NCBI GenBank assembly: GCA_020251025.1
Contig: JADCDI010000025.1
Coordinates: 1-63,788 of the forward strand
Source of the DNA: Rhodobacter sp.
Lineage (GTDB): Bacteria > Pseudomonadota > Alphaproteobacteria > Rhodobacterales > Rhodobacteraceae
Direction of reading: 5' to 3'
Length of the DNA stretch: 63,788 bases
In this document: piece by piece, positions 1-63,788 of the stretch
Layout of the letters: each line of letters starts with the position of its first letter
How positions within the stretch are numbered: position 1 is the stretch's first letter
Notes under the pieces: model-generated
Told to the model about the DNA's origin: nothing
What the model saw: the letters and a program-made list of their open reading frames with translations, nothing else
The model's database searches: none
Program-made: the position numbers and the translations under genes

Positions 1-239
1 GACCCGGCGGGGGCGAAGCGCCCGCCGTGGGCGGGGCGGGCGCTGGCCGGGGGCTTTGGCCCCCGGCCGGTCCTGATCCCGGCGTATCCCTGTGGTAAAG
101 GCGATGGCCTTTGCCATTGAAGCGGGGGCGGTGCTGTGGCCTCATCGGGCGAGAACAGGAAACGCAGTGCGTTTCCCCCGCCCGCGCGGGACCGTGCCCC
201 GTAGACCGGCAGGTCCTGGAGTCACAGAGGCCAGCGCCC
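1..239 (+). repeat. GC-rich hairpin repeat, left copy 1
   Basis: First of two tandem copies (period 239 bp) of a very GC-rich element. It contains nested hairpins: a 10-bp stem near 47-70 (loop TTTG), a 9-bp stem with GATG loop at 94-115, and a 9-bp stem with a one-base loop at 158-176, followed by a 10-bp palindrome at 181-190. No credible reading frame covers it. Positions 29-84 match positions 63707-63762 exactly in inverted orientation. The copy may begin before the window. It could be a REP-like intergenic repeat family; its function is unknown. Confidence 0.8.
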
Positions 240-466
240 GACCCGGCGGGTGCGAAGCGCCCGCCATGGGCGGGGCGGGCGCTGGCCGGGGGCTTTGGGC
301 CCCAGCCGGTCCTGATCCCGGCGCGGGACTGTGGCAGGGGCGATGGCCCCTGCCATTGATGCGGTGAGGGTCCCTTCGCCCCTTCGGGCGGGACCAGAAA
401 ACGCGACCCGCGTTTCCCCGCCTGCGCGCGACGGTGCCCCGCAGTCCCGCAGGTCCGCAACCACCA
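240..466 (+). repeat. GC-rich hairpin repeat, left copy 2
   Basis: Second tandem copy of the element at 1-239. It keeps the same order of hairpins with different bases: stem at 333-354 (GGCAGGGGC, loop GATG, GCCCCTGCC) and a 7-bp stem at 399-415. Relative to copy 1, two base pairs in the 333-354 stem are changed on both sides, which keeps pairing. The following 467-597 holds no repeat and no convincing gene; it is the leader of the protease gene at 598. Confidence 0.8.
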
Positions 467-597
467 GATCGCCCGCGACCGCCATGGCGGGGATGGATCC
501 TGGGCGGGGCCAGGGGAAAAGGCTCCGTTTTTCCGCCCATCGGTCCATGCGGCTGGCATTCTTTCCGCGGCCAGCTAAATGCGAACCACAGGGGGGG

Positions 598-1173
598 ATG
601 ATGGGCAGCGACGACACCGCGCGACTGATCTATCTGGTTCTGCTGCTGGCGGCTGTCGGCGGCTGGGTGCTGGTGGAGTATCGCAGGCGTCCCGGGGCCG
701 CCCTGCGGACCGCGATGGCCTGGGGCCTGATCTTTGTCGGGGTTATGGCGGGCTACGGTCTTTGGACGGACATGCGCAGTGATGTGCGCCGTCAGGCCGT
801 CATGGTGGGCGACAGGATGGAGGTGCCGCGCGCGCCCGACGGGCATTATTATCTGACACTGACGATCAACGGCAAACCGGTGGAATTGATGGTCGACACC
901 GGGGCCACCAATATCGTCCTGTCGCGCCGCGATGCCATAAGTCTGGGCATTGATCCGGACCGGCTGGCCTACCTCGACGAGGCCCGAACCGCCAACGGCA
1001 CGGTGCGCACGGCCCGCGTCAGGTTGAACGAGGTGGTGCTTGGACCCTGGCGGGATCAGGCGCTGGCGGCCTCAGTCAATGACGGCGAGATGGACGGATC
1101 CCTTCTGGGCATGGACTATCTTGGGCAGTTCCACCTGGAACTTGCGGGGGACAGGATGCTGCTGCGCCGGTAA
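598..1173 (+). CDS. TIGR02281-type membrane-anchored aspartic protease
   Basis: Predicted 191-residue retropepsin-like (clan AA) aspartic protease. Two hydrophobic segments at about residues 8-27 and 37-56 should anchor it in the inner membrane. The catalytic motif VDTGAT lies at residues 99-104 (Asp100) and a flap/second-half motif GSLLGMDYL near residue 168. This is the usual size for the family, which acts as a homodimer. ATG 598 is preferred because it follows a G-rich Shine-Dalgarno run directly and gives the N-terminal membrane segment; the frame is open back to 331, but that part is repeat DNA. Natural substrates of this family are not known. Confidence 0.85.
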   Translation: MMGSDDTARLIYLVLLLAAVGGWVLVEYRRRPGAALRTAMAWGLIFVGVMAGYGLWTDMRSDVRRQAVMVGDRMEVPRAPDGHYYLTLTINGKPVELMVDTGATNIVLSRRDAISLGIDPDRLAYLDEARTANGTVRTARVRLNEVVLGPWRDQALAASVNDGEMDGSLLGMDYLGQFHLELAGDRMLLRR

Positions 1174-1388
1174 GGGGGACGGCGGCGGCAATGCCCGCCC
1201 GTGCCCCCGCAAAAGGCCGGGGCGCGGCAGGGCCGGCCCGGCGCAGGCCGCGCGGCAAAAGCCGGGCCTGAACCGGCACCCGGATCAGGCTTGCCGACCG
1301 CAAGGCGCACCGCAGCCGCCCCGGCCACACCCGCAGCGGAACCCCCCGCCAAACGCCGGGCGGCCCGCTTCTGCGACAGGCGCTGCCG

Positions 1389-1862
1389 TCAGACCGGGGC
1401 CGCAGCCTTCTGAAGTTTCTTTTCCCACCGGCCGCCGTCTTCGGACCAGTATTGCGCACCCAGACCTGCCGCGGTCACATCGCACCACTGCTGGCGGGCA
1501 AGGGACAGCGCCGCAGGGTCATTGCCGTCAAACAGGATGCAGACCCGCTGCAGGGCTGCCGCTTCTTCCGCCGCGATTGCGGCCCCGTCAACGGACATCA
1601 GGCAGGCCACGCCCGGGGGCAGGTGCGGGCTGGCGGTCAGAAGCACGGGCTGATCCGCATCATGCGGCCCACCGTCCAGGCCGTGGGGCAGAAACCCGTC
1701 CTCTGCCCCCAGCCACAGCTGCCCGTCGAGCCAGGACAGCCGCCCGGCGTCGCGGCCGCGCACCGCAACGCGCCAGCCTGTTTCCAGCGCGCGGGCAAGC
1801 AAGCGCGACAGGGCCACCTCCAGCGGCGACCGCGTGAGACGGTAGAAGTAAACCTCGGCCAT
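1389..1862 (-). CDS. holC: DNA polymerase III subunit chi
   Basis: HolC, 157 residues, the clamp-loader accessory subunit that links DNA polymerase III to single-strand binding protein. It begins MAEVYFYRLT and contains the typical VLFDGND-like segment (ILFDGND) in the second half. It lies 2 nt downstream of the pepA stop, so the two are almost certainly co-transcribed, an arrangement common in alphaproteobacteria. The 215 nt between its stop and the convergent protease gene (1174-1388) are GC-rich and hold no recognisable gene. Confidence 0.9.
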   Translation of the reverse strand: MAEVYFYRLTRSPLEVALSRLLARALETGWRVAVRGRDAGRLSWLDGQLWLGAEDGFLPHGLDGGPHDADQPVLLTASPHLPPGVACLMSVDGAAIAAEEAAALQRVCILFDGNDPAALSLARQQWCDVTAAGLGAQYWSEDGGRWEKKLQKAAAPV

Positions 1863-1864
1863 CG

Positions 1865-3334
1865 TCAGCCTTCGAAAAGGTCACGGATCATCCGGTCCAG
1901 CGTGACAACGCCCCAGCCGGTCGCGCCCTTTGGCGCAAGGGCGGTGTCGGATTTGACGCTGGCCGTGCCCGCGATGTCCAGGTGGCACCAGGGCAGGCCG
2001 GGCCTGACGAAGCGTTGCAGGAACTGCGCCGCGGTAATCGCCCCGCCCTCGCGCCCGGTGACATTCTTCATGTCTGCAATGCGGGATTTCAGCAGCGCGT
2101 CATAGGCATCCCCCATCGGCATGCGCCAGGCCCCCTCGCCTTCGGCTTTGGCGGCCTTCAGCAGTGCGTTGCAAAGCGTGTCGTCGTTGGAAAAGACGCC
2201 CGCATTCTCATGCCCCAGTGCCACGACCATCGCCCCGGTCAGCGTGGCCAGATCAACCATGGCGCCGGGCTTGAAACGCTCCTGGGCGTACCACATGGCA
2301 TCGGCCAGCACGAGGCGGCCTTCGGCATCGGTGTTGATGACCTCGATCGTGTCACCCTTCATCGATTTCACCACATCTCCGGGGCGCTGGGCATTGCCGT
2401 CGGGCATGTTTTCCACCAGCCCGACGATGCCCACCACATTGGCCCTGGCTTTGCGCAGCGCCAGCGTGCGCATCAGCCCGGCCACAACCCCGGCCCCGCC
2501 CATGTCGCCGGTCATATCCTCCATCCCGGCGGCGGGCTTGATCGAGATTCCGCCTGTATCAAAGGTCACGCCCTTGCCGATCAGGGCAAAGGGCGCGCCG
2601 CCCGCCGGGCCGCCGTTCCACTGCATCACCACGATCCTGGAACGGTTGACCGACCCCTGCCCCACGCCCAGAAGCGCGTTCATGCCAAGCGCCTTCATCG
2701 CGGGTTCTTCGATGATCTCGACATGCAGCCCCAGGTCCTGCATCGCCGCAAGGCGGGCGGCGAATTCCTGCGGGGTCAGGACATTGGCCGGTTCATTCGT
2801 CAGGTCGCGGGCAAAGAACACGCCTTCCGCAAGGGCGGCTTTCGGGGCGGCCTGGGCCGCGACGGCTTCCGGCGATGTCACCATCATCGTCACCTCGCCC
2901 GGCGGCTTCGCTTCGCCGGTGCGGTAGGCCACAAAGTCATAGGCGCGCAGGGCCAGTCCGAACGACACTTCGGCGGCTTTCGGATGCCCTTCGGCCACAA
3001 CCAGCGCGCCCGCGGGGCCCAGCGATTTGCCGATGGCCGCCCCCGCCTTGCGCGCCGTCACGGGATCGGCGCTGCGGTCCAGCCTGACGACCTGAAGCGC
3101 CTCGGCCAGCAGGCCGGCGGGCCAGCCGATGTCGGCCGCCTCGCCCTGTTTCATCCGCCCGAACGCGGTCGAGGCCAGAAAGCGGTCAAGCGCGCCCCTG
3201 GTCAGCCGGTTCACCCGGCGCGCTGCCGGGCTTGTGGAGCGGCCGCTTCCGGCAAGGATCACGACCCGGCCCGTGTGGGCGGCGATCGCGTCAAGCTCGG
3301 TGGCACGGAACCTGATCGAAAGCGGTGTTGTCAT
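1865..3334 (-). CDS. pepA: Leucyl aminopeptidase (M17)
   Basis: PepA, 489 residues, a cytosolic two-metal aminopeptidase that removes N-terminal residues during peptide turnover. The M17 signature NTDAEGRLVLADA is present, as is the metal-ligand stretch around GVTFDTGGISIK with the active-site Lys and Asp. Full length for the family. Start ATG at 3334. It is first in a pepA-holC operon and is divergent from the lptF operon across a 141-bp spacer. Confidence 0.93.
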   Translation of the reverse strand: MTTPLSIRFRATELDAIAAHTGRVVILAGSGRSTSPAARRVNRLTRGALDRFLASTAFGRMKQGEAADIGWPAGLLAEALQVVRLDRSADPVTARKAGAAIGKSLGPAGALVVAEGHPKAAEVSFGLALRAYDFVAYRTGEAKPPGEVTMMVTSPEAVAAQAAPKAALAEGVFFARDLTNEPANVLTPQEFAARLAAMQDLGLHVEIIEEPAMKALGMNALLGVGQGSVNRSRIVVMQWNGGPAGGAPFALIGKGVTFDTGGISIKPAAGMEDMTGDMGGAGVVAGLMRTLALRKARANVVGIVGLVENMPDGNAQRPGDVVKSMKGDTIEVINTDAEGRLVLADAMWYAQERFKPGAMVDLATLTGAMVVALGHENAGVFSNDDTLCNALLKAAKAEGEGAWRMPMGDAYDALLKSRIADMKNVTGREGGAITAAQFLQRFVRPGLPWCHLDIAGTASVKSDTALAPKGATGWGVVTLDRMIRDLFEG

Positions 3335-3475
3335 TGGGGTCTCCGTGTTGGAATCCGGCGCTCTGGCACCTCTGCGGCGAGCCTAGCCTGCGCCCCCAAA
3401 GTTGACCAGATAGCAGTTTTCCCTGCCGCCGATTTCCACTAACGTCCCGGCACCAGCCTTCGGAGGGTCCGCGCC

Positions 3476-4612
3476 TTGTCCAGATTCGACAGATACCTGC
3501 TGTCGCAACTTCTGGTGCTGTTCGGATTCTTCTCTTTGGTTCTTGTGGCGGTCTATTGGGTCAACCGTGCCGTCAGCCTGTTCGACCAGTTGATCGGCAA
3601 CGGGCAATCGGCGCTTGTGTTTGTGGAATTCACGGCCCTGACCCTGCCGAACGCCATTCGGCTTGTCCTGCCGGTTTCTGCCTTTGCCGCAGCTTTATAC
3701 GTGACGAACCGTCTGACGCGCGAAAGCGAACTGGTCGTGATGCAGGCCACGGGATTCTCGCCCTGGCGCCTGGCGCGGCCCGTCGTCTATTTTGGCATCA
3801 TCGTGGCCGTGATGATTGCCGTCCTGATGAACATCGTGGTTCCGGCCAGCCGGATCACCCTTGCGACCCGCAGCGCCGAGATTGAGGCGAACGTGACGGC
3901 GCGGTTCCTGCGCGAGGGGGCCTTTCTGCATCCCGCGCCGGGTGTGACACTGTACATCCGCGAGATCGCCCCGACGGGCGAGTTGCTGGATGTCTTTCTG
4001 TCGGACGCACGGGATCCCGGCAGCCCGATCACCTATTCCGCCCTTCGCGCGCTTGTTGTGCGGGGGGAAACAGGGCCGAAGCTGATCCTTCTTGACGGCA
4101 TGGCCCAGATGCTTGACCGGGCGACCTCGCACCTGACCGTCACGCGGTTTGCCGATCTTACCCATGACGTCGGCGGCGTCCTGACAGGCAGCGGGCTGCA
4201 GGGCCGGTCGCCCGAGGAGTTGCCAACGCTTGCACTGCTGCGCGCGGATTCCGCCCTTGCCGCTGAACTGGGAACGACCCGTGCGGTGCTTGTGCAGGAA
4301 GGGCACAGCCGCATCGCCAACCCGCTGCTCGGGTTCGCGGCGCCGCTTATCGGGTTTTCGGCCCTGCTTGTGGGTGCCTTCAGCCGCTTCGGCCTTTGGC
4401 GTCAGGTTGTGGGGGCCGTGATCCTGCTGGTGATCGTACAGTTTGCCGACAACATCGCCGCACAGACGGTCCTGCGGGATGCAGCGCTCTGGCCGGTGCA
4501 ATATGCTTCTGCCGTCCTTGGCCTGGGGGTTACTGCCGGATTGCTGGCGATGGCGGCAGGGCCGGGATTTCCGTTGCGGCGCATCGCAAGACCACCCGGT
4601 TCGGCCGCATGA
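3476..4612 (+). CDS. lptF: LPS export permease LptF
   Basis: Inner-membrane permease of the LptB2FG ABC complex that extracts lipopolysaccharide from the inner membrane and pushes it along the Lpt bridge. 378 residues, with an N-terminal block of membrane helices, a periplasmic jellyroll in the middle and a C-terminal group of helices, the YjgP/YjgQ layout. Start is TTG at 3476, supported by an AGGAGG-like sequence at about 3462 and by the family N-terminus (SRFDRYLLSQLL). It overlaps lptG by four bases (ATGA), indicating translational coupling. First gene of the lptF-lptG-lptD-surA-pdxA-rsmA run. Confidence 0.93.
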   Translation: MSRFDRYLLSQLLVLFGFFSLVLVAVYWVNRAVSLFDQLIGNGQSALVFVEFTALTLPNAIRLVLPVSAFAAALYVTNRLTRESELVVMQATGFSPWRLARPVVYFGIIVAVMIAVLMNIVVPASRITLATRSAEIEANVTARFLREGAFLHPAPGVTLYIREIAPTGELLDVFLSDARDPGSPITYSALRALVVRGETGPKLILLDGMAQMLDRATSHLTVTRFADLTHDVGGVLTGSGLQGRSPEELPTLALLRADSALAAELGTTRAVLVQEGHSRIANPLLGFAAPLIGFSALLVGAFSRFGLWRQVVGAVILLVIVQFADNIAAQTVLRDAALWPVQYASAVLGLGVTAGLLAMAAGPGFPLRRIARPPGSAA

Positions 4613-5703
4613 CGCTGAGCTTCTATATCGCCCGCCGCTTTGCCCTGTCCGTCCTCGTTGTCTTCGGGGTCTTTTTCGGTCTGATGATGCTGATCGAAAT
4701 GGTGGAACTGGTCGGCAGGTTCCCCGACGGCGGCGTCAGCCTTGCCCAGGTGGCGGGTCTGGCCGCCCTGAAGGTTCCCCAAAGCCTGTACCGGATCCTG
4801 CCGCTGATCGTGATTCTTGCCGCCATTGCGCTTTTCCTGGCTTTGGCACGATCCAGCGAGCTTGTCGTGGTGCGCGCCTCGGGGCGATCGGCGCTGCGGC
4901 TGCTTGGGGCGCCGGTCTGCGTTGCGCTGGCGCTGGGGGCTGTGTCTGTCATGGTCCTTAACCCCCTGGTCGCGGCAACCTCGCGCCATTATGCCGAGAC
5001 GGTTGCGCATTACGCCAACGGCCAGATAAGCGTCCTGTCGCTCAGTTCCGAAGGTCTGTGGCTTCGTCAGGGTGGCGGCGGGACGCAGACCGTGATCCGC
5101 GCAACGCAGGCCAATGATGACGGAACGGTCCTGACCGGGGTGACCTTCCTTGAATTCGACGGCGATGGCCGCCCGCTGTCCCGGATCGAGGCAGAGCGGG
5201 CCGCACTGTCTGCCGGGGCTTGGCTGCTGACCAACTTCAAGCGGTGGAACCTTGCCGCCGACAATCCCGAAAGCACAGCAGTGACCGAGGCCCGGGGCAG
5301 GATTGCCTCCGACCTGACGCGGGACCAGATCCGCGACAGTTTCGGCGACCCCTCTGTCGTCCGGTTCTGGGATTTGCCGGCCTTTATCGCGAATCTGGAC
5401 AGGGCAGGGTTTTCGTCGCGCCAGCACCGGGTCTGGCTGCAGATGCAGTTTGCCCAGCCCGTGCTTCTGGCCGGAATGGTTCTGCTGGCCGCAGGCTTTA
5501 CCATGCGCCATGTCAGATTCGGGAATACCGGGGCGATGGTGCTGGCGGCGGTGTTGGCGGGTTTCGGAATCTTCTTTCTGAGAAACTTCGCACAGGTCCT
5601 TGGCACCAATGGCCAAATTCCGGTTCTTCTGGCCGCGTGGAGCGCCCCCGTCGCCTCGGTCTTGTTTGCGCTTGGCCTTTTGCTGCACCTGGAGGATGGC
5701 TGA
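4609..5703 (+). CDS. lptG: LPS export permease LptG
   Basis: Second permease of LptB2FG, 364 residues, same YjgP/YjgQ fold as LptF, with N- and C-terminal membrane helices around a periplasmic domain. The ATG at 4609 sits in the ATGA overlap with the lptF stop; the reading frame is open further upstream but only as a shadow of lptF. Its stop overlaps the lptD start (TGATG at 5701-5705). The LptB ATPase is not in this window. Confidence 0.93.
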   Translation: MTLSFYIARRFALSVLVVFGVFFGLMMLIEMVELVGRFPDGGVSLAQVAGLAALKVPQSLYRILPLIVILAAIALFLALARSSELVVVRASGRSALRLLGAPVCVALALGAVSVMVLNPLVAATSRHYAETVAHYANGQISVLSLSSEGLWLRQGGGGTQTVIRATQANDDGTVLTGVTFLEFDGDGRPLSRIEAERAALSAGAWLLTNFKRWNLAADNPESTAVTEARGRIASDLTRDQIRDSFGDPSVVRFWDLPAFIANLDRAGFSSRQHRVWLQMQFAQPVLLAGMVLLAAGFTMRHVRFGNTGAMVLAAVLAGFGIFFLRNFAQVLGTNGQIPVLLAAWSAPVASVLFALGLLLHLEDG

Positions 5704-7832
5704 TGCGCCGTTGGCTTTGGGCGGCGGCGCTGGCCCTGTGCGCCCACCCTGCCCTTGCGCAGGATATCGCCACGCTCGTTGCCGACCGGGTCGAGATTCT
5801 GGCTGACACCGTGCTGGTTGCCGAAGGTGCCGTCGAAATCCGGCAAAGGGGGATCACGCTGACAGCCGCGCGTGTGACCTTTGATGCGGCCAGGGACAGC
5901 CTGACCATCGAAGGTCCGATCGTTCTGTCGGACGCAGGCGGCACCCGCGTTCTGGCCGATCAGGCAAAGCTTTCGGCAGATCTGCGCAACGGAATCATGA
6001 CAGGGGCGCGGCTTGTCCTGGAACAGCAGTTGCAGCTGGCTGCGGACGAATTGCAGCGTGTGGGCGGGCGGTACACGGAACTGGGCCGGACCGTTGCCTC
6101 GTCCTGTCAGGTTTGCGCGGCAAACCCTGTTCCCATATGGGAAATCCGGGCGCAAAGCGTGGTGCATGACCAGTTGGAACAGCAATTGTATTTCACGGGC
6201 GCGCAGCTTCGCTTTTTTGGTGTTCCGGTCTTCTATATTCCCCGGTTGCGCATGCCGGACCCTGGCCTGAACCGCGCGAGCGGCTTTCTTCAGCCGGATG
6301 TCCGGATCACCAACCGACTGGGATACGGGATCATCCAGCCCTATTTCTTGGTGATCGATCCAAGCCGCGATCTGACGCTGGCCCCCTATCTGACGTCAAG
6401 GCAGGGGCGGTCGCTGGGGCTGCGCTATCGTCAGGCCTATGACAGCGGGCAGGTCGAGGTGAACGGGGCCCTGTCCACCGACAGGATTCTGCCCGATGAG
6501 TTGCGCGGCTATCTCTTTGCCACCGGGGCCTTTTCCCTGCCGCGCGGCTTTGCCCTGACTTTCGGGCTTCAGGCGGTCAGCGACAAAGGCTATCTGATCG
6601 ACTACGGCATATCCGAACGGGACTACCTGGACAGCTTTGTCGAAGTGCAACGCGTCAACCGCGATGAGTTCGTTCTTGGGCGGGTGCACTATTACGAATC
6701 GCTGCGGGACGCTCCGGATCCGACGCGCCCCTCGTCGATGATCGACCTGATCAACGTTCGGCGCATGTCCCTGCCCGGTCTGGGCGGTGCGGCCAGTCTG
6801 CGCTACCTTCTGTCCGGCGAGAACCGCGTGTCGTCCAGCGTGCGCGACAGCAACGGCGACGGCATCGCGGACGGGCTTCAGACCGCTCAGGCCTTGATCG
6901 GGCTGGACTGGAACCGGAACTGGTACCTGCCGGGCGGGCTGGTCGCAACGGCGCAGGCCCTGGGTCAGGCCGATGTCATCGCGGTGAACCAGGACCCGAC
7001 CTATCCGGCGCGGATCGGCCGGCTTTACGGAGCCTTGGGCGGCAAGCTGGGCTGGCCGCTGCGGCGCGTGGAAAACGGCGGCGCGATCCAGGTGCTGGAG
7101 CCTGCGGCCCAGGTCCTGCTGTCGCCGGGTTCAACCCCCGATGTTCCGAACGAGGACAGCCGGCTTATCGAGTTTGACGAAGGCAATCTTTTTTCACTGA
7201 ACCGCTTTCCCGGTTCTGACGAGGTTGAGCTGGGCAACCGTGCCGCCCTTGGCCTGAACTGGACACGTCTTGCCGTCGACGGATCGGCAGTCGCGCTGAC
7301 GCTGGGCAGGGTCCTGCGCCAGGAGGACCTCGATCAGTTCAGCCGGTCATCCGGGCTGGATGGCACCGCGTCGGACTGGCTTGTCGGAATGCAGATCCTG
7401 TCCGCCCAGGGCTTTGGTCTGACACAACGCCTTCTGGTGGGCGACCAAGCCGCGCTGACGGCCGCCGAGGCACGCCTGAACTGGGCCGCCGGGGATTTCG
7501 GCCTGATGTCGGGCTATTTCTACAGCATCTCGGACCCCGCAGATGGCAAGCCCGATCCGATTTCGGAACTGACCATCGGCGGCAACTGGAACATGGCCGC
7601 CAACTGGACCGGTGAGGCAAGCCTGCGCCATGATTTCATCGCCGGACGCGCCTCGCGCGCAAGCGTCGGATTCAAGTACCGGAACGAGTGCATGCTGGTC
7701 GATCTTTCCCTCTCGCGTTGGTTCGCCGACTCAACTAGTGTGACGCCGACGACAGAATTCAACATTGCGGTCGATCTTCTGGGCTTCGGCGGCAGCGCCG
7801 CGCCCGGTCCGGCACGCCGCTGCCGCAGTTGA
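5703..7832 (+). CDS. lptD: LPS assembly protein LptD
   Basis: Outer-membrane translocon that inserts LPS into the outer leaflet together with LptE. 709 residues: signal peptide about residues 1-20, ending in an ALAQ cleavage region, a periplasmic OstA-like jellyroll to about residue 150, then a large beta-barrel. Cys135 and Cys138 (SCQVC) end the jellyroll and two further cysteines lie near the C-terminus. In E. coli, disulfides between these two regions are needed for function, so an equivalent pairing is likely but inferred. It starts inside the lptG stop codon. Confidence 0.92.
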   Translation: MRRWLWAAALALCAHPALAQDIATLVADRVEILADTVLVAEGAVEIRQRGITLTAARVTFDAARDSLTIEGPIVLSDAGGTRVLADQAKLSADLRNGIMTGARLVLEQQLQLAADELQRVGGRYTELGRTVASSCQVCAANPVPIWEIRAQSVVHDQLEQQLYFTGAQLRFFGVPVFYIPRLRMPDPGLNRASGFLQPDVRITNRLGYGIIQPYFLVIDPSRDLTLAPYLTSRQGRSLGLRYRQAYDSGQVEVNGALSTDRILPDELRGYLFATGAFSLPRGFALTFGLQAVSDKGYLIDYGISERDYLDSFVEVQRVNRDEFVLGRVHYYESLRDAPDPTRPSSMIDLINVRRMSLPGLGGAASLRYLLSGENRVSSSVRDSNGDGIADGLQTAQALIGLDWNRNWYLPGGLVATAQALGQADVIAVNQDPTYPARIGRLYGALGGKLGWPLRRVENGGAIQVLEPAAQVLLSPGSTPDVPNEDSRLIEFDEGNLFSLNRFPGSDEVELGNRAALGLNWTRLAVDGSAVALTLGRVLRQEDLDQFSRSSGLDGTASDWLVGMQILSAQGFGLTQRLLVGDQAALTAAEARLNWAAGDFGLMSGYFYSISDPADGKPDPISELTIGGNWNMAANWTGEASLRHDFIAGRASRASVGFKYRNECMLVDLSLSRWFADSTSVTPTTEFNIAVDLLGFGGSAAPGPARRCRS

Positions 7833-7891
7833 TTGCATCGGCAAACCTGCCGGGCCCTGTCGGGGGGATTGAGCAAAGATACGGAACTGAC

Positions 7892-9100
7892 ATGCGCCTG
7901 ACCTTCCTGATCGCCGCCTGCATCGGCCCGCTGCTGATGACAGGGTCCGCATCGGCCGCAGACGGTTCCTTTGCCCCAAGGGTGATCGTCAACGACAGCG
8001 TGGTCACGAACTTCGAGGTCGAACAGCGGGCCAGGTTCCTTCAACTGATCAATTCGCCGGGTGATCTGGAACAGGCGGCGGTCCGTGGCCTGATCGATGA
8101 CCGGCTTCGATTCCAGGCCGGGGTGACCAACGGCGTGGAGGTTACCGAAGACGACATCAAGGCAGGTCTGGAAGAGTTTGCCGGGCGGGCCAACCTGTCG
8201 GTTGAGGAATTCCAGCAGGGCCTTGCCGAAAACGGTGTCGAGCCCGAAACCTTCCGTGATTTCGTGCAGGCCAGCCTCGTTTGGCGCGAAGTGGTGCGGG
8301 CGCGCTTCATCCCGCGCGTCGTCGTGTCGGACGGGGATGTAAAGCGGGCCTTGGCGGTGACCAACCAGCGGGGCAATGTCCGCATCGCGCTGGCCGAGTT
8401 GATCATTCCCGCCCCGCCGGGGCAAGAGGCCGATGCCCTGGCCCAGGCCGAGGAACTTCGGGCATCGATCCGCACGAACGCGGATTTCTCGGCGGCGGCC
8501 GCGCAGTATTCGGCGGCCCCCTCTGCCGCCGAAGGCGGCGATGTCGGCTGGCTTGAGCTGGGGAACCTTCCCCCGGCAATCCGGACGCTCATTCTGCCTT
8601 TGGGCCCGGGCGGCGTGACCCAGCCCATCGTGATTCCGAACGCGGTTGCGATGTTCCAGTTGCGCGGGCTTGAAGACAGCGGCACGCCCCCGGCCGAGGC
8701 GGTGGAGCTGGATTACATTCAGGTGCTGCTTGCCGATGACGCAAAAGGGGCCGCCGAAGCCGCGCGGCTCAGCGCCGGTGCCGATCAATGCGACGATCTT
8801 TTCGGTCTGACGCGGGGCCTGCCGGAAGACCGGCTTGTCCGGACGAGGCAGCCCGCAAACGCGGTGCCGCGCGATCTGGGCCTTGAACTGGCAAAGCTGG
8901 ATCCGGGCGAGGCGTCCTTTGCCTTGCGGCGCGGTGCGACCCGCGTTTTCCTGATGCTTTGCACCCGAAATGTGGCACCGGCCGAAGACCCCCCGACGCC
9001 CGAAGACATTCGCGACCAGCTTATCAACCAAAGGCTGGCGGCCCTTGCCGAATCCTATCTGAACCAGCTGCGTGCCGCAGCGATCATCCGCGAGCCATGA
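7892..9100 (+). CDS. surA: SurA-like periplasmic peptidylprolyl isomerase
   Basis: 402-residue periplasmic chaperone and prolyl isomerase for outer-membrane proteins. The start at 7892 gives a clean signal peptide (MRLTFLIAACIGPLL, cleavage near ASA-A); the frame is open back to TTG 7829, but that extension lacks a signal. A SurA N-terminal domain is followed by one recognisable parvulin domain at about residues 165-260 containing GGDVGWLELG. Its position behind lptD is the conserved arrangement, since SurA assists LptD folding. It overlaps pdxA by ATGA. Confidence 0.85.
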   Translation: MRLTFLIAACIGPLLMTGSASAADGSFAPRVIVNDSVVTNFEVEQRARFLQLINSPGDLEQAAVRGLIDDRLRFQAGVTNGVEVTEDDIKAGLEEFAGRANLSVEEFQQGLAENGVEPETFRDFVQASLVWREVVRARFIPRVVVSDGDVKRALAVTNQRGNVRIALAELIIPAPPGQEADALAQAEELRASIRTNADFSAAAAQYSAAPSAAEGGDVGWLELGNLPPAIRTLILPLGPGGVTQPIVIPNAVAMFQLRGLEDSGTPPAEAVELDYIQVLLADDAKGAAEAARLSAGADQCDDLFGLTRGLPEDRLVRTRQPANAVPRDLGLELAKLDPGEASFALRRGATRVFLMLCTRNVAPAEDPPTPEDIRDQLINQRLAALAESYLNQLRAAAIIREP

Positions 9101-10074
9101 GCGCGCCGGACGCGCCCGTTGTCCTGACCTGCGGTGAGCCTGCGGGGATCGGCCCCGAAACCGCCGTGGCGGCGCGCCGCAGGCTTGGGGCATCCGTCCC
9201 GTTCTTCTGGATCGGCGATCCGCGCCATCTGCCCGCAGGGGCAGACTGGCAGGCAATCACCGCACCGGATCAGGCCCCGGCGCTTCCTGCCGGTGTCCTG
9301 CCGGTTCTGGTGCATGAATTTCCCGCAGCGGCCCGGCCCGGCCACCCCGACCCGGCAAATGCCGCCGATGTCGTCGCAGTCATTGCGCGGGCCGCCGGTC
9401 TGGTGCAGTCGGGTGCTGCATCTGCCCTTTGCACCGCGCCGATCCACAAGAAGGCGCTGATGGACGGGGCCGGCTTTGCCTTTCCGGGCCATACCGAGTT
9501 TCTGGCCCATCTGGCCGGGGTCGGGCGGGTGGTGATGATGCTGGTCTGCCCGGGCCTGCGCGTGGTGCCTGCGACCATACACATCCCGCTGGCCGATGTT
9601 GCCCGCAGCCTGACGGCGCAGCTTCTGGAAGACACCATCCGGCTGACCCATGCCGGGCTGATCCGCGATTTCGGCATTCCGGCCCCCCGCCTGGCCGTGG
9701 CCGGGCTGAACCCGCACGCGGGCGAAGGCGGCGCGATGGGCCGCGAGGAGATTGAGCTGATCATCCCGGTGCTGGACGATCTGCGTGCCGGGGGGTTCCT
9801 GCTGGACGGGCCGAAACCGGCAGACACGATGTTTCATGCCGCAGCACGGGCCCGGTATGATGCGGCCATTGCGATGTATCACGACCAGGCGCTGATCCCC
9901 GTCAAGACAATCGATTTTGCGGGCGGCGTGAATGTGACGCTGGGCCTGCCGTTCATCCGCACCTCGCCGGATCACGGCACCGCCCTTGATATCGCCGGTC
10001 AGGGTAGGGCCGACGCCTCGAGCCTGGTTGCGGCGCTGCGGCTGGCCGCAGACATGGCCGTGGCGCGGCGGTGA
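9097..10074 (+). CDS. pdxA: 4-hydroxythreonine-4-phosphate dehydrogenase
   Basis: PdxA, 325 residues, oxidises 4-phosphohydroxy-L-threonine in the DXP-dependent pyridoxal phosphate pathway. Family motifs include GEPAGIGPE near the start, the HTEFLA segment, GLNPHAGE, and the metal-binding [10 protein letters not shown] followed by [13 protein letters not shown]. The ATG overlaps the surA stop. surA-pdxA-rsmA is a widely conserved order in Proteobacteria. Confidence 0.94.
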
Positions 10075-10111
10075 AACACCCTGCCCCCAAAGCCCGCAAG
10101 GACAGTCCCCC

Positions 10112-10954
10112 GTGGCAAGGATAGACGGGCTTCCGCCCCTGCGCGCCGTCATTGCAGAGCATGGCCTGGTTGCCAGGCGGCAGTTGGGCCAGAACTTCCT
10201 GCTGGACATGAACCTGACCGCAAAGATTGCCCGTCTGGCCGGCGATCTTTCGGCCTGCGACGTGCTCGAGGTGGGCCCCGGCCCCGGCGGGCTGACGCGC
10301 GGGCTGCTGGCCGAAGGGGCCCGGCATGTGCTGGCGGTGGAAAAGGATGCGCGCTGCCTGCCGGCGCTGCGCCAGATTGCGGCGGCCTGCCCCGGCAGGC
10401 TTGATGTGGTGATCGGGGATGCCCTTGAGCTGGATGTCGCGGCCCGGCTGACCCCGCCGATCCGGGTCATCGCCAACCTGCCCTACAATGTCGGCACCGA
10501 ACTGCTGATCCGCTGGCTGACCCCGCCCCAATGGCCACCGTTCTGGGAAAGCCTGACCCTGATGTTCCAGAAAGAAGTGGCCGAACGGATCGTGGCGCGC
10601 CCCGGATCAAAGGCCTACGGCCGTCTTGCCCTGATGTCGCAATGGCGGGCCGATCCGAAGATCGTACTGACCTTGCCGCCCGAGGCCTTCACCCCCGCGC
10701 CGAAAGTGCATTCGGCGGTCGTCCATTTCACGCGGCGTGACGCGCCGCTTTTTCCGGCGGATCAGCGCGTGCTGGAACGGGTCACGGCAATGGCCTTCAA
10801 CCAAAGGCGCAAGATGCTGCGGTCCAGTCTGAAGGGCCTCGGCGCGGATATCGAAGACAGGATCCGCGCCGCCGGGCTGACACCCACCGCCCGCGCGGAA
10901 GAGATATCCCTGGAAGGGTTTTGCGCCCTGGCGCGCGAGGTGGCGCGGGCCTGA
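10112..10954 (+). CDS. rsmA: 16S rRNA dimethyladenosine transferase RsmA (KsgA)
   Basis: 280-residue SAM-dependent methyltransferase that dimethylates two adjacent adenines in helix 45 of 16S rRNA late in small-subunit assembly. SAM-binding [13 protein letters not shown] and catalytic [11 protein letters not shown] motifs are present, plus the N-terminal [11 protein letters not shown] signature. Start is GTG 10112, placed by an AAGGACA Shine-Dalgarno about 8 bases upstream and by family length. It is the last gene of the lptF operon and is convergent with the DUF4167 gene, 14 nt away. Confidence 0.93.
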
Positions 10955-10968
10955 CGGCTGCCGCAGCC

Positions 10969-11859
10969 CTACTCGGCGGCTTCCGCAGGGCCGGAAGATC
11001 CGCCATCGGGCGCATCGCTGCGCGGCTTGCGCGGAATGCGCGGCTTTTTCGGGGCAAGAGGCGGGGCTTGCGGTGCAGCGGCGCTTGCGGCCTGCGCGGC
11101 AGGCTGCTGGGCCGGAACCCGGGCGTCCTGACCGGCCGGATCAGCCTGCTGTGCCTTCGCGGGCCGCAGGGGCCGCTCGCCACGCGGCCTTCGGTCTTCG
11201 TGGCGGTCCTGCCGCCGTTCCTGGGGCGCTGTGCCCCGGTCGGGAAACGGGCCGCGGTCGCGCTTGTCGGGACGGTCGCCCCGCGGCGCGGCACCCTGGT
11301 CGGCGCGCCGGGTTTCGGGTGTTTCAACCAGACCGCTGTCAGAGATTTCTTCAATGAAATCCATCATCGATGCCGACCGGACGGGCGCGGCATCAGGCTG
11401 CGGTTCGTCGCGCGGATCGGGCCGGTCGTTGCCGTAGCTGCGGTCGCGGTTTGGCGCGCTGCCGTGCTGCTGGCCACCCTGGCCGGCTGTGCCCGGATTG
11501 CCCTGCCCGCCCTGATAGGCGGTCTGCCCGGTTTGCCCCCCCGGATGACCCTGGGTCTGGCCGGCGCCCTGCGCATGATCATGGGGACGGCGCTGATCCT
11601 GCTCTGCCGCAAGCTCGCGCTGGGCTTCGGCAAGCATCCGCGTATAGTGCTCGGCGTGCTGCATGAAATTCTCTGCCGCGACCCTGTCGTTGGACAATTG
11701 GGCGTCACGGGCCAGGAAGTGGTATTTCTCGATGATCTGCTGGGGCGTGCCGCGCACCTTGCCCTCGGGACCCGAGCTGTCGAAGACGCGGTTGATGATA
11801 TTGCCGATCGACCGGGGCCGGTTCGACTTGGAGCGCGAACGTGATTTCGATGATCTCAT
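10969..11859 (-). CDS. DUF4167 domain protein
   Basis: 296-residue protein. The N-terminal about 80 residues are the basic, conserved DUF4167 domain (rich in Arg/Ser/Lys at the start, then a segment with RGTPQQIIEKYHFLARDA). The rest is low-complexity, rich in Gln, Pro, Ala, Arg and Gly, and ends in a basic KKPRIPRKPR stretch, so it is probably disordered and may bind nucleic acid. Start ATG 11859 is chosen over an open 26-codon extension because the family begins there. It follows prfA-prmC on the same strand, a conserved neighbourhood. Function unknown. Confidence 0.85.
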   Translation of the reverse strand: MRSSKSRSRSKSNRPRSIGNIINRVFDSSGPEGKVRGTPQQIIEKYHFLARDAQLSNDRVAAENFMQHAEHYTRMLAEAQRELAAEQDQRRPHDHAQGAGQTQGHPGGQTGQTAYQGGQGNPGTAGQGGQQHGSAPNRDRSYGNDRPDPRDEPQPDAAPVRSASMMDFIEEISDSGLVETPETRRADQGAAPRGDRPDKRDRGPFPDRGTAPQERRQDRHEDRRPRGERPLRPAKAQQADPAGQDARVPAQQPAAQAASAAAPQAPPLAPKKPRIPRKPRSDAPDGGSSGPAEAAE

Positions 11860-12016
11860 GTTTTCCGTTGTTCCGGATGGGGTCTGGCATTGCCCGAAGT
11901 GCCTGTGTCCTGTCGCGCGCATTGCCTGCATGGGCAAGGTCGACCGATGTCAGGCTTGCGAGAAGGACATATTCGTGGGGCGGCCAAGAAACCGACGCCC
12001 CGCGTCCTTAAGCGCG

Positions 12017-12044
12017 ACTAAACACGCGGCAGGCGGTGTGACAA
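12017..12044 (-). promoter_or_regulatory. Candidate sigma-70 promoter for the DUF4167 gene
   Basis: On the minus strand, TTGTCA (12039-12044), a 16-bp spacer and TTTAGT (12017-12022), lying about 160 bp upstream of the DUF4167 start in the 260-nt gap after prmC. The -35 matches five of six consensus bases. This would let the gene be expressed separately from prfA-prmC. Confidence 0.4.
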
Positions 12045-12119
12045 GGGGTTTCCACCGGACCCTTGCGGAAAAACAGCGATTTCGGCACAGATGTGGCGAT
12101 TTTCCTTCACAACCCGCCG

Positions 12120-12950
12120 TTACGCCGCGACGGCTGAAACCACGCGGTCCCGTCCATCCATGTCCTGCAGCACGGTGACGGCCTGCAATCCCGCAGTTTG
12201 GCACAGGGCGGCAACCGCAGCGCCCTGGCTTGCGCCGGTTTCAAGCAGAATACGGCCCCCAGGCACCAGGACAGACCGGACATCCCGCAGGATGCTGCGG
12301 CAGGCATCCAGCCCATCCCCCCCAGGGGTCAGCGCAAGCCGGGGTTCCCACAGGCGCACCTCCGGGGAAAGGGCGGGCAGCTCGGCCTCGGCGATATAGG
12401 GCGGATTGGCCACGACAAGGTCAAACCGGCCCCTGACGGCGCTGAGCCAGTCCGACTGAAGAAAGGTCGCCCGCCCTGCCACCGACAGGGCGGCGGCATT
12501 GGCGGCGGCAACGGACAGGGCCTTGGGGGACAGATCAACACCTGTGCCGGTGGCCCCGGCCCGTTCGGCCAGAAGCGTGATCAGGATCGCCCCCGATCCG
12601 GTTCCCAGATCAAGCACGCGGCTGAATTCCCCGTCCAGCGCTGCGGCAATCAGCGTTTCGGTTTCAGGGCGGGGGTCCAGCACATCGGGCGTGACCCGGA
12701 ACCAGCGCCCCCAGAACAGCCGCCCCCCAACAATCTGGCTGACCGGCTGGCGCGATGCCCGCGCCGTTACGGCCGCCTCAAAGCGGGCGGCGGCGGCACC
12801 GGACAGCGCATCGGCAAGCACCGGGGTCAGCCGGTCTGGCGGGATCCCGATGGCAAAGGCCAACAGCAGGCGCAGGTCGCGCGCCGCCCCCTCTACCCCC
12901 GCCGCCTGCAGGCGCGGCAGGGCGGCACGCAGCGCCTCGGCGCCCGTCAT
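12120..12950 (-). CDS. prmC: Release-factor glutamine methyltransferase PrmC
   Basis: 276 residues; methylates the glutamine of the GGQ motif in release factors, improving termination. SAM-binding [10 protein letters not shown] and catalytic NPPYI motifs are present. Its start overlaps the prfA stop by ATGA, so enzyme and substrate are made from one transcript. The 260 nt after it (to 11860) hold only the leader of the DUF4167 gene. Confidence 0.94.
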
Positions 12951-14002
12951 GCCTCCATCTCGGCCAGTTTCGATGCCTGGTCATGCGCCGCCAGGGCATC
13001 GATGACTTCGGTCAGATCACCGGCCATGATCTGGGGCAGGGAATACAGCGTCAGGTTGATGCGGTGGTCGGTCATCCGCCCTTGCGGAAAGTTGTAGGTG
13101 CGGATGCGTTCGCTGCGGTCGCCCGAGCCCACCTGGGATTTGCGGTTTGCAGCACGGGCGCTGTCGATGCGGGCGCGTTCCAGATCGAACAGGCGCGCGC
13201 GCAGGACCTGCATCGCAATCTCGCGGTTGCGGTGCTGCGACTTTTCCGACGACGTCACGACGATGCCGGTGGGCAGATGCGTGATGCGCACGGCCGAATC
13301 CGTGGTGTTCACATGCTGCCCGCCGGCCCCCGATGCGCGCATGGTGTCGATGCGGATATCCCCGGCGGGAATATCGACATCGATCTCTTCCGGCTCGGGC
13401 AGAACGGCCACGGTGGCGGCAGAGGTGTGGATGCGCCCCTGGGTTTCGGTTTCGGGCACGCGCTGCACCCGGTGAACGCCCGATTCGTATTTCAGGCGCG
13501 CGAAAACGCCATCCCCCTGGACATGGGCCGTCACATCGCGGATGCCGCCCAGATCGCTTTCCTGCAGGTCCAGAATGTCAAACCGCCAGCCCTGCTGTTC
13601 GGCATGGCGCTGGTACATCCGCAGCAGATCGGCGGCAAACAGGGCCGCCTCCTCGCCGCCCGTGCCGGGGCGGATTTCCAGGATCGCGGGCCGTGAATCG
13701 GCGGCATCCTTTGGCAAAAGGGCAAGGCGCAACGCCTGTTCCATCCCGGGGATGCGCGCCTTCAGCTTTGGCAACTCGTCTTCGGCCAGGCTGCGCATGT
13801 CGGGATCGGCCAGCAGCGCCTCGCACCCGGCCAGGTCCGCCAGCGCATGGCGATAGGCGCTGATCTGCGTGACCACGGGCCTGAGGTCGCTGTATTCGCG
13901 GCTGAGTGCCGCAATCTCGGCAGGGGGGGCACCTGCGGCAAGCCTTGCCTCGAGAAACTCGAAGCGCTGCGTGATCCGGGCGAGTTTTTCCAGCAAAACC
14001 AT
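12947..14002 (-). CDS. prfA: Peptide chain release factor 1
   Basis: RF1, 351 residues, recognises UAA and UAG. The GGQ motif for peptidyl-tRNA hydrolysis is at residues 227-229 (GAGGQHVN). The codon-recognition tripeptide region reads PET at about residues 183-185, where many RF1 proteins have PAT or PxT. Start ATG 14002 gives the family N-terminus [10 protein letters not shown]; the frame is open 12 codons further upstream. Coupled to prmC. Confidence 0.94.
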
Positions 14003-14047
14003 GCCGCGCGGTGTGGCCCATGCGCCGGGGCCGGTCAAGGGGGTGGG

Positions 14048-14938
14048 TCAGGCGGCGCTTCCGTCGGGGCGCTGGCCCATAAGGGGGGACCAGACCTGGC
14101 GGCGGGGCGGGAACATGATCAGGGTGAACAGCCCGAAAACAACAATGTCCGACAGGGGCCGCAAGACAAGGATCACAACCTGAAAGGTACCATCGGCATT
14201 TCCGGCCTGCGGGCCGTAATTGATAAGAAGAAAGCCTGCGTTAACCATCAAGTGGCCCAGCGCCGGAAGCCAGATGTTACCGCCCAGCACCGCCCAGACG
14301 CCAAAAATGCCGCCGATCACTATTGCCGAGGGCAAGTGAAACACCAGTTTCCACAGCCAGCCATGGTCCGCCGCGTTCCCATCAAGAAAGTAGCCCGGAA
14401 CGTGCAGCAGACCGAACAGCACTGCCGAAACGGCCACGGCAACCACCGGGCGGACCCAGACCCGGGCAGCGCCCTGAAGCATGTAGCCGCGCGACAGCAC
14501 CTCTTCCGCCATAACCTGGGCCCCATAGGCCGCAAACAGGAACAGGGCAAGGCGCGAGACGGCCGGATCGGTAAAGATCGCCCCCGGCCTCGCGTCGCCC
14601 GCGCTGGCCAGAACGGTGAACAGGCCATGTGCGGCAAGTCCGGCCAGCACGGCCAGAATCATCTGGCGCCCCCCGGGCCAAGGCCCCAGAACACTGCGCA
14701 TCGGCCTTCCATGCAGCAGCCGCGTGGCGATCAGGATCGTGGCGACGGGAAAGAGATAGCCGAAAAGGTGCAGCCCCGGCCAGGCGTCAAACACCGCTGC
14801 GGGCAACAGATCAATAAGTGCCAGCCCGGCAAACAACGCGGCAACGGCAGCGGCAACCCCGAAAACATAAAGCAGGGGTGACCCCCGGTCGGCCCGGCCT
14901 GCGTACAGGAATTGATCGCTGGACTGCTGATCGGTCAT
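14048..14938 (-). CDS. CPBP family intramembrane metalloprotease
   Basis: 296-residue protein with about eight hydrophobic segments. It carries the CPBP (Abi, CAAX-protease-like) motifs in order: EEVLSRGYM, FGLLHVP and GHLMVNAG, which supply the Glu and His residues of the membrane-embedded active site. Bacterial members are involved in processes such as bacteriocin immunity or protein maturation, but the substrate here cannot be told. Start 14938 (MTDQQSSDQF) is preferred; the frame stays open to 15010. It lies downstream of the DUF1499 gene on the same strand, probably co-transcribed. Confidence 0.8.
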   Translation of the reverse strand: MTDQQSSDQFLYAGRADRGSPLLYVFGVAAAVAALFAGLALIDLLPAAVFDAWPGLHLFGYLFPVATILIATRLLHGRPMRSVLGPWPGGRQMILAVLAGLAAHGLFTVLASAGDARPGAIFTDPAVSRLALFLFAAYGAQVMAEEVLSRGYMLQGAARVWVRPVVAVAVSAVLFGLLHVPGYFLDGNAADHGWLWKLVFHLPSAIVIGGIFGVWAVLGGNIWLPALGHLMVNAGFLLINYGPQAGNADGTFQVVILVLRPLSDIVVFGLFTLIMFPPRRQVWSPLMGQRPDGSAA

Positions 14939-15011
14939 TGATGCACCCGCAACCGGTTGTCCCCGCGCAAGCGGATATACCGGCAAAGCCCGCGCTTCCA
15001 GCGCATTCAAA

Positions 15012-15464
15012 TCAGCGGGTCAAACGGGCAACCCAGTCTTCGACCCGGGCGCGGTTCACACCGAAATCGCTTTGCCCGAAACGGGACCGGGCAAAGATCA
15101 GCACCTGTGACCCGGTCGCGGTGGGCAGGATGCGAACCGAAGTATAGTCGGGAAAGCCCATGGCGGCAGAGCGGGTCAGGTAGGTGACGAAATCACCCTG
15201 CCCCGCCAGCCGGGTGGTGCGCGGTGTGGCCAGGGCGACGGCATCAAGCCGGGCCGCAGCCTGATCCGGCGGCAGGGGCAGCTCGAGCGGTCCGGCGTCT
15301 CCGCCGGCGGCCAGAAGATAGCTGTTCTGCGCCCCGCGATCCGTCACCGTTGCGGGGTCAACATGCCAGACCGCAGGGTCTGACGGCACCAGCCGCACCC
15401 AGGCGGCAAACCCCAACGCTGCCAGAACGCCAAGACCAAGGATCAGTTTTGCCAGCTTCTTCAT
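15012..15464 (-). CDS. DUF1499 family protein
   Basis: 150-residue protein with one N-terminal membrane segment or uncleaved signal (about residues 5-24) and a DUF1499 domain behind it, with the conserved FARSRFGQSDFGVNRARVEDW stretch near the C-terminus shortened here as FARSRFGQSD. Function of the family is unknown; the protein should face the periplasm. It is 16 nt downstream of the agmatinase gene and may belong to the same transcript. Confidence 0.75.
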   Translation of the reverse strand: MKKLAKLILGLGVLAALGFAAWVRLVPSDPAVWHVDPATVTDRGAQNSYLLAAGGDAGPLELPLPPDQAAARLDAVALATPRTTRLAGQGDFVTYLTRSAAMGFPDYTSVRILPTATGSQVLIFARSRFGQSDFGVNRARVEDWVARLTR

Positions 15465-15480
15465 GCGATTCGCCCCATCT

Positions 15481-16449
15481 TCATGCCCGCCGTGCCTTTG
15501 CCCAGGCGAACAGCGCGATCAGGTCATAGGCCACATGCGCCCCTGCAACGGCGGTGGCCCCGGTCGTGTCATAGGGGGGCGACACCTCGACGATATCGCC
15601 GCCCACCAGATTGATGCCGGCCAGATCGCGCAGCATCGCCGCCGCCTGCCAGCTGGCCAGCCCGCCCCAGACCGGCGTGCCGGTGCCGGGCGCAAAGGCG
15701 GGGTCCAGCGCATCGATGTCGAAGGTGAGGTACACCGGCCCTTCGCCGACAATGGCGCGGGCCCTCGCAACGGCGGCGGCAGCGCCCTTTTCGTGCACCT
15801 CGCGCGCATCGATCACCGAGACGCCAAGATAATCGTCGGTATGGGTGCGGATGCCGATCTGGACAGACCGCTGCGGATCGACAAGCCCGGCCTTCACCGC
15901 CTTGTACATCATCGTGCCATGGTCGATGCGGCTGTCATCGTCATCCTGCCACAGGTCGGAATGGGCATCGAAATGGATCACACCCATCGGCCCGTATTTC
16001 CGGGCATAGGCGCGCAGGATGGGATAGGTGATGTAGTGATCCCCCCCCAGCGTCACCGTCCCGGCCCCGGCGGCCAGAATGGTGCGGATATGGGCCGTCA
16101 GCGCATCGGGAAAATCGCTGACCCTGGCATAATCAAAGGCCAGATCGCCGTAATCGATCACGCCCAGGTCTTCCAGCGGATCAAACCCCCAGCCAAAGGG
16201 CGGATCAAAAGGCAGCAGGGCCGAAGCCTCGCGGATGGCGCGGGGACCAAAGCGGGTGCCGCTGCGATGGGTGACGGCCTGATCAAAGGGCACGCCGGTG
16301 ACGGCCAGATCAACACCCGTCAGATCCTTGGTATAGGTCCGCCGCAGAAAGCTTGTGGCACCGCCAAAGGCATTCTCGAAGGCATAGCCGCGCAAGCCCT
16401 TGCGGGTAAAGGCGCTGTCCACTTCGTTCCGTGCGTCTTCCAGTGCCAT
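15481..16449 (-). CDS. speB: Agmatinase family ureohydrolase
   Basis: 322 residues. All metal-binding motifs of the arginase/agmatinase superfamily are present: GGDH at 135-138, HFDAHSD at 159-165 and FDIDALDPAFAPGTG at 243-257. Agmatinases split agmatine into putrescine and urea. Alphaproteobacterial relatives include guanidinobutyrase and guanidinopropionase, so the guanidino substrate is not certain. Its start overlaps the stop of the upstream aminotransferase gene (TGATG), consistent with a two-step pathway in which the product amine is transaminated. Confidence 0.82.
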   Translation of the reverse strand: MALEDARNEVDSAFTRKGLRGYAFENAFGGATSFLRRTYTKDLTGVDLAVTGVPFDQAVTHRSGTRFGPRAIREASALLPFDPPFGWGFDPLEDLGVIDYGDLAFDYARVSDFPDALTAHIRTILAAGAGTVTLGGDHYITYPILRAYARKYGPMGVIHFDAHSDLWQDDDDSRIDHGTMMYKAVKAGLVDPQRSVQIGIRTHTDDYLGVSVIDAREVHEKGAAAAVARARAIVGEGPVYLTFDIDALDPAFAPGTGTPVWGGLASWQAAAMLRDLAGINLVGGDIVEVSPPYDTTGATAVAGAHVAYDLIALFAWAKARRA

Positions 16450-17843
16450 CAGCCGATCCTCACGCCTTCCCTGACAAGGCTGTCGGCAACCTGCGCTATC
16501 GCCTTGCCCAGCACCCTTGCGACAAAATCCACGTCCCCTTCGGTAATGACAAGGGGCGGCGACATCACATTCAGATGCCCGATCGGGCGCACCATCAGGC
16601 CCATCGCCTCGCAGGCATCGGAAATCCGCTTGCCGACAGCCAGATCATCGGGCAGCAGCGCCTTGGTGGCCTTGTCGGCGACGTTTTCCACGCAGATCAT
16701 CAGCTTGCGGCCCCGCACCTGTCCGACAATCGGCAGGGCTTCCAGGTCTGCCAGTCGCTGCTCGAAGAGGGCCCCGACGCGGGCGGCATTGCCCAAAAGG
16801 TCTTCGCCTTCGATGATCTCGATGTTCCGGAGTGCTGCGGCACAGGCCACGGGATGCCCGGAATAGGTATAGCCGCTGGTGAACCACCGCGCCCCGTCTG
16901 CGGCCATGGCAGCCCAGATCCGGTCAGAAAAGATCACCGCGCCCAGCGGGATATAGCCCGAGGTCAACCCCTTTGCCGTACAGATGATATCCGGCTGCAC
17001 GCCGAATTCTTCCCAGCTGGCGAACCAGTGGCCCAGGCGGCCAAAGGCGGTGACCACCTCATCGGCGACAAACAGGATGTCATGTTTGCGGCAAACCTCT
17101 GCCATGCGGCGCAGGTAGCCTTCGGGGGGAACGATCACCCCGCCCGAGGCCTGGATCGGCTCGGCGAAGAATCCGCCGATGGTTTCGGCCCCTTCGCGGG
17201 CGATCAGCGCCTCGAATTCCGCCACCAGCCAGGTGCAGAAGGCCGCCTCATCCATGCCGTCGGGGGCGCGGTAGGGATCAGGCACGCTGAGGTGATAAAT
17301 GCCGTCTGTCTTGTAGCGGAACTGGTCCACCCGGTCGCCGGGGCGCTTGCCGATGCTTTGCGACAGGAAGGTAGAGCCGTGATAACTGTGATCGCGCGCG
17401 ACAAGGCCCATCTTGGCCGGGCGGCCCATGCAGCTTTGATAATACTGCACCATCCGCGCCGCCGTATCGATGGCGGTGGACCCGCCGGTGGTGAAATGCA
17501 CGCGGTTCAGATCGCCGGGGGCAAGGCTGGCCAGCCTGGCCGAAAGCCGGGCGGCGGGATCATTGGTCATGTCGACGAAGGTGTTTGAAAAGGCAAGCCG
17601 TTCGGCCTGTGCCGCAATCGCCTGCGCCATTTCCGGGCGGCCCAGGCCGATGTTGGTGCACCACAGGCCCCCGACCGCGTCGAAATACTTCTGCCCATTG
17701 GCATCCCACAGCCATGCGCCCTGCCCGCGCGCGATCACCAGCGCGCCCTGATCCTCGAAGGGGCCAAAGTTGGTCCAGGGATGCAGGCTGTGTGCGCGAT
17801 CCATCTCCCAGGACGATTGGGCGGCAAAGTTCAGGGCGGTCAT
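16449..17843 (-). CDS. Class III PLP aminotransferase
   Basis: 464 residues, fold type I omega-aminotransferase. PLP-binding Lys291 lies in CTAKGLTSG, the phosphate/ring motifs include GGSTAIDTA (120-128), and Asp261-Glu262 is the pyridine-nitrogen contact. Sequence layout resembles putrescine/beta-alanine-pyruvate type enzymes. Being translationally coupled to agmatinase suggests that it transaminates putrescine or 4-guanidinobutyrate-derived amines; this substrate is an inference. A promoter with an operator-like palindrome lies directly upstream (17874-17901). Confidence 0.85.
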   Translation of the reverse strand: MTALNFAAQSSWEMDRAHSLHPWTNFGPFEDQGALVIARGQGAWLWDANGQKYFDAVGGLWCTNIGLGRPEMAQAIAAQAERLAFSNTFVDMTNDPAARLSARLASLAPGDLNRVHFTTGGSTAIDTAARMVQYYQSCMGRPAKMGLVARDHSYHGSTFLSQSIGKRPGDRVDQFRYKTDGIYHLSVPDPYRAPDGMDEAAFCTWLVAEFEALIAREGAETIGGFFAEPIQASGGVIVPPEGYLRRMAEVCRKHDILFVADEVVTAFGRLGHWFASWEEFGVQPDIICTAKGLTSGYIPLGAVIFSDRIWAAMAADGARWFTSGYTYSGHPVACAAALRNIEIIEGEDLLGNAARVGALFEQRLADLEALPIVGQVRGRKLMICVENVADKATKALLPDDLAVGKRISDACEAMGLMVRPIGHLNVMSPPLVITEGDVDFVARVLGKAIAQVADSLVREGVRIG

Positions 17844-17873
17844 CGGACATTCCTCGGTTGCCTCGGGCAGGCC

Positions 17874-17901
17874 AGTGTAGCAATTTGATCAAACAGTGCC
17901 A
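17874..17901 (-). promoter_or_regulatory. Candidate promoter with palindromic operator for aminotransferase operon
   Basis: On the minus strand a TACACT -10 (17874-17879) and a poor -35-like TGGCAC (17896-17901) are 16 bp apart. The spacer contains the perfect 10-bp palindrome TTTGATCAAA (17884-17893), a position where a repressor would block polymerase. The -10 lies 30 bp upstream of the aminotransferase start. Confidence 0.35.
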
Positions 17902-17918
17902 GCCCCCGCGAGAGTCTG

Positions 17919-18314
17919 ATGTCGCGCATCGTCCTGCCCGCCCTTGTTTATGTTGCTGCCATCTTTGCCGTGGCCTTTGCGCTGGGCACGCTGCGGGTGC
18001 TTCTGGTGGTACCCTACCTGGGCGAGCTTGCCGCCGTGGCGCTGGAAGTGCCGGTTTTGCTGTGCCTGTCCTGGTTTGTGGCCGGCCGGGTGCTGCGGCG
18101 CTGGCCCCTGGCAGGCCGGGGGCAGCGGCTGGCGATGGGTGCCCTTGCCTTCGTCTGTCTGATGGCGCTGGAACTGATCCTGGCGACGGGCCTCTTCGGG
18201 CGCCCGCTGGAGGGGGTGCTGGCCGCCATGGCCACCCTGCCCGGCCTTGTCGGGCTGGCCGGGCAGATCGCCTTTGCCCTTGTTCCGGCCTTGCGCGGTC
18301 AGGTCAGGGGCTGA
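17919..18314 (+). CDS. Small integral membrane protein, unknown
   Basis: 131-residue protein with four predicted membrane helices (roughly residues 4-26, 33-56, 68-92 and 98-123) and short basic loops such as RRWPLAGRGQR. I do not recognise the family. It is divergent from the aminotransferase operon and its 3' end overlaps the convergent M20 gene by 16 bases. The long hydrophobic pattern supports a real gene. Confidence 0.6.
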   Translation: MSRIVLPALVYVAAIFAVAFALGTLRVLLVVPYLGELAAVALEVPVLLCLSWFVAGRVLRRWPLAGRGQRLAMGALAFVCLMALELILATGLFGRPLEGVLAAMATLPGLVGLAGQIAFALVPALRGQVRG

Positions 18315-19462
18315 GCACGCTCCACCAGCCGCGCGAAGAAGCTGGCCCCGATCGGGGCCACCTCATCGTTGAAGTCAAAGGCGGGGTGATGCAGGCCGGC
18401 CCCCGGCCCGGTGCCCAGGAACAGATAGGCCCCCGGACGTGCCTGCAGCATATAGGCGAAATCCTCGGACCCCATCTCGCGGTCCGCGCGGTCATCGACC
18501 CCGTCCGCCCCGGCGATTTCGCGCGCCACTCCGGCGGCGAATTCGGTCTGGGCGGGATGGTTGACGGTGGGGGGATAGCCGATGTCGTAATCGATGCGCA
18601 CCTCAACCCCATAGGCCGCCGCGTGCCCTTCGACAATCTCGAAGAACCGGCGCTGCACCATCTTGCGCACCGCCGGAGAGAAGGTGCGGATCGTGGCGCA
18701 GAACCAGCCCTCTTCCGGGATGATGTTCGAGGCAGAGCCGGTGTGAATCTGCGTGACCGACAGCACCAGATCATCCAGCGTGTGCAGGTTGCGGCTGATG
18801 ATCGTCTGCAGCGCCGATACCATGCCGACGATGGCCACAACCGGATCAACCGTTTCATGCGGCGTCGCCCCGTGCCCGCCCTGCCCGGTGACATGCACAT
18901 AAGCGGTATCGACGGCGGCCATATAGGGCCCGGGGGCGGTCAGGAACTTGCCGAAGGGCAGGTTCGGCGCATTGTGGATGCCGAAAACCTGCCCCACGTC
19001 GAAGCGGTCCATCACCCCTTCCTGCACCATGATCTGGCCGCCGCCGCCGTCTTCTTCGGCTGGCTGGAACAACAGGGCCACGCGCCCGGCAAAGCGGCGC
19101 GTCTCGCACAGGTATTTCGCGGCCCCCAGCAGCATGGTGACATGGCCGTCATGCCCGCAGGCATGCATCCTGCCGGGCACGGCCGAACTGTGGCTGACAC
19201 CGGTGATCTCGGTGATCGGCAGGGCATCCATGTCGGCGCGCAGGCCGATGGTGGCACCCGGCCCCTGCCCGTTGATGATCGCCACGATGCCCGAGGTGGC
19301 AATGCCTTCGTGAATCTCGTCCACGCCGAAGTCGCGCAGGCGGTCGGCGATGAAGGCGGCCGTGCTGTGGCAATCGAAGGCCAGCTCGGGGTGCCGGTGC
19401 AGGTGGCGCCGCCACGCCGTCATCTCGGCGGAATAATCGGCGATACGGTTCAGGACGGGCAT
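18299..19462 (-). CDS. M20 family amidohydrolase
   Basis: 387 residues, similar in layout to hippurate hydrolase, N-acyl-amino-acid and indole-acetyl-amino-acid hydrolases. Metal-binding motifs are MHACGHDGH (99-107), PAEED (134-138) and a C-terminal MGSEDFAYML segment, and the dimerisation domain sits between. Start ATG 19462 (MPVLNRIADY) matches the family; the open extension to 19537 overlaps the mazG promoter region. It is divergent from mazG. The precise amide substrate cannot be assigned. Confidence 0.82.
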   Translation of the reverse strand: MPVLNRIADYSAEMTAWRRHLHRHPELAFDCHSTAAFIADRLRDFGVDEIHEGIATSGIVAIINGQGPGATIGLRADMDALPITEITGVSHSSAVPGRMHACGHDGHVTMLLGAAKYLCETRRFAGRVALLFQPAEEDGGGGQIMVQEGVMDRFDVGQVFGIHNAPNLPFGKFLTAPGPYMAAVDTAYVHVTGQGGHGATPHETVDPVVAIVGMVSALQTIISRNLHTLDDLVLSVTQIHTGSASNIIPEEGWFCATIRTFSPAVRKMVQRRFFEIVEGHAAAYGVEVRIDYDIGYPPTVNHPAQTEFAAGVAREIAGADGVDDRADREMGSEDFAYMLQARPGAYLFLGTGPGAGLHHPAFDFNDEVAPIGASFFARLVERAQPLT

Positions 19463-19524
19463 TGTGGACTCCGGGCCGGTGTCTCGGCTAAGCCCTGACA
19501 TGACCCGAAAACCGCAGGCCCGCA

Positions 19525-20364
19525 ATGCCCCACGCACCCCTTGACCCTGCGGCCAGCGCCGCGCTGATTGCCGATCCTTCGGGCGGGCTGCCCCGATTGC
19601 TGGAAATCATGCGCCGCCTGCGCGACCGTGACAGCGGCTGCCCCTGGGATATTGAACAGACCTTTGCCACCATCGCGCCCTGTACGGTGGAAGAGGCGCA
19701 TGAGGTGGCCGATGTCATCGCGCGGGCCGCCTGGGATGAGCTGCCCGGTGAACTGGGCGATCTGCTGTTCCAGACGGTCTATCATGCTCAACTGGCGGAC
19801 GAGGCCGGGCTGTTCGACTTTGATGCGGTCGTGGCGGCAATCTGCGAAAAGATGATCCTGCGCCACCCGCATGTCTTCGGCGACGGCAGCCGCGACAAGA
19901 CCGCCCGGCAGCAGACAGCGGACTGGGACCGCGCCAAGGCGGCCGAGCGCGGGTCTGCACGGGTGCTGGACGGGGTGGCCCTGGGCCTGCCCGGCCTGAC
20001 GCGCGCGGTGAAACTGCAAAGGCGCGCGGCCCGCGTCGGCTTTGACTGGCCATCGACGGACGAGGTTCTGGACAAGCTTCTTGAGGAAACCCGCGAGCTT
20101 GCCGAAGCGCGCAAAAGCCAAAGCGCCGCCGGGATCGAAGAGGAATTCGGCGATCTGCTGTTTGTCATGGCCAATCTGGCCCGCCATTGGGAAGTGGACC
20201 CGGAGGCAGCCCTGCGCGCGGCAAATGCCAAGTTCGAACGCCGCTTCCGCAAAATCGAAGACTGGCTTGCCGTCGATGGGCGCCACCCTTCCGGCAGCAC
20301 GCTGGCGGAAATGGACGCGCTGTGGGACCGCGCCCGCGCCGAGGACAAGGCTGCGCAGAAATAG
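19525..20364 (+). CDS. mazG: Nucleoside triphosphate pyrophosphohydrolase MazG
   Basis: 279 residues with two MazG domains, each with an EExxE-type metal site: the first near EEAHEVADV, the second near EETRELAEA and EEEFGDLLF. Converts NTPs to NMP and pyrophosphate, removing aberrant nucleotides and influencing ppGpp levels. The GCPWDIEQTF motif near residue 38 is typical of the long MazG. Start ATG 19525. Confidence 0.93.
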   Translation: MPHAPLDPAASAALIADPSGGLPRLLEIMRRLRDRDSGCPWDIEQTFATIAPCTVEEAHEVADVIARAAWDELPGELGDLLFQTVYHAQLADEAGLFDFDAVVAAICEKMILRHPHVFGDGSRDKTARQQTADWDRAKAAERGSARVLDGVALGLPGLTRAVKLQRRAARVGFDWPSTDEVLDKLLEETRELAEARKSQSAAGIEEEFGDLLFVMANLARHWEVDPEAALRAANAKFERRFRKIEDWLAVDGRHPSGSTLAEMDALWDRARAEDKAAQK

Positions 20365-20387
20365 TTCCTGACAACTTCAGTCATCTA

Positions 20388-20416
20388 TTGACGGGCCGGG
20401 CAGGATTGAGTCTAAA
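20388..20416 (+). promoter_or_regulatory. Candidate sigma-70 promoter for iron-binding protein gene
   Basis: TTGACG (20388-20393), a 17-bp spacer and TCTAAA (20411-20416), in an AT-richer stretch 33 bp upstream of the gene at 20449. An AAAAGGA ribosome site follows at about 20436. No clear Fur, RirA or Irr box was identified. Confidence 0.5.
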
Positions 20417-20448
20417 GAAGGCATAATTGCCGACAAAAGGACTCAACA

Positions 20449-21456
20449 ATGAAGGTTCGTCTATCCGCCCTTGCCCTGGCACTGTCTGCCGCCGTGTTTC
20501 CCGCCCTGGCCGAAGAGGTGAATGTCTATTCCCACCGCCAGCCGGAGCTGATCCAGCCCCTGATCGACGCCTTCACGGCCGCCTCGGGCATCACCGTGAA
20601 CATCGCCTATGTCGACAAGGGCATGGTCGAGCGGCTTGTGGCCGAAGGCAACCGGTCGCCCGCAGATCTGGTCCTGACCGTGGACATCGCGCGTCTGGCC
20701 GAAGTGGTGAAGGCGGGCGTGACCCAGCCCGTCGATTCGGCGGTGCTGCGCGCCAATATCCCGGCCCAGTACCGTGACCCGGGGAACCAGTGGTTCGGCC
20801 TGACCAGCCGCGCCCGCATCATCTATGCGTCCAAAGACCGCGTGGCCGGGGACGAGGTCACCACCTATGAGGATCTGGCCGGCCCGAAATGGCAGGGGCG
20901 CATCTGCACCCGGTCCGGCACGCATGACTACAACCTGGCGTTGCTGGGTGCCATCATCGCCCATGACGGCGCAGCAGCGGCCAAGGCGTGGGCCGAAGGG
21001 GTCCGGGCCAATCTGGCACGCAAGCCCGCCGGCGGCGACCGCGATCAGGTCAAGGCGATCTGGGCCGGCGAATGCGACATCGCGCTGGGCAACACCTATT
21101 ACATGGGACAGATGCTGGCCGATCCCGAACAGGCCGAATGGGCCAATTCCGTGCGCATCATCTTTCCGGCCTTTGTCAAGGGCGGCACGCATATGAACAT
21201 CTCTGGCATGGCCATGACCAAGGCCGCCCCGAACCGGGACGCGGCACTGAAGCTGATGGAATTCCTGTCCTCGGACGAGGCGCAAGGGATCTATGCCGGA
21301 ACCAACCATGAATTCCCCGTAAAGCCGGGGGTGCCGGTTTCAGCGCTGGTGGCAAGCTGGGGGCTGTTCACGCCCGATTCGCTGCCCCTGACCGACATTG
21401 CGGCCCAGCGCCCCGCAGCGCTGAAAATCATGGAAGAAATCAACTTCGACGGCTGA
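20449..21456 (+). CDS. Fe(III) ABC transporter substrate-binding protein
   Basis: 335-residue periplasmic iron-binding protein of the FbpA/FutA type. Signal peptide residues 1-21 (cleavage ALA-EE), mature part starting EEVNVYSHRQ, and the iron-ligand tyrosine pair Tyr217-Tyr218 in NTYYMGQM. Its permease and ATPase partners are not adjacent: the next gene is a nucleoside hydrolase, so the transporter is split or this is an orphan binding protein. It has its own candidate promoter. Confidence 0.88.
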   Translation: MKVRLSALALALSAAVFPALAEEVNVYSHRQPELIQPLIDAFTAASGITVNIAYVDKGMVERLVAEGNRSPADLVLTVDIARLAEVVKAGVTQPVDSAVLRANIPAQYRDPGNQWFGLTSRARIIYASKDRVAGDEVTTYEDLAGPKWQGRICTRSGTHDYNLALLGAIIAHDGAAAAKAWAEGVRANLARKPAGGDRDQVKAIWAGECDIALGNTYYMGQMLADPEQAEWANSVRIIFPAFVKGGTHMNISGMAMTKAAPNRDAALKLMEFLSSDEAQGIYAGTNHEFPVKPGVPVSALVASWGLFTPDSLPLTDIAAQRPAALKIMEEINFDG

Positions 21457-21553
21457 TCCGGCAGGCCGGGGCACTGCCCCGGCCCCTTGCGGTGATGGAC
21501 AAGCCTGCGCCCTTCGGCTTTTCTGCGCCCTGAACAGGCAAAGGACAAAGACC

Positions 21554-22492
21554 ATGGCACGACAGATCATCATCGATACCGATCCGGGGCAGGATGATGC
21601 CGTGGCGATCCTGCTGGCGCTGGCCAGCCCCGAGGACCTGACGGTGCTGGGCCTGACAGCCGTTGCCGGAAACGTGCCCCTGCCGCTGACCCAGAAGAAC
21701 ACGCGGATTGTCTGCGAACTGGCCGGAAAGCCGCAGATGCGTGTCTTTGCGGGCTGCGATGCGCCCTTGCAGCGCAAACTGGTCACGGCCGAGCACGTGC
21801 ACGGCAAGACCGGGCTGGACGGCCCGCAGATGGACGATCCGGTGATGCCGCTGCAACCGCAGCATGCCGTGGATTTCATCATCGACACGCTGCGCGGCGC
21901 GCCGTCCGGCACCGTTACGCTCTGCCCGCTTGGCCCCCTGACCAACATCGCCACGGCCTTTCTGAAAGCCCCCGACATCATCGGCCGCGTGCAGCAGGTC
22001 GTGCTGATGGGCGGGGCCTATTTCGAGGTGGGCAACATCACCCCCTCGGCCGAGTTCAACATCTTTGTCGATCCCGAAGCGGCCGCGGTTGTGTTCAAAT
22101 CCGGCGTGCCGCTGGTGGTTCTGCCGCTGGATGTGACCCACAAGGCGCTGACCAGTACGGCGCGGATCGCCGCCTTTCGCAACATGGGCACGCGGGTGGG
22201 CAGGGTGGTTGCGGAATGGACCGATTTCTTCGAGCGTTTCGATGTGCAGAAATACGGCAGCCAGGGCGCGCCGCTGCACGACCCCTGCGTGATCGCCTAT
22301 CTGCTGCGGCCCGAACTGTTCTCGGGCCGGTTCATCAATGTCGAAATCGAAACGAAAGGCGAGTTCACGCTGGGGATGACCGTCGCCGACTGGTGGGGCG
22401 TGTCGGGCCGCACTCCGAACGCGCTGTTCATCGGCCATGTCGACGAGGTGGGGTTCTTTGATCTGCTGATCGGGCGCATCGCGCGGCTGTAG
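21554..22492 (+). CDS. Inosine/uridine-preferring nucleoside hydrolase
   Basis: 312-residue N-ribohydrolase that splits nucleosides into base and ribose. The calcium-binding signature DTDPGQDDA is at residues 8-16 and the NxF(D)-type substrate site appears as SAEFNIFVDPEAA. No signal peptide, so cytosolic. Convergent with hflX, 25 nt away. Which nucleosides it prefers cannot be read from the sequence. Confidence 0.88.
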   Translation: MARQIIIDTDPGQDDAVAILLALASPEDLTVLGLTAVAGNVPLPLTQKNTRIVCELAGKPQMRVFAGCDAPLQRKLVTAEHVHGKTGLDGPQMDDPVMPLQPQHAVDFIIDTLRGAPSGTVTLCPLGPLTNIATAFLKAPDIIGRVQQVVLMGGAYFEVGNITPSAEFNIFVDPEAAAVVFKSGVPLVVLPLDVTHKALTSTARIAAFRNMGTRVGRVVAEWTDFFERFDVQKYGSQGAPLHDPCVIAYLLRPELFSGRFINVEIETKGEFTLGMTVADWWGVSGRTPNALFIGHVDEVGFFDLLIGRIARL

Positions 22493-22517
22493 CGCGGCCA
22501 CGCCTGAACCGGCCGCA

Positions 22518-23807
22518 TCACAGATCGCGGTAGCGCGATTCCTGCCGGGCGGTCCACCTGACGGCAATCCGGTACCCGGTCCTGGTCTTGCGCTCTGACT
22601 GCACCACGCCCGCCTCATGCAGCCAGGCCCGGCGCCGGCCATCCTCGAACCCAAGGCGCAGCTCACGGTCAGACTTTTCTTCCCCGAAGGCGGCAGAGAC
22701 GGCTTCCAGCAGGCGCGGCAGACCTTCGCCGGTCAGTGCCGACAGGGGAAAAACGGTGGTGCTGCGCGCCGCCTGAACCGCCAGCGCCGCGCGGGCGTCG
22801 GGATCGAGCAGATCCAGCTTGTTCCACACCTCCAGCAGCGGGGTATCCGCCTTGACGCCAAGGCTGGTCAGGATGTTGGCCACATCGGCGGCCTGCTGTT
22901 CCGTCTCGGGGTGAGAGATGTCGCGCACATGCAGGATCAGATCCGCCTCCAGCACCTCTTCCAGGGTGGCGCGAAAGGCGGCCACAAGCTGCGTCGGCAG
23001 ATCAGAGATAAACCCCACCGTGTCCGACAGGATGACGCGCCGCCCCGAGGGCAGTTCCACCCCGCGCATCGTCGGGTCCAGCGTGGCAAAAAGCATGTCC
23101 CTGGCCAGAACTCCGGCCCCGGTCATGCGGTTGAACAGCGTTGATTTGCCCGCGTTGGTATAGCCGACCAGCGCCACCACCGGAAACGGCACCTTGCGGC
23201 GCGCGGCGCGGTGCAACTCGCGGGTTTTCACCACGCGGTCAAGCTGGCGCTTGATGCGGATCACCTGATCATCGATCGCGCGCCGGTCTGATTCGATCTG
23301 GGTTTCGCCCGGGCCGCCGACAAAGCCGAAGCCGCCGCGCTGCCGTTCCAGATGGGTCCAGGCGCGCACAAGACGGGTGCGCTGATAGCTCAGCGCGGCA
23401 AGTTCCACCTGCAGCACCCCTTCGCGGGTCCGGGCCCGGTCGGCAAAGATTTCCAGGATCAACCCGGTCCGGTCCAGAAGCTTGACGCCCCATTCCTTTT
23501 CCAGGTTGCGCTGCTGCACCGGGCTGACCGGGCCGTCCACCAGGACAAGTCCAACATCCAGCCCCTCAAACCTGGCCTTCAGCGCGGAAACCTTGCCGGT
23601 TCCGAACAACAGCCCCGGATGCGGGCGGTCAAGGCGAACAACCTCGGCCCCCGCCACCTCCAGGTCCGGAAGGGCGGCGGCCAGCGATACGGCTTCGGCC
23701 AGCCCAAGCTCCGGCGTGCGCCGCGCCTTGTCAGAGCGCGTAACAGGATGCAGCACATAGGCACGCATCGGCACGGGCCGCCGGTCGTGCGGATCGCGGC
23801 CCGGCAT
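22518..23807 (-). CDS. hflX: GTPase HflX
   Basis: 429-residue ribosome-splitting GTPase. N-terminal HflX domain (about 1-190) containing GGFGFVGGPGETQIE, then a G domain with the P-loop GYTNAGKST, the DTVGFI G3 motif and NKLD G4 motif. Downstream of hfq by 41 nt in the conserved hfq-hflX order. It rescues stalled ribosomes under heat or antibiotic stress in other bacteria. Confidence 0.94.
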   Translation of the reverse strand: MPGRDPHDRRPVPMRAYVLHPVTRSDKARRTPELGLAEAVSLAAALPDLEVAGAEVVRLDRPHPGLLFGTGKVSALKARFEGLDVGLVLVDGPVSPVQQRNLEKEWGVKLLDRTGLILEIFADRARTREGVLQVELAALSYQRTRLVRAWTHLERQRGGFGFVGGPGETQIESDRRAIDDQVIRIKRQLDRVVKTRELHRAARRKVPFPVVALVGYTNAGKSTLFNRMTGAGVLARDMLFATLDPTMRGVELPSGRRVILSDTVGFISDLPTQLVAAFRATLEEVLEADLILHVRDISHPETEQQAADVANILTSLGVKADTPLLEVWNKLDLLDPDARAALAVQAARSTTVFPLSALTGEGLPRLLEAVSAAFGEEKSDRELRLGFEDGRRRAWLHEAGVVQSERKTRTGYRIAVRWTARQESRYRDL

Positions 23808-23848
23808 GCGGACATCATCGCCGCCGCCGTCTTCGGAAAGGTCGGGGA

Positions 23849-24082
23849 TCAGTCTTCACCCTCATAAAGGTTGATCGGCGCGCCCGGCATGATCGTGGAA
23901 ATCGCATGCTTGTAGACCAGCTGCGATTGCCCGTCCCTGCGCAGCAGCACGCAGAAATTGTCGAACCAGGTGATGACGCCCTGCAGCTTCACACCGTTGA
24001 TCAGGAAGATCGTCACGGGAACCTTGCCCTTGCGGACAGTGTTGAGAAACACGTCCTGCAAATTCTGTTTATCGGCAGCCAT
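23849..24082 (-). CDS. hfq: RNA chaperone Hfq
   Basis: 77-residue Sm-like protein that forms a hexamer and pairs small RNAs with mRNAs. Sm1 and Sm2 motifs are intact ([18 protein letters not shown]). As usual in Rhodobacterales there is no long C-terminal tail. Start ATG 24082 ([10 protein letters not shown]) is chosen by family match and an AGGGTAAG site upstream; the frame is open nine codons further. The 143-nt gap to trkH suggests that hfq may also have its own promoter. Confidence 0.96.
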
Positions 24083-24225
24083 CGGATTCTTACCCTTGTT
24101 CTGTGGCATGTTCTTGTTTGTTTTTCGCGCCGCCCCCTTGGGCCGGTGCCGGACGGGGATGCATTAAGTATGATGCGGGACAGGCCCGGATTCCAGACCC
24201 AAAAGAGGATTTTTTCCCGGCCCGC

Positions 24226-25743
24226 TCAGCGCCGCCAGCTTTCAGGGGTCAAAAGGGCCAGAATCGCCAGGGTTTCCAGACGGCCAAGAACCATGGCGGC
24301 AGCCAGCACGATCTTCGCAACAGACCCAAGGCTGTCATAAGACAAGGGGACCTCGCCCGCGACCGAAACAAGGGGGCCGGTCGTGGACAGGGCCGCGACG
24401 GCAAAGATCATGGCAGGCTCAAATTCCAGACCGGTCAGCGTCAGCGCCGCCATCACAATGGCAATCGAAATGGCAAACAGCATGAAGAAGATCCAGGCGA
24501 CATAGGCCCCCTCGCTGCGCAGACGCCGCGCCATGGCCCCGTCACCGCCGACGGAATTCGGATGGATCAGCAGTTCCACCTCGCGCTGCCCAAGCTTGTA
24601 AAGGGCAAAGACCCGCAGCAGCTTGACACCGCCCGCTGTCGTTGCCACCCCGCCGCCGATCAGCGCAAGGCCCAGCAGGATCAGGCCGGACGACCCCGGC
24701 CCGGCCCAGTTGCGCGAGGCCCCCCAGTCCTGCGAGACAAAGCCCGTCGTGGTCAGGAACGACAGCGTGGTGAAAACCGATCCCCACAGCGCCTGTGCCC
24801 CGTGAAGGGCGCTGGCAAGGGTGCCCTTCTCGTAGGGCCCTGTCCAATGCTGCAGGAACTGCACAAGCGGCAGCAGCGCCACACAGATGACCGCCATCCT
24901 GACTTCCGGGTCCCGGTGGATGGGAACGAGGGTGGATGACATGATATTGCCGTAAAAGGCCCGCCGGCTGATCGCAAAGAACAGGAAGACAAAGATCATT
25001 GCCTCTCCCACCCCGCCCGAGGGGCTTTGCGCAACGCCCGTTCCCGGCGAAATGCCGCTGGTCGACAGTGTCGACATCGCATGACACAGGGCCACAAGAC
25101 TGCTGTCGCCCGCCGTCAGAAGCAGAACCCACAGCACCAGGGTCAGGCCCCCGTAGACAGGAAAGATCGCAAGGGCATAGCGCGTGATCCGTTCGGACGG
25201 ATCGGCGATTCTGGTAATCTGCGACGTGCCATAGGTGCTGCGGCCCACCGCGCCGCCGGAAATCACCTCGAACCCGCCCAGGTTCAGCGGTGCCAGAATG
25301 GCCACCGCCGACAACAGCACGAAAAACCCGCCCAGCCACCCCACCAATGCCCGCCACAGATGCATCGATGCGGGCAGCCGCCCGGGATCATCGTAAAGCG
25401 TGGCCCCCGTGGTGGTGAAGGCGGACACCATTTCGAACCAGGCATCCAGAAAGGTGGTGTCGCGCAGCGCCTGGTGGAAGGGTATCGCCAGCAGGACCGG
25501 CAGCACAAGATAGGCCGCCACAAGGGCCGTCAGATGGCTGCGCGCGGCGTTGCGCGGATGAAAGTTCGCCGTGGCGATGCCGATCATCGCCGTCAGCATC
25601 AAAAGCAGCACCGCCCCGTAGAAAAAGGACCGCGCGACATGAAGGTCGCGCAGCGTCAGCGCATGGGCGGCCGGCAGCAGCATGGCCAGCGCGCCGATCC
25701 CCATCAGGATCACCAGAAACGGCAGATCAAGGATGCGGCGCAT
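24226..25743 (-). CDS. trkH: Potassium uptake protein TrkH
   Basis: 505-residue inner-membrane subunit of the Trk/Ktr-type K+ channel-transporter. Four repeated membrane-pore-membrane units can be traced by TTTG-like selectivity segments (FTTTGATLYDD early, STSGISPGT in the middle, LTTTGFVSQ and STTGPLVS later). Start ATG 25743, ten nt downstream of trkA, with which it should be co-expressed and form a complex. Confidence 0.92.
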   Translation of the reverse strand: MRRILDLPFLVILMGIGALAMLLPAAHALTLRDLHVARSFFYGAVLLLMLTAMIGIATANFHPRNAARSHLTALVAAYLVLPVLLAIPFHQALRDTTFLDAWFEMVSAFTTTGATLYDDPGRLPASMHLWRALVGWLGGFFVLLSAVAILAPLNLGGFEVISGGAVGRSTYGTSQITRIADPSERITRYALAIFPVYGGLTLVLWVLLLTAGDSSLVALCHAMSTLSTSGISPGTGVAQSPSGGVGEAMIFVFLFFAISRRAFYGNIMSSTLVPIHRDPEVRMAVICVALLPLVQFLQHWTGPYEKGTLASALHGAQALWGSVFTTLSFLTTTGFVSQDWGASRNWAGPGSSGLILLGLALIGGGVATTAGGVKLLRVFALYKLGQREVELLIHPNSVGGDGAMARRLRSEGAYVAWIFFMLFAISIAIVMAALTLTGLEFEPAMIFAVAALSTTGPLVSVAGEVPLSYDSLGSVAKIVLAAAMVLGRLETLAILALLTPESWRR

Positions 25744-25753
25744 CGCGCTGGCT

Positions 25754-27130
25754 TCAGAAAAAGTCGATGGAGACCTGCAACAGGCGCTCCACTTCCGGTA
25801 CGTCTTTTGCCATGGCGAACAGGGCCACCACATCGCCTTCGGTGATGCGCAGCGATCCGGTGGGCTTGAGCACCGCCTCGCCCCGCAGCACGGCCCCGAC
25901 CAGCACGCCTTCGGGAAATTCGATGTCGCGGATCGGCCGGCCGGCCAGCGGCGAGGTGGACAGAACCTGTGCCTCGATCACCTCGGCCTCGGCATCGCCG
26001 ACAGAGTAGATGGCCCGCACCTTGCCATGGCGCACATGCCGCAGAATCGACGACACCGTGGTCGCGCGCGGGTTGATGTAGGCGTCAATATCCAGCGGCC
26101 CCATCAAGGGCACCAGGGTGGGGTCGTTGACCAGGGCAATGGCCATGGGACAGCCCGCCGATTTCGCCCGCACCGCCGCCAGCATGTTGGTCTTGTCGTC
26201 ATCGGTCACCACAAGCACGGCATCGGCGCGGTCGATGTTCGCTTCCATCAGGATGTCGATATCCATGCCGTCGCCATTCAGCACGATGGTGCGCTGCAGC
26301 GTGTCGGCCGCGCGTTCCGCGCATTGGCGGTCCAGCTCGATGATCTTGACACGCACCCGGTCGGTGCGCGTTTCCAGCGCATGGGCCACCGCAAGGCCCA
26401 CGTTGCCCCCGCCGACAATCACGACCCTTTCCTGTTTTTTATTTGTTTTGCCAAATATTTCCAGCGTTCTGTTCACATCTTCGGTATGGCTGAAGACATA
26501 GATCTGATCTTCGGCGAACAACTGATCCTCGGGGTCGGGCGCAAACAGCCGGTCCTCGCGGCGGATCCCCACGACAATGGCGCGCAGGGTTGAAAACAGG
26601 TCCGACAACTGGCGCAAGGGCGTGTTGAGCACCGGGCATTCCTCGTCCAGCGCGATCCCCAGAAGCTGGGCCTTGCCCCCCATGAAACTTTCCGTGTCAA
26701 AGGCGGCAGGGGCGGCCAGCCGCTGCAGCGCCGCTTCGGCCACTTCGCGTTCGGGGCTGATCACCACATCGATGGGCAGATTCTTCGTGCTGAAAAGATC
26801 GCCGTAGATTGCGTCAAGATAGCTTTGGGCGCGCAGCCGGGCGATCTTGCGCGGCACCGAAAACACCGAATGGGCCACCTGACAGGTGACCATGTTCACC
26901 TCGTCGGAATGGGTTGCGGCAATGATCATGTCGGCATCGCGCGCGCCCGCCCGTTCCAGCACATCGGGGTAAGAGGCGAAACCGGCAACCCCCTGCACGT
27001 CCAGGGTGTCGGTGGCGCGGCGCACCAGATCGGCATTGCTGTCGACCACCGTCACGTCGTTCTTTTCGCCCGACAGATGGCGTGCGATCTGCCAGCCGAC
27101 CTGCCCTGCACCGCAGATGATCACCTTCAT
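25754..27130 (-). CDS. trkA: Trk potassium system regulatory subunit TrkA
   Basis: 458 residues; two RCK modules, each with an NAD(H)-binding Rossmann motif (CGAGQVGWQIA at the start and VGGGNVGLAVA midway) and a TrkA-C subdomain. It gates TrkH in response to nucleotides. It sits 69 nt behind ntrX in the conserved ntrYX-trkA order. Confidence 0.93.
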   Translation of the reverse strand: MKVIICGAGQVGWQIARHLSGEKNDVTVVDSNADLVRRATDTLDVQGVAGFASYPDVLERAGARDADMIIAATHSDEVNMVTCQVAHSVFSVPRKIARLRAQSYLDAIYGDLFSTKNLPIDVVISPEREVAEAALQRLAAPAAFDTESFMGGKAQLLGIALDEECPVLNTPLRQLSDLFSTLRAIVVGIRREDRLFAPDPEDQLFAEDQIYVFSHTEDVNRTLEIFGKTNKKQERVVIVGGGNVGLAVAHALETRTDRVRVKIIELDRQCAERAADTLQRTIVLNGDGMDIDILMEANIDRADAVLVVTDDDKTNMLAAVRAKSAGCPMAIALVNDPTLVPLMGPLDIDAYINPRATTVSSILRHVRHGKVRAIYSVGDAEAEVIEAQVLSTSPLAGRPIRDIEFPEGVLVGAVLRGEAVLKPTGSLRITEGDVVALFAMAKDVPEVERLLQVSIDFF

Positions 27131-27199
27131 GCCGCACCCCCTTCAGGCCGCGACCCGTCTTGGGGCAGACACACCCCGCACGGCCGATCTTGCGCGCGG

Positions 27200-28618
<1,419 letters not shown>

Positions 28619-28636
28619 GTTCCCGTCCCTTTGGCC

Positions 28637-30895
28637 TTAGCGGGCCGCATTCCGCGCCCCGCGGTCCCGCGCCGGGCGCGGGCTGCGGGGCAGTCTGATT
28701 TCGGCCACTGCCCCTGCATGGGACTGGCCGGCGAACATCTCTGCATCCCGAAGGGTCAGGGTGCCGCCATGTTCCTCAATGATCTTCCTGACAATGGGCA
28801 GACCCAGGCCGGTTCCCTTCGCCCGCGTCGTCACATAGGGCTCGAACAGGCGCGCGCGGTCTTCGGGCAGGCCCACGCCATTGTCGGCAACCCGGATCGA
28901 GACGGCGTCATCCTCGACCCGAAGGGTGACCCTGACTTCGGGCACAAAATCTGCCGGTGCACCTTTTTCCTTCAGGCTTTCAATTGCTTCACCCGCATTC
29001 TTCATAAGGTTCATAAATGCTTGGGACATCATCGTCGCATCCAGGTCCAGCAGCACGGGGCCGTCGGGCAGATCGGCCCGGAACTTTACATCGGGTTGTC
29101 CGGACTCCTGCAGGACAACCGCATCGCGCAGGATGGCGACCAGGTCCTGCTCGCGGCGGTCCGGTTCAGGCATGCGGGCAAACTTTGAAAACTCGTCCAC
29201 GATCCGCCGCAGATCGTTGGTCTGGCGCACGATCACATCCGTGTACTGGTCAAGGTCTGCGGCGGCATCCCCGGCCAGGGGGCGGAACTTGCGCCTGATG
29301 CGTTCGGCCGACAACTGGATCGGCGTCAGCGGGTTCTTGATCTCGTGGGCGATGCGCCGCGCCACATCGCCCCAGGCCGCCATGCGTTGCGCGCTGACCA
29401 GATCGGTCACATCATCAAAGGCCACGACATAGCCTTCGGGCGCGCCCTGTTCATTGCGCCGCACGGTCATGCGCACCAGCAGGCTTTCCAGCTTGCCGCG
29501 CCGCGACAGGCGCAGCTCTTCCTGGACCGCCCCGCCTTCATTGTCCCGCAGCCGGGAGAAGAGGGCGGAAAATTCGGGAACCGCCGTCTCCAGCGTCAGA
29601 TCGGTGCTGTCGGCGGGAACCTCCAGCAGCCGGGTCGCCGCCGGGTTGATGAAATCGACCCGCCCGGCCGCATCCAGGCCGATGACGCCTGCGGTGACGT
29701 TTGACAGCACCGAATCAAACAGGCGGCGCCGGTTTTCCGTTTGCTTGTGGCCGTCCACAAGGGCTTCGCGCTGGCCCTTGAGCTGGCGTGTCATCTGGTT
29801 GAAGAGCCGACCGAGCATCGCGATTTCATCATCGCCCTCTTCTTCGGGCACCTGCACGTCAAGATCACCGCCGCCCACGCGCTGTGCCGCCCCCGCAAGC
29901 CTGCCCACCGGGCGCGACAGCCGCTCGGCAAACCACAGCCCCAGCCAGACTGCCGCCAGTATCAGGATGATCGCAAACCCCAGATACAGCAAACCGAACT
30001 CGAACAGGAGCCGCCCGCGTTCGGATTCAAGCTGATGGTACAGCCGGACGGTTTCCCGCGTTTCATCCAGCAGCCCCAGAAGCGAGCCGTCGACCGTGCG
30101 GGTGACCTGCAACAGCCGGTCTGCAAAGGCGTCAAGCCGCACGAGCGCGCGGAATTCGTTGTTCTTCCAGTCTTCGATGATGACGGTTTCGCCCTGATTT
30201 GCCGCTGCAATCTGCGCGGCCGTCGGGGGTTCGAAATCGAAAAGATAGGAATTGTCGCCCCGCGCCCTGATGCCGCCCTGGCCGTCGATCACATAGGCTT
30301 CGCGCAGGCCGCGCTGGATCTGGGCCTGGGCATTGGTCAGAAGCAGCCGCAGATCGCCGTCACTGATCATGATGTTGGCTTGCCGTTGCTGGTTCAGGAA
30401 GGCCGCAAGGGCCTGGGCATCCTGCGTCAGATCGCGCCCGTGTTCATCGCGGTAGGCCTCGGCCGCGCGCAGGGATGATCCGACCACCTCGCGGACCCGC
30501 TGCGAAAACCACCCCTCAAGGCCGACATTCACCGTCAGCACGGCAAAGATCGCAACCAGAACGGTGGGCATCAGGGCAATCAGGGCAAAGACGCCGGTCA
30601 GACGCAGATGCAGGCGCGAACCGGCAGATCGGGCGCGGCGGTCAAGGATCATCCGGGCAACGCGGGCCAGCACAAGCGTTGCCACCACAAGGATGTAGAC
30701 AAGATCGGCCAGCAGCACGAGCCGAAGCGCCGGCGAGTTGGCCGTCTGGTTCAAGGGACCCAGCGTAAGGAAGGTGGCGATCGCCAGGACCGGCCCCAGA
30801 ACCACCAGTCCAAGCGTTGCCCAGGTCTGAACCCGCCGGCGCTTGCGCAACCGGTTCAGCCGCAGCCACGTGTTGCCTTGCGCCACACGCTCCAA
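28637..30895 (-). CDS. ntrY: NtrY sensor histidine kinase
   Basis: About 752 residues. N-terminal helices with a large periplasmic/extracytoplasmic loop, a HAMP linker, a PAS domain (near VIGLDAAGRVDFIN), HisKA with [12 protein letters not shown] and an HATPase domain (DNGVGLPEDRARLF). Membrane sensor for NtrX. The start is uncertain: TTG 30895 has an AAAGGG site nine bases upstream and matches the usual N-terminus, GTG 30886 is also possible, and the frame is open to GTG 30979, 15 nt after ntrC. Confidence 0.9.
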   Translation of the reverse strand: MERVAQGNTWLRLNRLRKRRRVQTWATLGLVVLGPVLAIATFLTLGPLNQTANSPALRLVLLADLVYILVVATLVLARVARMILDRRARSAGSRLHLRLTGVFALIALMPTVLVAIFAVLTVNVGLEGWFSQRVREVVGSSLRAAEAYRDEHGRDLTQDAQALAAFLNQQRQANIMISDGDLRLLLTNAQAQIQRGLREAYVIDGQGGIRARGDNSYLFDFEPPTAAQIAAANQGETVIIEDWKNNEFRALVRLDAFADRLLQVTRTVDGSLLGLLDETRETVRLYHQLESERGRLLFEFGLLYLGFAIILILAAVWLGLWFAERLSRPVGRLAGAAQRVGGGDLDVQVPEEEGDDEIAMLGRLFNQMTRQLKGQREALVDGHKQTENRRRLFDSVLSNVTAGVIGLDAAGRVDFINPAATRLLEVPADSTDLTLETAVPEFSALFSRLRDNEGGAVQEELRLSRRGKLESLLVRMTVRRNEQGAPEGYVVAFDDVTDLVSAQRMAAWGDVARRIAHEIKNPLTPIQLSAERIRRKFRPLAGDAAADLDQYTDVIVRQTNDLRRIVDEFSKFARMPEPDRREQDLVAILRDAVVLQESGQPDVKFRADLPDGPVLLDLDATMMSQAFMNLMKNAGEAIESLKEKGAPADFVPEVRVTLRVEDDAVSIRVADNGVGLPEDRARLFEPYVTTRAKGTGLGLPIVRKIIEEHGGTLTLRDAEMFAGQSHAGAVAEIRLPRSPRPARDRGARNAAR

Positions 30896-30994
30896 TGCGC
30901 CATGCCCTTTATCCGGGATCGCCCCGCGACCCACCCGCCATATCTTGTGGTTTCCGGCTGGCTGACGCCCGCCTGCCACTTTTCTGTGGCGGTT

Positions 30995-32362
30995 TTACAT
31001 CAGCTTGCGGCGGCGAGTCACGCGAATATCAAGGTCTGTGATCTTCTTGCGCAGGGTATTGCGGTTGATGCCCAGCAGGTCGGCGCATTTGGCCTGGTTA
31101 CCGGCCGTTGCATCCAGGGCAATCTCGATCAGCGGCAGTTCCACTTCGCGCAGGATGCGCTGGTAGACCCCGGCCGGCGGCAGGGCTCCGCCGTGCAGAT
31201 CAAAATAGCGTTTCAGGTGCCTGGATACGCTGGCCGACAGCTTTTCGCCTTCGCCGCCGCCCTTGAGGGGTTCCATCGCAGGCTGGTTGCCCAGCACGGC
31301 TTCCACTTCGGAGCGGGTGATCTCGGCCTCGGACGAGGTGACCATCAGGCGGCGCAGCGTGTTTTCAAGCTGACGCACGTTGCCCGGCCAGGAATAGGCC
31401 CGCACGAGGTCGCGCGCATCCGGGGCAAGGCGGCGCGGACCGGCAAGGTCGCGCTCGCCCCTGGCCAGAAAGCAGTCGGCCAGAAGGGGAATGTCATCCA
31501 CCCGTTCGCGCAGGGCCGGGACATGCAGCGTGACACCACCCAGACGATAGAACAGGTCCCGCCGGAAGGCCCCCGCATCCATCCGTGCCGACAGATCGGC
31601 CTGAGAGGTTGCCATGATGCGCGCCGCCTTGTCGCCCGGGACATCCAGCATCCGCACGATCCGCGCCTGTGTGTCATCGTCATAATCGGCGACTTCATCG
31701 AACACCAGACTGCCGCCGCGCACCCGCGACAGCAGGGTCACCGGGCCGTCCACCCCGGCAAGGTCGCTGGCCTGGGCCACGACGAAGGGCAAGGTGCGCC
31801 GGTCGGAAAAATCGTGGATCGCCCGCGCGATCAGGGATTTTCCGGTTCCCGATTCGCCCGTGATCAGAACCGCAAGGTCGGTGTTCATCACCCGCGCAAC
31901 CAGCCGGTACAGCGCCTGCATCGCCGGGGTGCGTCCCACCAGCGGCAGGTCATCCGCAGCATCGCGCGGCTCTGCCTTGCGGACCACGGCGCGGCGCTTT
32001 TGATCCAGCGCGCGGGCGGACCGCCTCATCAGATCGGGAAGGTCGAAGGGTTTGGGCAAATAGTCATAGGCCGCTGCCTCGGCGGCCTGAATGGCGGTCA
32101 TGATGGTGTTCTGTGCCGAAATCACGATCACCGGCAGGCCCGGGCGCAGCTTGCCGATCCGCGGCAGGGCTTCCAGACCGTTGCCGTCGGGCATGATCAC
32201 GTCGGAGATGACCAGATCACCCTTCCCCTCTTCGACCCAGCGCATCAGGGTCATCAGCGACGATGTGGCATGCACCTTGCAGCCCGCGCGCGTCAGGGCC
32301 TGGGTCAGGACCGTGCGGATCGTGCGGTCATCGTCCGCGACCAGAACTGTGCCGTCCATCAT
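30995..32362 (-). CDS. ntrC: NtrC nitrogen response regulator lacking GAFTGA
   Basis: 455 residues: receiver with Asp54, AAA+ domain with Walker A GESGTGKS and Walker [12 protein letters not shown]-terminal Fis-type DNA-binding helix-turn-helix. Between Walker A and B the GAFTGA loop is missing altogether and the stretch is shortened ([17 protein letters not shown]). In Rhodobacter capsulatus an NtrC of this type works with the housekeeping sigma-70 polymerase. It is coupled to ntrB by ATGA and regulates nitrogen-starvation genes. Confidence 0.93.
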
Positions 32363-33477
32363 CTGCTCTCCTGTCTTGCGGCCTGGGCCTGGGCCTGGTC
32401 CTTCGGCACCACGGGCAGCGACACCCGGAACACGGTGCGCCGCGGCACCGAATCGACGGCAATCCAGCCGCCATGGTCCGCGATGATCCTGGACACCAGC
32501 GCAAGGCCCAGCCCCGTGCCGTTTTCGCGGCCGCTGACGAAGGGTTCAAAGATATCGTCCGCGATCCCGGGGGGAATGCCGGGGCCGTCGTCGATCACCT
32601 CAACCTGCAAAGGCAGGGCCTTGCCGGGCCCGTCGCGTTGCCGGATCCGCAGCGACTGGTCATAGAAGGTGCGCAGCCGGATGGTGCCGCCGTTGCACCC
32701 CGCCGCCTCGGCGGCATTCTTGATCAGGTTCAGGAAGACCTGCATCAGCTGATCGGGGTCGGCGAAGGTGGCAGGCAGCGAAGGATCATAATCCTCAAGG
32801 ATGGTCATATGGGCGGCAAAGCCGACGATGGCCGATTTGCGCGCGCGGTCCAGCGCGTCATGGATATTGACCGGGCGGCGGTCGGGCGGGCGCAGGTTGC
32901 CGAACTGTTCCACCTGTTCCAGCAGCTTCACGATCCGGCGCGTTTCCTCTACGATCAGATCGGTCAGCTCCCGATCTGCGGCACCAAGGCCCATCGACAA
33001 AAGCTGTGCCGCCCCGGCGATCCCGGCCAGCGGGTTCTTGATTTCATGGGCCAGCATTTCGGCCATGCCGATGGCCGATCTGGCGGCCGTGGTCACATTC
33101 ATCGACCGCCCCAGACGGTCGGCGATTTCGCGCGGAGAGATCAGCAGCAGCACGGTATCGGGGGTGTCGTGCATCGGGGCAATCTGGATGTTGCACTGCA
33201 CCGGCGGGCGTTCGCCCGTCGTCACATCGACATCGTTGATGAACAGTGCAGACTGGTTGGCCCGCGCCCGCGCCAGGGCTTCGTCCATCGGGGCATCGAT
33301 GTGCAGGCGGTCAAAGGCGGGCACGCCGGACAGGGACCTGGACGATGCGTTCAAAAAGGTCTCTGCCGCCGGGTTCACTGCGGCGATCTTTCCGGCCCGG
33401 TCAATCAGAAAGGCCGGAACCGGCAACGAGGCCCAGATGACGCCGGGCACAGGATAGGGCGCGCGCACCTCTGTCAT
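32359..33477 (-). CDS. ntrB: NtrB nitrogen sensor histidine kinase
   Basis: 372 residues, soluble. PAS domain (about 15-120), HisKA with phospho-acceptor His144 in [10 protein letters not shown], HATPase with LIKNAAEAA and DDGPGIPPG. It phosphorylates NtrC when PII signals low nitrogen. It starts inside the dusB stop (ATGA) and its own stop overlaps ntrC: the classic nifR3-ntrB-ntrC operon. Confidence 0.94.
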
Positions 33478-34466
33478 GCCGCCGCCCGATCCTGTTCGGC
33501 GAAGGCGGCACGCAGGGCGCGGATCACCTGCGCCGGGCTGTCCGCCGTCAGGACCGGGCCGCGCAGGGCCGTCAGGCCCGCCTCGTGCAGGTACCAGCCC
33601 AGATGCTTGCGGGCAACCTTCACGCCCAGCTCCTGGCCGTAAAAGGCCAGCATCGCCTGATAATGCCCGATCACCAGATCCGCCAGCGCAGCCCCCCGGG
33701 GCACCACCGGCGCGGGCCTGCCGAACAGGGCGGCTGCGATCTGGGCCGGACGCCAGGGTGCCCCCTGAGCGCCGCGCCCGATCATGACCCCCGCCGCGCC
33801 GGAAAGCGCCAGCGCCCGCGCCGCGCCGGGCGCATCGGTGATGTCGCCATTGGCGATGACGGGGATTTGCACCGCCCCGGTCACGTCCCGGATCGCCGCC
33901 CAGTCGGCGGCACCGCCATAGAACTGGCAGCGGGTGCGCCCGTGGATCGTCACCATCCTGACGCCTGCGGCTTCGGCGCGGCGCGCAAGGACCGCCGCGT
34001 TTCTGGTCCCGTCATCCCAGCCAAGCCGGGTTTTCAGGGTGACGGGCACCGAAACCGCGCCGACCACGGCATCGATCAGGGTCAGCGCATGGTCCAGGTC
34101 CTTCATCAGCGCCGATCCGGCATAGCCGTTCGTCACCTTCTTTGCCGGGCAGCCCATGTTGATGTCGATCACCCTTGCCCCCTGCCCTTGCAGGTACTTT
34201 GCGGCCTCTGCCATCCAGTAAGGGTCACGCCCGGCAATCTGCACCGAGGTTGCCGCATGGTCAAAGCCCAGCCCGGCCCGGGCGCGGGCCAGCGGGCGGG
34301 CCTGGACCACCTCCTGGCTGGCCACCATCTCGCTTACCACCAGACCCGCGCCGAAGGACGCGACCAGACTGCGGAAGGGCAGATCGGCGATCCCGGCCAG
34401 CGGGGCCAGCAGCACCGGGGGGTCAATCAAGACCCCTGCAGTGCCGGATGCCAGCAGAATGGACAA
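33474..34466 (-). CDS. dusB: tRNA dihydrouridine synthase DusB (NifR3)
   Basis: 330-residue FMN enzyme that reduces uridine to dihydrouridine in the tRNA D-loop. Catalytic Cys in DINMGCPAKKV, FMN-site motifs MVTIHGRTR and VIANGDI. Start is TTG 34466, placed by an AAGGA Shine-Dalgarno eight bases upstream; the open frame to 34760 is only a shadow of ispDF. First gene of the nifR3-ntrBC-ntrYX operon, divergent from ispDF. Confidence 0.92.
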   Translation of the reverse strand: MSILLASGTAGVLIDPPVLLAPLAGIADLPFRSLVASFGAGLVVSEMVASQEVVQARPLARARAGLGFDHAATSVQIAGRDPYWMAEAAKYLQGQGARVIDINMGCPAKKVTNGYAGSALMKDLDHALTLIDAVVGAVSVPVTLKTRLGWDDGTRNAAVLARRAEAAGVRMVTIHGRTRCQFYGGAADWAAIRDVTGAVQIPVIANGDITDAPGAARALALSGAAGVMIGRGAQGAPWRPAQIAAALFGRPAPVVPRGAALADLVIGHYQAMLAFYGQELGVKVARKHLGWYLHEAGLTALRGPVLTADSPAQVIRALRAAFAEQDRAAA

Positions 34467-34650
34467 ATGCTTAATCCTTGTGCGATGCCAAGGAGCTACC
34501 CCGCGCCGCCCGCAAATACAACAACGGCGCAGACCCGGCGGGCTGGTCAGGCGAATATGCCTGTTTTTTGGGCAATCCACCCGGACCCAACGCTGCATTG
34601 TCAGGCTTTCGCCGTTCCCGTAGAACAGGCCACGGCAAGACGGGGGCACC

Positions 34651-35775
34651 ATGACAGTCGCGGCCATCATCGTTGCGGCGGGGCGCGGCACGCGGGCGGG
34701 CGGCGCGGTTCCAAAGCAATGGCAGCCGCTGGCCGGCAGACCCGTGGTCGCGCACAGCATCCTGGCCTTCGGCGGTATCGCAGACCATGTGATCCTGGTT
34801 GTTCACCCCGATGACAGGGCCCTTGCGGCCCCCCTCGGCGTGCCGCTGGTCGCAGGCGGTGCGACGCGCGATGCCTCGGTGCGCAACGCGCTGGAACATC
34901 TTTCGGGAAGCGGCGTCACGCGCGTGCTGATCCATGACGGGGCGCGTCCGCTGGTGTCGCGCGCGCTGATCGCGCGGCTGGTCGCAGCCCTTGACCGGTC
35001 GGTCGCGGCAGCCCCTGCGGTGCCGGTCACCGATGCCCTGTGGCGCGGGCGTGACCTGCATGTTGTCGGCACGCAGGACCGCACCGGGCTGTGGCGGGCG
35101 CAGACGCCGCAGGCCTTTCACTTTGACGCCATCCTGGCCGCCCACCGCGCCCATCCGGGCGGTGCCGCCGACGATGTGGAAGTTGCGCGCGCGGCAGGTC
35201 TTGACGTGGCGATCATCGAGGGCGAGGAGGATAACCTGAAGCTGACCTTTGCCGCCGATTTCGCAAGGGCCGAGCTTATCCTGAAGGGGCGCGGCATGGA
35301 CATACGTGTGGGCAACGGCTTTGACGTGCATGCCTTCGGACCGGGCGATCATGTCTGGCTGTGCGGAACAAGGGTGCCCCATGGCAGGGGGCTGGTGGGG
35401 CATTCGGATGCGGATGTCGGCATGCATGCCCTGACCGATGCCATTTACGGGGCATTGGCAGAGGGTGATATCGGGCAGCATTTTCCGCCGTCCGACCCGC
35501 AGTGGAAGGGGGCGCAAAGCCATGTCTTCCTGCGCCACGCCGCCGCCCGCGCCGCCGCGCGCGGCTTTGCCATATCGCATGCCGATGTCACCCTGATCTG
35601 CGAGAGGCCCAGGATCGGGCCCCATGCGGCGGAAATGCGCCGGGCGCTGGCCGGAATTCTGGGGCTTGCCCCCGACAGGGTCAGCGTCAAGGCCACCACG
35701 TCAGAGCGGCTGGGCTTTACGGGCCGCGAAGAGGGGATCGCAGCCCTTGCCACGGCCACGCTGGTGGCGGCATGA
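34651..35775 (+). CDS. ispDF: Bifunctional IspD/IspF, MEP isoprenoid pathway
   Basis: 374-residue fusion. The N-terminal about 215 residues are IspD (CTP:MEP cytidylyltransferase; AAGRGTRAG and PKQW motifs, DGARPLV). The rest is IspF (MEcPP synthase; [15 protein letters not shown], zinc site region, [13 protein letters not shown]). It catalyses steps 3 and 5 of the MEP pathway. Such fusions are typical of many alphaproteobacteria. It overlaps pgpA by ATGA. Confidence 0.95.
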
Positions 35776-36260
35776 CACGGCAGATCTGCATCGTCTTCGG
35801 GGCGGGCCTGCTGCGCCCGGCCCCGGGCACCTGGGGGTCGGCCCTGGCCTTGGGGCTGGGCCTGGTGATGTTTCGCTTCCTGGGCTTTCCGGTTCTGGTG
35901 CTGGCCACCGCCGCCGTCACCGCCCTGGGGTTCTGGGCCGTCAGCCGCGAGCTGGCGGCAACCCCCGATGCCGACCCGTCCGAGATTGTCATCGACGAGG
36001 TGGCGGGCCAGTGGCTGGCGCTTCTGTTTCCGGCCGCCGCTTTCTGGGCGCGCGGGTTCGAAGGCTGGCTGCCCTGGCCCGCGCCGGTTGCCGCATTTCT
36101 TTTCTTCCGCCTTTTCGACATCTGGAAGCCCTGGCTGGTCGGGCGCGCGGATGCAAGGCCCGGCTGGCAGGGGGTCATGCTGGATGATCTCTGGGCGGGG
36201 GTGTTCGCAGGGGTCGCCACGCTGGCTGCGGCTGGCCTTGCCCACGGGCTGCTGATGTGA
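35772..36260 (+). CDS. pgpA: Phosphatidylglycerophosphatase A
   Basis: 162-residue inner-membrane enzyme that dephosphorylates phosphatidylglycerophosphate to phosphatidylglycerol. The [17 protein letters not shown] start and the [15 protein letters not shown] active-site helix are family marks. Coupled by ATGA to ispDF and by GTGA to the next gene. Confidence 0.92.
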
Positions 36261-36742
36261 CCGGGGCCGAGGCGCTTTTGGCCCTGGCACGCAGCAGGGG
36301 CGCGAAAATCGCCACCGCCGAAAGCTGTACCGGCGGGCTGATCGCCGGGGCCATCACCGATGTTGCGGGATCGTCCGACATTTTCGACCGGGGGTTCGTC
36401 ACCTATTCCAACGCGGCCAAGTCCGACATGCTGGGGGTGCCCGCAGCCAGGCTGCGCCGCTTCGGCGCGGTATCCGAAGAGGTGGCGCGGGACATGGCCG
36501 AAGGTGCCCTGGCACGCTCTGCCGCAGACCTTGCGGTGGCGGTCACGGGCATCGCCGGCCCCGGCGGATCAGGGCGCAAGCCCGAAGGCCGGGTGTGCTT
36601 CGGTCTTGCCGCAAGGACGGCACCCACACGGTCCGAAACGGTTGACTTCGGGCCGCTGGGACGCGCAGAGGTGCGCCGGGCAACGGTGGAACATGCGCTT
36701 GCGATGTTGCAGCATGCCCTGCGCTTGGCCGACCTTGCGTGA
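36257..36742 (+). CDS. pncC: CinA C-terminal family, NMN amidohydrolase PncC
   Basis: 161 residues, only the C-terminal domain of CinA. The catalytic motif TAESCTGG (residues 20-27) and VTGIAGPGG are present. Deamidates nicotinamide mononucleotide to nicotinic acid mononucleotide in pyridine-nucleotide salvage. Start is GTG 36257 in a GTGA overlap with pgpA. Last gene of the ispDF operon. Confidence 0.9.
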
Positions 36743-36757
36743 TCCGCGCCTGTCACA

Positions 36758-36791
36758 CCAACGACGCCCCGTCACCACTGGCGGGTGTTGG
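36758..36791 (+). terminator. Possible terminator after pncC
   Basis: Imperfect hairpin: CCAAC and CGCC arms separated by a small internal loop pair with GGCG and GTTGG. No T-tract follows. It lies 15 nt after the pncC stop and separates the ispDF operon from the accessory pair at 36939. Confidence 0.3.
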
Positions 36792-36875
36792 GCCCACTTA
36801 TGTGATGACAAAACGCAAAGGTTTCACTTGCGTGCGCTGAATTCGGGACTATTCATTTCCGGGCGCGGAAGGCTG

Positions 36876-36904
36876 TTGCACATTGCGATCTGTCCGCACA
36901 AGAT
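36876..36904 (+). promoter_or_regulatory. Weak candidate promoter for the surface-lipoprotein pair
   Basis: TTGCAC (36876-36881), a 17-bp spacer and CAAGAT (36899-36904), 34 bp upstream of the lipoprotein start. The surrounding 36743-36938 is AT-richer than neighbouring genes. The -10 matches only three of six bases, so this is tentative. Confidence 0.3.
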
Positions 36905-36938
36905 GTTGTTGTCGGTGAGGATCAGGAGTGTAGGACCC

Positions 36939-37595
36939 ATGCGCAGACTTGTGAATGGCAGACGTCGGACTGTGGTTGCCTTTGGCGCGATGGCGCTGCT
37001 GGTCGGGGCGTGTTCGGGTTCAGGCGAATCCAGGGACAATTTCGTCATTCGGCCGATCCCGTCCTTCGCGGCAACCAATCAAGTCAGCCAATCGCTGTTC
37101 CAGAAGCAGACAGGTCTTGAAAAGACGCAATTGGCAAGGCTTCCTGTCAGCGGAAAAGCGACCTACCGGGGGGCTGCCGCCTACGTGACAAGTAGGAAAG
37201 AACTTGTCGACAAGAAGTACCCTGAATATGAACAGATAATCATTGGTAACCCAGAGTACGTTTCGGAGGTTAGATTGGTGGCGGACTTTGCCAACAAATC
37301 GGTTACGGGAAATTTAGACGCTTTCCGTGATTCGGCAAACCAAGGCTATCGGATAGATATTAAATTGGACGGCGGCACAATAGGCACGAGCGATTTCGGC
37401 AATGATGCGGTCTTCGGCGGCACGCTTGAGGGAAAAAATATAGTGGGGGGGGAAACTCTTAATTTCACCGGTGATATTGCGGGTCAGTTCCTTGGCGGAA
37501 ACGGCAGAATGATACTTGGGTCTGTCGGCTTTAACGATGGGTTCACTGGTAAGGGCAGTCCAATAGTCGGGGTGTTCACGGCAGAACAGCCGTAA
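36939..37595 (+). CDS. Predicted Slam-dependent surface lipoprotein, TbpB-like barrel
   Basis: 218-residue lipoprotein. Signal peptide with basic start and lipobox VGA-Cys25, then a Gly/Ser linker. The body resembles the small beta-barrel lobe of TbpB/HpuA-type surface lipoproteins: LPVSGKATYRG opening, RLVADFANKSVTGNL strand pair, and a C-terminal TGDIAGQFLGGNG ... GVFTAEQ ending. Family members bind host or environmental ligands such as metal carriers or haem, but the ligand here is unknown. Start ATG 36939 has an AGGAG site. G+C is about 44% over 37201-37380 against about 65% in a neighbouring core-gene segment counted by hand, so it is likely acquired or fast-evolving. The barrel gene follows after 17 nt. 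Confidence 0.65.
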   Translation: MRRLVNGRRRTVVAFGAMALLVGACSGSGESRDNFVIRPIPSFAATNQVSQSLFQKQTGLEKTQLARLPVSGKATYRGAAAYVTSRKELVDKKYPEYEQIIIGNPEYVSEVRLVADFANKSVTGNLDAFRDSANQGYRIDIKLDGGTIGTSDFGNDAVFGGTLEGKNIVGGETLNFTGDIAGQFLGGNGRMILGSVGFNDGFTGKGSPIVGVFTAEQP

Positions 37596-37612
37596 AGCTG
37601 ATCACGGATAGC

Positions 37613-38677
37613 ATGAAGGTCATGCACCTTGCCTGGCTTTTTTGCGCCATCTTTGTTGTCTTCTGTTCTGCGGGGCCGTCGATTGCCCAGACGACAGGAA
37701 ACTTTGCGCGGGACTGGCAGGGGTCATTCTTTTCCGTTTCGCCGCGACTGGTGTTCTTTACCCTCATTCAACGGGCGGTGCCCGGAACCGAAGGCGCGGT
37801 GGCGGCTTTGGCACAGGGCTTTGGGTTTCTGCACCAGAAAGGCCAGGGCCTTCAGCGCGCCTGGAACGTCACAAGCATTCAGCCGGTCCTGACCTACAGC
37901 CCCAATATCAATGGCGGGCTTGCCGGGGAAACCTTCACCATCGGCGGGCTTGTCTTCAAGATCGATCCCGAATACCGCGCCGTTGCGGGGCCCGTTGTCG
38001 GCGGCGAGCTTTCACGGTCCATCGGGTGGAGCATCGGCACCGGACAGACCGTGTCGGTTGCCGGAAACGCCTCCATCGTCTATTCCCCGGATCATGACAT
38101 CAGCAGAACCAAGGCGAACGGACAGGCCTGTTTCCGATCTTACCTGCAGGAGTGGCGGTTCCTCGATCTTTGCGGCGGCGCATCCTATGAAAGGACCGAT
38201 CTGAGCGAGGCTGACAGTTCTTTCGTCAGCGCGAACTTTGCCCGGCTTTTCCCGGCGCGCAACGGAACCGGGCTGGCCAATGCCGCGATCAACCGCGAAT
38301 TCCAGCAGACCTACCAGAAGACATCCCTTTCGGCCGGCGTCGAGCGCTACTTTGACGGGCGGGGCGTCGTGACGGCCCGCGTCACCCTGGGCGAAGAGAT
38401 CAAGGGCGAGAACATCCTGCTGTATGGCGGCTATCTGTCTTACGGGCAGCTTGTGCTTGGGGTGGGAACCAATATCGGCCTGTCCTATGAACGCGAAGGC
38501 GGCGACGTGTTTTTTGGACAGGACCGGAAGGACCATGTCATGACGCTGGACCTGACCGGCCAGATCAATCCCAGACTCAGCGCCACCTTTTCGGTTGAAA
38601 ACCGCCAGTCCAGCATCAGCCTGTTTGAAGGCGTGACCTTCAGGCTGGATCTGAACGTTCTCAGCCTGCAGTTCTGA
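37613..38677 (+). CDS. Slam-like outer-membrane barrel (DUF560-type), no TPR domain
   Basis: 354 residues. Signal peptide residues 1-25 (SIA-Q), about 60 residues of linker, then alternating beta strands to a C-terminal Phe, the mark of outer-membrane barrels. The segment LTYSPNINGG near residue 100 resembles the conserved start of the Slam (surface lipoprotein assembly modifier) barrel, and the ending SSISLFEGVTFRLDL...LSLQF resembles the last strands. Known Slams carry an N-terminal TPR domain, absent here. Co-transcription with a lipoprotein gene supports the role of exporting that lipoprotein to the cell surface. Alternative: an unrelated porin-like barrel. Confidence 0.6.
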   Translation: MKVMHLAWLFCAIFVVFCSAGPSIAQTTGNFARDWQGSFFSVSPRLVFFTLIQRAVPGTEGAVAALAQGFGFLHQKGQGLQRAWNVTSIQPVLTYSPNINGGLAGETFTIGGLVFKIDPEYRAVAGPVVGGELSRSIGWSIGTGQTVSVAGNASIVYSPDHDISRTKANGQACFRSYLQEWRFLDLCGGASYERTDLSEADSSFVSANFARLFPARNGTGLANAAINREFQQTYQKTSLSAGVERYFDGRGVVTARVTLGEEIKGENILLYGGYLSYGQLVLGVGTNIGLSYEREGGDVFFGQDRKDHVMTLDLTGQINPRLSATFSVENRQSSISLFEGVTFRLDLNVLSLQF

Positions 38678-38682
38678 TCCGC

Positions 38683-39132
38683 TCAGCCGCCGTACAGCGC
38701 CGCCGCGCGCCGCTCGAACGCGCGGACCACCCGCTGCATCGCGTCGTTGAACACCACGCCGATAATCCCCTGCAGGATCGCGTTGCGAAACTCGAAATCC
38801 ACAAAGAACTCCACCTCGCAGCCGCCTTCGGGCCGGTCGCGGAAGGCCCAGAACGATTTCATCCTGCGAAAGGGCCCGTCCAGATATTCGGTATCGATCC
38901 GCTTCTTGCCCGGCCACAGCGTGACGCGGCTTGTGAATGTCTCGCGGAACACCTTGAAGGAAATCACCAGGTCCGCCTCCATCACCTCGCCCTCCGGCAT
39001 GGGGCGGCGGGCGGTGATGCGGGCGGCAGAGTTCCAGGGCAGAAATTCGGGATAGCGGGCGACATCCGCCACCAGATCATACATCTGCTGTGCGGTGTAG
39101 GGCAGCGCCTTTGTCTCGTGATGGGTTGGCAA
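38683..39132 (-). CDS. RatA/COQ10-like START-domain protein
   Basis: 149 residues, SRPBCC fold. Starts MPTHHETKALPYTAQQMYDLVADV, here cited only to TAQQMYDLV. Database names call it a RatA-type toxin, but in alphaproteobacteria and mitochondria the relative COQ10 binds ubiquinone and supports respiration, which is the likelier role. No antitoxin RatB lies beside it. Convergent with the barrel gene (5-nt gap), divergent from hpt. Confidence 0.85.
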   Translation of the reverse strand: MPTHHETKALPYTAQQMYDLVADVARYPEFLPWNSAARITARRPMPEGEVMEADLVISFKVFRETFTSRVTLWPGKKRIDTEYLDGPFRRMKSFWAFRDRPEGGCEVEFFVDFEFRNAILQGIIGVVFNDAMQRVVRAFERRAAALYGG

Positions 39133-39202
39133 AGGCCCCCTCCCCGGGCGTGACTCGCTGCCGGGTTTTCGTTAAACGGGCCGGGGAAATCAAGGGGTCG
39201 CC

Positions 39203-39739
39203 ATGCCGCAACCGTCCTATGTGATCGATGAGATGATCTCGGCCAAGGCGATTGCGGCCCGTGTCGAGACGTTGGCCCGCGACATCACCCAGCACTTCAG
39301 CGGCACCGACAAGCTGATCGTGGTCGGGCTGCTGCGCGGGTCCTTTGTGTTCATCGCCGATCTGGTGCGCGAAATCGATCTTCCGGTCGAGGTCGATTTT
39401 CTGGAAGCCTCGTCCTATGGCGACGGCATGGAAAGCTCGCGCGAGGTGCGCATCCTCAAGGATCTGCGCGGCGAAATCGCAGGGCGCGATGTGCTGGTGG
39501 TCGAAGACATCGTCGATACCGGCTTCACGCTAAGCCATGTCGTCCGGCTGCTGCAAAGCCGCGAACCCAAGCGGCTGGAGGTTTGCGCCCTTCTGGACAA
39601 ACCGACGCGGCGCGAGGTTGACATCCGCGCCACCTGGACCGGCTTTGTCATTCCGGACGAATTCGTTGTCGGCTACGGCATCGATTTTGCCCAGCGCAAC
39701 CGGAACCTGCCCTTCATCGGCAAGGTTCGGTTCACCTGA
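39203..39739 (+). CDS. hpt: Hypoxanthine phosphoribosyltransferase
   Basis: 178-residue purine salvage enzyme making IMP/GMP from hypoxanthine/guanine and PRPP. PRPP-binding motif [11 protein letters not shown] and the flexible-loop [10 protein letters not shown] are present. The following 39740-39963 has no recognisable gene. Confidence 0.92.
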
Positions 39740-39963
39740 GCGCAAGGTGCCCCTGCCCGGCGCCCGGCCCCCTGCCGAAGGTCCGCAGGATTTGCCCGAA
39801 GGGCTGTGATGACCCTGCCCGCATACCGCCGCAGGCGAGCCTGGGGCGGCCAGGCGGCGGCATGGCGGCATGGGGCTTGCGCCGCCTGCCGCAGGGCCTA
39901 TCGTCACGCCCAAGGTAAATCCAGGCCCGCCATCGCCGGCGGAAGCAAAGAAAAGGGGCATCG

Positions 39964-40854
39964 ATGCGTCGCATACTGTCGGGGCTGGGTCTGGCGGCGG
40001 TGCTGGCCCTTGGGGCCGCCTATGTCATCACCCGGCCGCAAAGTTCTGATCCGGCCACCCTTGCGGGTCTGACCGGCGATCCGGTTCAGGGCGAGATGGT
40101 GTTCTGGGCCGGGGGCTGCGCCTCCTGCCACGCGGCCCCCGGTGCCGAAGGTGAGGCGCGCCTTGTGCTGGCGGGGGGCCTGCGGCTTTCAACCGCGTTC
40201 GGAACCTTCATCGTGCCCAACATTTCCCCCCACACGGCGCAGGGGATCGGGGCCTGGACGGTCGAAAACCTGGACACCGCGATGCGCCACGGAACCTCGC
40301 CACAGGGGCGGCACTATTATCCGTCCTTCCCCTATACCTCTTATGCCCATGCAACAGCGCAGGATGTGGCGGACCTGCACGCCTTTCTGATGACCCTGCC
40401 CGCCTCGGACCGCGCCAGCGAACCCCATGAGATCCGCTTTCCCTTCAACCAGCGGCTGCTTCTGGGGGGATGGAAGCTGCTGAACTCGGGGGCCGGATGG
40501 GTGGTGACCGGCGATCTGACGGCCGAGGAAACACGCGGGCGCTACCTTGTCGAAGGGCTGGGGCATTGCAGCGAATGCCACACGCCGCGCGATGCCCTGG
40601 GGGGGCGGAACCTGTCGCGCTGGCTGGCGGGCGGGCCGAACCCCGAAGGTCAGGGCAATATCCCCAACATCACCCCGGCGCATCTGACCTGGACGGCATC
40701 CGAAATCGCCGAATACCTGAAAAGCGGCTTCACGCCGGATTATGATTCCGCCGGCGGATCAATGGCTGCGGTGGTGACCAACCTGTCGCACCTGCCCGAT
40801 TCGGACCGGCAGGCGATTGCGGCCTATCTGGCCCGTGTCCCGCCGCTTCGCTGA
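39964..40854 (+). CDS. Dihaem c-type cytochrome
   Basis: 296 residues: N-terminal signal/anchor (about residues 5-24), then two cytochrome c domains with haem sites CASCH (52-56) and CSECH (202-206). The layout resembles the cytochrome subunits that pass electrons from membrane-bound alcohol or sugar dehydrogenases, but no dehydrogenase gene is adjacent, so the electron donor is unknown. A possible axial Met lies in the C-terminal domain (GGSMAAV). Periplasmic, facing the respiratory chain. Confidence 0.85.
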   Translation: MRRILSGLGLAAVLALGAAYVITRPQSSDPATLAGLTGDPVQGEMVFWAGGCASCHAAPGAEGEARLVLAGGLRLSTAFGTFIVPNISPHTAQGIGAWTVENLDTAMRHGTSPQGRHYYPSFPYTSYAHATAQDVADLHAFLMTLPASDRASEPHEIRFPFNQRLLLGGWKLLNSGAGWVVTGDLTAEETRGRYLVEGLGHCSECHTPRDALGGRNLSRWLAGGPNPEGQGNIPNITPAHLTWTASEIAEYLKSGFTPDYDSAGGSMAAVVTNLSHLPDSDRQAIAAYLARVPPLR

Positions 40855-40956
40855 GGGGGGCACAAGGCACGCCGGGCGCGCCTTGCCGGTGCCTTTCGCG
40901 GTTGACTCCCCATGGATTTCGCGCGCTTGCTGCGCAATCAAGGCAGATTGTTTTCC

Positions 40957-42153
40957 ATGTCAGATCAGACCACCCCGGCCGCACCGGCGCATGACACCAC
41001 GGTCCTGCCTATCATCGCGGCTGTGGCGCTGTGCCACATGCTCAATGACCTGATGCAGTCGGTGATTCCGGCGATCTATCCGCTGCTGAAGGGGGAACTC
41101 GCGCTCAGCTTCGGGCAGATCGGCCTTGTCACTTTCGTGTTTCAGGGCACGGCCTCGGTGCTGCAGCCCGTGGTCGGCCTTTACACCGACCGCAGGCCCC
41201 TGCCCTTTTCGCTGGTGTTCGGCATGGGTCTGACGCTGTCGGGTCTGGTCGTGCTGGCACATGCGCACAGTTTTCCGATGCTGCTTGTCGCGGTGGCGCT
41301 GGTTGGCTGCGGCAGTTCCGTGTTTCACCCCGATTCCAGCCGCATCGCCCGCCTTGCCGCCGGGCGCAGGCCGGGCTTCGCCCAATCCTTTTTTCAGGTC
41401 GGCGGCAATGCGGGATCGGCACTGGGGCCATTGCTTGCGGCCTTTATCGTGGTGCCGTTCGGCCAGATCAGCGTGCAATGGTTCGCCCTGGTCGCGCTGG
41501 CCGGAATGGCGGTGCTGTTCGGCGTGGGCCGCTGGTATGGATCCGAAGGCCGGGCACGCATGACCGCCGCGCGCAACCGCCCGCGCGGACCGGGCTTTCC
41601 CCGACCGGTGGTGCGGCGCGCCCTGCTGGTGCTGATTGCGCTGACGTTTTCCAAATTCGTCTATATGGGCGCCTATTCCAGCTATTTCACCTTCTACCTG
41701 ATCGAGCACTTCGGCCTGTCGGTGGCCGGGGCCCAGATCAGCCTGTTCCTGTTTCTGGCCGCTGTTGCCTTCGGCACCATCATCGGCGGCCCCATCGGCG
41801 ACCGGATCGGGCGCAAGCGGGTGATCTGGGTGTCGATCCTTGGCGTTGCCCCGATTGCCCTGCTGATTCCCCATGTCGGGCTGGCAGCCACGGTGGCGCT
41901 CAGCGCCCTGGCCGGACTGATCCTTGCCTCGGCCTTCCCGGCGATCGTTGTCTTTGCGCAGGATCTGATGCCGGAAAAGGTCGGCATGGTGGCCGGGCTG
42001 TTCTTTGGCCTTGCCTTCGGCATGGGCGCGCTGGGGGCGGCAGCCATCGGCATGATTGCGGATGCAACCTCGATCACCTATGTCTTCGGTCTGATCTCGG
42101 TCCTGCCGCTGATCGGCGGGCTGGCGGTTTTCCTTCCCGATGTCAGGCGCTGA
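40957..42153 (+). CDS. fsr: MFS transporter, fosmidomycin-resistance (Fsr) type
   Basis: 398 residues, 12 predicted membrane helices. The first helix region AVALCHMLNDLMQSVIPAIYP and GSSVFHPDSSR motif (cited as FHPDSSR) are marks of the Fsr family. Efflux of fosmidomycin or related small acids is the family role. Start ATG 40957 (MSDQTTPAA) is preferred over the in-frame ATG 40912. Convergent with lipA. The MEP-pathway gene ispDF lies 5 kb upstream. Confidence 0.82.
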   Translation: MSDQTTPAAPAHDTTVLPIIAAVALCHMLNDLMQSVIPAIYPLLKGELALSFGQIGLVTFVFQGTASVLQPVVGLYTDRRPLPFSLVFGMGLTLSGLVVLAHAHSFPMLLVAVALVGCGSSVFHPDSSRIARLAAGRRPGFAQSFFQVGGNAGSALGPLLAAFIVVPFGQISVQWFALVALAGMAVLFGVGRWYGSEGRARMTAARNRPRGPGFPRPVVRRALLVLIALTFSKFVYMGAYSSYFTFYLIEHFGLSVAGAQISLFLFLAAVAFGTIIGGPIGDRIGRKRVIWVSILGVAPIALLIPHVGLAATVALSALAGLILASAFPAIVVFAQDLMPEKVGMVAGLFFGLAFGMGALGAAAIGMIADATSITYVFGLISVLPLIGGLAVFLPDVRR

Positions 42154-42217
42154 CCTTCCGCGACCCAGGCCGCAAAGCCGGGCGGCAAGACCGCATCGCC
42201 ACGCCGGGCGGCTGTGG

Positions 42218-43168
42218 TCAGGCCCGCCCCAGTTTTGCCAGACGCGCCGCCCGCAGCCGCGCGAAATCCTCGCCGGCGTGGTAAGAGGACCGGGTCAGGG
42301 GCGTGGCCGACACCATCAGGAACCCCTTGCCATAGGCTGCCGTCGCATAGCCCCTGAATTCGTCGGGCGTCACGAAACGGTCGACGTGGTGGTGCTTCGG
42401 CGTCGGTTGCAGGTATTGGCCGATGGTCAGAAAATCCACATCTGCGGCGCGCATGTCATCCATCACCTGCAGAACCGACTGGCGGTCCTCGCCCAGGCCC
42501 ACCATGATGCCTGATTTGGTGAACATCGCAGGGTCAAGTTCCTTCACCCGCTGCAGCAGGCGCAGCGAATGGAAATAGCGCGCGCCTGGGCGCACCTCGG
42601 GGTAAAGGCCCGGCACGGTTTCCAGATTGTGGTTGAACACATCGGGCCGCGCCGCAACCACCGTTTCCAGCACGCCGGGCGCGCATTTCAGAAAGTCGGG
42701 CACCAGAACCTCGATGGTCGTTCCCGGCGCGCGGTGGCGGATTGCGCGGATGGTCTGCGCGAAATGCGCAGCCCCGCCATCTTCCAGATCATCCCGGTCA
42801 ACCGATGTCACCACCACATGGTTCAACCCAAGCTCAGCCACCGCATGGGCGACCCGGCCCGGCTCAAACGCATCCAGCGCCTGCGGCCTGCCGGTGGCCA
42901 CGTTGCAAAAGGTGCAGCCGCGCGTGCAGATCTCGCCCATGATCATCATGGTGGCGTGCCCCTGGCTCCAGCATTCGCCGACATTGGGGCAGCCCGCCTC
43001 TTCGCAGACCGTCACCAGCTTTTGCGCCCGGATGATGTCGCGCGTGGCCTTGTACCCCTGGCTGACCGGGGCCTTGACCCGGATCCAGTCCGGTTTCTTC
43101 GGCTGCGCGGTATCAGCGCGATGCGCCTTTTCGGGATGACGCTGTTCGGGCACAGAAAGATCACGCAC
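42218..43168 (-). CDS. lipA: Lipoyl synthase
   Basis: 316-residue radical-SAM enzyme that inserts two sulfurs into octanoyl-protein. Auxiliary cluster cysteines Cys55, Cys60 and Cys66; radical-SAM CTRGCTFC at residues 81-88; conserved RSSYHAGE end with the Ser ligand. Start GTG 43168 has a GGGAAA site and gives the family N-terminus ([16 protein letters not shown]); the open extension to 43273 is not conserved. Confidence 0.94.
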
Positions 43169-43199
43169 TGCTTTTTTTCCCTGACGCAAGCCAGAAGCA

Positions 43200-43228
43200 C
43201 AGATATGCTTGTTGCCGCCGCAAGGCAA
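43200..43228 (-). promoter_or_regulatory. Candidate promoter for lipA
   Basis: On the minus strand TTGCCT (43223-43228), 17-bp spacer, TATCTG (43200-43205), about 32 bp upstream of the GTG start. Half the -10 bases match. Confidence 0.35.
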
Positions 43229-43308
43229 CCGGCGGCGCAAGGCGACCGGGAACGAAGAAAAGAACCGGTGCAATCAAAACAGGATCGGGTGCCGGTCAGG
43301 GAGGGAAC

Positions 43309-44013
43309 ATGTCAAAGAAACTGATTGCCGAAGCGCTGGGAACCTTGATCCTTGTGCTGTTCGGCTGTGGTGCTGCGGTGATCGGGCAAAAGGTTGTGGG
43401 TGCGGACGGCGTCATGGTCGGCATCGGCTATGCGGGCATCTCGCTTGCTTTCGGCCTGTCGATCGTGGCGGCGGCCTATGGCTTGGGCGCGATTTCGGGT
43501 GCGCATCTGAACCCGGCAGTGTCGCTGGGGATGGTGACGGCCGGCCGGATGGGCATGGGCGACTTTCTGGGCTATGCCGCAGCACAGATCGCCGGGGCGA
43601 TTGTCGGCGCGGCGATCCTTTACGTCATTGCCAGCGGTGCCCCCGGCTGGGGTGGCGGGATGGGTACGAACGGCTGGGGCGAAGGCTATGGCGGCGGCTA
43701 CAGCATGACGGCGGCGCTGGTCTTTGAATTCGTGATGACCTTCATCTTCGTCACCGTGATCCTGGGCGCGACCGGGCCGGGCGCGGCTGCGGGATTTGCC
43801 GGCCTTGCGATCGGGCTGACGCTGGCGGCGATCCATCTGGTTGGCATCCATGTCACCGGCGTGTCGGTGAACCCGGCCCGGTCCATCGGCCCGGCCCTGT
43901 TCGAAGGGGGGCGGGCCCTGTCGCAACTGTGGCTGTTCATTGTCGCCCCTCTGGCAGGCGGCGCGGTGGCGGGCCTTGTCCATGCCGCCGGCCTGACCCG
44001 CGCCCGGGACTGA
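43309..44013 (+). CDS. aqpZ: Aquaporin Z
   Basis: 234-residue water channel, six membrane helices. Both NPA loops are present: HLNPAVS (68-70 for NPA) and VNPARSIGPAL later. A Gly/Trp/Tyr-rich extracellular loop lies between (GWGGGMGTNGWGEGYGGG). Strong GGGAGGG ribosome site before ATG 43309. Divergent from lipA; hairpin terminator follows. Confidence 0.93.
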   Translation: MSKKLIAEALGTLILVLFGCGAAVIGQKVVGADGVMVGIGYAGISLAFGLSIVAAAYGLGAISGAHLNPAVSLGMVTAGRMGMGDFLGYAAAQIAGAIVGAAILYVIASGAPGWGGGMGTNGWGEGYGGGYSMTAALVFEFVMTFIFVTVILGATGPGAAAGFAGLAIGLTLAAIHLVGIHVTGVSVNPARSIGPALFEGGRALSQLWLFIVAPLAGGAVAGLVHAAGLTRARD

Positions 44014-44032
44014 CCCGTCCCGGTGTGACGCA

Positions 44033-44066
44033 CCTTGGCGCGCGCCCTGCCGGCCGCGCGCCAAGG
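44033..44066 (+). terminator. Hairpin terminator after aqpZ
   Basis: Perfect 12-bp inverted repeat CCTTGGCGCGCG / CGCGCGCCAAGG with a 10-base loop, 20 nt after the aqpZ stop. No T-run follows. Confidence 0.5.
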
Positions 44067-44070
44067 CATC

Positions 44071-44084
44071 TTGACCCTGATCAA
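44071..44084. promoter_or_regulatory. FNR/FnrL-like box
   Basis: TTGACCCTGATCAA matches the FNR consensus TTGAT-N4-ATCAA at nine of ten defined bases, and TTGAC...ATCAA forms are common among rhodobacterial FnrL sites. It lies between the aqpZ terminator and the LysE gene; its centre is 63 bp upstream of ATG 44141, so a class II (-41.5) promoter would start around 44119. Confidence 0.5.
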
Positions 44085-44140
44085 GGCGGGCAGGCAACAG
44101 ACCCTTTCAAAGGGATCGATGTCATGTTTTGCAGGCTGTC

Positions 44141-44716
44141 ATGCCGATTCCCGATCTGATCCTTGCCCTTGCGGTGCTGCTGCTGACACCGGGGCCAACC
44201 AATACGTTGATGGCGATTGGCGGGGCCGAACGCGGGGTGCGGGGCGCTTCGGGGCTGATTGCGGTTGAAATCTGCGCCTATCTGTGTGTGGCGGTGCCTC
44301 TGGCGCTGGCCGGGTCTGCGGTTCTGGCCGCCGTGCCCGGCCTGTTGCCAGCGGTCACGGCGGCGGCGGCGGCCTGGGTGCTGTGGCTGGCGGTCCGCAT
44401 GTGGCGCAGCCCGCTTGCAGCGCAGGACGCTTCGGCCACGGTCACGCCCCGGCGCGTCTTTCTGACGACGCTGCTGAACCCCAAGGCACTGATCATCGGC
44501 CTTATGCTGCTGCCAGGACCTGATCTGCCCATGCGGATCGCCGTCTTTGCGGGGCTTATCTGCGGTGCCGCCACCGCATGGATCAGTCTGGGCGCGCTGC
44601 TGGTCCGCCGCGGCGACGCCGCGGTGACCGGCCTGCCACCGCTGTTGCGCCGCAGTGCCGCGCTTTGGCTGGGGCTGCTGTCGGCGGCGCTGGCCTTGCG
44701 CGCCGTCTTGTCCTGA
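44141..44716 (+). CDS. LysE/RhtB family exporter
   Basis: 191-residue inner-membrane protein with about six helices, beginning DLILALAVLLLTPGPTNTLM (the TPGP motif is the family mark) and with a central LNPKALI motif. Family members export amino acids or derivatives. Start ATG 44141 is preferred to TTG 44129. An FNR-like box upstream suggests oxygen-dependent expression. Convergent with the DUF6456 gene. Confidence 0.82.
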   Translation: MPIPDLILALAVLLLTPGPTNTLMAIGGAERGVRGASGLIAVEICAYLCVAVPLALAGSAVLAAVPGLLPAVTAAAAAWVLWLAVRMWRSPLAAQDASATVTPRRVFLTTLLNPKALIIGLMLLPGPDLPMRIAVFAGLICGAATAWISLGALLVRRGDAAVTGLPPLLRRSAALWLGLLSAALALRAVLS

Positions 44717-44730
44717 CGCGGGCGCGGGGT

Positions 44731-44772
44731 GCCGGGCGGGGTGTGCCGGGGGGCGGCAGGCACCGCCCCGGC
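44731..44772. terminator. Possible bidirectional terminator
   Basis: GC-rich imperfect inverted repeat with arms at 44731-44743 and 44761-44772, filling the gap between the convergent LysE and DUF6456 genes. The pairing has bulges. Confidence 0.3.
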
Positions 44773-44777
44773 GCGCG

Positions 44778-45920
44778 CTAGCCGATCAGCGGACCGGCCT
44801 TGCCATAGCGTTCTTCGTAGTGGCGTTTCAGCCGCTGCAGGGCAATGCGCAGCACGATCTTTCCCGATCGCGCCGACCAGCCCATCCGCCTTTCGGCGAC
44901 CTCCAGCCCTTCAAGATAGCAGCCGCAGCGCAGAACCATGTCGCCCAGTCCAGGACCAAGATCGGCCAGCGCTGCGGCCACACGTTCGCGCGCGGCGCGT
45001 GGGCCGTCCCATGGCCCGCCGTCCGACCGGAAGCTGCCCCGATCCCCCCCGGTCAGGAAGCGGTCCCAGTTCTGGGCCACGCGCGGGCCCATCTGCGCCA
45101 GTTCGAAATCCTCGCGCAGCCGTTCGGCGGCATCGACAAGGGCCGTTTCCAGAAAGGGCTTGCCATCCTTGTCGCGCCGCCGTCCCAGAACGGCAATCGG
45201 GCTTTCGACGGCGCCGTAGCGCACGCGCGGCCCCGTTCCCTCTGCGTCCTGCCCGCCGGACAGATCGCCCGCCCGCGCCGCGAGCTGTTCGGCGAAACGG
45301 CGCAGCGCCGACCGTCCGGGGCCGGTCAGCTCATAGCTTGCAACGCGCCCGGGCTTGCGGCAGGAAATCCACCCCTTCAGTGCAAAGGCCTGCGCAACGG
45401 GGCGGTCCACCACCCCAAGATGCGCCGTCCGGCCATCGGGCAGCGCGCGCAGCACCGCCGCCTTTTCCATGTCCTGCGCAATCGCAAGCACCGCACCCGG
45501 TTCGGAAAGGCGGCGCAGAATGCGGCGGGCCTCGCGGGCGATTGTGGCGTCATCCAGCATGATGTGGTCAGCACGGATCGGGGCGGTCATGGCGGGGTCA
45601 CTCTCCTTCACTGGAACACGGCTGCGGCAGGCGTGCGCTTTTCCAAGCGCCGCCAGAGCTTCGTCGATCAACGGGTCGTCGCGGCGGCTCTCGCAGCGGC
45701 GGACCTTGCGCAGCACCGTCGAGGCGGCACAGCCTTCGCGGCGCGCCAGCGACCGCAGGGAATGCCCGTCTTCGATGTGATCAAGATAAAGCCGCACCGC
45801 GTCCGGCAGCCAGGCCGGCAGGGAACCGACCGGCCCGAAGTTTGAACCGCTTTGCCCCGGGTGGCCGGGGCCGGGGCCGATTGCGGCAGGCACCGGGGCA
45901 AACACAACCTTGGCACGCAT
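44778..45920 (-). CDS. DUF6456 helix-turn-helix protein
   Basis: 380 residues. An N-terminal helix-turn-helix-like segment (about residues 45-75, HSLRSLARREGCAASTV) suggests DNA binding; the middle contains a winged-helix-like stretch (ALKGWISCRKPGRVASYELT) and the C-terminal part is DUF6456 (MGWSARSGKIVLRIALQRL). I recognise the domain but no function is established. The start at 45920 lies next to an unusually AT-rich divergent spacer (45921-46068). Confidence 0.75.
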   Translation of the reverse strand: MRAKVVFAPVPAAIGPGPGHPGQSGSNFGPVGSLPAWLPDAVRLYLDHIEDGHSLRSLARREGCAASTVLRKVRRCESRRDDPLIDEALAALGKAHACRSRVPVKESDPAMTAPIRADHIMLDDATIAREARRILRRLSEPGAVLAIAQDMEKAAVLRALPDGRTAHLGVVDRPVAQAFALKGWISCRKPGRVASYELTGPGRSALRRFAEQLAARAGDLSGGQDAEGTGPRVRYGAVESPIAVLGRRRDKDGKPFLETALVDAAERLREDFELAQMGPRVAQNWDRFLTGGDRGSFRSDGGPWDGPRAARERVAAALADLGPGLGDMVLRCGCYLEGLEVAERRMGWSARSGKIVLRIALQRLKRHYEERYGKAGPLIG

Positions 45921-45972
45921 TTCCTACCTGATTGTTAACGCTGGCCTTTTGCCGATAATTCTTTACAATTCC

Positions 45973-45987
45973 TTAAGCAATCCGTAA
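45973..45987. promoter_or_regulatory. Possible CtrA-type site
   Basis: TTAA, seven bases, then GTAA: seven of eight defined bases of the CtrA full site TTAA-N7-TTAA, in the AT-rich spacer between the divergent DUF6456 and DUF6477 genes. A GTTAAC half-site-like sequence lies about 30 bp away. Confidence 0.25.
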
Positions 45988-46068
45988 CCCTGCGCGCGCT
46001 TTGCGCCAGATTGCGCAACGCCCGGTTGCGACAGGGCAGAGTAGGCTTTCCCCATCTGGAGGCCTCTC

Positions 46069-46359
46069 ATGACGGAACTGCGCAGCCGCATCGCCAGGTT
46101 ACAGCGTCCCCGGCTTTTGATTCAGGCGGCACGCCTTGGTCTGCCGGATTACCGGCGCGAGCGTGACCTGCGCCGGCTGATCGGCATGCTGGCTGCCCCG
46201 CCGCCGCCGGTCTCGGTTGTCCGGCTTCTCGAAGCGGAAGATGCCATCGAAGAGGTCCGCAAGTCCGGTGCCACCGGGTACAATGCGGTCCGCCATGTCG
46301 ATCTGCTGATTGCCCTGATGGCCGAGGCGCGCCTGCTGCCGCGCGACCCGCTGCGCTGA
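46069..46359 (+). CDS. DUF6477 family small protein
   Basis: 96 residues, highly charged, without membrane segment. Matches the small DUF6477 family as I recognise it (LIQAARLGLPDYRRERDLRRL, cited as AARLGLPDYRRERDL). Function unknown. Start ATG 46069 has a TGGAGG site. Divergent from the DUF6456 gene and convergent with the mttB-like gene. Confidence 0.7.
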   Translation: MTELRSRIARLQRPRLLIQAARLGLPDYRRERDLRRLIGMLAAPPPPVSVVRLLEAEDAIEEVRKSGATGYNAVRHVDLLIALMAEARLLPRDPLR

Positions 46360-46373
46360 CCCCGCAAAAGGAA

Positions 46374-46402
46374 ACGCGCCACCGGCAGGACCGGCGGCGC
46401 GT
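46374..46402. terminator. Bidirectional hairpin terminator
   Basis: ACGCGCCACCGG and CCGGCGGCGCGT pair over 11 of 12 positions with a 5-base loop, between the convergent DUF6477 and MttB-like genes. Confidence 0.5.
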
Positions 46403-46423
46403 CCGGCAGATGGCCGGGAAAGA

Positions 46424-47971
46424 TCAGATGAAGGCGTCGGGGACCGAGGCCTTCTTGCGCGCCACATAATCGTGCAGCGCCTCGGCGGTGCCCACATCAA
46501 GCGCGGGCGGCTGGTAATCGCCCAGCATCCTGGCGACACGCTCTGCCGCCAGCGCTTCGGTGTCGCGCGCGCCTTCCTCGTCCCAGGTCTCGAAAGGCTT
46601 GTAGTCGAACAGGTCCGACCGCCAGAAGGCACTTTTGAAATTCGCCTGCGTATGGCTGCAGCCTAGATAATGACCACCGGGACCGACTTCGCGGATGGCG
46701 TCCATGCCCTGGCCGTTCTCATCCATGATGATCCCTTTGGCCAGATGGTGCAGCGTGCCGAGCTGATCGGCGTCCATCACGAATTTTTCGTAAGACGACA
46801 CAAGGCCGCCTTCCAGCCAGCCGCAGGCATGCAGCATGAAATTGACACCCGACAAGAGCGCCATGTTCAGCGAATTGGCGCTTTCATAGGCCGCCTGCGC
46901 GTCGGGAAGTTTCGATCCGCAGAAGGCCCCGCCCGAGCGGTAGGGCAGACCCAGCCGGCGCGCCAATTGCCCTGCGCCATAGGTGATATGCGATGCTTCC
47001 GGCGTGCCGAAGGTCGGCGCGCCGGAATTCATGTCGATGCTGGTCACAAAGGCCCCGAAAATCACCGGGGCACCGGGCCGGACAAGCTGCGAATAGGCCA
47101 CGCCAGCCAGAACTTCGGCCAGAACCTGGGTCAGCGTGCCCGCCACGGTCACGGGGGCCATGGCCCCGCCGACGATGAAGGGGCTGACGATCGCGGCCTG
47201 CCCGGCGCGGGCATAAACCTCCAGCGCGCCCATCATCGTCGAATCAAAGGTCAGCGGCGAATTGATGTTGATGAGCGAGGTCATCACCGTGTTTCGCGCA
47301 ACAAAGTCCTTGCCGAACAGGATCTCGCACATCTCGATGGAATCCTGCGCCCGGACGGGTTCGGTCACCGATCCCATAAAGGGTTTGTCCGACAATTCCA
47401 TATGCGCCAGCAGCATGTCGAGGTGGCGCTTGTTCACCGGCACATCCGTGGGCTCGCAGACCGTGCCGCCCGAATGGTGCAGCCATTTCGACATGTAGCC
47501 CAGCTTCACGAAATTGCGGAAATCCGCGATGGTGGCATAGCGCCGCCCGCCTTGGCGGTCGCGCACGAAGGGCGGTCCGTATACCGGCGCCAGGACAAGG
47601 TTGCGCCCGCCCACCTCGACCGACCGCGCCGGATTGCGCGCATGCTGGGTAAAGCCGGACGGGGCGGTGGCGCAGAGCCTGCGCGCCAGTCCGCGCGGAA
47701 TATGAACGCGCTCTCCGGTCACCGTGGCCCCGGCGTCACGCCACAGATCAAGCGCCCCGGGATTGTCAACAAAGTTGACGCCGATCTCCTCCAGCACGGT
47801 GTCGGCATTCCATTCGATGATCTCAAGGGCCTCTTCGTTCAGGATCTCGAAGTTCGGGATGTTGCGCCGGATATAGCCCGCCACGTCAAAGCTGATCGCC
47901 GTCCGCTCTGCCCGCCGTGCCGATCCGCCGCCGCCCCGTGCCCGCCGCCCCGCCACTGCCGCATCGTTCAT
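46424..47971 (-). CDS. Trimethylamine methyltransferase (MttB) family protein, non-pyrrolysine
   Basis: 515 residues, MttB superfamily TIM barrel. The reading frame is uninterrupted, with no in-frame UAG, so this is a non-pyrrolysine homologue. Those characterised elsewhere demethylate quaternary amines such as glycine betaine, carnitine or proline betaine with a corrinoid partner, but no corrinoid protein or methyltransferase partner is adjacent. Start ATG 47971 follows GGAGG. The substrate here is unknown. Confidence 0.85.
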
Positions 47972-48182
47972 CAGGAACCCTCCGTGCCCGACCTTTCGGG
48001 AAGTGCGCTGGTTATGCCCGCAATCCCGGCCATACCGCCCTGCGGAATCGTCACCTGCGGGGCAAAACCGACATTGCGCCATGTCGCTTCCGGCCGGGCC
48101 GCCGGTGCATGGCCCCTGCGCACAGCCGCCCTGCCCGCGCCGCCCCCTTGCGAAGCGTCCCCCCTGCCGCTATCCCGCGCAG

Positions 48183-49739
48183 ATGATCCAGCACGACCGC
48201 CTTCTGATCATCGATTTCGGCAGCCAGGTGACGCAACTGATCGCGCGCCGCCTGCGCGAGTTGGGCGTCTATTGCGAGATCCATCCCTACCAGAAGGTGA
48301 CGGACGCCTTCCTGACAGATTTCGCGCCAAAGGCGATCATCTTCTCGGGCGGGCCCGCCTCGGTCTTTGCCGAAGGCGCACCGATGCCCCCGAAGTCGGT
48401 CTTTGACCTTGGCGTGCCGATTCTGGGCATCTGCTATGGCCAGCAGGTGATGATGCACTGCCTGGGCGGCAAGGTAGAGCGCGGGCACGGCACCGCAGAG
48501 TTCGGACGCGCCTTCGTGACCCCGACAACAGACAGGCTTGCGCTGCTGGAGGGTTGGTTTGATCAGGGCCGCGAACAGGTCTGGATGAGCCATGGCGATC
48601 ATGTGTCTGAAATCGCGCCCGGATTTAAGGTTTACGGCACCTCGCCGAATGCGCCTTTCGCCATCACCGCCGATCCCGCGCGCCGGTTCTTTGCCGTGCA
48701 GTTTCACCCCGAAGTGCACCACACCCCCAAGGGCGCGGAACTGTACGGGAATTTCGTCCGTCTGGCCGGCTTTCGCGGTGACTGGACCATGGGTGCCTAC
48801 AGGGAAGAGGCTGTTGCCAGGATCCGTGCCCAGGTGGGCAGCGAACGGGTGATCTGCGGGCTGTCGGGCGGCGTCGACAGTTCGGTGGCCGCCGTGCTGA
48901 TCCACGAAGCCATCGGCGATCAGCTGACTTGCGTCTTTGTCGATCATGGCCTGCTGCGCCAGGACGAGGCCGGGCAGGTCGTGGCCATGTTCCGCGATCA
49001 CTACAAGATGCCGCTGATCCATGCCGACGAATCCGGGCTGTTCCTTGCCGCGCTGGAAGGCGTCAGCGACCCCGAGGTCAAGCGCAGAACCATCGGGCGG
49101 CTTTTCATCGAGGTGTTCGAGAAACATGCCAGATCGGTGGGCGGGGCGCGGTTTCTGGCGCAGGGCACGCTTTATCCGGATGTGATCGAATCGGTCAGCT
49201 TTTCCGGCGGCCCCTCTGTCACCATCAAGTCGCACCACAATGTCGGTGGCCTGCCCGAAAGGATGGGCATGACCCTGGTGGAACCGCTGCGCGAACTGTT
49301 CAAGGACGAGGTGCGCGCCCTTGGCCGCGAACTTGGCCTGCCGCCGGGCTTCATCGGGCGCCATCCCTTTCCCGGCCCCGGCCTTGCCATCCGCTGCCCG
49401 GGCGAGGTCACCCGCGAAAAGCTGGCGATCCTGCGTCAGGCCGACGCCGTTTTCATCGACCAGATCCGCAGGCATGGCCTGTATGACGAAATCTGGCAGG
49501 CCTTCGTCGCCCTGCTGCCGGTCAAGACCGTGGGCGTGATGGGCGACGGGCGCACTTATGACTATGCCTGCGCGCTGCGGGCGGTGACGTCGGTCGACGG
49601 GATGACGGCGGATTACTATCCCTTCAGCCATGAATTCCTTGGGGAAACCGCAACGCGGATCATCAACGAGGTGCGCGGCATCAACCGGGTGACCTACGAC
49701 ATCACCTCAAAACCGCCCGGGACAATCGAGTGGGAGTGA
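48183..49739 (+). CDS. guaA: GMP synthase (glutamine-hydrolysing)
   Basis: 518 residues. Class I glutamine amidotransferase with catalytic Cys84 in GICYGQQ, ATP-pyrophosphatase domain with P-loop LSGGVDSS (near residue 225), and a C-terminal dimerisation domain ending [18 protein letters not shown]. Converts XMP to GMP. Start ATG 48183. The 287 nt after it hold no recognisable gene. Confidence 0.96.
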
Positions 49740-50026
49740 TCCTTTTCCCTTTGTGCCTGTCCTGGCCTGTGCCGGACTGCGCCATACCCGCCTGAACGGC
49801 ATCGGCGCCTGCATCGGCATCTGGCGGTGGAAAACCCGGCGGTCTTTCTGTGGCAGCCGGGGCCTGCGCCGCGATCCGTCCGGGAACAGGCGGACGGCGC
49901 CTGTCGCCATCGGCCGTCTAATCTGCCGCAAGGATGACCTGCCGCAGGCTGCGCGGCCAATTCCCGCCATTGCCTGACGCGGGGTGCCTGTGCCAGTCTG
50001 ACCTGTCAGGCAACAGGGGGGACAGC

Positions 50027-51055
50027 ATGTTTGCAACCAGACTGATGCGTACGGGCGACATCCGGATGATCGAGGTGCCGGTGCCCGTGCCAGGACCCGG
50101 CGAGGTGCTTGTCCGGGTTCTGGCCGCAGGCATCTGCGGCACCGACCGCCATCTTTTCCTGGGAGAGTTTCCCTGCACCCCGCCCGTCACCCTGGGCCAC
50201 GAGTTCACGGGCACCGTCACCGCCCTGGGCGAGGGCGCAGACCCCGGTCTGCTGGGGCGCACCGTCACCTGCGACCCCAACATCGCCTGCGGGCGCTGTC
50301 CGCCCTGTCTTGAGGGGCGCGTCAATCTTTGCACCGCCCTTCAGGCCGTGGGCGTACACCGGGACGGCGGCTTTGCCGAATTCGCGGCCATTCCCGCCCA
50401 CCGCGCCCTGGTTCTTCCGGACGGTCTTGATCCGCGCCATGGGGCGTTCTGCGAACCGCTGGCCTGTTGCCTGCATGGCATTGACATCGGCAGCCCCAAA
50501 CCGGGCGAGCGGGTGATCATCCTGGGCGGGGGCGTGATCGGCCTGCTGACCCTGCAGCTGGCCCAGGCCGCCGGGGCAGAGACGCTGCTGGTGACCCGGC
50601 AGGCATCAAAGCGCGATCTTGCGCTGTCGCTGGGGGCCAGCGAAGTGGCCGCAACACCGCAGGCGGCGCTGGAGATATGGCCCGGCGGGGCCGGGCTTGT
50701 CATGGAATGCGCAGGCGTTCCCGAAACCGTCGCAGCGGCCCCCCGGCTGGCCCGGCGCGGTGGCCGTGCGGTGTTGCTGGGCGTGCTGCCTGCGGGCACC
50801 ACGGTTGCGATCGAACCGCTTGATCTGCTGCTGCGCGAGGTTGCCCTTCACTCCGCCTTTCTGAACCCCTTTACCCAGGCCCGCGCCATGGCCCTGATCG
50901 GGGCGGGCCGCGTCAAGGTTGACGCGCTGATTTCGCGCTGCATTCCCCTGGCCGAGCTGCCGGATGCCGTCCGCGCCCCCGCCCGCCCGGGCGAGGTCAA
51001 GGTTCTTGTTCTTCCCGGCCATCCTGGTGCCGGGTCACCTGCCGCGCCCAGGTAG
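50027..51055 (+). CDS. Zinc-dependent medium-chain dehydrogenase
   Basis: 342 residues, MDR superfamily of the sorbitol/threonine/galactitol dehydrogenase kind. Catalytic-zinc region AAGICGTDRH and GHEFTG, structural-zinc cysteines CGRCPPCLEGRVNLC, and Rossmann motif ILGGGVIGLL. Probably oxidises a polyol or sugar alcohol with NAD(P)+. Substrate not identifiable. Stands alone; 242 nt of unremarkable sequence follow. Confidence 0.85.
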   Translation: MFATRLMRTGDIRMIEVPVPVPGPGEVLVRVLAAGICGTDRHLFLGEFPCTPPVTLGHEFTGTVTALGEGADPGLLGRTVTCDPNIACGRCPPCLEGRVNLCTALQAVGVHRDGGFAEFAAIPAHRALVLPDGLDPRHGAFCEPLACCLHGIDIGSPKPGERVIILGGGVIGLLTLQLAQAAGAETLLVTRQASKRDLALSLGASEVAATPQAALEIWPGGAGLVMECAGVPETVAAAPRLARRGGRAVLLGVLPAGTTVAIEPLDLLLREVALHSAFLNPFTQARAMALIGAGRVKVDALISRCIPLAELPDAVRAPARPGEVKVLVLPGHPGAGSPAAPR

Positions 51056-51297
51056 AGCGGCTGGCTGCAACCGCGGGGTCGGCCCGGTCAGAAGATGCAT
51101 CGCGCGCCGGCGCTGTCGGTTGTGCCCTGGCAACCTGTCGCGCCGCAGCAGCCGTGCCGGACCACAGGGCGGGGCTCAATCCGCACCTGCCCGCTTCGCC
51201 GGGTCCATGGACGGCACCCTGCTGCGGCGCAAAGATTCCGCGTGAGTTTCCCCGGCCCCTTCGCTACCAAGCGGCCATCAGCCAAAGAGACAGGCCC

Positions 51298-52167
51298 ATG
51301 ATCCATCAATCGGCGAAAGACTGGCAGGCTGCCGATCACAAGCGCGTGCTGCTGTTCGGCATGTCCGGCCTTGGCAAGTCTCATCTGGCGAACCTGTTGC
51401 GCTGTCAGGATCACTGGTTTCACTATTCCATCGATTACCGCATCGGCACGCGCTACATGGGCGAATTCATTGCCGACAACCTGAAGCGCGAGGCGATGAA
51501 GGTTCCGCTGCTGCGCGAGCTTCTGATGACGGACTCGGTCCATATCGCGTCCAGGATCACCTTCGGCAATCTTGCGCCCCTGTCGAGCTATCTGGGCAAG
51601 CCGGGCGATCCTGCGCGGGGGGGCGTGCCCTTTGACGAATATCTGCGCCGTCAGGCCCAGCACCGCGAGGCGGAAATCTCGGCCCTGCTGGACACGCCGC
51701 GCTTCGTGCAGCGCGCGCTGGATCTGTACGGGTACCGCGATTTTGTCTGCGATTCCGGCGGGTCGATATGCGAGGTCGTCGATCCGGACGATGCAGGCGA
51801 TCCGGTCATGACCACGCTGGCAGATCTGATGCTGCCGGTCTGGATCAAGGGAACCGACGCGCATCGCGCCGAGCTGATCCGCCGCTTCGACCGTGCGCCC
51901 AAGCCGATCTACTATCGGCCCGATTTCCTGAAGACGGTCTGGGCAGATTACCTGACCCGGGAAGGCGTCGCGCAAGACCGGGTCAACCCCGATGCCTTCC
52001 TGCGCTTTGCCTATGCCCGTCTGCTGGACCACCGCCAGCCCCTTTATGCCGCAATGGCGCGCTGGGGGATCACCGTTGGCGCGGACGAGGTGGCACAGCT
52101 GCGCGATGCCGCCGGGTTCACCGCGCTGGTCGCCCGCGCCCTTGAGCGGCGCGGGGAAGACACCTAG
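51298..52167 (+). CDS. P-loop ATPase of unknown role
   Basis: 289 residues. Walker A GMSGLGKS at residues 21-28 is clear; the rest has no motif I can name. The segment after it, with many Tyr and His residues ([17 protein letters not shown]), might bind a nucleotide or phosphorylated substrate. I infer a small-molecule kinase or ATPase fold. It ends 29 nt before metA, so the two are probably co-transcribed. Confidence 0.7.
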
Positions 52168-52196
52168 GTTACGCACCCGGCACAGGAAAGACGCCC

Positions 52197-53114
52197 ATGC
52201 CCATCACCCTGCCCGCCACCCTGCCCGCCTTTGACGTTCTGCGGAACGAAGGCGTCATGGTGATGTCGCCCGAACGGGCGGCCCGGCAGGACATCCGGCC
52301 GCTGAAGATTGCCCTGCTCAACCTGATGCCGAAGAAAATCCAGACCGAAAACCAGTTCGCGCGGCTGATCGGGGCCACGCCGCTGCAGATCGATCTGCAC
52401 CTGATCCGCATGTCCGAACACCAGACGCGCAACACCGCCGCCGCCCATATGGCGGAATTCTACCGGCCGTTTCAGGCGGTCCGCGATGAAAAATTCGACG
52501 GCCTCATCATCACCGGTGCCCCGATTGAACATCTGCCGTTTGAGGAGGTCACCTATTGGGACGAGTTGCGGCAGGTGATGGACTGGACCCAGACGAACAT
52601 CCATTCCACATTCGCGGTCTGCTGGGGCGGCATGGCGATGCTGTGGCATTTCCACGGCATCGCCAAACACATGCTGCCCGCCAAGGCCTTTGGCTGTTTC
52701 CGTCACCGGACCCTGGTGCAGGGATCACCTTTGCTGCGCGGCTTCTCGGACGATTTCGTCATCCCCGTCAGCCGCTGGACCGAGGTGCGCCAGGCCGAGG
52801 TGGATGCCTGCCCCGGCCTTGTCACGCTGCTGGCATCGGATCAGGCCGGCCCCTGCCTGATCGAAGATGCGGCGCACCGCGCGCTGTATATCTTCAATCA
52901 CTTCGAATACGACAGCGACACGCTGAAGCAGGAATACGACCGCGACATCGCCAATGGCACCCCGATCAATGTGCCGCAGAATTACTATCCCGATGACGAT
53001 CCCGCAAAACCGCCGCTGAACCGCTGGAGAAGCCACGCCCATCTTCTGTACGGCAACTGGATCAACGAGATCTATCAGTCAACGCCCTACGAAATCCAGG
53101 ACATTGGCCGCTAG
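52197..53114 (+). CDS. metAA: Homoserine O-acetyltransferase (MetA family)
   Basis: 305 residues, MetA fold. Catalytic Cys142 (AVCWGGMA), His235 and Glu237 (HFEYD) are present. Residue 111 is Glu (GAPIEHLPF). In this family Glu at that place goes with acetyl-CoA use and Gly, as in E. coli, with succinyl-CoA, so this should make O-acetylhomoserine for methionine synthesis. Annotation tools commonly call it a succinyltransferase. It overlaps the next gene by 11 bases. Confidence 0.9.
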
Positions 53115-54054
53115 TCTTTTCATCGCCGCCGCCCTGATCGGCGCAAGTGCCGCCCTGGTGAACCGCCGTGTCTCTGCCCGCACGGCGGCGGCGGAAGCGG
53201 CCTGTCCGCCGACCGGCAGGATGCTGCGGGTCAACGGACGGGCCGTTCATGCCGATGTCTCGGGCACCGGGCCGGATGTTGTCCTGATCCACGGTGCCAG
53301 CGGCAACACGCGCGACTTCACCTTCGATCTGACCCGGCGGCTTGGCCTGCGCTACCGCGTCATCGCCTTTGACCGGCCCGGCCTTGGCTGGTCGGACGAT
53401 GCCGGACCGGACGGCATCAGCCCGCAGGGACAGGCCCGCATCCTGCGCGATGCCGCGCGCCAGCTTGGCGCAGAGCGGCCCGTCGTCCTTGGGCACAGCT
53501 ATGGCGGGGCGGTTGCCATGGCCTGGGCCCTGCAGGACAGCGACGGCACCGGCGCGCTGGTGCTTCTTGGCGGGGCGGCCATGCCCTGGCCGGGCGGGCT
53601 TGGCGGCTGGTACAGCCTGACATCCGGCCGTCTGGGCCGTGCCGTGGCGGTACCCCTGGTATCGGCTTTCGCGCCCCCTTCACAGACCCGGGCCACAATC
53701 GCCGCCATCTTTGCGCCCGATCCCGTGCCGGCGGGATATGCGGATTATGTGGGACCGGGCCTTACCTTGCGCCCTGCAAGCCTTGGAACCAATGCGCGGC
53801 AGGTCAACGGATTGCGCCCGTTTATCGTTGAGATGTCGCAAGCCTATGCGCGGCTTGCCCTGCCAACGGAGATTGTGCACGGCACCGCAGACACCATCGT
53901 GCCCGCCGACATCCATGCCATCCCGCTCAGCACGCTGCTGCCCGATGCGGTTCTGACCCTGTTGCCCGGCATCGGTCACATGCCGCATCATGCGGATCCG
54001 GATGCGGTTGTCGCGGCAATCGACCGGGCGGCGGCGCGTGCCCGATTGCGCTGA
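53104..54054 (+). CDS. Alpha/beta hydrolase
   Basis: 316 residues. An N-terminal hydrophobic segment (2-18) suggests membrane anchoring or secretion. Nucleophile Ser132 in GHSYGG, oxyanion-region HGASGN, acid in GTADTIVP, and a His near GIGHMPHH. The start is TTG 53104 inside the end of metA, so it is coupled to metA. Substrate unknown; a lysophospholipase or haloperoxidase-like esterase are possibilities. Confidence 0.8.
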
Positions 54055-54106
54055 CCGCCCTGATCGCCATACTGCCCCCAACCACATCCGGGAAAAGAGA
54101 CGCCAG

Positions 54107-54976
54107 ATGAACCTGCCCTTTGACGGTGCCATCAGCCGCTATTTCAGGAATGACGCCCCCGCAGATATCCGGCGCGCGATCGAAAAGGCGGACAAGGACG
54201 ATGTCCTGTCCAAGGGCTACCCCTACCGCGAAAAGCTGCGCAAGCAGGACTATGAGGATCACCTCGCGGCGCTGCAGATCCAGCTTGTACGGATGCAGAA
54301 CGACCTGCGCGCCACCGGCAAGCGCCTTGTCGTCGTGTTCGAAGGCCGGGATGGTGCGGGCAAGGGCGGCACCATCGGCGTGGTTTGCCAGAACCTGAAC
54401 CCGCGCTATGCGACGGTCGTGGCCCTGTCCAAACCCACCGAACGCGAAGCGGCGCAATGGTACTTTCAACGCTATGCCGATTGGCTGCCCGCCTCGGGCG
54501 AGATCGTGCTGTTCGACCGCAGCTGGTACAACCGCGGCATTGTCGAACATGTCTTCGGCTTTTGCACGCCCGGGCAGCGCGAGCATTTCTTCCGCCAGCA
54601 GCCCTATTTCGAAGGGGTTCTGGTGGATGAGGGCATCGTCTTTCTGAAACTGTGGTTCAGCGTGGGCCGGGCAGAACAGCTCAAGCGCATGCTTGACCGC
54701 GAATCCGACCCGCTGAAACAATGGAAGCTCAGCCGGATCGATGTCGATGGGCTTCAGAAATGGGATGCCTACACAAGCGCCATCCACGAGACGCTGGGGC
54801 GCACCCATACCCCCCGCACCCCCTGGACCGTGATCCGGTCCGATGACAAGCCGCGCGCGCGCATCGCCGCGATCCAGTCGATCCTGCTTGCGCTGGATTA
54901 TCAGGGCAAAGATGACAGGATCATCGGCAAACCCGATCCGCTGATCTGCGGCGGCCTTGACATGCTCGATGTCTAA
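54107..54976 (+). CDS. ppk2: Polyphosphate kinase 2
   Basis: 289 residues. Walker [10 protein letters not shown] at 80-88 and Walker B-like DRSWYNRG from Asp137. PPK2 enzymes use polyphosphate to make nucleotides from NDP or NMP. Its size and single domain suggest class I (NDP phosphorylation), which is not certain from sequence reading. The stop overlaps the start of the TetR gene by eight bases. Confidence 0.93.
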
Positions 54977-55586
54977 GCGCGGCTATCACCACGGCAATCT
55001 GCGTCAGGCGCTGGTCGAGGCCACGTTGTCCCTGATCGAGGAAAAGGGCCCGCAGGGCTTTACCCTGTCCGAAGCGGCAAAGGCGGTCGATGTCACGCCT
55101 GCCGCCGTCTACCGCCACTTTTCGGGCCGCGAAGAGCTGATCGCCGAAGTCGCCCGGCAGGGGTACGAGATTTTCACGGCGCTGATGGACTTTGCCTATG
55201 ACAACGGCAAACCCACCGCGCTGGCCGCTTTCGAGGCGACGGGGCGCGCCTATCTTGCCTTTGCCCGGAAATATCCGGGCTACTATCAGGCCATGTTCGA
55301 AAGCGGCATCCCGATGACCTCCAATCCCGACCTTGCCCTTGTCGCCGCGCGGGCAACCGCCGTTCTGGAAGAAGCGGCCAGGGCCCTTTCGGTGAACATC
55401 CCCCCCGAAAAGCGGCCCCCCCCTGCCATGTTCGCCGCCCATATCTGGGCCATGAGCCACGGGGTTGTGGAACTTTTCACCCGCGGCACCCCCGGTGCCC
55501 GCAGCCCCTTCGCGGCGGAAGACCTGCTGGAGGCAGGCATCGGCATCTATCTGCGCGGCCTTGGCCTGCTGCCGCAGGATCACTGA
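54969..55586 (+). CDS. TetR family regulator
   Basis: 205 residues. N-terminal helix-turn-helix (about residues 25-47, [11 protein letters not shown]), C-terminal ligand-binding helices of the WHG type (residues 80-200). ATG 54969 lies within ppk2. Being coupled to ppk2 suggests a shared theme, but its target and ligand are unknown. Confidence 0.88.
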
Positions 55587-55699
55587 CCGGCAGAAACCGC
55601 CGCTGTCATTACCTGTTCACAAATATCCCCGCCGGAGGCACAGGCGCGCCTTGCGCGCCCGGCCGAAAACCTTGCGCGCGCCAGCGCCCCCTGCCCGCG

Positions 55700-56794
55700 T
55701 CAGCGGAACAGCACCAGCGCGTCCGGGCTCCAGGCCACGCGGGCGCGGGTGCCAATGTCCAGAACCGGGCGTCCGGGCACGTTGCGCATCGACAGGCGCA
55801 CCGCAGAGGCGACGCCATCCAGCTTCACGTCGTAATAGGTCATGTCGCCGTAATAGACGACCTCTTCCACCGTTCCGGGTGTTTCGCGCGCCGCAGCCGC
55901 CTGGCCATCGAACAGGATCGTCAGCGTCTCGGGGCGAAAGCCCACGGTCGTGTCCTGACCGTTGCCCCCCGGCGGTGCCTGATCGGGCGCGATCCGGCAC
56001 CGGCCCAGACCGGCCACCTCGACCTCGCAGCCATCTGTCGTATCGGACAGAAGCGTTGCCGGCAGGAAGTTCATCGTGCCGATGAAATCCGCGACCTGCC
56101 GCGTCTTCGGGCGGCGGTACAGCGTGACAGGGTCGTCCAATTGCACGATCCGGCCTTCGAACATCACCGCGATGCGGTCGCTCATCACCAGCGCCTCTTC
56201 CTGGTCATGCGTGACCAGGACAAAGGTGATGCCGACCTGGCGCTGCAGCTTGATCAGCTCCACCTGCATCTGTTCGCGCATCTTCTTGTCCAGCGCTGAC
56301 AGCGGCTCGTCCAGCAGCAGCACCTTGGGCTTGAGGATCAGCGCACGCGCCAGCGCCACCCGCTGGCGCTGGCCGCCCGACAGCGCATGCGCCGCCCGCT
56401 TGCCGAACCCCGTCAGCCCCACCATCGCCAGCGCATCCCCGACACGGCGGCCCATCTCGGCCTTGTCCAGCCGCGCCCGGCGCAGACCGAAGCCCACGTT
56501 TTCCTCGACCGTCAGATGCGGAAAGATCGCATAGGACTGGAACACCATATTGGTGGGCCGCTTGTTGGCGGGGATCAGGGCCGCATCCTTGCCGTCGATC
56601 AGCACGGCACCTGCGGAAATATCCTCGAACCCGGCGATGGTGCGCAGCAGCGTGGTCTTGCCGCAGCCCGAAGGCCCCAGCAACGAGAAGAACTCTCCCG
56701 CGCGGATGCTGGCGTTGATGCCGCGCAAGGCGTGGTAATCGCCATAGTATTTCTGAACATCCCGGAACTCGATCATGGTGGGTTTCGCGGTCAC
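55700..56794 (-). CDS. potA: ABC transporter ATP-binding protein, PotA type
   Basis: 364 residues. Walker A GPSGCGKTT, signature LSGGQRQRV, Walker B LLLDEPLSALD and a C-terminal TOBE domain, the spermidine/putrescine ATPase layout. Its start overlaps the downstream-reading permease gene (ATGA). It may also serve related substrates such as polyamine-like or opine compounds. Confidence 0.85.
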   Translation of the reverse strand: MTAKPTMIEFRDVQKYYGDYHALRGINASIRAGEFFSLLGPSGCGKTTLLRTIAGFEDISAGAVLIDGKDAALIPANKRPTNMVFQSYAIFPHLTVEENVGFGLRRARLDKAEMGRRVGDALAMVGLTGFGKRAAHALSGGQRQRVALARALILKPKVLLLDEPLSALDKKMREQMQVELIKLQRQVGITFVLVTHDQEEALVMSDRIAVMFEGRIVQLDDPVTLYRRPKTRQVADFIGTMNFLPATLLSDTTDGCEVEVAGLGRCRIAPDQAPPGGNGQDTTVGFRPETLTILFDGQAAAARETPGTVEEVVYYGDMTYYDVKLDGVASAVRLSMRNVPGRPVLDIGTRARVAWSPDALVLFR

Positions 56795-57597
56795 AGGAAG
56801 CCTCCGGTATCCTTTGCGCCAGACCGGGCAAGCCCGCGGCGGCGGAAAAATTCAGCAATGCCCAGCAACAGGATCGACAGGCAGACCAGGATCGTGCCAA
56901 GCGCCATGATCGCGGGAACCGCTTGGGGAAAGCGGAACTGCGAAAGGATATAGACCGGCAGCGTCGCTTGCGTTCCTGCCAGAAAGAAGGCGATGATGAA
57001 CTCGTCCAGACTGATGGTGAACGAAATCAGCAGGGAAGAGATGATGCCGGGCATGACCAGCGGCAGGATGATCAGCCGGAAGGTCGAGAACGGGGTTTCC
57101 CCCAGATCATAGGCCGCCTCTTCCAGCGACCGGTCCAGCGACTGAAAGGCCGAACTCAGGATCGCGATGCAGAAGGGCGTGCAGATCAGCACATGGCCCA
57201 GGATTACCGTCAGGATCGACAGTTCGATCCCGGCCATCAGCAGGATCGACAGCAGCGACACCGCCACGATGATTTCGGGCAGAACCAGCGGCAGCATGAT
57301 CAGCCCCATCAGCCCCGCCTTGCCCGGAAAGCGGTAGCGGGTCGAGGCGCGGGCGGCAAAGACGGCCAGCGTGGTGGACAGGATCGCGGTGGTCACGGCA
57401 ATGATCAGGCTGTTCCTGACCGCATCACGCAGCAGCGGATCATCGACAAGGGCTGCGAACCATTTTGTCGAAAACCCGCTCAGCGGAAAGGCGATGACCG
57501 TCGCATCGTTGAAGGCGAACATCGGCAGCAGGATGATCGGCGCATAAAGAAACACAAGATAGACCAGCGCATAGACCTTGAACCACCCGCCCCTCAT
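56791..57597 (-). CDS. potC: ABC permease, PotC type
   Basis: 268 residues, six membrane helices, EAA loop (EEAAYDLGETPFSTF) for contact with the ATPase. Second permease of the polyamine-type importer; coupled at both ends with its neighbours. Confidence 0.85.
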   Translation of the reverse strand: MRGGWFKVYALVYLVFLYAPIILLPMFAFNDATVIAFPLSGFSTKWFAALVDDPLLRDAVRNSLIIAVTTAILSTTLAVFAARASTRYRFPGKAGLMGLIMLPLVLPEIIVAVSLLSILLMAGIELSILTVILGHVLICTPFCIAILSSAFQSLDRSLEEAAYDLGETPFSTFRLIILPLVMPGIISSLLISFTISLDEFIIAFFLAGTQATLPVYILSQFRFPQAVPAIMALGTILVCLSILLLGIAEFFRRRGLARSGAKDTGGFL

Positions 57598-58487
57598 GAT
57601 CCCGGACCCCGCAGGTAGCGCCGGTTCAGGTACAGAAAAAGCAGGCTGACCAGCGTGACGATCGCCATCGCCGATACGGCAATGGCCGACCCCAGCGGGT
57701 AATTGTCCAGCTTGAGGTATTGGAGCTGGATCAGGTTCGCCACCATGCGCCCCTCGGGCCCGCCGACAAGCTGCGGCGTCACGAAATCGCCGATGATCGG
57801 GATGAACACGATCAGCACCGCGGCGACCACCCCGGGCATCGCCAGCGGCAGGGTGACGCGCAGAAAGGTCATGACGCGCGATTCACCCAGGTCCTGCCCC
57901 GCCTCCAGCAGCGACCGGTCGATCTTTTCCAGCGCCACGAAGATGGGCAGGATCGCAAAGGGCGCATAGGCATGGGCCAGCGTCACAACCACCGCGCCGA
58001 CGTTGTAGTTGATCCACTGCAGGGGCTCGCTGATGATGCCCAACCCCAGAAGGCTGGAATTGACCACGCCGTTGTAGCCCAGGATCACCTTCCACAGAAA
58101 CACCCGGATCAGATAGCTGGTCCAGAAAGGGATGGTGATCAGAAACAGCCACAGCGATTTGCGCGACGGATCGACATGAAAGGACACGAAATAGGCCACC
58201 GGAAAGGCCAGAAGCACGGTCACCGCCGTGACGCTCAGCGCCACCAGGAGCGACCGCACCATGACCACCCGGTACAGCTCGTTCGTCCAGGCTTCGATGT
58301 AATTGGCGAAGGTGAAGGTGCGGATGATTTCCAGATAGCCGTCGGTCAGGAAACTGACGATGAAGATCAGCGCCAGCGGGGCCGCCAGCAGCAGAATGGC
58401 ATAGGTTGCCGTCGGGCTGATCATGGCAAGGCCGGTTGCCGCCTCTGACCGGCCGGTCCGGCGCAGAACTCCCCCTGACGTCATCAT
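57594..58487 (-). CDS. potB: ABC permease, PotB type
   Basis: 297 residues, six membrane helices, EAA loop LLEAGQDLGESRVMTF. First gene of the potBCA operon. No periplasmic binding protein (PotD type) lies within this window next to the operon, which is unusual for the system. The 181 nt upstream (58488-58668) hold no gene. Confidence 0.85.
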   Translation of the reverse strand: MMTSGGVLRRTGRSEAATGLAMISPTATYAILLLAAPLALIFIVSFLTDGYLEIIRTFTFANYIEAWTNELYRVVMVRSLLVALSVTAVTVLLAFPVAYFVSFHVDPSRKSLWLFLITIPFWTSYLIRVFLWKVILGYNGVVNSSLLGLGIISEPLQWINYNVGAVVVTLAHAYAPFAILPIFVALEKIDRSLLEAGQDLGESRVMTFLRVTLPLAMPGVVAAVLIVFIPIIGDFVTPQLVGGPEGRMVANLIQLQYLKLDNYPLGSAIAVSAMAIVTLVSLLFLYLNRRYLRGPGS

Positions 58488-58668
58488 GCCCCCTGTCGGC
58501 TTGGCCTGATCTTTTGTTGCACAGGACGCATCGCGTGAAAAGAGGGGCGATCCGCGCCCGATCAGATCGCGGCGCGCGCGGGGATACAGCGCGGCGATGC
58601 CCCCGGCAGGCCCAAACCCGGTTCCGGCCGGCGGGAACCGTCCCGACCCGCCCGGTGCCGGTGCCGCA

Positions 58669-58962
58669 TCAGCGGGTGACAGCCTCGATCATGATCGCGC
58701 GCTTTTTCAGCTCGGCATAAAGGGCGGGCAGGACGCGGGTCTGCGCGGCCGCGCGCGACAGCGCATCCGAAAGCCGCCCTTCGTCTGCCAGAACCTGCGT
58801 CACCCGCCACACCAGCCTGCGCGTGACCCCGTCGTCATAGACGATTTCGGTCGCACCGGAACGGTTCTTGCGCAAACCAAGAAACACCGTGCCCCCGTAA
58901 GGGGCATGAAAGGCGGACTGTCCCATTTCCGGGATCTCACTGCTTTTGCTCGACCGCGACAT
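58669..58962 (-). CDS. Hypothetical small protein
   Basis: 97 residues, hydrophilic, with a Gly-rich GGTVFLGLRKNRSG motif and an alpha-helical C-terminal half. I do not recognise a family. Start is uncertain (ATG 58962 or ATG 58926). It lies alone upstream of the potBCA operon. The 59-bp to 373-bp region beyond, 58975-59347, shows no credible gene. Confidence 0.5.
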   Translation of the reverse strand: MSRSSKSSEIPEMGQSAFHAPYGGTVFLGLRKNRSGATEIVYDDGVTRRLVWRVTQVLADEGRLSDALSRAAAQTRVLPALYAELKKRAIMIEAVTR

Positions 58963-58974
58963 CCTGCGCCGCAC

Positions 58975-59347
58975 ATTGCCGCCCGGTCAACAGACGGGCT
59001 GAAGGCCGCCTTTTCCAGCCGCAGGTTGAGTCTCTTTTGCAACAATTCCGTCCGCGCAATCGCGGAATCCGCTGCCGCAGCGCCGTGGCAACAGCCAGCC
59101 CGGGCATCACCCGCCAGTGCGCAGCGCCTGCAGGACAGGCGGACAGGTCAGGGCCGGCCTGCGGCCCCTGGCACAGGCCTGCCCGGCGCAAAAGGCCGCG
59201 CCGCACCGCATTGCGCAATTCTGCAAGGGCTCTTTCCTGCCGTGCCTTCGGTGGGCGAAGCCCGCCGGTTTGCACCATCGCCCACCCGCCCTTGCGCCCG
59301 GCCCCCCACAGCGCGACCGCGGGCAGGCCGACGATGGCGCGCCCCGG
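58975..59347. other. Gene-free stretch
   Basis: Open frames cross this region on both strands but are GC-driven and lack recognisable domains. A short ATTCCG/CGGAAT inverted repeat lies near 59045-59068. Nothing else is supported. Confidence 0.4.
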
Positions 59348-60214
59348 TCACTGCAACCGCGCAGCCAAGCGTTCAATCATGGCCTTGACCGGACCAAGGC
59401 TTGCCTCGCTCCAGTACCCGATCCGCCCGCGGGCATCGCGGATCACCGCACCCTCGACAAGACGCACAAGGGCCGCAGGTTTGCATTCGTCACCGTTCAG
59501 TGTGATCGCAACCAATCCGGCGCGCCGGCGCCTGCTGATCCCGCTTTTCTGCGCCAGCCAGAACAGAAGATGCGACCGGAACAGGAATTCACGGCGGAAC
59601 ATGGCCACAAGGCTTCGCGGTACGGCGCGCAGATGCGCCTGATTGGCCCAGGACACGAAAAGATCATCGATGCGCATATGCACCAGCGCGCCATCGCCGC
59701 GCAGGTACATCTCACGAAACATCTCTGCGGTGTTCGGCTGCGCGCCCGAATGGTACGCCACGATGGAACTGTTGCCGACAGCAAAGCGCCTGCCACGGCT
59801 CAGCCGCCAGATCAACCGGCGGATCACGCCGAAGGATACCAGATTCCCGGGCGGCAGCATCGCAACATCGTTGCGGTCCCCGATCAGGGCGGCAACCTGC
59901 CCCAGGTCGCCGGTCACCAGGGTGTCCAGGTCGACATAGACGCAGCGGCAGTCTGCGGGCAAGACGCTGCGGTCAAACATCGCCAGTTTTGCCAGATAGC
60001 CGCCCGTGAAAAAATCTTCCCGGCCGAAAAAGGCCGGAAAGGGCTTTTGCTGCACCCTGGCGTCGATATCGTCGCGAAAGCGGTCTGCCAGAAGAACCAC
60101 AGAGACGCATCCGGCAGACAGCCGCAGCGCGTCCCGGGCCAGTTCATTCACATGCTTGGACGAGTATTTCTCGCCCCAGAGCGCCATCACAAGGCACCAC
60201 CCGGCAGTGGACAT
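59348..60214 (-). CDS. Glycosyltransferase-like protein
   Basis: 288 residues. The DxD-type motif YVDLDTLV near residue 90 and the layout (nucleotide-binding first half, acceptor region later) resemble family 8/32-type glycosyltransferases that use UDP-sugars or similar donors. A basic patch (SRRRRAG) lies in the C-terminal part. No surface-polysaccharide cluster surrounds it, so the acceptor is unknown. ATG 60214 begins just downstream of rpsI. Confidence 0.7.
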   Translation of the reverse strand: MSTAGWCLVMALWGEKYSSKHVNELARDALRLSAGCVSVVLLADRFRDDIDARVQQKPFPAFFGREDFFTGGYLAKLAMFDRSVLPADCRCVYVDLDTLVTGDLGQVAALIGDRNDVAMLPPGNLVSFGVIRRLIWRLSRGRRFAVGNSSIVAYHSGAQPNTAEMFREMYLRGDGALVHMRIDDLFVSWANQAHLRAVPRSLVAMFRREFLFRSHLLFWLAQKSGISRRRRAGLVAITLNGDECKPAALVRLVEGAVIRDARGRIGYWSEASLGPVKAMIERLAARLQ

Positions 60215-60296
60215 CGCTTACCTCAAAACGGGCAAGTCCGGACTGACCGAAAGCGCCGGGCAGCCCACCCCGGGACAAGAGCCATCCTTGAACCGG

Positions 60297-60788
60297 TCAG
60301 CGCTTGGAGAACTGGAAGCTCTTGCGGGCTTTCGCCTTGCCATACTTCTTGCGTTCCACCACACGGCTGTCGCGGGTCAGAAAGCCTGCCGCCTTCAGCG
60401 CGGTGCGCAGACCGGGCTCGTAAAGTTGCAGCGCCTTGGAAATGCCGTGCTTCACGGCACCGGCCTGGCCCGAAAGCCCGCCCCCCGTCACGGTGGCGTG
60501 CACGTCGAACTGGCCTTCGACACCGGCAACGCTGAAGGGCTGGCGCAGGATCATCTGCAGAACGGGGCGGGCGAAGTATTCGGGCATTGTCTTGCCGTTG
60601 ACCAGCACCTTGCCCGAACCCGGCTTGATCCAGACACGCGCCACGGCGTTCTTGCGCTTGCCGGTCGCATAGGACCGGCCAAGCGCGTCACGCACCGGAA
60701 CGCGCGGTGCCGCATCCGCTGCAACAGGGGCTGCGTCGGCAACGGCCGATTTCAGATCGTCAAGGGATTTGATGTCAGCCATGGTCAC
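60297..60788 (-). CDS. rpsI: 30S ribosomal protein S9
   Basis: 163 residues, ending in the basic [16 protein letters not shown] tail that reaches the P-site tRNA. N-terminal extension of about 35 residues is typical of alphaproteobacteria. Coupled to rplM by ATGA. Confidence 0.96.
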
Positions 60789-61249
60789 GCGCTCCGGGTG
60801 TTCTTCGGGTTCATCGACCGAAGGTCGAGAACGACAGGCTGCTGCGCCTGATGCGGATGATCGGCACCGGCATAGACGCGCAGATTGGTCATCTGCTGAC
60901 GGCCAAGGCGGTTGCGGGTGATCATCCGCTCCACCGCCTTTTCGACCACACGCTCGGGGTGGGCCCCGTCAAGCACCTGGGCTGCGGTGCGGAACTTGAT
61001 CCCGCCCGGGTGGCCGGTATGCCAGTAGTATCGCTTGTCGGCCCGCTTGTTGCCCGTCATCTGGACCTTGCCGGCATTGATGACGATCACATTGTCACCC
61101 ATGTCCATGTGCGGTGTGAATGTGGGCTTGGTCTTGCCGCGCAGGATATTGGCGACCAGCGTCGCAAGGCGGCCCAGAACGATGCCTTCCGCATCGATCA
61201 GGACCCACTTCTTCTGAATATCCGCAGGCGTTGCGGTAAAGGTTTTCAT
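60785..61249 (-). CDS. rplM: 50S ribosomal protein L13
   Basis: 154 residues, full length. Start ATG 61249 ([15 protein letters not shown]); the open extension to 61330 covers the promoter. First gene of rplM-rpsI. Confidence 0.96.
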
Positions 61250-61301
61250 GGTCGGTCTTTCGTAAGGACAGGGCCGGAGACCCCGAAATCCGGGACGAGC
61301 G

Positions 61302-61330
61302 TGTATCGCTGAATAGCGGCACAGCGTCAA
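61302..61330 (-). promoter_or_regulatory. Candidate sigma-70 promoter of rplM-rpsI
   Basis: On the minus strand TTGACG (61325-61330), 17-bp spacer, GATACA (61302-61307), 52 bp upstream of the rplM start and directly downstream of an AT-rich stretch (61331-61400). Good -35, fair -10. Confidence 0.55.
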
Positions 61331-61429
61331 GCAAAGATAGCCCGTAATTCATGTTTGAAAACAATATCTTGCAAAATAGGTATCATTATACCCCCATTTT
61401 CACGCCGGTTCTTCGCATAAGGGCCGCCC

Positions 61430-62212
61430 TTATTTCAGCCGGGGCGGCCGGTCCGGGTCCATGCCGGGTGCGGCAGGGGTTACGGGGACAGGTGCCGCAG
61501 GTCTGGGCAGATCAAGGCGCAGGGCCACCCGTGCCAGCGGCACCAGAGCGGGCGCTTCCGGTGCCAGGAAAGTGACATCCATCTCTGCGGCATCGACACC
61601 TGAAAAGGTCAGCGCCTCTGCCGCGGCGCGGGCCAGCGCGGCCTCGGCCCCCGGTGCCGCGCCGACAAAGACCAGCATATGGCTGCGCCGCCCGCCGTCA
61701 TAGCTGACACCCGCCAGCAGCGCGGCCATCGCCAAGCCGCCGGCGCGGGCCAGCTTTTCATCCAGCGCCTTGATCAGCCGATCCGGCAGACCGCCGGGGG
61801 CGTGGAACGACAGGGGCTTGGCCACCACTTCGGCGGGCGCATGGCCCAGCGTCGCGGCAAGCCAGTCCACCGCCCCGGGCGGAATCAGAAAAGACGAGGG
61901 CGCGATCCCAAGGTTGATCCCGATCCCGATCCCCTGCCCTGCCAGCTGCGCGGCAATCACCCGTCCCGGCAGGGCGGCATAGGGCGCAGGGGCACCGGTA
62001 AAGGCAGACAGCCGGTCTTCCCGGTCAAACACCAGCACAACCGGCCCGTCTTCCAGCGCGAAGACGCGGGGGGTGACGGCCTGCCCCGCGACCTCTGTCT
62101 CCAGCAGCAGGAAAAGCTCGTCCTCCGCCAGCCGCCCGTAGAAGCGAAGCCGGGCCGCGTCATCCTCTGGCGCGGCCTGCATGCCGGCATGGGCGATATC
62201 CAATGGGGTCAT
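61430..62212 (-). CDS. SseB family protein
   Basis: 260 residues with an N-terminal SseB domain (FYGRLAEDELFLLLE opening) and a less conserved C-terminal part. Named after the enhanced-serine-sensitivity phenotype of sseB in E. coli; the molecular function is unresolved. GGAGGAAGAC ribosome site before ATG 62212. The 320 nt to kdsA (62213-62532) contain only the divergent leaders. Confidence 0.8.
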   Translation of the reverse strand: MTPLDIAHAGMQAAPEDDAARLRFYGRLAEDELFLLLETEVAGQAVTPRVFALEDGPVVLVFDREDRLSAFTGAPAPYAALPGRVIAAQLAGQGIGIGINLGIAPSSFLIPPGAVDWLAATLGHAPAEVVAKPLSFHAPGGLPDRLIKALDEKLARAGGLAMAALLAGVSYDGGRRSHMLVFVGAAPGAEAALARAAAEALTFSGVDAAEMDVTFLAPEAPALVPLARVALRLDLPRPAAPVPVTPAAPGMDPDRPPRLK

Positions 62213-62532
62213 CCCTGTCTTCCTCCTGCGGCGCGCGCCGCCTGCCGCCGGGGTGGCACCGCCAGCGGCACCATTGCCCCCCGGCCCCGGTCACGAACCC
62301 CGGCCCCCGGCCGTCTTGCCCCTGACAGCCCGGCCGGTCGGCCCGCCCGCCGCCCGTGCCCCGGCGCACAGGATGCAGACCCTGATCGTCCGCGCAAGCC
62401 TTTCGGCAGCGGCCATGATCCTTTCCCCCCGTCAGGCTGCCCCGGTCCGGCGGTGCCGTTCGTGGTGGCCTTTTGCCCGGGCACGGATCATACAGAGGCG
62501 CAGAGCGTTCCAGACATCCGGGCCACACCGAC

Positions 62533-63369
62533 ATGATGATGACAGACGTGACCATCGGCGGATTGACCGTCGGCAACACCCGGCCCCTGCTGGTAATCGC
62601 CGGGCCGTGCCAGCTGGAAAGCCAGGACCACGCGCAGATGATTGCCGGGACCCTGCGCGAGGCCTGCGCGGCGGCCGGGGCGCAGTTCGTGTTCAAGGCC
62701 AGCTACGACAAGGCCAACCGCACCTCGCTGAAGGGCCGCCGGGGCCCGGGAATCGAGGCCGGGCTGAAAGTGCTGGAGGCGGTGCGCGCGACGGGCGTTC
62801 CCGTGCTGACGGATGTGCATGATGCCGCTCAGGCGCGGCTGGCCGCAACGGTCGTGGATATCATCCAGATTCCGGCCTTTCTGTGCCGCCAGACTGATCT
62901 GCTCTTGGCCGCAGGCCAGACCGGGGCGGCGGTGAACATCAAGAAGGGGCAGTTCCTTGCCCCCTGGGACATGGCGAATGTCGCGGCCAAGGTCGCCTCA
63001 ACCGGCAACAGGCGCATCCTTTTGACCGAGCGCGGCGTCAGCTTTGGCTACAACACGCTGGTGACCGACATGCGCGCCCTGCCGATCATGGCGCGCAGCG
63101 GCTGGCCGGTGATCATGGATGCCACCCATTCGGTGCAGCAACCCGGCGGGCAGGGCGATGCCAGCGGCGGGCAGCGCGAATTTGCGCCCGTCATGGCGCG
63201 GGCCGCCGTGTCGCTGGGCATTGCCGGCGTCTTCATCGAAACCCATCAGGATCCGGACAGTGCCCCCTCCGACGGGCCGAACATGATCGCGCTGCACAGA
63301 ATGCCCGCGCTGATTGCCAGCCTGATGGCCTTTGACCGGCTGGCCAAGGCCGACCCGCTGCATGTCTGA
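62533..63369 (+). CDS. kdsA: 3-deoxy-8-phosphooctulonate synthase (KdsA)
   Basis: 278 residues, condenses PEP and arabinose-5-phosphate to Kdo-8-phosphate for the LPS inner core. AGPCQLES, KASYDKANRTS and FIETHQDP motifs fit. The start is among three consecutive ATG codons at 62533. Divergent from sseB. Confidence 0.95.
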   Translation: MMMTDVTIGGLTVGNTRPLLVIAGPCQLESQDHAQMIAGTLREACAAAGAQFVFKASYDKANRTSLKGRRGPGIEAGLKVLEAVRATGVPVLTDVHDAAQARLAATVVDIIQIPAFLCRQTDLLLAAGQTGAAVNIKKGQFLAPWDMANVAAKVASTGNRRILLTERGVSFGYNTLVTDMRALPIMARSGWPVIMDATHSVQQPGGQGDASGGQREFAPVMARAAVSLGIAGVFIETHQDPDSAPSDGPNMIALHRMPALIASLMAFDRLAKADPLHV

Positions 63370-63436
63370 GCCGCCGTCCGAAGGGGCGCTGACAGGCGCA
63401 GGCTCCATCGGCGGCCTGACAGGAAAACGGGAAACA

Positions 63437-63562
63437 CGGGCGCCCGGGCGCGCCCGTTCCGGCCGGGGCCATCGCCCCGGCCACAGCGCGAGGCTGGTCC
63501 TTGGCCCACCGGGGGCCAAAGCCCCCGGCCAGCGCCCGCCCCGCCCCCGGCGGGCGCTGGCC
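63437..63562 (-). repeat. GC-rich hairpin repeat, right inner copy (partial)
   Basis: Diverged, shortened inverted copy of the 1-239 element. It keeps the GC box, a hairpin near 63510-63530 and a stem at 63461-63482 (GGCCGGGGC, loop CATC, GCCCCGGCC), but has lost the distal part. Confidence 0.7.
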
Positions 63563-63778
63563 TCTGTGTCTCCCGGACCTGCCGCTCTACAGGGCACCGT
63601 CCCGCGCGGGCGGGGGAAACGCGGTGCGTTTCCTGTTCCCGCCCGGACGGGCGAAGGCACCCTCACCGCTCCAATGGCAGGGGCCATCGCCCCTGCCACA
63701 GCGTCCCGCCGGGATCAGGACCGGCCGGGGGCCAAAGCCCCCGGCCAGCGCCCGCCCCGCCCCCGGCGGGCGCTGGCC
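63563..63778 (-). repeat. GC-rich hairpin repeat, right outer copy
   Basis: Inverted copy of the left-end element with a 216-bp period to the inner right copy. Stems at 63676-63697 (9 bp, CATC loop) and 63615-63633 (8 bp, GGT loop), palindrome CCCGCGCGGG at 63601-63610. Positions 63707-63762 are the exact inverse of 29-84. The element probably continues past the window end. Confidence 0.8.
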
Positions 63779-63788
63779 TGTGTATCGC

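Follow-up and report, generated by a model that had tools for sequence, protein, structure and literature searches.

The main finding of this work is a pair of adjacent genes that probably constitutes a minimal Slam (type XI secretion) unit, in which a branch of Slam proteins devoid of the TPR domain is associated with its own small TbpB-like cargo. The pair lies in a window of 63,788 nucleotides, the whole stretch of DNA analysed here, and encodes the lipoprotein P0001 and the barrel protein P0002 (Table 1). Homology of the barrel to Slam, homology of the lipoprotein to TbpB-like proteins, absence of the TPR domain, conserved pairing of the two genes and a distribution that, within the genomes sampled, is limited to one bacterial family were all found by computation. 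A check of the sequence recovered both open reading frames described in the first-pass annotation, on the same strand and 17 nt apart. P0001 has 218 residues with MRRLVNGRRRTVVAFGAMALLVGAC, Cys25 following the lipobox as proposed, and its stop codon occupies 37593-37595. P0002 likewise contains the expected LTYSPNINGG (residues 93-102) and SSISLFEG (residues 333-340) segments and a C-terminal Phe, and its N-terminus reads as a Sec-type signal sequence. Read from their ORFs, the upstream neighbour of the pair is a CinA-like gene and the downstream neighbour, on the opposite strand, a RatA-like gene; no ORF between 32000 and 44000 reads as a TonB-dependent receptor, in agreement with the earlier claim that such a receptor is not encoded nearby.

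Table 1. Features of the P0001-P0002 gene pair, in positions of the window.
Feature	Position	Strand	Evidence
TbpB-like lipoprotein P0001, presumed cargo, 218 aa	36939..37595	+	PF01298 at 1.3e-8, 35.9 bits, residues 68-217; NF041636 20 bits
P0001 signal peptide and lipobox	36939..37013	+	Sequence; Cys25 codon at 37011-37013
P0001 short linker, residues 26-67	37014..37139	+	Sequence; PF01298 begins at residue 68; no recognised handle/effector domain
P0001 TbpB-like barrel, residues 68-217	37140..37589	+	PF01298; low-confidence AF2 model; Foldseek matches
Intergenic gap P0001-P0002, 17 nt	37596..37612	+	Sequence
TPR-less Slam-like outer-membrane barrel P0002, 354 aa	37613..38677	+	hhalign, A1 against A3 and P0002 alone
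P0002 short N-terminal stretch, residues 27-88, where Slam has its TPR domain	37691..37876	+	hhalign; residue counts
P0002 NINGG motif, residues 98-102, common to Slams as N[IV]N	37904..37918	+	Alignments
P0002 Cys173 (38129-38131) and Cys187 (38171-38173)	38129..38173	+	Invariant in the short family

The proposal that P0002 is an outer-membrane barrel resembling the membrane domain of Slam was borne out by profile homology extending over the whole barrel. Taken alone, P0002 matched no Pfam or NCBIfam family, even at E<=10. The comparison was made between A1, a profile of 16 short barrels (P0002 and its relatives), and A3, an alignment of 19 full-length Slams drawn from 30 returned PF04575 loci of the window's bacterial family rather than from neisserial proteins. 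When aligned by hhalign, A1 matched A3 at 99.2% (E 1.2e-19), with A1 positions 95-352 falling on Slam positions 159-433 of 436, a score that is possibly flattered since most A3 rows were picked by a script from N.N and C-terminal motifs and the sample was thus not blind. P0002 alone reached 96.7% (E 4.5e-10) against A3, and three jackknife runs, each omitting a third of the A1 rows, gave 99.0-99.2%. The controls were low, with one exception: reversed A3 scored 3.2%, none of five column shuffles exceeded 0.3%, and five block shuffles gave 0.8, 2.5, 89.2 (E 2.2e-6), 2.7 and 2.8%. Two further results are independent of the A1-A3 comparison. In 198 genomes of the family, 12 of the 14 weak matches of A1 fall in ORFs that were also found by PF04575, the remaining two (G015:C8 and G065:C6) being caught by the A3 profile; and, of the 15 short barrels absent from both alignments, A3 recovered 14 and missed L148, with scores of 12-65 bits (E<=1e-3, against a small database). 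The Pfam model itself behaved differently: none of the 31 short barrels matched PF04575 at E<=1, as against all 19 Slams of A3, which had been fetched by that model. PF04575 (SlipAM) was found in 66 of the 198 family genomes, 58 of them over the cut-off, and had no match in the window's genome. The suggested comparison with Slam (PF04575) therefore holds as homology to full-length Slams by hhalign, and fails as a match to PF04575 itself.

Among known systems, the barrel is homologous over its full length to the outer-membrane proteins of Slam/type XI secretion (PF04575 SlipAM, DUF560; neisserial Slam1/Slam2, NilB, HrpB), with which it shares the N[IV]N start motif, a similar C-terminal motif and, often, a neighbouring lipoprotein with a TbpB-like barrel. 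Unlike them, the short barrels have no TPR domain and no PF04575 match, carry two invariant Cys, and have a barrel region of 265-279 residues, shorter than the 290-318 of the full-length Slams placed in the tree described below. In the first alignment, of 16 barrels, N100, G102 and the two Cys are invariant, and Cys173 and Cys187, 14 positions apart, remain so in both alignments holding the 31 short barrels; a disulphide between them in P0002 is possible. As to a 14-stranded barrel like that of Slam, the AF2 model of P0002 (three close sequences) had a pLDDT of 27. Single-sequence matches of P0002 to sialidase in the PDB, at E 0.02, look like chance.

The first-pass annotation had also raised the prospect of a match to an unrelated porin family, and in profile comparison none arose. 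Weak Porin_4 matches do occur in 5 of the 31 members (best E 7.3e-5; the one match whose score is known reached 22.7, below the cut-off of 27), as would suit an ordinary porin-like barrel that happens to stand next to an unrelated lipoprotein. We regard this reading as very improbable: P0002 itself has no Porin_4 match, the profile comparison with 16 Porin_4 proteins gave 4.9% as compared to 99.2% for Slam, and the barrel is paired with a lipoprotein in 27 of 31 loci, so that both profile and pairing results already contradict it.

The description of P0002 as resembling the membrane domain of Slam is supported as regards the barrel; the first-pass annotation had not stressed that the N-terminal TPR domain is absent. 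Slam positions 1-158 have no counterpart in A1, which has about 60 residues there instead of the TPR domain. Counting the signal peptide, 58-110 residues precede the NxN motif in A1 as compared to 130-184 in A3, where the value of 58 belongs to L022, truncated by a contig end, and some start codons were chosen by script. At E<=1, TPR families gave a single match among the 31 short barrels (TPR_4 at E 0.085), in comparison with many TPR matches in the A3 Slams, including TPR_19 in 11 of 19. Against PDB sequences, A1 found nothing at E<=1 and A3 found 244 matches at E<=0.01, mostly TPR proteins among the 60 listed. A TPR partner split off as a separate protein was sought with the TPR_Slam model PF24575, which had no match in the window's genome; at E<=0.001 it matched in 10 of the 28 short-barrel genomes, one match being over the cut-off and lying inside a full-length Slam ORF of G086. 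Among 14 control genomes it likewise gave matches in 8, all of them under the cut-off.

In a tree of 60 barrels, from which L158, L043, L169 and L172 were dropped as missed by the cutting pattern, all 30 short forms stood on one side of a branch with support of 100/100. Because the tree is unrooted, loss of the TPR domain is deduced from the fact that full-length Slams elsewhere possess it. Extracts of a 2017 survey (PMC5449769) state that all of its 832 Slams had both domains and none DUF560 alone, so the TPR domain may be needed. For NilB, extracts of another study (PMC8406197) report that deletion of the whole N-terminal domain ameliorates the defects of smaller deletions, which lends slight published support to a dispensable TPR domain. 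Apparently there is a second TPR-less case, separate from the short-barrel branch: L119 (G067:C36, 2772-3827, + strand) is a frame of 352 aa in which a signal peptide directly precedes a PF04575-positive barrel (A3 positions 150-436). Upstream of it, on the other strand, lies a gene that reads like the thymidylate synthase ThyX, as in published marine cluster 3 loci. Another short PF04575 frame, G156:C38, was discarded as a TPR-less case, being truncated by a contig end.

Concerning the lipoprotein, the TbpB-like barrel proposed for P0001 is corroborated by the match to Pfam TbpB_B_D (PF01298), which exceeds the cut-off of 26 bits; an AF2 model of low confidence (pLDDT 46) has eight strands between residues 73 and 216. 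Absence of an eight-stranded TbpB-like barrel, which would have spoken against the pair, was not what this low-confidence model indicated. When the same model was submitted to Foldseek, the 18 best PDB matches were entries of TbpB, NHBA, fHbp, HphA and HpuA with TM of 0.35-0.44, one of them, 2lfu, being titled merely as a N. meningitidis vaccine antigen; the 19th match was a photosystem II protein. The NCBIfam model NF041636 (slam_lipo) stayed under its cut-off of 80 bits (Table 1). P0001 resembles TbpB, fHbp, NHBA and the NF041636 lipoproteins in having a lipobox and a C-terminal TbpB-like barrel, and differs from TbpB, fHbp and NHBA in being a single barrel that follows Cys25 after a linker of 42 residues, with no N-terminal handle or effector domain recognised by Pfam or from the sequence.

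The expected co-occurrence of the two genes was found across the window's bacterial family, where the lipoprotein and the Slam-like barrel form a conserved pair. In the 27 paired loci, some 350 nt at most separate the lipoprotein gene from the barrel (3.5 kb were searched on each side, L021 by eye); in 23 of them the lipoprotein gene immediately precedes the barrel gene on the same strand, and the two often overlap. Two sets of partners were aligned, A2 with 11 lipoproteins and A7 with 16 from new loci. The A2 profile accounts for 24 partners, namely its own 11 rows and, independently, those at 13 of 15 new loci. The partner at L021, missed by the script, is 46% identical to that of L147, and a Cereibacter pair with the same N-termini scores 118 bits with A2; the partners at L156 and L159 were assigned by lipobox and position alone. 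L019, L026 and L029 showed no visible TbpB-like lipoprotein within the 3.5 kb searched, and L022 is cut by the contig end. A2 and A7, both chosen as neighbours, align as one family at 99.9%. At E<=1, PF01298 matched 7 of the 11 A2 partners and 2 of the 16 A7 partners, and NF041636 matched 5 of the 11 (best 1.5e-10). Searched against the PDB, the A2 profile matched fHbp at 3.9e-4. PF01298 (E<=0.001) occurs within ~1.5 kb at 4 of 14 short-barrel places and, judging from coordinates, at 10 of 74 full-length ones. Occurrence as neighbours in other species, the TbpB_B_D match over the cut-off and the invariant barrel residues indicate that the adjacency of P0001 and P0002 is beyond chance.

As to distribution, 198 genomes of the window's bacterial family were searched with P0002, and 13 of them contained relatives, at 14 places in all; on the same genomes A1 recovered these 14 places at >=311.9 bits, in addition to the 14 weak matches (<30 bits). 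In 390 genomes of the order, A1 gave 23 strong matches (195-440 bits), and a broken copy was apparent in G286 (G286:C27:777-1680), which matches in three separate frames. Altogether 31 short barrels were examined, including the window and close copies from two Rhodobacter MAGs (L001 and L002; barrels 95 and 91% identical). When 385 genomes were drawn from the class (their family make-up was listed in part), the sole strong match of A1 was the window's own. Seven weak matches there, six of them from other families, lay in frames of 455-578 aa and were all caught by the full-length Slam profile A3 as well. Since this draw yielded no other strong match, the short form looks restricted to the window's bacterial family within the samples searched.

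The comparison between the window and L001 revealed a contrast between cargo and barrel. At the DNA level, identity is 92-95% across the flanking genes and the barrel, as opposed to 51-54% in the mature lipoprotein; a further comparison put identity at 49% for the cargo and 95% for the barrel. Between the two lipoprotein genes (window 36939-37595, L001 5306-5980) dS amounts to 1.39 and between the barrel genes to 0.17, with dN of 0.48 and 0.026, respectively; dN/dS is 0.35 (window-L001) and 0.22 (window-L002) for the lipoprotein and 0.15 and 0.18 for the barrel. The divergence is abrupt on the 3' side, where the stretch before the barrel gene shows no difference, and less so on the 5' side, with 83% identity in the signal peptide and 74% in the upstream intergenic stretch. 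Selection on single residues was considered as its cause and set aside, since dS itself is raised and allele exchange fits better. The raised synonymous change suggests that the cargo gene was replaced through recombination, and exchange between close relatives therefore looks like the source of the divergence, as one might expect of a surface protein. These values also bear on the possibility that the two proteins form a stable complex like LptD/E, with the lipoprotein as a plug or assembly factor on the periplasmic side that is not exported. The tight pairing and the fact that the window's lipoprotein has no recognised effector domain are consistent with such a complex. We nevertheless consider it quite unlikely, given that a cargo so much more divergent than its barrel would be odd for a plug needing fit and that the nearest solved folds of P0001, judged from the low-confidence model, are surface or secreted proteins.

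We hypothesize that P0001, in accordance with established lipoprotein biology, would leave the cytoplasm through Sec, receive its lipid at Cys25 and be transported to the outer membrane, where P0002 would serve as the translocon, a Slam-type barrel whose periplasmic TPR domain may have been lost or never present. Judging from homology and gene pairing, P0002 would recognise the C-terminal barrel of P0001 and thread the lipoprotein through the membrane, and P0001 would end lipid-anchored on the cell surface. As P0001 comprises the linker and the targeting barrel only, its ligand, if any, would bind the barrel loops. Translocation, surface location and any ligand of P0001 are, in this respect, what we infer from sequence.

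A different role should be weighed for one branch of the family, whose pairs stand beside cellulose-synthase genes (L024, L025, L147, L150, L151, L152, L157, L158 and L167; a GGDEF protein is present in 7 of the 9). Of the 28 short-barrel genomes, 14 contain BcsB: nine carry it no more than 6.6 kb from the barrel, one carries it 13 kb away and four have it on another contig. The other 14, the window's own among them, gave no BcsB match, and a match to BcsC (PF05420) was absent from all 28. Among the 198 genomes of the family, the frequency of BcsB was 4 of 13 where a short barrel is present and 8 of 185 elsewhere (Fisher p 0.004), or 5 of 13 (p 0.0005) if G107 is counted, where BcsB was matched in one search and not in the other. 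The neighbours in this branch include bcsN-like, bcsA-like, GH8, TPR-protein and GGDEF genes, of which bcsN and bcsA were named by reading, the bcsN-like protein having no Pfam match, and BcsB of L167 was taken from the annotation. At L158, bcsB, GH8, the TPR protein, the lipoprotein and the barrel all run in one direction. These data, the presence of a Wza-like gene beside the barrel of L019, and the statement, in extracts of PMC8406197, that one PF04575 cluster formerly consisted of PgaA homologues would suit an outer-membrane polysaccharide exporter, with the lipoprotein as accessory or plug, which in the cellulose branch replaces BcsC together with a separate TPR protein. The short barrels resemble BcsC in being outer-membrane barrels near bcs genes, in one branch, and differ from it in showing no profile similarity, the hhalign score against three BcsC barrels being 0.2%. 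Besides, half of the genomes have no BcsB match and four more carry it on another contig, and the partner resembles Slam cargo, all of which makes the exporter reading unlikely. From the BcsB neighbourhood and the absence of BcsC, a polysaccharide role is possible for the cellulose-linked branch, bearing in mind that the window's genome has no BcsB match. As a tentative possibility, the barrel-only Slam may be the smallest known Slam-type translocon, one branch of which was built into cellulose loci lacking BcsC, where it would either display a cellulose-tethering lipoprotein or form the missing outer-membrane exit. The short barrel of L019 (7626-8981, + strand), which has no TbpB-like lipoprotein, adjoins a Wza-like export protein (Poly_export, SLBB) and also, by reading, a Wzc-like gene.

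Returning to the proposed minimal Slam unit, among the titles and abstracts listed for Slam, DUF560 and T11SS, none mentions a barrel-only Slam. The marine cluster 3 T11SS loci of Rhodobacteraceae/Roseobacteraceae are similar in that they come from related bacteria and have a Slam-like barrel and, in some cases, an eight-stranded cargo. According to extracts of their description (PMC12282271), this set was gathered as DUF560/T11SS proteins, its neighbours include ThyX, glyoxalase and DUF1194 genes, and TbpBBD is present at 8 of 145 loci and reported as rare. Since the short barrels have no PF04575 match, a survey based on PF04575 probably would have missed them. The short barrels are candidate exporters for TbpB-like lipoproteins in bacteria where, according to the same extracts, such cargo is rarely found near cluster 3 T11SS proteins. 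A TPR-less branch in which nearly every barrel stands beside its own lipoprotein amounts to a natural experiment on which part of Slam moves the cargo, the pair may offer a two-gene unit for surface display, and one branch links a Slam-like unit with cellulose synthesis.

The pair is also found on plasmids, and its presence on plasmid pC of the laboratory strain Cereibacter sphaeroides 2.4.1 (WP_011331357.1 and WP_011331356.1) makes a direct test feasible. Fifteen plasmid records match P0002 (10 from Cereibacter, two from Alloyangia and one each from Gemmobacter, Paracoccus and Ruegeria), a set that overlaps the genome sample, L165 being the same DNA as L160 and L162 sharing N-termini with L021. 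In all six records examined, the upstream neighbour has a lipobox and scores 30.5-124 bits with A2, and the barrel scores 141-407 bits with A1. By Pfam, the partner of Paracoccus liaowanqingii has a TbpB_B_D match of 25 bits (cut-off 26) and that of C. sphaeroides 2.4.1 an HphA_C match at E 0.015; the Alloyangia partner matched only RRF at 0.025, which looks like chance, and those of C. sphaeroides EBL0706 and Ruegeria had no Pfam match. In the public records of these six plasmids (L162, 6874-8846, and L164, 3895-5855, among them), the barrel is named 'hypothetical protein' or 'lipocalin'. The partner is called 'viral aspartic protease' in four, while the partners scanned by Pfam contain no protease domain; it is a 'hypothetical protein' in Ruegeria and a 'transferrin-binding protein-like solute binding protein' in Paracoccus liaowanqingii.
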